Origin: Cytophagales bacterium
GTDB lineage: Bacteria; Bacteroidota; Bacteroidia; Cytophagales; Amoebophilaceae
Reading direction: 5' to 3'
Length of the DNA stretch: 8,079 bases
Assembly (NCBI GenBank): GCA_022360235.1
Contig: JAKSDE010000482.1
Location: 1-8,079 of the forward strand
The position numbers and the translations under genes are program-made. The notes under the pieces were generated by a model. The model was given only the letters and a program-made list of their open reading frames with translations, did no database searches and was not told the DNA's origin. Of the stretch, positions 1 to 8,079 are shown piece by piece (the first letter of the stretch is position 1; the number at the start of each line of letters is the position of its first letter).

Positions 1-953
1 GCCGCTTGGAGCGCTGTAGCTGTAATTTTATCTTGGGTCTGGGCTAAAATTACTTCTACTACTTTAGCCTTTCCCTGGCTAGCGGCTTTTTGTAAGGCTT
101 GGCCTAGTTCGTCAGCTGATAGGTTATTTAAAATGGCCTCCATAACGGCTGTCTTGGGTGGAGTAGTCTTGGCGGCTTGCTCTAATCCGTCTTGGATGGT
201 TTGTTGATCTATTTTAGCTTTTGTCTTAGCATTGCTGAGCAGACCTTCTATTACAGTTTTATTATTATCGGTTACCGCCTTCTTGAAGACCGTCTTCACA
301 TCCCAATGATCGAGAATCGCCTTTTCTACTTTTCCACGCCCCCCCTCTACAGCCTTCTGCCATGCGTTAGCAATGGCTGCATCTCCTACTTTTTGTTGCG
401 CTGCTTTATTCTTAAGGAGGGCTTCTACGATGGGTGCCTTATCATCATCCCCTGCTGCTGTGCTAAAGGTGCCTTGGAGCGCTGTAGCTGTAATTTTATC
501 TTGGGCCTGGGCTAAGATTACCTCTACTGCCTTGTCATGGCCCTTTGCGGCAGCGGCATCGAGGAAAATTTTTATATTGCCTGGAGTTAGTTGAGACTGT
601 GCACCTGGGTCAGCTAGAATGACACTTAAGGGAATAACTTTATTATTCTCTACACAATGAGCAACCACTTCTTGCAGTAGTTTGCTAGGATTGCTATTTT
701 TCGGTAAACACTCTTCTACTGCCCCACGGAGTTCGCTGAGTGTATCTCCAGGGCTCTCAGGAGGTTTACTAATAATTTCGTTTAGTTCGTCACTCTTCCC
801 CTCGGTTAGTAGCTGGATGATTTTCCCTACCATTAATTGTTCTCTATTACTCGGTTGTCCTCCAATAACTAAGGGTGCTTTTCTTCCACAGGCACCTATG
901 GCTGCTAAAAAGGTGATTAGAACGATTAATAGGGTCTTTATTCTGAGAGACAT
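1..953 (-). CDS. Gene A: ankyrin-like repeat lipoprotein, 3' end outside window
   Basis: I read this partial gene by hand: the frame is open from ATG at 953 to the window edge (317 codons, no stop). Residues 1-21 are a signal peptide (MSLRIKTLLIVLITFLAAIG) and the lipobox ends IGA-Cys22, so a lipid-anchored envelope protein is predicted. It aligns without gaps to genes B and C over about the first 260 residues, including Cys82 and the His99-Cys100 pair. From about residue 120 it consists of helical repeats of the form A-A-x-x-G-H-x-x-x-V-x-V-I-L, like the second helix of ankyrin repeats but without the TPLH signature. A module near residues 143-160 (ending AQAQDKITATALQ) recurs near 299-315 as AQTQDKITATALQ. 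There is no Shine-Dalgarno. The start is chosen because it gives a full signal peptide matching the paralogs. Function is unknown; a role in binding host or surface partners is inference. Confidence 0.93.
   Translation of the reverse strand, partial: MSLRIKTLLIVLITFLAAIGACGRKAPLVIGGQPSNREQLMVGKIIQLLTEGKSDELNEIISKPPESPGDTLSELRGAVEECLPKNSNPSKLLQEVVAHCVENNKVIPLSVILADPGAQSQLTPGNIKIFLDAAAAKGHDKAVEVILAQAQDKITATALQGTFSTAAGDDDKAPIVEALLKNKAAQQKVGDAAIANAWQKAVEGGRGKVEKAILDHWDVKTVFKKAVTDNNKTVIEGLLSNAKTKAKIDQQTIQDGLEQAAKTTPPKTAVMEAILNNLSADELGQALQKAASQGKAKVVEVILAQTQDKITATALQA
5..521 (-). repeat. Internal module duplication in gene A
   Basis: Bases 5-53 and 473-521 match at all but two positions (offset 468 nt, 156 codons, in frame). 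They encode the repeat-module core AQ(T/A)QDKITATALQ. Gene B at the equivalent place downstream has a different module, so this copy appears to have been inserted or converted within gene A. Only the two end segments are repeated, not the whole span. Confidence 0.85.
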
Positions 954-985
954 AATATATGTTTTAGTTTAATAAGTTATTTTCC
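954..985 (-). promoter_or_regulatory. Conserved A+T-rich leader of gene A
   Basis: On the minus strand the core TTAAACTAAA (plus 963-972) lies 9 nt before the ATG. The same 10-mer lies 11 nt before gene B and 12 nt before gene C, in otherwise A+T-rich sequence. No AGGAGG-like ribosome site is present. The block could be a translation-enhancing leader, as in organisms that do not use Shine-Dalgarno pairing, or simply a relic of duplication. Its TTAA also overlaps the stop codon of the orphan reading frame described for 969-1058. Confidence 0.45.
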
Positions 986-1058
986 TAGCTCTTGGTTCAT
1001 ATTCTTCATTCTGCTTCTTTACCATTTTAGCAGCAGCCTCTGATACGGCGGCTATCTT
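969..1058 (-). pseudogene. Orphan 29-codon tail, probably detached from gene B by a frameshift
   Basis: Immediately past the gene B stop, the neighbouring frame is open for 29 codons to a TAA at 969-971. The peptide begins KIAAVSEAAAKMVKK and ends PRARKITY, so it is rich in Ala, Lys and Glu like the family. It has no start codon of its own at the junction. Removing one base in the CCATAAG junction (around 1057-1060) would fuse it after YLATLP of gene B. Genes C and D end at the equivalent position without such a tail, so it could also be a remnant of another, deleted gene. The composition looks coding; the explanation is inference. Confidence 0.45.
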
Positions 1059-2967
1059 ATGGCAAGGTGGCTAAATAATCTTGAAGAGCCTGCTTTACAT
1101 CACTATTATTCGCAACTGTTATAGCATTCTCTATGTACTCTTTTTTCAGCCTGCCTTTCAAGTCTCCATCTGCTAGGATGGCATCTACAACTGCTTTTTC
1201 ATACCCCTCTTTTACGACTGCTATAAAGATAGATCTAAATACACTATCATCCCCCGCTGCTTTTAATGCCTTTATTATCAATTCACTATTTAATTTTGAC
1301 TTATCTGCATCTTTTAGGATAGCTTCCGCTACATTAGCCCTATTATCATCTGCAGCCTTCTGAAGTTGCTCACCTAGGGTAGAGGCATCTATCTTTTCTT
1401 TCGTTTTGGGGTTTGTAAGAATTTCTTCTACCACAGAAACCCTGCCCTTACTTACTGCTGAGGTAAACGTTTTTATTAAAAAAGCAGAATTTTCACCTAG
1501 CTTATCTACAATAGCTTTCGTTGCATCAGATTTATTATATTTTTTAGCAGCATCTAAGATGGAAACTAGTTTATCAGCTTTATCATCAGTATCTCTAACT
1601 AGCTCACCTACAATAGCTTCCGTTGCACCAGGGTATTTATCCTCTTTGTTAGCAGCATCTAATACGGAAACTAGTTCCTTAGTATCTTCAGCTAACTTAT
1701 CTACAATAGCTTTTTCTGCTTCTTTCTTACTATTCTTGTTAGCTGAGTCTAAGACAGCGGCTGTGTTATCAGGGTCACCACCTAACCTAGCTAGAATAGC
1801 TACTGCTGCATTAGGATACTTGTTATCTTTTTTAGCACCCTCTAATATGGTGGCTGTGTTATCAGGGTCGTTGCCTAACTCCTCTAAAATAGCTTTGACA
1901 GCATCGTCATTGCTATTCTTTTTAGCTGAATCTAGCAAAGCTACTTTCTTATCATCGTCTAACCCTTCTAAAATAGCTTTGACAGCATCGTCATTGCTAT
2001 TCTTTTTAGCTGAATGTAGTATGGTGGCTATCTTATCAGGGTCGTTACCTAACCCCTCTAGGATAGCTGCTACTACTTTATCATCTCCCTGGCTAGCGGC
2101 TTGTTGCAAGGCTTGGCCTAGTTCGTCAGCTGATAGGTTATTTAAGATGGCTCCAATGACAGCTGTCTTGGGAGGTTCAGCATTGGCGGCTTCTTTCAAT
2201 CCTTCTTGGATGGCTTGACTCCCTATTTCCGCTTTTTCCTCAGCATTGCTGAGTAGTTCGTCTACGCTAGTGGCATCTCCCTCGTCTACCGCCTTCTTGA
2301 ATGCCTGCTTCACATCCCAGTAAGCGAGAATCGCCTCTTTTACTTTTGTATAGTTATTCTCCGAGGCCTTTTTCAATGCGTTGGCAATGGCTGTATCTCC
2401 TACCTTTTCTTGCGCTTGTGCGTTGCTAAGGATGGCTGTTACGATGGGTGCCTTATCATCCTCGCCTGCTGCCGTGCTAAAGGTGCCTTGGAGCGCTGTA
2501 GGTGTAATTTTATCTTGGGCCTGGGCTAAGATTACCTTTACTGCCTTGTCGTGGCCCGCTGCGGCGGCGGCATCGAGGGAAGCTTTTATGTTGTCTGAAG
2601 TTAGTTGAGACTTTGCTCCTGCGTCAGCTAGAATGGCACTTAAGGCAAGCACTTCATTCCCCCCTGCACAATGAGTCACCACTTCTAACAGTAGTTGGTT
2701 AGGATCGGTATTGTTCGGTATACGTTTTCCTACTGCCCCGAGGAGTTCGCTGAGTGTATCTCCAGGGCTCTCAGGAGGTTTACTAATAATTTCGTTTAGT
2801 TCGTCACTCTTCCCCTCGATTAGTAGCTGGATGATTTTCCCTACCATTAATTGTTCTGTATTACTCGGTTGTCCTCCACTAACTGATGCTGCTTTTCTGC
2901 TACAGGCACCTATGGTTGCTAAAAAGGTGATTAGAACGATCAATAGGTTTTTTATTCTGAAAGACAT
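1057..2967 (-). CDS. Gene B: ankyrin-like repeat lipoprotein, 636 aa
   Basis: Complete gene with ATG at 2967 and TAA at 1057-1059. Residues 1-21 form a signal peptide and the lipobox is IGA-Cys22, with Ser at +2, so a lipoprotein not held at the inner membrane is predicted if a Lol-type Asp+2 rule applies. The N-terminal cassette (about 23-110) keeps His99-Cys100, but the first partner cysteine is Arg82. Residues 120-305 are solenoid repeats almost identical to gene A (for example ILNNLSADELGQAL at 274-287). Residues 306-490 are a B-specific series of about 28-34-residue units of the form I-L-x-x-A-K-K-N-S-N-D-D-A-V-K-A-I-L, partly generated by a recent 84-nt duplication. The C-terminus (about 500-636) resembles the ends of C and D only distantly (YIENAITVANNSDVKQAL). 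No catalytic motif is visible. It lies 119 nt after gene C and could be co-transcribed with it. Function unknown. Confidence 0.95.
   Translation of the reverse strand: MSFRIKNLLIVLITFLATIGACSRKAASVSGGQPSNTEQLMVGKIIQLLIEGKSDELNEIISKPPESPGDTLSELLGAVGKRIPNNTDPNQLLLEVVTHCAGGNEVLALSAILADAGAKSQLTSDNIKASLDAAAAAGHDKAVKVILAQAQDKITPTALQGTFSTAAGEDDKAPIVTAILSNAQAQEKVGDTAIANALKKASENNYTKVKEAILAYWDVKQAFKKAVDEGDATSVDELLSNAEEKAEIGSQAIQEGLKEAANAEPPKTAVIGAILNNLSADELGQALQQAASQGDDKVVAAILEGLGNDPDKIATILHSAKKNSNDDAVKAILEGLDDDKKVALLDSAKKNSNDDAVKAILEELGNDPDNTATILEGAKKDNKYPNAAVAILARLGGDPDNTAAVLDSANKNSKKEAEKAIVDKLAEDTKELVSVLDAANKEDKYPGATEAIVGELVRDTDDKADKLVSILDAAKKYNKSDATKAIVDKLGENSAFLIKTFTSAVSKGRVSVVEEILTNPKTKEKIDASTLGEQLQKAADDNRANVAEAILKDADKSKLNSELIIKALKAAGDDSVFRSIFIAVVKEGYEKAVVDAILADGDLKGRLKKEYIENAITVANNSDVKQALQDYLATLP
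1883..2015 (-). repeat. 49-bp exact direct repeat in gene B, 84-nt spacing
   Basis: Bases 1883-1931 and 1967-2015 are identical over 49 nt and lie exactly 84 nt (28 codons) apart. They encode the helix pair containing SAKKNSNDDAVKAILE. This in-frame duplication adds one 28-residue solenoid unit. The unit is shorter than the 32-33 residues seen in C and D. Confidence 0.92.
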
Positions 2968-3000
2968 AATAATTATAGTTTAGTTTAAAAAGTTATTTAA
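2968..3000 (-). promoter_or_regulatory. Conserved A+T-rich leader of gene B
   Basis: The shared core TTAAACTAAA (plus 2979-2988) is followed on the minus strand by CTATAATTATT and the ATG. TATAAT sits only 4 nt before the start, with TTAAAT 17 nt further upstream. That spacing resembles a sigma70 promoter that would give a leaderless transcript, but the TTAAAT box is not kept in genes A and C, so the promoter reading is weak. No Shine-Dalgarno. Confidence 0.4.
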
Positions 3001-3021
3001 TTCTCCTAGTAGTGTCCTACT

Positions 3022-3219
3022 TTGTCATTATCTAGTAATTTTTTATTTATTAACTTCTATTGATTCCGGTACTAAGTGTTCGCAGGTCAGGTGCTCTGAT
3101 AACCTGTAAGCAAATCCACTATCTCTGTATCTCCCTGTGCAATGTTTATAGCCTCTTCTATGTCTTCTTTTTGTAGCACTGATTGAACATACGGACTGTC
3201 TAAAATGTTCTTCAACAAC
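3022..3219 (-). repeat. 3' end and flank of gene C, duplicated at gene D (copy 1)
   Basis: About 198 nt covering the last 44 codons of gene C and 65 nt of downstream noncoding DNA match 5359-5558 with about 11 mismatches and one 2-nt indel. In the 65-nt noncoding part I count one mismatch plus the indel, so it is at least as conserved as the coding part. This argues for recent duplication or gene conversion rather than selection on protein. Confidence 0.88.
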
Positions 3220-5249
3220 TCAGTATTTCTTCCTTTTAAAGCAGCTGCATCTGGTCCCTCACTTAATTTCTTACCTGCTTCTACAGCAGCGTTAAGGCCG
3301 CTTTTTAGCGTCTCTCTATCTAATTCTTTTAATGTTGCATCGTCTTTGTCTTTGTATTTATCGTCTTTGTCTTTAAGGATAAATACCACTGTATTATTAT
3401 ACCACCCTTGCTGTGCAGCTTTTGTAAATACGTCTTTTATTATTTTAGGAGCTAATTTTGAGAGCTCGTCTAATGATACTTCCATTGCTAGGTAAACATT
3501 ATTCATCAGGCATGCCAACATCTCTATATTATTGGTACTTAATGCTCTGCCCACGATGGACTCCCCATTCACCGGAACCAAATTATCTACTACAGCCTTT
3601 GAGATCGGCCTGTTTACTGATTTTGCTAAGACAGTTGCTATATCCTGATCTGTGAGCTCAGCTTGGGCATTTTTCACAATAGCCCCTACTATATTCGTTT
3701 TACCACCTTCAACGGCTTCTTTGAATTCCTCACTTATTTTGGAAGTGCCTATTTTATCTTTCACACTTTCAATACGTAGTATTAATGATACTTTGCCTGC
3801 TTCATTATCCTTCACTTTATCTTCGAAAATAGCTATCACACCCTCTTGGCTTAGCTTATCTTTGGCATTATCTGCAATGGTTTGGGCTAAACCTTGATCG
3901 TTTTTTTCTACGGCTGCACGAAAGGCTTCGGATATGGTTTTTGGGTCTAAACTATTTAGGGCTCGCGGGTTTTTGGTGATATCCTCTACGAGTTGGCTGT
4001 TACCATTTTCTACCGCATTGATGAGGGCTTTTCCTACATCCCAGTGATCTAAAATGGCTTTTATTACAGCTTCCTTATCCTCTCCCTCGTTAGCAGCTTT
4101 TTTCAACGCTTCAACTATTACCTCTTCCTTTGGCTTAGGGTCAGCATAGGTCAGAATGGCTGCTACTACTTTATCTTTTCCCTCGTCAGCAGCTTTTTGG
4201 AACACTTCAACTACTACCTCTGCCTTTGGCTTAGGGTCAGCATTGGCCAGAATGGCTGCTACTACTTTATCTTTTCCCTCGTCAGCAGCTTTTTGGAACA
4301 CTTCAACTACTACCTTTTCCTCTGGCTTAGGGTCAGCATTGGCCAGAATGGCTGCTACTACTTTATCTTTTCCCTCGTCAGCAGCTTTTTGGAACGCTTC
4401 AGCTATTTCTTCTTCCCCTAGATTCTCTAGAATGGCCTTAACTACGTCTGTCTTGGCAGGTTCGTTGGCAGCTTCTTGCAGTCCATTTTGGACAGTTTGT
4501 TTATCTATTTTATCTTTTGTCTTAGCATGGCTTAACAAGGTTTTTACTCTATCTGCATTCCCATTGTCTATTGCCTCTATGAATGCTGACTGCGCGCTCC
4601 AATGATCGCGAATCGCCTTTTCTACTTCTCCAAGCCCCTCCTCTACAGCCCTCTGCAATGCTTCGGCAATGGCTGTATCTCCTACTTTTTTTCGCGCTTC
4701 TTTATTCCCAAGGATGGCTGCTACGAGGGGTGCCGTAGCATCTGCGGCAGCTGCCTTGCTAAAGGCGCCTTGGAGCGCTGTAGCTGGAATTTTATCTAGG
4801 GCCTGGGCTAAAATTACCTTTACTACCTCGTCATGGCCCGCTGCGACGGCTGCATCGAAGGAAGCTGTTATGTCGTCTGGGGTTAGTTTAGCCTGTGCCT
4901 CTGCGTTAGCTAGAATGACGCTTAAGGGAATATCCTTACCCTTCTCTGCGCAATGAAACACCACTTCTGACAGTAGTTTTTCACGATCGGTATTGTTCGG
5001 CATACATGCTCCTACTGCCCCACGGAGTTCACTGAGTGTATCTCCAGGGCTCCCAAGAGGCTCACTGATAAGTTTCTTTAGTTCGTCACTCTTCCCCTCG
5101 CTTAGTAGTTTGATGATTGTCTTTACCGTTGGTTGTCCTGTATTACTCGGTTGTCCTCCACTAACTGATGGTGCTCTTCTTCCACAGGCACCTATGGCTG
5201 CTAAAAAGGTGATTAGAACGATTAATAGGTTTTTTATTCTGAAAGACAT
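3087..5249 (-). CDS. Gene C: ankyrin-like repeat lipoprotein, 720 aa, mosaic of A/B-type 5' and D-type 3'
   Basis: Complete gene with ATG at 5249 and TGA at 3087-3089. The signal peptide is followed by IGA-Cys22. The cassette (23-110) has Cys82 and His99-Cys100. Solenoid repeats run from about 120. Residues 284-380 contain three near-identical 32-residue units (FQKAADEGKDKVVAAIL). A Trp-marked short connector, ILDHWDVGKAL, lies near 399-409. Residues 410-720 align with gene D's C-terminal half. A low-complexity Lys/Asp insert (KDKDDKYKDKDD, 626-637) is absent from D. The end, VLQKEDIEEAINIAQG onward, is nearly identical to D. The leader and signal peptide match A and B while the 3' flank matches D, so the gene looks chimeric. 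No enzyme motif. The repeat pattern is ankyrin-like, but HEAT- or other alpha-solenoid assignments are not excluded. Function unknown; envelope location is inferred from the lipobox. Confidence 0.95.
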   Translation of the reverse strand: MSFRIKNLLIVLITFLAAIGACGRRAPSVSGGQPSNTGQPTVKTIIKLLSEGKSDELKKLISEPLGSPGDTLSELRGAVGACMPNNTDREKLLSEVVFHCAEKGKDIPLSVILANAEAQAKLTPDDITASFDAAVAAGHDEVVKVILAQALDKIPATALQGAFSKAAAADATAPLVAAILGNKEARKKVGDTAIAEALQRAVEEGLGEVEKAIRDHWSAQSAFIEAIDNGNADRVKTLLSHAKTKDKIDKQTVQNGLQEAANEPAKTDVVKAILENLGEEEIAEAFQKAADEGKDKVVAAILANADPKPEEKVVVEVFQKAADEGKDKVVAAILANADPKPKAEVVVEVFQKAADEGKDKVVAAILTYADPKPKEEVIVEALKKAANEGEDKEAVIKAILDHWDVGKALINAVENGNSQLVEDITKNPRALNSLDPKTISEAFRAAVEKNDQGLAQTIADNAKDKLSQEGVIAIFEDKVKDNEAGKVSLILRIESVKDKIGTSKISEEFKEAVEGGKTNIVGAIVKNAQAELTDQDIATVLAKSVNRPISKAVVDNLVPVNGESIVGRALSTNNIEMLACLMNNVYLAMEVSLDELSKLAPKIIKDVFTKAAQQGWYNNTVVFILKDKDDKYKDKDDATLKELDRETLKSGLNAAVEAGKKLSEGPDAAALKGRNTELLKNILDSPYVQSVLQKEDIEEAINIAQGDTEIVDLLTGYQST
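3340..3374 (-). repeat. Short repeat encoding Lys/Asp low-complexity insert in gene C
   Basis: The 14-mer TCGTCTTTGTCTTT occurs at 3340-3353 and 3361-3374, a period of 21 nt (7 codons). It encodes KDKDD twice, within KDKDDKYKDKDD. At this position gene D has only a short AQYSSS segment, so the insert is C-specific and probably lies in a loop between helices. Confidence 0.85.
4155..4395 (-). repeat. 96-bp tandem repeat in gene C (about 2.5 near-exact copies)
   Basis: Copies start at 4155, 4251 and 4347, exactly 96 nt apart. The first two differ at about 3 of 96 positions. The third is identical for 49 nt (to 4395) and then diverges. A more diverged relative precedes them (about 4059-4154). 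Each unit encodes 32 residues, FQKAADEGKDKVVAAIL plus a loop such as ANADPKPEEKVVVEV. The 32-residue period and in-frame homogeneity show recent expansion of one solenoid unit. Confidence 0.95.
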
Positions 5250-5280
5250 AGTAATTATAATTTTAGTTTAAAAAATTGGT
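5250..5280 (-). promoter_or_regulatory. Conserved A+T-rich leader of gene C
   Basis: The core TTAAACTAAA (plus 5262-5271) lies 12 nt before the ATG, followed by ATTATAATTACT. It matches the leaders of genes A and B but not the leader of gene D. No Shine-Dalgarno is present. The remainder of the 161-nt gap to gene D holds the shared 3' flank (from 5359) and a weak hairpin around 5318-5337, with nothing else I can recognise. Confidence 0.45.
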
Positions 5281-5358
5281 AATGTGAATTTATAGATAGA
5301 TTTCATTAGTCTGAAAGGGTATCGGGAGAATTTGTTTCTCTCCTGAGTTAACACTCCC

Positions 5359-5558
5359 TTGTCATTATCTAGTCATTTTTTATTTATTAACTTCTATTGA
5401 TTATCCGGTACTAAGTGTTCGCAGGCCAGGTGTTCTGATAACCTGTAAGTAAATCCACTATCTCTGTATTCCCTTGTGCAATGTTTATAGCCTCCTCTAT
5501 GTCTTCTTTTTGTAGCACTGATTGAACATACAGACTGTCTAAAATGCCCTTCAACAAC
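5359..5558 (-). repeat. 3' end and flank of gene D, duplicated at gene C (copy 2)
   Basis: This is the counterpart of 3022-3219, about 94% identical by my count with one 2-nt indel. It spans the last 48 codons plus the TAG stop of gene D and about 52 nt of intergenic DNA. One transition separates the stop codons: TGA in C corresponds to TGG (Trp810, 5426-5428) in D, so D runs on through PANT to TAG at 5411-5413. Confidence 0.88.
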
Positions 5559-7855
5559 ATAGTATTTTCTGCTTGTTTTGAAACATCGCTTACTAACGCT
5601 TTACCTGCTTCTACCGCAGCGTTCAGGCTGCTTTTTAGCGTATCTCTATCTAATGAGCTACTGTATTGAGCTAAGATAAATTTTATTGCCTTATTATACC
5701 ATCCTTTCTTTGCAGCTTCCATAAATGCGGCTTTTATTTCTTCAGGCCGTAATCTTGTTAAGAAAAACTCTCTATGTTCTGAATTCATTATTAGGTAGCT
5801 ATTATTCATCAGGCCTGCCAATACCGTGGCCTCTTCTAATGCGTTTAATAAGATGGCTTCATCCCAATTATCTACTATAGCCTTTGAAGTCGGCTCATTT
5901 ACTGATGTTGCTAAGGCAGTTGCTATAAACTCATTGTTGAGCTTATCTTGGGCATTTTTCATAACAGCCTCTACTACACCCGAGGAACCATTTTCAGCGG
6001 CTTTTTGGAATACATCATTTATGTTGGTAGAGTCAATTTTATCTTTCACACTGTCAATTTTATCTTTCACACTGTCAATACTTAGCATTAATACTATTTC
6101 ACGTTCGCTCCTCTCTGCTTTTTTGAAAACATCCACTACATCCTCGTTTCCTAGCTTGTCTCCGGCGTTATTTACAATGGCTTCGACAAAGTCAGTTGCT
6201 AGGGTCGAAACAGCTTGGGAAAACGCTTTTTTTACATCTTCAGTTGTTAATTTACCCTTTACGTTAGCTAGGATAGCAACTACAGTAGCTCTATAATCTT
6301 CTTTTACAGCTGTACTAAAGGCTTGGGATGTGGTTGCTTGGCTTATCCTATCTTTGGCTGTACTATTGCCCACTATGATTTCTAAGATAGTGACTTGGGT
6401 ATTATCGCTGGCTGCTTGCATGAAAGCACTTTCAAGCTCTTCGTCTTTTACCTTTTCAAGGGCTTTCGGGGTGTTGATGATAGCGTTTACGAGTTCGCTG
6501 TCCCCACTCTCTACCGCCTCGATGAGGGGTTGGCCTGGCTTCCACTTACCTAAAATGACTGCTATTAAATCTGTATCACTCTTTTCTATTGCTGCTATGA
6601 ATGCTTTCTTCGTGTGCCAATTGTTGAGGATTGCCTTTTCTACATTTGCATAGTTCCTATCAGCAGCACTCTTCAATGCTTGGGCAACGACATCATCCTG
6701 TATTATAGCTTTTACTTCTTCATGGCCGAGGATGGCTTTTACTAGGGAGGCCCTAGAATCATCCTCCACTGCAAACTCAAAGGCCTCTATGATGCTCTTA
6801 CTCTCTACTCTATTTGAGGCACTGTCTAAAATTATTTTTACTATCCTGCTATAGACCTTTTCGGCGGCTATATCGAAGGCACTATCTATAGCAGCACGCT
6901 CTATTTTATCTAAAGCCCCGTTTTCATCTAAAGCCGCGCCTAAAATTGCGCTTGTTATATTGTTACGGTTCTTTCTGGCGGCTGTCTTGAGGGCAGTTCC
7001 CATATCGTCCTTTGTAATTTTACTTAGGGCCTTTTCTAAAATTTGGTCTGCTACCTCTCTATTGCCCTTTTCGGTGGCTGTATTGAGGGCCCTTCCTATA
7101 TCCTCCTCCGTAATTTTACTTAGGGCCTTTTCTAAAATAAGGCTTGCTGTCCCTGTATGGTTCGTTCGGATGGCTATATTGAAGGCATCTCCTGCAGCGT
7201 CATTCCCTACTTTATCTGAAGCCTTGTCTAAAATTGCTCTTACTGCATTGGCAAAGCCCTCCCTGGCGGCTGTCTTGAGGGCATCTCCTATATCCTCCTC
7301 TGTAATTTTACTTGAGACCTTTTCTAGAATAAAGTCTACCATCCCTGTATGGCCCTTTTGGGTGGCCGTAATAAGGGCACCTCCTGCAGCATCATTCTCT
7401 ACTTTATCTGAAGCCTTGTCTAAAATTGTTTTTACTACCTGGTGTTTATCTTCTCCGACGGCTGTAATGAGGGCATCTCCTATGTCTTTTGAGGTTAGCT
7501 TATTCTTTGCATCTTCGTTATCTAGAATGGCGCTTAGGGAAATATCTTTACCCTTCTCTGCACAATGAGCTACCACTTCTGACAGTAGTTGGTTAGAATC
7601 GGAATTTTGCGGCAAACATTTTTGTACTGCCCCATGGAGTTGGAGGAGGAGTGTATCTTCAGAACTCTCAGGAGGCTTACTGATAAGTTCCTCTAGTTCT
7701 TCCCTCTTCCCCTCGTTTAGTAGTGTTATGATGTGGGTTACCTCTCGCTGCCCCTCCCTCGCTACACTTGATTGTAGCCCTCTTTTTTTCCAGGAACATT
7801 GGGTTGCTAAAACGGTGATTAGAGCTGTTATTATAATTTTTATTCTGAAACTCAT
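5411..7855 (-). CDS. Gene D: largest ankyrin-like repeat exported protein, 814 aa
   Basis: Complete gene with ATG at 7855 and TAG at 5411-5413; it is first in transcription order. The signal peptide (MSFRIKIIITALITVLAT) is followed by Gln19-Cys20: the IGA of the paralogs is replaced by a single Gln, so the lipobox is non-canonical and lipidation is uncertain. The cassette keeps Cys80 and His97-Cys98. Residues 125-310 alternate two unit types, ILDKASDKVxNDAAG and ILEKxxSKITEEDIG, giving a two-unit super-repeat of about 64-66 residues. Two Trp connectors in tandem (ILNNWHTKKAF near 409, ILGKWKPGQPL near 434) divide the solenoid. Residues 444-814 align with gene C's C-terminal half, with a duplicated SVKDKID at 595-608. 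The last five residues (WPANT) are read through a codon that is a stop in C. No catalytic motif is visible. Probably a binding scaffold exported to the envelope; the partner is unknown. Confidence 0.95.
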   Translation of the reverse strand: MSFRIKIIITALITVLATQCSWKKRGLQSSVAREGQREVTHIITLLNEGKREELEELISKPPESSEDTLLLQLHGAVQKCLPQNSDSNQLLSEVVAHCAEKGKDISLSAILDNEDAKNKLTSKDIGDALITAVGEDKHQVVKTILDKASDKVENDAAGGALITATQKGHTGMVDFILEKVSSKITEEDIGDALKTAAREGFANAVRAILDKASDKVGNDAAGDAFNIAIRTNHTGTASLILEKALSKITEEDIGRALNTATEKGNREVADQILEKALSKITKDDMGTALKTAARKNRNNITSAILGAALDENGALDKIERAAIDSAFDIAAEKVYSRIVKIILDSASNRVESKSIIEAFEFAVEDDSRASLVKAILGHEEVKAIIQDDVVAQALKSAADRNYANVEKAILNNWHTKKAFIAAIEKSDTDLIAVILGKWKPGQPLIEAVESGDSELVNAIINTPKALEKVKDEELESAFMQAASDNTQVTILEIIVGNSTAKDRISQATTSQAFSTAVKEDYRATVVAILANVKGKLTTEDVKKAFSQAVSTLATDFVEAIVNNAGDKLGNEDVVDVFKKAERSEREIVLMLSIDSVKDKIDSVKDKIDSTNINDVFQKAAENGSSGVVEAVMKNAQDKLNNEFIATALATSVNEPTSKAIVDNWDEAILLNALEEATVLAGLMNNSYLIMNSEHREFFLTRLRPEEIKAAFMEAAKKGWYNKAIKFILAQYSSSLDRDTLKSSLNAAVEAGKALVSDVSKQAENTMLLKGILDSLYVQSVLQKEDIEEAINIAQGNTEIVDLLTGYQNTWPANT
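6032..6073 (-). repeat. 21-bp exact tandem duplication in gene D
   Basis: Bases 6032-6052 and 6053-6073 are identical, followed by six more matching bases. They duplicate the heptapeptide SVKDKID in frame. Gene C has a single SVKDKI at the equivalent place, so the D copy is derived. It is probably a slippage event in a helix or linker. Confidence 0.92.
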
Positions 7856-7899
7856 ACTGTTACAAGGTTACAAATATTTTAAGAAAGTTTCTAAAGCTT

Positions 7900-7930
7900 T
7901 AAAGTTACTATTTAAATTTATATATTCAAA
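7900..7930 (-). promoter_or_regulatory. Candidate promoter of gene D and possibly the whole array
   Basis: In the A+T-rich stretch before gene D, the minus strand reads TTTG (plus 7927-7930), 19 nt, then TAACTTTA (plus 7900-7907). This matches the Bacteroidota consensus TTTG-N(19-21)-TAnnTTTG with one mismatch (final G to A) and would place transcription start about 35-40 nt before the ATG. A sigma70-like TATAAA also occurs nearby with a poor -35. Such motifs are easy to find by chance in A+T-rich DNA. No ribosome-binding site precedes the ATG. Confidence 0.3.
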
Positions 7931-7983
7931 ACAAATATTAAGAAATATTTTAGTAAAAAAAATTTTGAAAAAGATTTACTTAA

Positions 7984-8079
7984 GTTCTGGGTTCCGGGTT
8001 CTGGGTTCCGGGTTCTGGGTTCTGGGTTCCGGGTTCTGGGTTCCGGGTTCTGGGTTCCGGGTTCTGGGTTCCGGGTTCC
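7984..8079. repeat. GGGTTCY heptamer tandem array, continuing past the window
   Basis: A partial unit (GTTCT) is followed by 13 complete heptamers, GGGTTCC or GGGTTCT, from 7989 to the window end. C and T forms alternate to make a 14-bp higher-order unit, broken once by two T forms in a row and once by two C forms at the end. The plus strand therefore carries regularly spaced GGG runs with 4-nt loops, a G-quadruplex-type pattern. It lies about 130 nt upstream of the gene D start and contrasts sharply with the A+T-rich DNA beside it. Nothing in it suggests coding. Total length is unknown because it is cut off. Confidence 0.97.

What the first reader, a model, noticed from the sequence alone, without database searches (positions are those of the whole stretch)
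1..7855. Tandem family of four variable, repeat-built exported proteins
Four adjacent same-strand paralogs share a signal peptide and N-terminal cassette but differ in length (at least 317, 636, 720 and 814 aa) and in the number and kind of helical repeats. I do not recognise the family by name. The arrangement suggests a locus that generates diversity in exported alpha-solenoids, as expected for host- or competitor-facing proteins. The paralogy and repeats are directly visible; the diversification role is inference.
Basis: partly seen in the sequence, partly recalled or inferred. Interest (0 to 1): 0.75.

Follow-up and report, generated by a model that had tools for sequence, protein, structure and literature searches.

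The report
Fast-diverging ankyrin lipoproteins in an endosymbiont
Four neighbouring genes of a bacterium that apparently belongs to the amoeba- and insect-symbiont family Amoebophilaceae encode related proteins of unusual ankyrin repeats behind predicted export signals; they are likely membrane-anchored binders of host proteins, and their amino acids have changed about as fast as silent DNA sites, unlike a housekeeping gene.

The parts
3..953 (-). ORF1: divergent ankyrin-type lipoprotein, at least 317 aa, 3' end missing (contig end)
   Evidence: Ank_2 21 bits, below the 27.3 cut-off
1057..2967 (-). ORF2: divergent ankyrin lipoprotein, 636 aa, 16 core-repeat hits
   Evidence: (Ank_2 43.5 bits)
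3087..5249 (-). ORF3: divergent ankyrin lipoprotein, 720 aa, 16 core-repeat hits; predicted helical solenoid
   Evidence: Ank_2 33.1 bits; mean pLDDT 82.4
5411..7855 (-). ORF4: divergent ankyrin protein, 814 aa, 18 core-repeat hits; predicted ankyrin-type solenoid
   Evidence: Ank_2 56.9 bits; mean pLDDT 82.3
888..953 (-). ORF1 signal peptide with lipobox AIGAC
   Evidence: sequence; scan
2902..2967 (-). ORF2 signal peptide with lipobox TIGAC
   Evidence: sequence; scan
5184..5249 (-). ORF3 signal peptide with lipobox AIGAC
   Evidence: sequence; scan
7796..7855 (-). ORF4 signal peptide ending LATQC; glutamine at -1 is atypical for a lipobox (recalled rule)
   Evidence: sequence; passes only the relaxed scan
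1875..2038 (-). ORF2 private array: 84-bp (28-codon) unit, 2.0 copies, 87% matches
4075..4416 (-). ORF3 private array: 96-bp (32-codon) unit, 3.6 copies, 92% matches
6980..7483 (-). ORF4 private array: 96/192-bp (32/64-codon) units, 78-82% matches
3090..3776 (-). C-terminal module of ORF3 shared with ORF4 (dN/dS 2.09 over 192 aligned codons)
5429..6061 (-). C-terminal module of ORF4 shared with ORF3
3017..3065 (.). 3' flank of ORF3, 94% identical to the 3' flank of ORF4 (5354-5402)
   Evidence: family D16
954..1056 (.). spacer upstream of ORF1; the element TTAAACTAAA near the start codon recurs upstream of ORF2 and ORF3, not ORF4 (seen by eye)

Best explanation
The locus is a tandem family of divergent ankyrin-repeat proteins with lipoprotein-like signals in a genome that fits Amoebophilaceae, likely anchored in the cell envelope and likely displayed toward the host cell as protein-binding solenoids whose differences are likely favoured by selection. 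Steps: (1) shown by sequence: tandem paralogs, a shared signal and cassette, and a separate in-frame unit array in each complete paralog. (2) predicted: Sec export, lipidation at the cysteine, a helical ankyrin-type solenoid without the usual TPLH motif. (3) inferred: exposure to the host cytosol, where the sister symbiont Amoebophilus asiaticus lives without a host membrane (PMC8831229, passage), and binding of host proteins by the solenoid. (4) inferred: selection favours change at non-core positions, so duplication plus in-frame unit gain and loss yields a set of different binders. That this happens on a strain time scale is untested.
For: Ankyrin identity. Lipoprotein-like starts go with ankyrin ORFs in this genome: 38 of 54 against 4 of 97 others on the same contigs, three ankyrin relatives having been taken out of an original 7 of 100 (Fisher p=1.7e-18), and 3 of 103 non-ankyrin ORFs on 60 other contigs. 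Family placement: relative G009 has 1,884,364 bp, the published size of A. asiaticus 5a2 (PMC3486910 table 1, passage); the best-matching listed PEPCK relatives are genera such as Rufibacter, Adhaeribacter and Pontibacter (that these are Cytophagales is recalled); 210 Ank_2 matches in this genome. Divergence: pairwise ML dN/dS 1.04-1.48 for the six window pairs, housekeeping control 0.007-0.062 in six PEPCK pairs, one of them saturated; codons 89-258 of ORF1-3 give 1.61, non-core 1.86 against core 1.06 (two against one omega p=0.011; non-core against 1 p=0.0023), contrast weaker or reversed in 8 of 8 slid masks; ORF3/ORF4 C-terminal module 2.09, p=0.019. Frame kept: 165 random substitutions in the first 783 bases of ORF2 left no stop in only 52 of 5000 trials. 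Arrays private to each complete paralog. A relative in another genome has one extra 32-residue unit, beside gaps of 1-6 residues. A block of the same cassette sits before a possible Ulp1/SENP-like region in contig C51.
Against: Two rate classes with omega fixed at 1 fit the N-terminal data as well as the positive-selection site model, and gene-wide omega there is 1.43, only marginally above 1 (2dlnL 4.1). The core positions are not below 1 either (1.06, p=0.82), so purifying selection on the fold is not seen in the codon data. The three pairs of C406 with window genes give 0.73-0.78 (none significantly below 1), and eleven other ankyrin-type pairs in the genome, these three included, give 0.33-1.32, so high dN/dS is neither constant in the family nor special to the locus. 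The residues after the cysteine are basic, unlike the acidic surface-export signal known in Bacteroidetes (PMC5080379). ORF4 lacks a standard lipobox. Foldseek alone ranks other helical-repeat chains, not ankyrins, first for the ORF3 model. No strain comparison exists. P-values are nominal, from several tests.
Confidence: 0.55

Rival explanations
1. Ordinary ankyrin-gene expansion under relaxed constraint: the paralogs are kept as solenoids but drift almost neutrally, as redundant genes in a small-population symbiont would, with no diversification function.
For: dN/dS near 1 rather than far above it; the rate-variation model with omega 1 fits as well as the selection model; core positions also evolve at omega near 1; other ankyrin-type pairs in the genome behave alike.
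Against: Reading frames are intact although random change left the ORF2 start without a stop in only 52 of 5000 trials; non-core omega 1.86 exceeds 1 (nominal p=0.0023) while core omega does not; ORF3/ORF4 C-terminal omega 2.09, p=0.019.
Confidence: 0.3
2. Envelope lipoproteins that face the periplasm and serve structural or housekeeping roles, not host contact.
For: The post-cysteine residues are basic, not the acidic export signal known from Capnocytophaga and Bacteroides; I have no surface evidence.
Against: A cassette block is joined to a possible Ulp1/SENP-like region in C51 and the same kind of N-terminal tag is on a NACHT-HEAT protein; both look eukaryote-like. Outside the own genome the family search found only weak, repeat-level matches, in 7 of 20 other family genomes, which does not fit a housekeeping gene.
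Confidence: 0.1
3. Effectors injected by the contractile T6SSiv apparatus of Amoebophilaceae.
For: Such a system is described in A. asiaticus and its substrates are unknown (PMC8831229, passages). Whether this genome has it was not tested.
Against: Lipoprotein-type signals on three of four proteins point to export across the inner membrane first.
Confidence: 0.05

Closest known systems
Ankyrin-repeat proteins (Pfam Ank_2, PF12796) of amoeba and insect symbionts such as Amoebophilus and Cardinium
   Same: Repeated helix-turn-helix units of about 32 residues, profile and fold matches, large genomic expansion
   Different: No TPLH-type tetrapeptide in any of the four proteins; predicted repeat helices mostly of 10-14 residues with short linkers; outside the own genome only weak repeat-level matches in 7 of 20 other family genomes
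Degenerate-ankyrin proteins of the same genome (contigs C406, C316, C41, C132, C89)
   Same: Same repeat style; C41 and, by eye, C89 have lipoprotein-like starts
   Different: C316 and the start of C41 and C89 keep canonical repeats; open frames up to 1624 aa
Partial protein MI674_07025 of a Cytophagales MAG (P0005)
   Same: 159 of 298 aligned residues identical to contig C406
   Different: One extra 32-residue unit and gaps of 1-6 residues; contig only 2038 bases
Designed ankyrin repeat proteins (DARPins)
   Same: Best sequence-profile matches and among the top fold matches of ORF4
   Different: Engineered, canonical consensus

Membership tests
Ankyrin-repeat proteins | Profile match above the curated cut-off | tested here: met
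   ORF2 43.5, ORF3 33.1, ORF4 56.9 bits against 27.3; ORF1 (truncated) 21, below
Ankyrin-repeat proteins | Ankyrin solenoid fold | tested here: met
Ankyrin-repeat proteins | TPLH consensus tetrapeptide (frequent hallmark, not required; recalled) | tested here: not met
   0 matches to [TS][PA]LH in ORF1-4; hence described as divergent
Bacterial lipoproteins | N-terminal signal with lipobox ending in cysteine | tested here: met
   ORF1-3 AIGAC/TIGAC; ORF4 LATQC passes only the relaxed scan; my own rule, not SignalP
Bacterial lipoproteins | Lipid modification and membrane location | not testable with these tools
   needs protein chemistry
Bacteroidetes surface lipoproteins (LES) | K-(D/E)2 or polar plus acidic run right after the cysteine | tested here: not met
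   CGRKAP, CSRKAA, CGRRAP, CSWKKR have no acidic run; motif from passages of PMC5080379. The motif of this family could differ
Antigenic or phase-variation loci | Variation between strains of one species | not testable with these tools
   no genome of the same genus was returned; protein search gave one clear relative and one weak hit besides the own genome
Amoebophilaceae | Grouping with A. asiaticus and other reduced, ankyrin-bearing genomes | tested here: met
   same family label as G009, whose length equals that of A. asiaticus 5a2; the family name is inferred from that length

The most novel reading that the evidence does not exclude
In this symbiont lineage the ankyrin arsenal is delivered mainly as lipoproteins carrying a short address tag after the cysteine (C-[ST]-K-[RK]-K-x-E here, a different one such as CGGGFDNNPL in A. 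asiaticus), so that the bacterium wears its effectors on its surface in the host cytosol; this tandem locus is a generator of TPLH-less ankyrin binders within that coat.
Probability: 0.3. Interest if true: 0.75.

Novelty: new variant of a known kind. Interest (0 to 1): 0.5.

Why it matters
A. [quoted passage not shown] A lipoprotein route with a lineage-specific tag would answer that with a testable sequence rule. The locus also offers a natural set of ankyrin solenoids that lack the standard turn motif and differ in their arrays, useful for studying how repeat binders diversify.

Tried and rejected
Positive-selection site model: M2a against M1a gave 2dlnL 25.7 and 25.8 (0 of 60 null simulations as high; 23.7 with the better-fitted M1a), but a two-rate model with omega fixed at 1 has a lower AIC (3563.3 against 3566.5), so this test is not used as proof. 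The last codons of the alignment are out of register and were left out from then on. The M0 fits and the two M0 site-model fits were stuck near omega 1 by a bad starting step and are replaced. Separate fits before the crash gave core 0.79 (10 positions) or 0.49 (7 positions) and rest 1.97; the joint fits are the ones used.

Gene conversion: difference density changes along ORF1-3 (maximum chi-square p=0.0002 in three of three pairs). Longest-run tests were below 0.05 in 5 of 9 on all variable sites but only 1 of 9 on synonymous sites (o3/o4, 11 sites), so recombination is suggested, not shown; stronger constraint on the N terminus is an alternative.

Joining ORF1 with contig C406: both run off contig ends and no exact end overlap of 20-199 bases exists.

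Strain comparison: genome contigs with ORF3 gave no relative; the family search gave only weak repeat-level hits outside the own genome, in 7 of 20 others; the order search with P0005 found weak hits in 6 of 389 others. Protein searches scored only about 8,000 capped candidates each.

Fold of ORF3: Foldseek alone ranks a designed circular repeat, spliceosome, transportin and PPR chains first, TM-scores 0.25 or less on the query in the listed rows; not used.

Transposase and MFS paralogs as an in-genome dN/dS control: 9 mostly partial matches and 1 match, not usable. PEPCK pairs from Hymenobacter and Pontibacter were used instead.

Ulp1/SENP reading of C51: E 0.22 by sequence and no Pfam hit at 0.01; catalytic pattern seen by eye only.

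Literature: searches. I saw no statement that ankyrin proteins of Amoebophilaceae are lipoproteins, judging from listings, starts of abstracts and the passages read. The original A. asiaticus genome paper was not among the listed rows and I did not read it; most subscription papers are not in the library.
Full report
What is there. The window is a whole contig (C217, 8079 bases) of a 1.87 Mb genome in 528 contigs. Four minus-strand ORFs fill it. ORF1 runs off the low end of the contig; a heptamer array (GTTCTGG/GTTCCGG, 7984-8079) ends the other side.

Relatedness within the locus. ORF1, 2 and 3 align gap-free over the first ~260 codons at 79-83% nucleotide identity; ORF4 aligns in blocks over the first ~165 codons, mostly at 63-70%. 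ORF3 and ORF4 also share a C-terminal module and the 3' flank: 171 bases at 91% and 49 bases at 94%. So the modules are mosaic: N cassette in all, C module in two, and in between a private array in each complete gene: 84 bp x2.0 (ORF2), 96 bp x3.6 (ORF3), 96/192 bp (ORF4). The array units inside the ORFs are multiples of three. The ORF3 units match at 92%, closer than the paralogs are to each other on average, so that array is probably younger than the gene duplications (inference).

Whose genome. The best-matching listed PEPCK relatives of contig C51 are genera such as Rufibacter, Adhaeribacter and Pontibacter (near relatives may be left out of that list). Ank_2 matches number 210 in the own genome and 197 in G009. 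The family is known for this (PMC3196728 and PMC8831229, passages). So the presence of many ankyrin genes is not new.

Export. ORF1-3 carry a lipobox (IGAC); ORF4 ends LATQC, which is atypical. In the window plus 44 own contigs, chosen mostly because they hold ankyrin or transposase hits, 38 of 54 ORFs with at least three ankyrin hits and a complete 5' side had a lipoprotein-like start, against 7 of 100 other ORFs of 150 aa or more; three of those seven are window ORF2, ORF3 and the C51 protein, so 4 of 97 without them. An earlier, slightly different rule gave 36 of 54 and 10 of 137. On 60 contigs picked by number, 3 of 103 non-ankyrin ORFs of 120 aa or more did. In G009, 17 of 29 ankyrin ORFs and 12 of 77 others did, from 21 regions picked for ankyrin hits. 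My scan is a simple rule, not SignalP. After the cysteine, 32 of 38 own ankyrin lipoproteins have two neighbouring basic (or basic-glutamine) residues within +2 to +5; 0 of 17 in G009, where 5 of 17 begin CGGGF- or CGEGF-. The tag is not exclusive to ankyrin proteins: 2 of the 4 other lipoproteins on those contigs and 1 of the 3 on the 60 contigs fit it; that last one, L277, is a 1228-aa NACHT-HEAT protein. The surface-export signal known in Bacteroidetes is acidic (PMC5080379, passages), so surface display is not supported by analogy and remains inference.

Divergence. Pairwise maximum-likelihood dN/dS for the six window pairs is 1.04-1.48; only ORF3/ORF4 differs from 1 (p=0.033). Of twelve other pairs tried in the genome one had no usable block and eleven gave 0.33-1.32; the three of C406 with window genes gave 0.73-0.78, none significantly below 1. 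Similar code gives 0.007-0.062 for six PEPCK pairs from Hymenobacter and Pontibacter, one saturated. Over codons 89-258 of ORF1-3, omega is 1.61; split by a mask of ten repeat-core positions that I chose from the repeat consensus it is 1.06 (core) and 1.86 (rest), two against one omega p=0.011, rest against 1 p=0.0023; the core is not below 1 (p=0.82). Sliding the mask by 1-4 residues either way gave no comparable core deficit in 8 of 8 (one, +2, was significant in the opposite sense). The ORF3/ORF4 C-terminal module gives 2.09 (p=0.019; 75 replacement codons, 12 synonymous-only). Against: the codon site model M2a beats M1a but a model with two overall rates and omega 1 does as well; p-values are nominal, from several tests. 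Random substitutions at the observed number (165 in 783 bases) leave the ORF2 start free of stops in 52 of 5000 trials, so the frames are probably kept by selection.

Relatives elsewhere. Searches of 5.8 billion proteins, with about 8,000 candidates scored each, returned, besides the window's own proteins and C406, one partial protein of a Cytophagales MAG (P0005, E 2.6e-42) and one weak hit (P0006, E 5.8e-6). P0005 aligns with the C-terminal half of C406 (159 of 298 identical) and has one 32-residue insertion, one repeat unit long, plus gaps of 1-6 residues. This is one case of unit gain or loss between genomes, not a population measure. C51 holds a 71-codon block 74% identical in nucleotides to C406 followed by a region with weak similarity to SENP1 (E 0.22), so the cassette may be reused in an effector that acts on the host ubiquitin-like system (inference).

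Mechanism. Most likely: Sec export and lipidation place ankyrin solenoids in the envelope, exposed to the host cytosol in which A. asiaticus is known to live without host membrane (PMC8831229); the solenoids bind host proteins; tandem duplication, in-frame unit change and replacement-rich divergence outside the packing core give different binders. Sequence steps are shown; export, fold and lipidation are predicted; host contact and benefit are inferred.

Verdict. The system is a new variant of a known kind. The most interesting lead lies outside the window: the lipoprotein rule and tag across the ankyrin repertoire.

Noticed in passing
own-genome contigs fetched as L022-L029 and L161-L196, and the window: 38 of 54 ankyrin ORFs look like lipoproteins, 32 of those 38 with two basic (or basic-glutamine) residues right after the cysteine; A. 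asiaticus ankyrin ORFs are also often lipoprotein-like (17 of 29) but with a different post-cysteine sequence.
   Followed up: partly
L277:1185-4868 (contig C201): A 1228-aa NACHT-HEAT protein carries the same kind of signal and tag (CSKRKVELYE) as many ankyrin lipoproteins.
   Followed up: partly
L027:1013-3565 (contig C51): 851-aa open frame: lipoprotein-like start, a block of the window's cassette, a linker of biased composition, then a region weakly like SENP1/Ulp1 proteases (E 0.22).
   Followed up: partly
L023:3496-8031 (contig C316): One 1512-aa open frame starts with degenerate repeats and ends with canonical TPLH ankyrin repeats, a possible link between the two repeat styles.
   Followed up: no
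window 7984-8079: Heptamer array GTTCTGG/GTTCCGG at the contig end; similar arrays in L306, L162, L290 and L297, 4 of 104 other own contigs scanned.
   Followed up: partly
L022:750-1889 and L022:2143-2673 (contig C406): The contig with the fifth relative also holds a canonical ankyrin lipoprotein and an ORF that looks Nudix-like (recalled from the motif, not searched).
   Followed up: no
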